A stretch of DNA of 5,041 bases, taken from the NCBI GenBank assembly GCA_024278345.1, contig JAJRTK010000254.1:1-5041 (forward strand), written 5' to 3'. Shown piece by piece: positions 1 through 5,041 of this stretch. Position 1 is the stretch's first letter. Every line of letters begins with the position of its first letter. The DNA is from a bacterium. Its GTDB lineage: Bacteria; CSSED10-310; JAJRTK01. The notes under the pieces were generated by a model. It had not been told where the DNA came from, searched no databases, and saw only the letters and a list, made by a program, of their open reading frames with translations. The position numbers and the translations under genes were made by a program.

Positions 1-93
1 CAGGGCAAAGCCCTGCCGGGGACCGGGGCCGGAGGCCCCGGACGACCTTCGGGTAACGCACGGCGTGACCCGCCGAGCGATAGCGAGGCGTTG
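1..93 (-). repeat. Outer palindromic repeat module, inverted copy of 4703-4831
   Basis: Read on the minus strand, this segment matches the right block. Positions 64-93 match 4703-4732 at 28 of 30 bases. The 16-base string CGAAGGTCGTCCGGGG is shared exactly (36-51 and 4744-4759). The hairpin CAGGGC-AAA-GCCCTG (1-15) is the reverse complement of 4816-4830. A second hairpin, CCGGGGCC-GGA-GGCCCCGG (23-41), has an 8-bp stem; at the same place the right copy has a longer, different stretch with its own hairpin (4769-4785). The module is cut by the window edge. It is non-coding as far as I can see and belongs to the repeat family that fills both flanks. Confidence 0.8.
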
Positions 94-95
94 GC

Positions 96-140
96 GCTTG
101 CAGTTCCACAGTCCTGGAATTGTCCCGCGTTGCGTGGATG
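96..140 (-). repeat. Repeat module related to the 55-bp tandem unit
   Basis: On the minus strand this reads a GCATCCACG motif, then GCGGGACAATTCCAGGACTG and a few further bases. This resembles the tandem unit at 4608-4702 and the start of the direct repeat at 428-451. It continues without a break into the 1-93 module in the same order as the right block, so 1-140 as a whole is an inverted relative of about 4649-4831. Confidence 0.65.
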
Positions 141-148
141 CCCCAGCC

Positions 149-231
149 CTGGAACCCGGCGGAGTCGGCCTCCGGACCTCCGCTGGGAGCGACGCTCCCA
201 GACACACGCCAGGGAGCCAGCTCCCTTGTAT
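149..231 (+). repeat. Degenerate copy of the hairpin array at 832-928
   Basis: The order of motifs is the same as in 832-928: CCCTGGAACCCGGCGGAG, then CTCCGG, then GGACCTCCGCTGGGAGC, then GCTCCCAGAC, then CGCCAGGGAGC. The first hairpin has lost about 9 bases of one arm. The third keeps its 8-bp stem (CTGGGAGC/GCTCCCAG), but its loop is GAC here and GCT in the other copy. The fourth keeps a stem with one mismatch. Preserved stems with changed loops suggest that the folded form matters or is maintained by the copying mechanism. That explanation is an inference. Confidence 0.75.
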
Positions 232-427
232 CTTGTCCTATGACGAACCCGAACAGTTGCCTGAGCCGCCTGGCGAGCTCGCATCAACAAGGCTGGGAGG
301 TCCTCCGCAAGACCAAGCTTGGGCCTGGATCGTGGGCGTTGGCCAGCAGGCCGACGACCAACGAGCCAGGCTACGGCTCCGCCCTCCGCGGTCAGGAGGA
401 GTTAAAATGGGAGGAAAGATTTTTTGG
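232..427. other. Repeat-free spacer with coding-like composition
   Basis: This stretch shows no strong internal match to the other repeats. From an ATG at 240 one plus-strand frame is open through the segment, and most of its third codon positions are G or C, as in the two real genes here. The minus strand has a similar bias but is broken by a stop. There is no ribosome binding site before 240. The frame continues into the repeat at 428, and I recognise no domain in the translation. A separate AGGAGGA (394-400) stands 6 bases before an ATG at 407, but that frame also runs into repeat sequence. It may be a gene remnant or part of a longer repeat. Confidence 0.3.
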
Positions 428-664
428 GGTATCCACGCAAAGCGGGACAATGGGTCGGGGGGAAAAACTTGGCATCGGGCAGCGCCGCGCTCCGCTCGCC
501 GGGTCACGCCTCGCGTGACCCGGCGAGCGTCCGGAAATTGTAGCGTGCGGGCCTCCCGGCCCGTGCGCATCGGACTTCGCCCTGCACCCACCAGGGAGCG
601 TGCTCATCTTCCCGTTGCAACGAAGGGCAACGGGATCCCAGCCCACGTTTTTGTACGCTACGCG
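428..664 (+). repeat. Long repeat module, direct copy of about 4649-4909
   Basis: Shared landmarks occur in the same order and orientation in both copies. They are ATCCACG(C/T)AAAGCGGGA, a CTCGC(C/G)GGGTCACG element, GCCCTGCACCCACCAGGGAG, a CCCGTTGCAACGAAGGGCAA hairpin and CCCAGCCCACGTT(T/C)TTGTACGCT. The hairpin at 610-635 has a 9-bp stem (TCCCGTTGC/GCAACGGGA). A further hairpin lies at 548-563 (CGGGCC/GGCCCG). The middle of the two copies has diverged strongly, while the 3' part (about 583-664) is nearly identical. An open frame runs through the module on each strand, but I regard these as by-products of GC-rich repeats. Confidence 0.75.
493..529. repeat. Perfect 17-bp-stem hairpin with a 3-base loop
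   Basis: The left arm is CGCTCGCCGGGTCACGC (493-509), the loop is CTC (510-512), and the right arm (513-529) is the exact reverse complement. It is the longest perfect stem in the window. The corresponding place in the right block is much weaker, a 6-bp stem at 4727-4732/4737-4742. No T tract follows it, so it does not look like an intrinsic terminator. Confidence 0.85.
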
Positions 665-703
665 TTTTCCTTTTGTTTTCAATCTTTGGCCCGCCTTAAC
701 GAG

Positions 704-785
704 CATGATCGCGGCGACCACACCCCGGAAGATGAAAGTGAATGGCGCCGAACGCCATAACCACGCCGTCGAAGATGGATTTAAC
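704..785 (+). repeat. 82-bp repeat module, inverted copy of 4960-5041
   Basis: Aligned to the reverse complement of 4960-5041, this segment has no gaps and about 7 differences in 82 positions (about 91 percent identity by eye). The core is CCACACCCCGGAAGATGAAA followed later by CCACGCCGTCGAAGATGGAT. Several frames are open through it on both strands. In one minus-strand frame about four of the seven differences fall at third codon positions, which hints at a coding past without proving it. No known protein is recognised. Confidence 0.85.
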
Positions 786-791
786 GGCCTT

Positions 792-980
792 GTCCATCGT
801 TTCGGCCACGCCGGTACATCCGGGCGCTAGCCCAGGGCCTCCGGCCCTGGAACCCGGCGGAGGCTCCGCCTCCGGACCTCCGCTGGGAGCGCTGCTCCCA
901 GACCCACGCCAGGGAGCGTGCTCCCTGGACCCACATTTATGTACGACGCTCCGCGTCGTACGGTGGCCGAAACGATGGAC
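792..980. repeat. 18-bp inverted repeats (792-809 and 963-980) enclosing the hairpin array
   Basis: The string GTGGCCGAAACGATGGAC at 963-980 is the exact reverse complement of 792-809. Similarity continues inward on the array side (GTAC and GG motifs) and outward (GCCG(A)TTTAA, read away from the array). The pair brackets the hairpin run at 832-961 like the termini of a small element. A third, 13-base copy of the core, CCATCGTTTCGGC, lies at 1252-1264 in the same orientation as the left arm. Confidence 0.75.
832..961 (+). repeat. Array of five consecutive short-loop hairpins
   Basis: Five perfect inverted repeats follow one another. CCAGGGCC-TCC-GGCCCTGG is at 832-850. CGGAGGC-TCC-GCCTCCG is at 858-874. 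CTGGGAGC-GCT-GCTCCCAG is at 883-901. CCAGGGAGC-GT-GCTCCCTGG is at 909-928. GTACGACGC-TCC-GCGTCGTAC is at 941-961. Stems are 7 to 9 bp and loops 2 or 3 bases, with spacers of 7 to 12 bases. No terminator-type T tract follows. This layout resembles clustered REP or BIME-type elements, but I do not recognise a named family and no transposase is present in the window. Confidence 0.9.
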
Positions 981-987
981 GGAGCCG

Positions 988-1011
988 ATTTAACCATGTA
1001 CTTTCATGGTA
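988..1011 (+). repeat. Small hairpin module, inverted copy of 4943-4966
   Basis: The core ACCATG-TACTTT-CATGGT (993-1010) can form a 6-bp stem. The 24 bases match the reverse complement of 4943-4966 at 23 positions. In the right block this module abuts the 82-bp module; here it abuts the right arm of the inverted repeat instead, so modules have been recombined in different orders. Confidence 0.75.
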
Positions 1012-1013
1012 CG

Positions 1014-1424
1014 TGGATGCCCGATTTTTGCAGGCTCCAAAGTGGTTTCACGGAACTTTTGGCGCTCTTTTTGCGACCAATACTCGGATCGCGGTGGTGC
1101 TCCAGCCCTAGGGCAATGGAGCGAAGGCGGCGATAATGGCGAGCAGCGGGCGCCGGATGGCGACCGATGGGAGCGGAACGCAAGACGAAGAAGACAAAGG
1201 GTTTGCCGAGAACCCGCCCTAAAAGAAGAGCACGACCCAAATCGCGGGGCGCCATCGTTTCGGCTAGAGGCGGCGTGAGAAGTTCGGTGGTAAAGTGGCC
1301 AAGGATGACCATAAAGCCCGAATCAACAGTGTGCTACTGAACACCGGAACAGACTAAAGGATCCAAGCCTCCCCCTTTGGCCGGTCTATTTTCTGATTCC
1401 ATGGACGATCTCCGCAGGAAAACC
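1014..1424. other. Region upstream of the protease gene, no gene recognised
   Basis: The repeat modules thin out after about 1015, leaving only the 13-base core at 1252-1264. A minus-strand frame is open over about 1004-1312, but it lacks a ribosome binding site and a recognisable domain. Another minus-strand frame reads short hydrophobic stretches broken by several stops, which could be an eroded gene. No convincing -35/-10 pair is visible before 1425. An AAAGGA at 1356-1361 resembles a ribosome binding site but is about 15 bases from the nearest in-frame TTG (1377), which is too far. Confidence 0.4.
1416..1420 (+). promoter_or_regulatory. Ribosome binding site for the protease gene
   Basis: AGGAA lies 4 bases before the ATG at 1425. 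The alternative in-frame starts, ATG 1401 and TTG 1377, have no comparable motif at a normal distance. This site therefore decides the chosen start. Confidence 0.55.
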
Positions 1425-3035
1425 ATGACTCTCACCGCACGACTCATCGTTGCCCTACTCCTGCCAAACCTTGCGGCAGTGGCGCAGCCATGGCCATCAA
1501 GCTCCCCGCGGCGAATTGAGGCGAAGTGGAACGTCTATGTCTACATGAATGGCCTTCCAGACTTGGAGCGCTTTGCCCTCAGAGACATCGAAGAGATGAA
1601 ACGAGCGGGCGGAAGTGACGACGTCAACCTTTTCGTCCAGATTGCCATCCCAGACCATCCCGTCCGACGTTACCGGATTGAAGGCCATGAGGCACGGTTG
1701 ATCTCGGAGCTTGGGCGAATCAACCCATTCGATTTCGAGAACCTGGCGGATTTCGTCATCGAATCGAATCAGGTGGCGGAAGCAGGGCGCCACTGTGTGG
1801 TCATTTGGGGACATGGGTCAGGTTTGCCACAGATCCCCGTGGCATCCAGGGGGGCGCCCTTCAACCCGAGTCCAAGAGGATTTCCACTTCGGCGGCTCTC
1901 CAGGGCTGCCGAGAGGATCACCCGCCGCCTGGGCGGTCCCGTGGACATCTGGGGACATGACAGTTGCCTCATGCAGCGGCTGGAAGTCGGGTATGACCTT
2001 CGGAACGCGGGCCGATTCATGGTGGGCCCGGAGAGCAATCTCGACGGCGATGGATGGGATTACCGGGAGCTTATGAATCTCCTGACCGAAGACCCGGGCC
2101 TGGAACCGTTCGAGCTGGCACAATCCATGGCGCGGCTCATTTTCGAGAACAGCCGCGCCTCTCTGGCGGGAAGCGGGGAAAAATCGGGGCCGGTGACTTT
2201 CGAAACGCCGATTGTGTCCGCGGTCGATCTTTCCAAGGTTGACGCCCTGGCACAAGCTCTGGACCGGCTGTCAATCGAGCTGAGCCATTTTGCGTCAGAT
2301 CCCGGACGAATGGCAGCTCTTGTGACGGCCCACTATGCGGCGCGGCGCTACAGTTCCGGGGCAACAGCCGCCAGCTCCTACGTCGATCTCGCGGATCTTG
2401 CCGCCCAGTTCACGGGCGCTGGCATGCCGCCCGCCTTGAGGCGCTCGGCGCGGGGGGTCCAACGAGCCGTCGAAGCCGCGGTCATCACTCGCTACGGAGA
2501 TGATCGGAGCCGCGGTATCTCCATCTATCACCAGGCCCACTCACTCCTGCCGACTGGCTACAGAGCACGGGGACTCGCTCGGGACACCCGGTGGGACGAA
2601 TATCTTTCGCTCGAACTGTCTGCGAATCTCCCCCCCCGCGCCCCTCCACTTGCGGGGAGGGAAAGCATCTATGAATCCTACGTGGACACGCCCATCCCCG
2701 ACGACGATTTCCAGGGGATTTCTGACAGTATCGAGGTCCCCTTCTCCGGCGCCGTCTCTTCGGTGCGGCTGTTCATCGACCTGCAGCACTCCTACTTGGG
2801 CGACCTGGAGATCCGCCTGCGCTCTCCCGGCGGCAGGAAGGTGACTCTTTTCAGCCGAACCGGAGGCAACGGGCAAGGCATCCACGGCTGGATCGACACC
2901 GCTCGTCTTGCCAAACCCTTCCGTGACGAGGAAGCCAAGGGCGAATGGCGTCTTGAAGTGGCGGATCTCGAGTCTTCGGATTCGGGGATTTGGGTGAGTT
3001 GGAAACTGGAGATCAGCACGGCCATGAACGAATGA
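1425..3035 (+). CDS. Secreted clostripain-family (C11) cysteine protease with C-terminal P-domain
   Basis: The product is a predicted exported endopeptidase of 536 residues. Residues 1-20 form a signal peptide with hydrophobic core LIVALLLPNLAAV and an AVA|Q cleavage site; there is no lipobox. The C11 fold opens with WNVYVYMNGLPDLE (35-48). The catalytic His is H130 in IWGHGSG and the catalytic Cys is C181 in GHDSCLM. They are followed by the family motif GPESNLDGDGWDY (201-213), then SYVDLADL (318-325) and GISIYHQ (364-370). D179, two residues before the Cys, corresponds to the S1-pocket Asp of characterised C11 enzymes, so cleavage after Arg or Lys is likely. The Arg-rich segment 142-168 between His and Cys could be a self-processing site, as C11 enzymes mature by internal cleavage; this is an inference. 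Residues about 413-530 are a proprotein-convertase P-domain (PIPDDDFQGISDSIEV, SYLGDLEIRLRSPGG, a GEWRLEVAD strand, SWKLEI at the end). An earlier start at 1401 would add an RRK-containing n-region and remains possible. The gene is intact and lies 145 bases before hutI on the same strand. Confidence 0.9.
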   Translation: MTLTARLIVALLLPNLAAVAQPWPSSSPRRIEAKWNVYVYMNGLPDLERFALRDIEEMKRAGGSDDVNLFVQIAIPDHPVRRYRIEGHEARLISELGRINPFDFENLADFVIESNQVAEAGRHCVVIWGHGSGLPQIPVASRGAPFNPSPRGFPLRRLSRAAERITRRLGGPVDIWGHDSCLMQRLEVGYDLRNAGRFMVGPESNLDGDGWDYRELMNLLTEDPGLEPFELAQSMARLIFENSRASLAGSGEKSGPVTFETPIVSAVDLSKVDALAQALDRLSIELSHFASDPGRMAALVTAHYAARRYSSGATAASSYVDLADLAAQFTGAGMPPALRRSARGVQRAVEAAVITRYGDDRSRGISIYHQAHSLLPTGYRARGLARDTRWDEYLSLELSANLPPRAPPLAGRESIYESYVDTPIPDDDFQGISDSIEVPFSGAVSSVRLFIDLQHSYLGDLEIRLRSPGGRKVTLFSRTGGNGQGIHGWIDTARLAKPFRDEEAKGEWRLEVADLESSDSGIWVSWKLEISTAMNE

Positions 3036-3123
3036 GTGCCAAATCGCTGTCGTCCCCCGAAACCTCCACCGCTTGACAACTTCCCTTGCGGCGTTCTTCT
3101 CTTGGGTTGTTTCCGCTCCCATC

Positions 3124-3141
3124 GTGTGGCGGCCGCCACAC
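3124..3141. promoter_or_regulatory. 18-bp perfect palindrome upstream of hutI
   Basis: GTGTGGCGGCCGCCACAC is fully self-complementary with no spacer and is centred about 48 bases before the hutI start. A TTGACA at 3073-3078 could be a -35 box, but no good -10 follows at 16 to 18 bases. The palindrome could be an operator for a dimeric regulator, or an mRNA hairpin (7-bp stem, GGCC loop). No T tract follows, so it is not a standard terminator. It does not resemble the HutC or HutP sites I know. Confidence 0.45.
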
Positions 3142-3168
3142 GCTACTCGCCTTCCTTCGGCCCTGGTC

Positions 3169-3172
3169 AGGA
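3169..3172 (+). promoter_or_regulatory. Ribosome binding site for hutI
   Basis: AGGA stands 8 bases before the ATG at 3181. For the ATGs at 3172 and 3175 it overlaps or is too close. The TTG at 3073 would add 36 residues with no counterpart in the family. Confidence 0.6.
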
Positions 3173-3180
3173 TGATGGAT

Positions 3181-4476
3181 ATGAGCACCCCAAAAGACTC
3201 GGCTGATTCTGAAAAAACTGTGCTGGCTGATCTCGTCGTAGAGGATATCGGAGAGCTGATCAGTCTGGCACCGCCCCTCCCCATGTGGGAGCCCCCAGGC
3301 AGATCTCCCTGGCCGCCTCGCCTTTCCGACGCCGCGGTGGCCTCGTACGATGGGCGGATCGTCTGGTTGGGATCCGCATGGGAGCTGAAGCGGTCGGTCC
3401 GCCTCACTCCCGATGCAACGCGGCTTTCCGCCGCAGGCGGGCTGGTGACGCCCGGCTTTGTGGATAGCCATACCCACCTTGTCTTTGCCGGCAGCCGCGC
3501 CGACGAATTCTTCCTTCGCCATCGGGGGATCCCCTACAGGGAGATCGCCAGGGCTGGCGGAGGCATCCTTCGAACGATGCGGGAGACTCGAAACGCCTCC
3601 CCAGACGCCCTCTTCGAGAGCGCTGCGAGGCGAATTGAGACCATGCTCCGTTGGGGCACCACCACCGCGGAGATCAAAAGTGGCTACGGACTCAACCTCC
3701 AAAGCGAGTTGAAACTGCTGGAGGTGGCGCGAAGACTTGGCCAAGAAACCCCCATGGACGTGGTGACGACCTTCCTTGGAGCCCACGTCGTGCCCCCTGA
3801 TTCCAATCCAAAAAATTACTTGAAAACCGTCACGGAAGTCATGATTCCAATGGTGGCGGAACGCGGGCTAGCCCGGTTCTGTGATGTCTTCTGCGAAACC
3901 GGTGTATTCGGCCTGGACGAAGCGAGACAAGTTCTGGAAGCCGGCGAGAAATTCGGGTTGCGCCCCAAGGTCCACGCTGAACAGTTGACCCGGCTTGGCG
4001 GAGCAAGGCTCGCCGCGGAACTGGGTGCCACAAGCGCCGATCACCTGGAACACGCATCCGCCGAAGATCTGGAGGCCATGGCCAGGGCTGGCGTCGTGGG
4101 AGGGCTGCTCCCGGGCGCCTCGCTATTCCTGGGATCAGAGGAGTACGCACCCCTTGCCCGAATGCGCCGCGCCGACCTGGAAGTCGCCCTGGCCACGGAT
4201 TGCAACCCGGGCACCTGCATGACGGAGGTCATGCCACCCATCCTCTTCCTGGCAGTGGTGAAGTTGGGAATGACCCCGGGGGAAGCTCTTCGCGCCGCCT
4301 GCCTGGGAGGAGCCAAATCGCTGGACATGGAGAATCAGATCGGCAGCCTGGCCCCGGGAAAACAGATGGACCTCGCTGTTTTCGACGTTCCAAACCTCGA
4401 AGAACTCTTCTATCACTTTGGAGTCAACCACCTTCAATGCGTCATCAAGAAGGGGATTCCCGTGGCAATCCCATGA
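3181..4476 (+). CDS. hutI: Imidazolonepropionase (histidine degradation)
   Basis: This cytoplasmic amidohydrolase opens 4-imidazolone-5-propanoate to N-formimino-L-glutamate, the third step of histidine catabolism (EC 3.5.2.7). The 431-residue length is slightly above the usual 400 to 420, owing to a polar N-terminus and a Pro-rich segment near residues 31-47. Metal ligands are H97 and H99 (PGFVDSHTHLVFAG), H265 (KVHAEQL) and D340 (ALATDCNPGTC). Other signature motifs are GGGILRTMRETR, TTTAEIKSGYGL with substrate-side Y169, TFLGAHVVPP, RFCDVFCETGVF and SADHLEH (H288). The HAEQ form, with Gln where B. subtilis HutI has Glu, resembles the HADQ of the Agrobacterium-type enzyme as I recall it, and does not suggest loss of function. 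The C-terminus has the usual GSLAPGKQMDLAVFD strand region. No hutH, hutU or formiminoglutamate-degrading gene is in the window. It may share a transcript with the protease, or use its own promoter near the 3124 palindrome. Confidence 0.95.
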   Translation: MSTPKDSADSEKTVLADLVVEDIGELISLAPPLPMWEPPGRSPWPPRLSDAAVASYDGRIVWLGSAWELKRSVRLTPDATRLSAAGGLVTPGFVDSHTHLVFAGSRADEFFLRHRGIPYREIARAGGGILRTMRETRNASPDALFESAARRIETMLRWGTTTAEIKSGYGLNLQSELKLLEVARRLGQETPMDVVTTFLGAHVVPPDSNPKNYLKTVTEVMIPMVAERGLARFCDVFCETGVFGLDEARQVLEAGEKFGLRPKVHAEQLTRLGGARLAAELGATSADHLEHASAEDLEAMARAGVVGGLLPGASLFLGSEEYAPLARMRRADLEVALATDCNPGTCMTEVMPPILFLAVVKLGMTPGEALRAACLGGAKSLDMENQIGSLAPGKQMDLAVFDVPNLEELFYHFGVNHLQCVIKKGIPVAIP

Positions 4477-4532
4477 AAACTTCCACATCGACACGCCGCC
4501 GAGCCCCCTCGCCGAGATCGGCGCAAACTTAA
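4473..4532 (+). other. Short 19-codon frame overlapping the hutI stop
   Basis: ATGA at 4473-4476 joins the hutI stop to a new ATG, an arrangement typical of translationally coupled operon genes. The frame reads only MKTSTSTRRRAPSPRSAQT before TAA. It might be the remnant of a following gene truncated where the right repeat block begins, or simply chance. A second short frame (ATG 4538 to TGA 4588, 16 codons) follows with no ribosome binding site. A small hairpin CGCCGA-GA-TCGGCG (4510-4523) lacks a U-rich tail, so I do not call it a terminator. Confidence 0.2.
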
Positions 4533-4607
4533 CACTCATGGAGACCAATCGAACCACCCCAGAAGATGAAAGACAAAAAGCTGCTTGACGTGTACGTTCA
4601 CGGTAAG

Positions 4608-4702
4608 GCGGGACATTTCAAGGATTGTGGAATTGTGGGCGTCCGGGGGCCATCCACGTAAAGCGGGATGCTTCAAGGATTGTGGAATTGTGGGTGTCCG
4701 GG
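4608..4702 (+). repeat. 55-bp tandem repeat, about 1.7 units
   Basis: Unit one is 4608-4662 and unit two begins at 4663. Both read GCGGGA, two or three variable bases, TTCAAGGATTGTGGAATTG, then TGGG(C/T)GTCCGGG. Copy differences are few. A diverged inverted relative lies at 96-128, and the 3' part of unit one, ATCCACGTAAA, recurs before the direct repeat at 428. Confidence 0.85.
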
Positions 4703-4909
4703 CAACGCCTCGCTGTTGCTCGGCGGGTCACGTTTGCGTGACTCGAAGGTCGTCCGGGGACGCTGGCTGCGGCCCTGTGGGCCGCGTCTCGCTGCGCTCG
4801 GCATCCGGCCCCAGGCAGGGCTTTGCCCTGCACCCACCAGGGAGTTACCTCAACTTCCCGTTGCAACGAAGGGCAACGGGAGCCCAGCCCACGTTCTTGT
4901 ACGCTGTGC
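4649..4909 (+). repeat. Long repeat module, direct copy of 428-664 and inverted copy of 1-140
   Basis: This module matches the left block in two ways. Its first part (to 4831) is inverted relative to 1-140, and its whole length is a direct counterpart of 428-664. Internal hairpins are GTCACG-TTTG-CGTGAC (4727-4742), GCGGCCC-TGT-GGGCCGC (4769-4785), GCAGGGC-TTT-GCCCTGC (4815-4831) and TCCCGTTGC/GCAACGGGA (4856-4864 with 4873-4881). A T-rich stretch (4911-4926) follows about 30 bases after the last hairpin, too far for a classical terminator; the left copy has a similar T-rich stretch (665-680). Confidence 0.8.
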
Positions 4910-4942
4910 GTCTTTTTCTTTTTTTTGTTGCGTGTCCCGGCT

Positions 4943-5041
4943 TACCATGAAAGTACATGGTTGAATCCATCTTCGACGGCGTGGTCATGGCGCTCCGCGC
5001 CTTCCACTTTCATCTTCCGGGGTGTGGTCGCCGGGATCATG
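4943..5041 (-). repeat. Hairpin module plus 82-bp module, inverted copies of 988-1011 and 704-785
   Basis: Positions 4943-4966 match the reverse complement of 988-1011 at 23 of 24 bases. Positions 4960-5041 match the reverse complement of 704-785 at about 75 of 82 bases without gaps. Here the two modules are adjacent and overlap by a few bases, whereas on the left they are separated by the hairpin array. The window ends inside the repeat, so its outer limit is unknown. Confidence 0.8.

Follow-up and report, generated by a model that had tools for sequence, protein, structure and literature searches.

A high-copy, GC-rich family of very probable non-autonomous transposons (MITEs) with internal hairpins in a scarcely studied candidate phylum

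Bacterial MITEs are short, non-coding and typically AT-rich elements with terminal inverted repeats, target duplications, a high copy number and stable predicted stem-loops, and they insert into one another (PMC10969869). BOX, RUP and SPRITE of Streptococcus pneumoniae are small elements which cluster and insert into one another, and SPRITE carries terminator-like hairpins (PMC10969869). The stretch of DNA analyzed here (the window, 5,041 nt) makes up all of contig C178, which belongs to the draft genome (6.06 Mb, 550 contigs) of an uncultured bacterium. Based on the features described below, positions 786-986 of the window very probably represent a single MITE, a transposon of the non-autonomous type. 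This GC-rich MITE family is new, and the kind of genome parasite that it represents is already known. The coordinates of the element, its hairpins, related sequences and the neighboring genes are collected in Table 1.

Table 1. Features of the window and complete copies of a second element family in the same genome (window positions unless a locus is named).
Feature	Position	Strand	Description
Complete MITE	786-986	+	201 bp; end points shared by the copies, target duplication directly next to each end
Left terminal inverted repeat	786-809	+	GGCCTTGTCCATCGTTTCGGCCAC; pairs with right end across aligned copies
Right terminal inverted repeat	963-986	-	GGCTCCGTCCATCGTTTCGGCCAC, inward reading; pairs with left end
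Left target duplication	778-785	.	GATTTAAC; 8 bp, exact
Right target duplication	987-994	.	GATTTAAC; 8 bp, exact
Target, left part of another repeat interrupted by the MITE	704-785	+	Inverted copy at 4960-5041; joined flanks match L017
Target, continuation of this repeat on the right	995-1021	+	Joined flanks match uninterrupted copy in L017
Hairpin H1	832-850	+	832-839/843-850; 8-bp stem, loop 3
Hairpin H2	858-874	+	858-864/868-874; 7-bp stem, loop 3
Hairpin H3	883-901	+	883-890/894-901; 8-bp stem, loop 3
Hairpin H4	909-928	+	909-917/920-928; 9-bp stem, loop 2
Hairpin H5	941-961	+	941-949/953-961; 9-bp stem, loop 3
Second, degraded copy of hairpin core (H1 to H4)	143-226	+	Direct repeats D2, D9; 89.5% identity over 86 bp
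Second-family end GGGYATCCACGCAARGCGGGACA	427-449	+	
Second-family end GGGYATCCACGCAARGCGGGACA	4648-4670	+	
Second-family end GGGYATCCACGCAARGCGGGACA	121-143	-	
Second-family complete copy	L012:2815-3033		8-bp target duplication, own hairpin chain
Second-family complete copy	L178:1000-1279		8-bp target duplication, own hairpin chain
Second-family complete copy	L185:1204-1469		8-bp target duplication, own hairpin chain
Clostripain-family (C11) peptidase gene	1377-3035		C-terminal proprotein convertase P-domain
hutI, imidazolonepropionase	3181-4476		TIGR01224, 428 bits (cut-off 298)

Similarity among the aligned copies stopped at 786 and 986. The original prediction, made from the letters of the window, had described exact 18-bp inverted repeats (792-809 and 963-980) around an element of about 190 bp; the repeats were confirmed and proved to be longer, with 24 bp and 3 mismatches in the window copy, and the size had to be corrected to 201 bp. 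In 20 aligned copies, 22 of the 24 end positions were paired in at least 85% of the copies, and 95% of the cells were paired overall. The repeat that served as target recurs in inverted orientation at the other end of the window (4943-5041). When the element and one duplication were taken out of the window copy, the sequence matched the uninterrupted copy in L017, which contains GATTTAAC once and is the kind of locus without the element that the prediction had proposed to look for.

Copies in the genome were read locus by locus, and 24 of those read were full-length (174-235 bp). With up to 3 mismatches, ends of the GGCCTYGGTCATSGTWYCGGCCA type were found 160 times per strand (control 0 and 1) and ends of the GTCCATCGTTTCGGCCAC type 62 and 59 times per strand (control 5 and 3), the two counts overlapping; judged from these end matches, the genome may hold roughly 160 copies or more. 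Three main end types (GTCCATCGTTTCGGCCAC, GGTCATCGTTTCGGCCAC and GGTCATGGTACCGGCCAC) were distinguished, the two arms of one copy mostly agreed, and six pairs of the end helix (helix 1) showed changes on both sides. A longer left end was observed in a few copies (L013, L018), and in L004 an additional hairpin segment was spliced into H4.

Perfect target duplications of 8-9 bp, every one different, were found in 14 of the 24 full-length copies: L001 GATTTAAC, L003 TTCAACAAC, L004 GGTTGGGAC, L008 ACCGAGCCC, L012 GTTGAGTT, L013 TGAGTTTG, L015 TTTCTACTC, L017 CTCGCTAG, L018 GAATCCTG, L023 CAGAAAAC, L025 CAGGTTTG, L028 GAAGGATC, L044 CAAGAAGTA and L199 GTTCAAGCG. The other 10 were without a perfect duplication, a point against the MITE reading for which age, recombination or misassembly may account. 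At L199:335-535, an ISL3 transposase gene has its DDE domain split by the copy, which is flanked by the duplication GTTCAAGCG; the insertion (201 bp + 9 bp) leaves the ISL3 reading frame open across it, which may be chance. The prediction of a small non-autonomous mobile element was thus borne out by the many copies that the genome search returned, by ends that coincide with the inverted repeats, by the target duplications and by the uninterrupted target.

Many end matches were located 80-190 bp from contig ends, indicating that the assembly (88% complete) breaks inside the MITE, and these repeats help to explain why the genome was assembled into 550 pieces. A draft with so many contigs ending inside the element would also suit spread by recombination, or assembly chimeras, rather than transposition; locus-specific duplications of 8-9 bp together with an exact uninterrupted target are unexpected from assembly collapse or recombination, and we consider this explanation very improbable. 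High copy number, short palindromes and GC richness are also features of palindromes of the REP/BIME type, which a Y1 (TnpA-REP) transposase mobilizes. Y1 elements are not known to produce target duplications or to have long inverted ends, both of which are present in the copies studied here, and such an origin is barely credible. The MITE reading is favored by the absence of a transposase gene, terminal inverted repeats that coincide exactly with the element ends, the 8-9 bp duplications and the many dispersed copies. A length of 201 bp, too short to encode a transposase, was also counted for it, and insertion into older repeats and into one transposase gene was taken as shown support.

According to the proposed mechanism, a DDE transposase supplied in trans would recognize the GGCCTCG...GGCCAC ends and join the element to staggered target cuts, the repair of which would produce the duplication. 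The own genome (G000) and that of a relative in the same phylum (G003) were searched with the transposase profiles PF00872, PF01609, PF01610 and PF12762. No transposase gene was found between such ends in either genome, which counts against the MITE reading, although the own assembly is 88% complete and broken in these repeats; IS256-type genes (PF00872) were not detected. As candidate helpers, DDE_Tnp_1, ISL3 and IS1595 genes or fragments were present in the genome, none of them between MITE ends, and a pattern search for ends with a different next base returned none. The right end of an ISL3 remnant (GGCTCTTCGCCATCTTTGAGGCC) could be aligned, with gaps, to the MITE end at a score that 13 of 2000 shuffles also attained, a weak likeness picked post hoc; the left end of this remnant was absent from the assembly. 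An ISL3-type enzyme as helper transposase is put forward as a weak lead from sequence. Duplications of about 8-9 bp are common to the ISL3, IS1595, IS256, IS1 and ISAs1 families, so the length of the duplication does not decide which family mobilizes the element.

The five perfect hairpins of the original prediction were found where it had placed them, with exact stems of 7-9 bp and loops of 2-3 bases. At most two such hairpins appeared in any of 2000 base shuffles of 786-986, and the folding energy of 775-997 gave z-scores of -10.3 as RNA and -10.2 as DNA. H1 to H4 were found in all subfamilies, and H5 differed or was replaced in others. In a rival reading, these hairpins would be the functional part of a structured non-coding RNA (or an attenuator/terminator cassette), the gene for which was spread by the flanking repeats. 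Such a reading gains from the four helices H1-H4, in which 98.6% of the cells were paired, a one-base slide of the partners abolished pairing and both-sided changes occurred in 23 cells against a shuffle mean of 5.6 (0 of 500 shuffles as high, kinship not removed). Among these changes were a C-G/T-A double change of the loop-closing pair of H1 between subfamilies and three pairs of H3 changed on both sides. Stems were also much less variable than loops (entropy 0.133 vs 0.618), the 2-base loop of H4 having eight different sequences among the copies, and the H5 versions in L007 and L028 resembled intrinsic terminators, which that of the window copy does not.

Against these points, only 4 of the 32 core pairs had a both-sided change, a count reached in 10 of 500 shuffles, and the two parts of the H5 helix were paired in only 52% and 61% of the cells. 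The flanks of the copies were unrelated, the interiors in G003 were wholly different, and the covariance-model search suggested by the prediction gave no Rfam family at the gathering threshold (the highest-scoring match lay below it, with E 0.29 and 17.9 bits vs a cut-off of 42). Moreover, template switching without selection can keep short palindromes perfect, and the loop TCC of H1, which appears reverse-complemented as GGA in one copy, fits this process. Because few pairs carry double changes, the sequences are related, template switching may act and H5 is not conserved, no selected RNA is claimed. A structured RNA or regulatory cassette as the spreading unit is accordingly judged unlikely; some selected role of the hairpins is a real possibility, if still the less probable one. 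With the MITE reading, the GC-rich array would, less surely, be a passenger, tolerated or favored since incoming transcripts fold locally; transcripts may terminate at H5 in some copies, and the perfect stems may be kept by selection, by palindrome-correcting template switching, or by both.

A second family was observed in the own genome, with the ends GGGTATCCACGCAAGGCGGGACA around elements of 219-280 bp and 8-bp target duplications (GGATATCC, GCGGAACG and CCAGTCGG). Part of a second-family element resembles H3-H5 of the window MITE (76% over 80 bp), and this likeness makes it plausible that families which differ in their ends have exchanged hairpin modules. It is rather doubtful that short GC-rich hairpin modules form a common stock in the genome, swapped between MITE families with unrelated ends, the array and not the ends being the selected unit. 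If this were true, the modules could be, for example, RNA-folding or termination units through which an insertion into transcribed DNA would do no harm. Two other repeats were noted in the window. A 45-base unit recurs after 55 bases at 4603-4702 (89% identical) and adjoins a second-family end sequence, and a repeat fragment at 1089-1241 has an 80% match beside an IS1595 transposase remnant (L202:2033-2209) and partial matches in other loci.

MITE-type ends were also found in G003 (14+18, control 1+0), where the interiors between them were unrelated to that of the window MITE; elements of 81 bp and 127 bp had imperfect and perfect target duplications. Paired end matches spaced by 103 and 57 bp were the same in G003 and in Candidatus Schekmanbacteria NC_groundwater_415. 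From these matching loci, and not from a phylogeny, the window is placed in that candidate phylum, its nearest relatives among the genomes compared being of the same phylum only. Among 84,980 species genomes, the exact 19-base end was present in 38 stretches; a close inverted partner accompanied it in two of them, both from Candidatus Schekmanbacteria NC_groundwater_415, and in no other. The 19-base matches in Rhizobiales and others were single and unpaired, probably by coding coincidence, and the 16-mer matches in IMG/VR were single and chance-like; neither group was accepted as copies. With 60 genomes compared, no match to the element was found in any besides G003, plasmids and phages searched with the core gave no match, and a literature search of incomplete coverage found no description of this MITE. 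At three G003 loci (L133:1498-1699, L138:1498-1700 and L148:560-736), ends of the same type were followed by a shared sequence of 180-200 bp, which runs to the contig end in two copies. A larger, autonomous element may begin there, but the sequence showed no conserved reading frame.

The results describe a high-copy MITE family, fully bounded and documented by target duplications and an uninterrupted target, from a scarcely studied candidate phylum, and they show that the same ends enclose unrelated interiors in a genome from another family of this phylum. Since many copies reveal stem changes on both sides and hypervariable loops, the MITE family offers a good natural test of whether selection acts on hairpins in MITEs or replication errors maintain them. 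The window MITE is like the described bacterial MITEs in size, ends, duplications, copy number, stem-loops and mutual insertion, but those are typically AT-rich, whereas its GC content is 70% (core 76%, window genes 61%), and no parental insertion sequence was found for it in G000 and G003. Insertion sequences of the ISL3 family make 8-bp target duplications, and as a possible parent this family has the 8-bp duplications in common with the window MITE, the likeness of the ends being gapped, weak and picked post hoc. BOX elements are modular. The likeness to BOX, RUP and SPRITE lies in small size, clustering and mutual insertion, a comparison by features that implies no sequence relation, and the window MITE differs from them by its long inverted ends, its 8-9 bp duplications and the five separate short hairpins inside.
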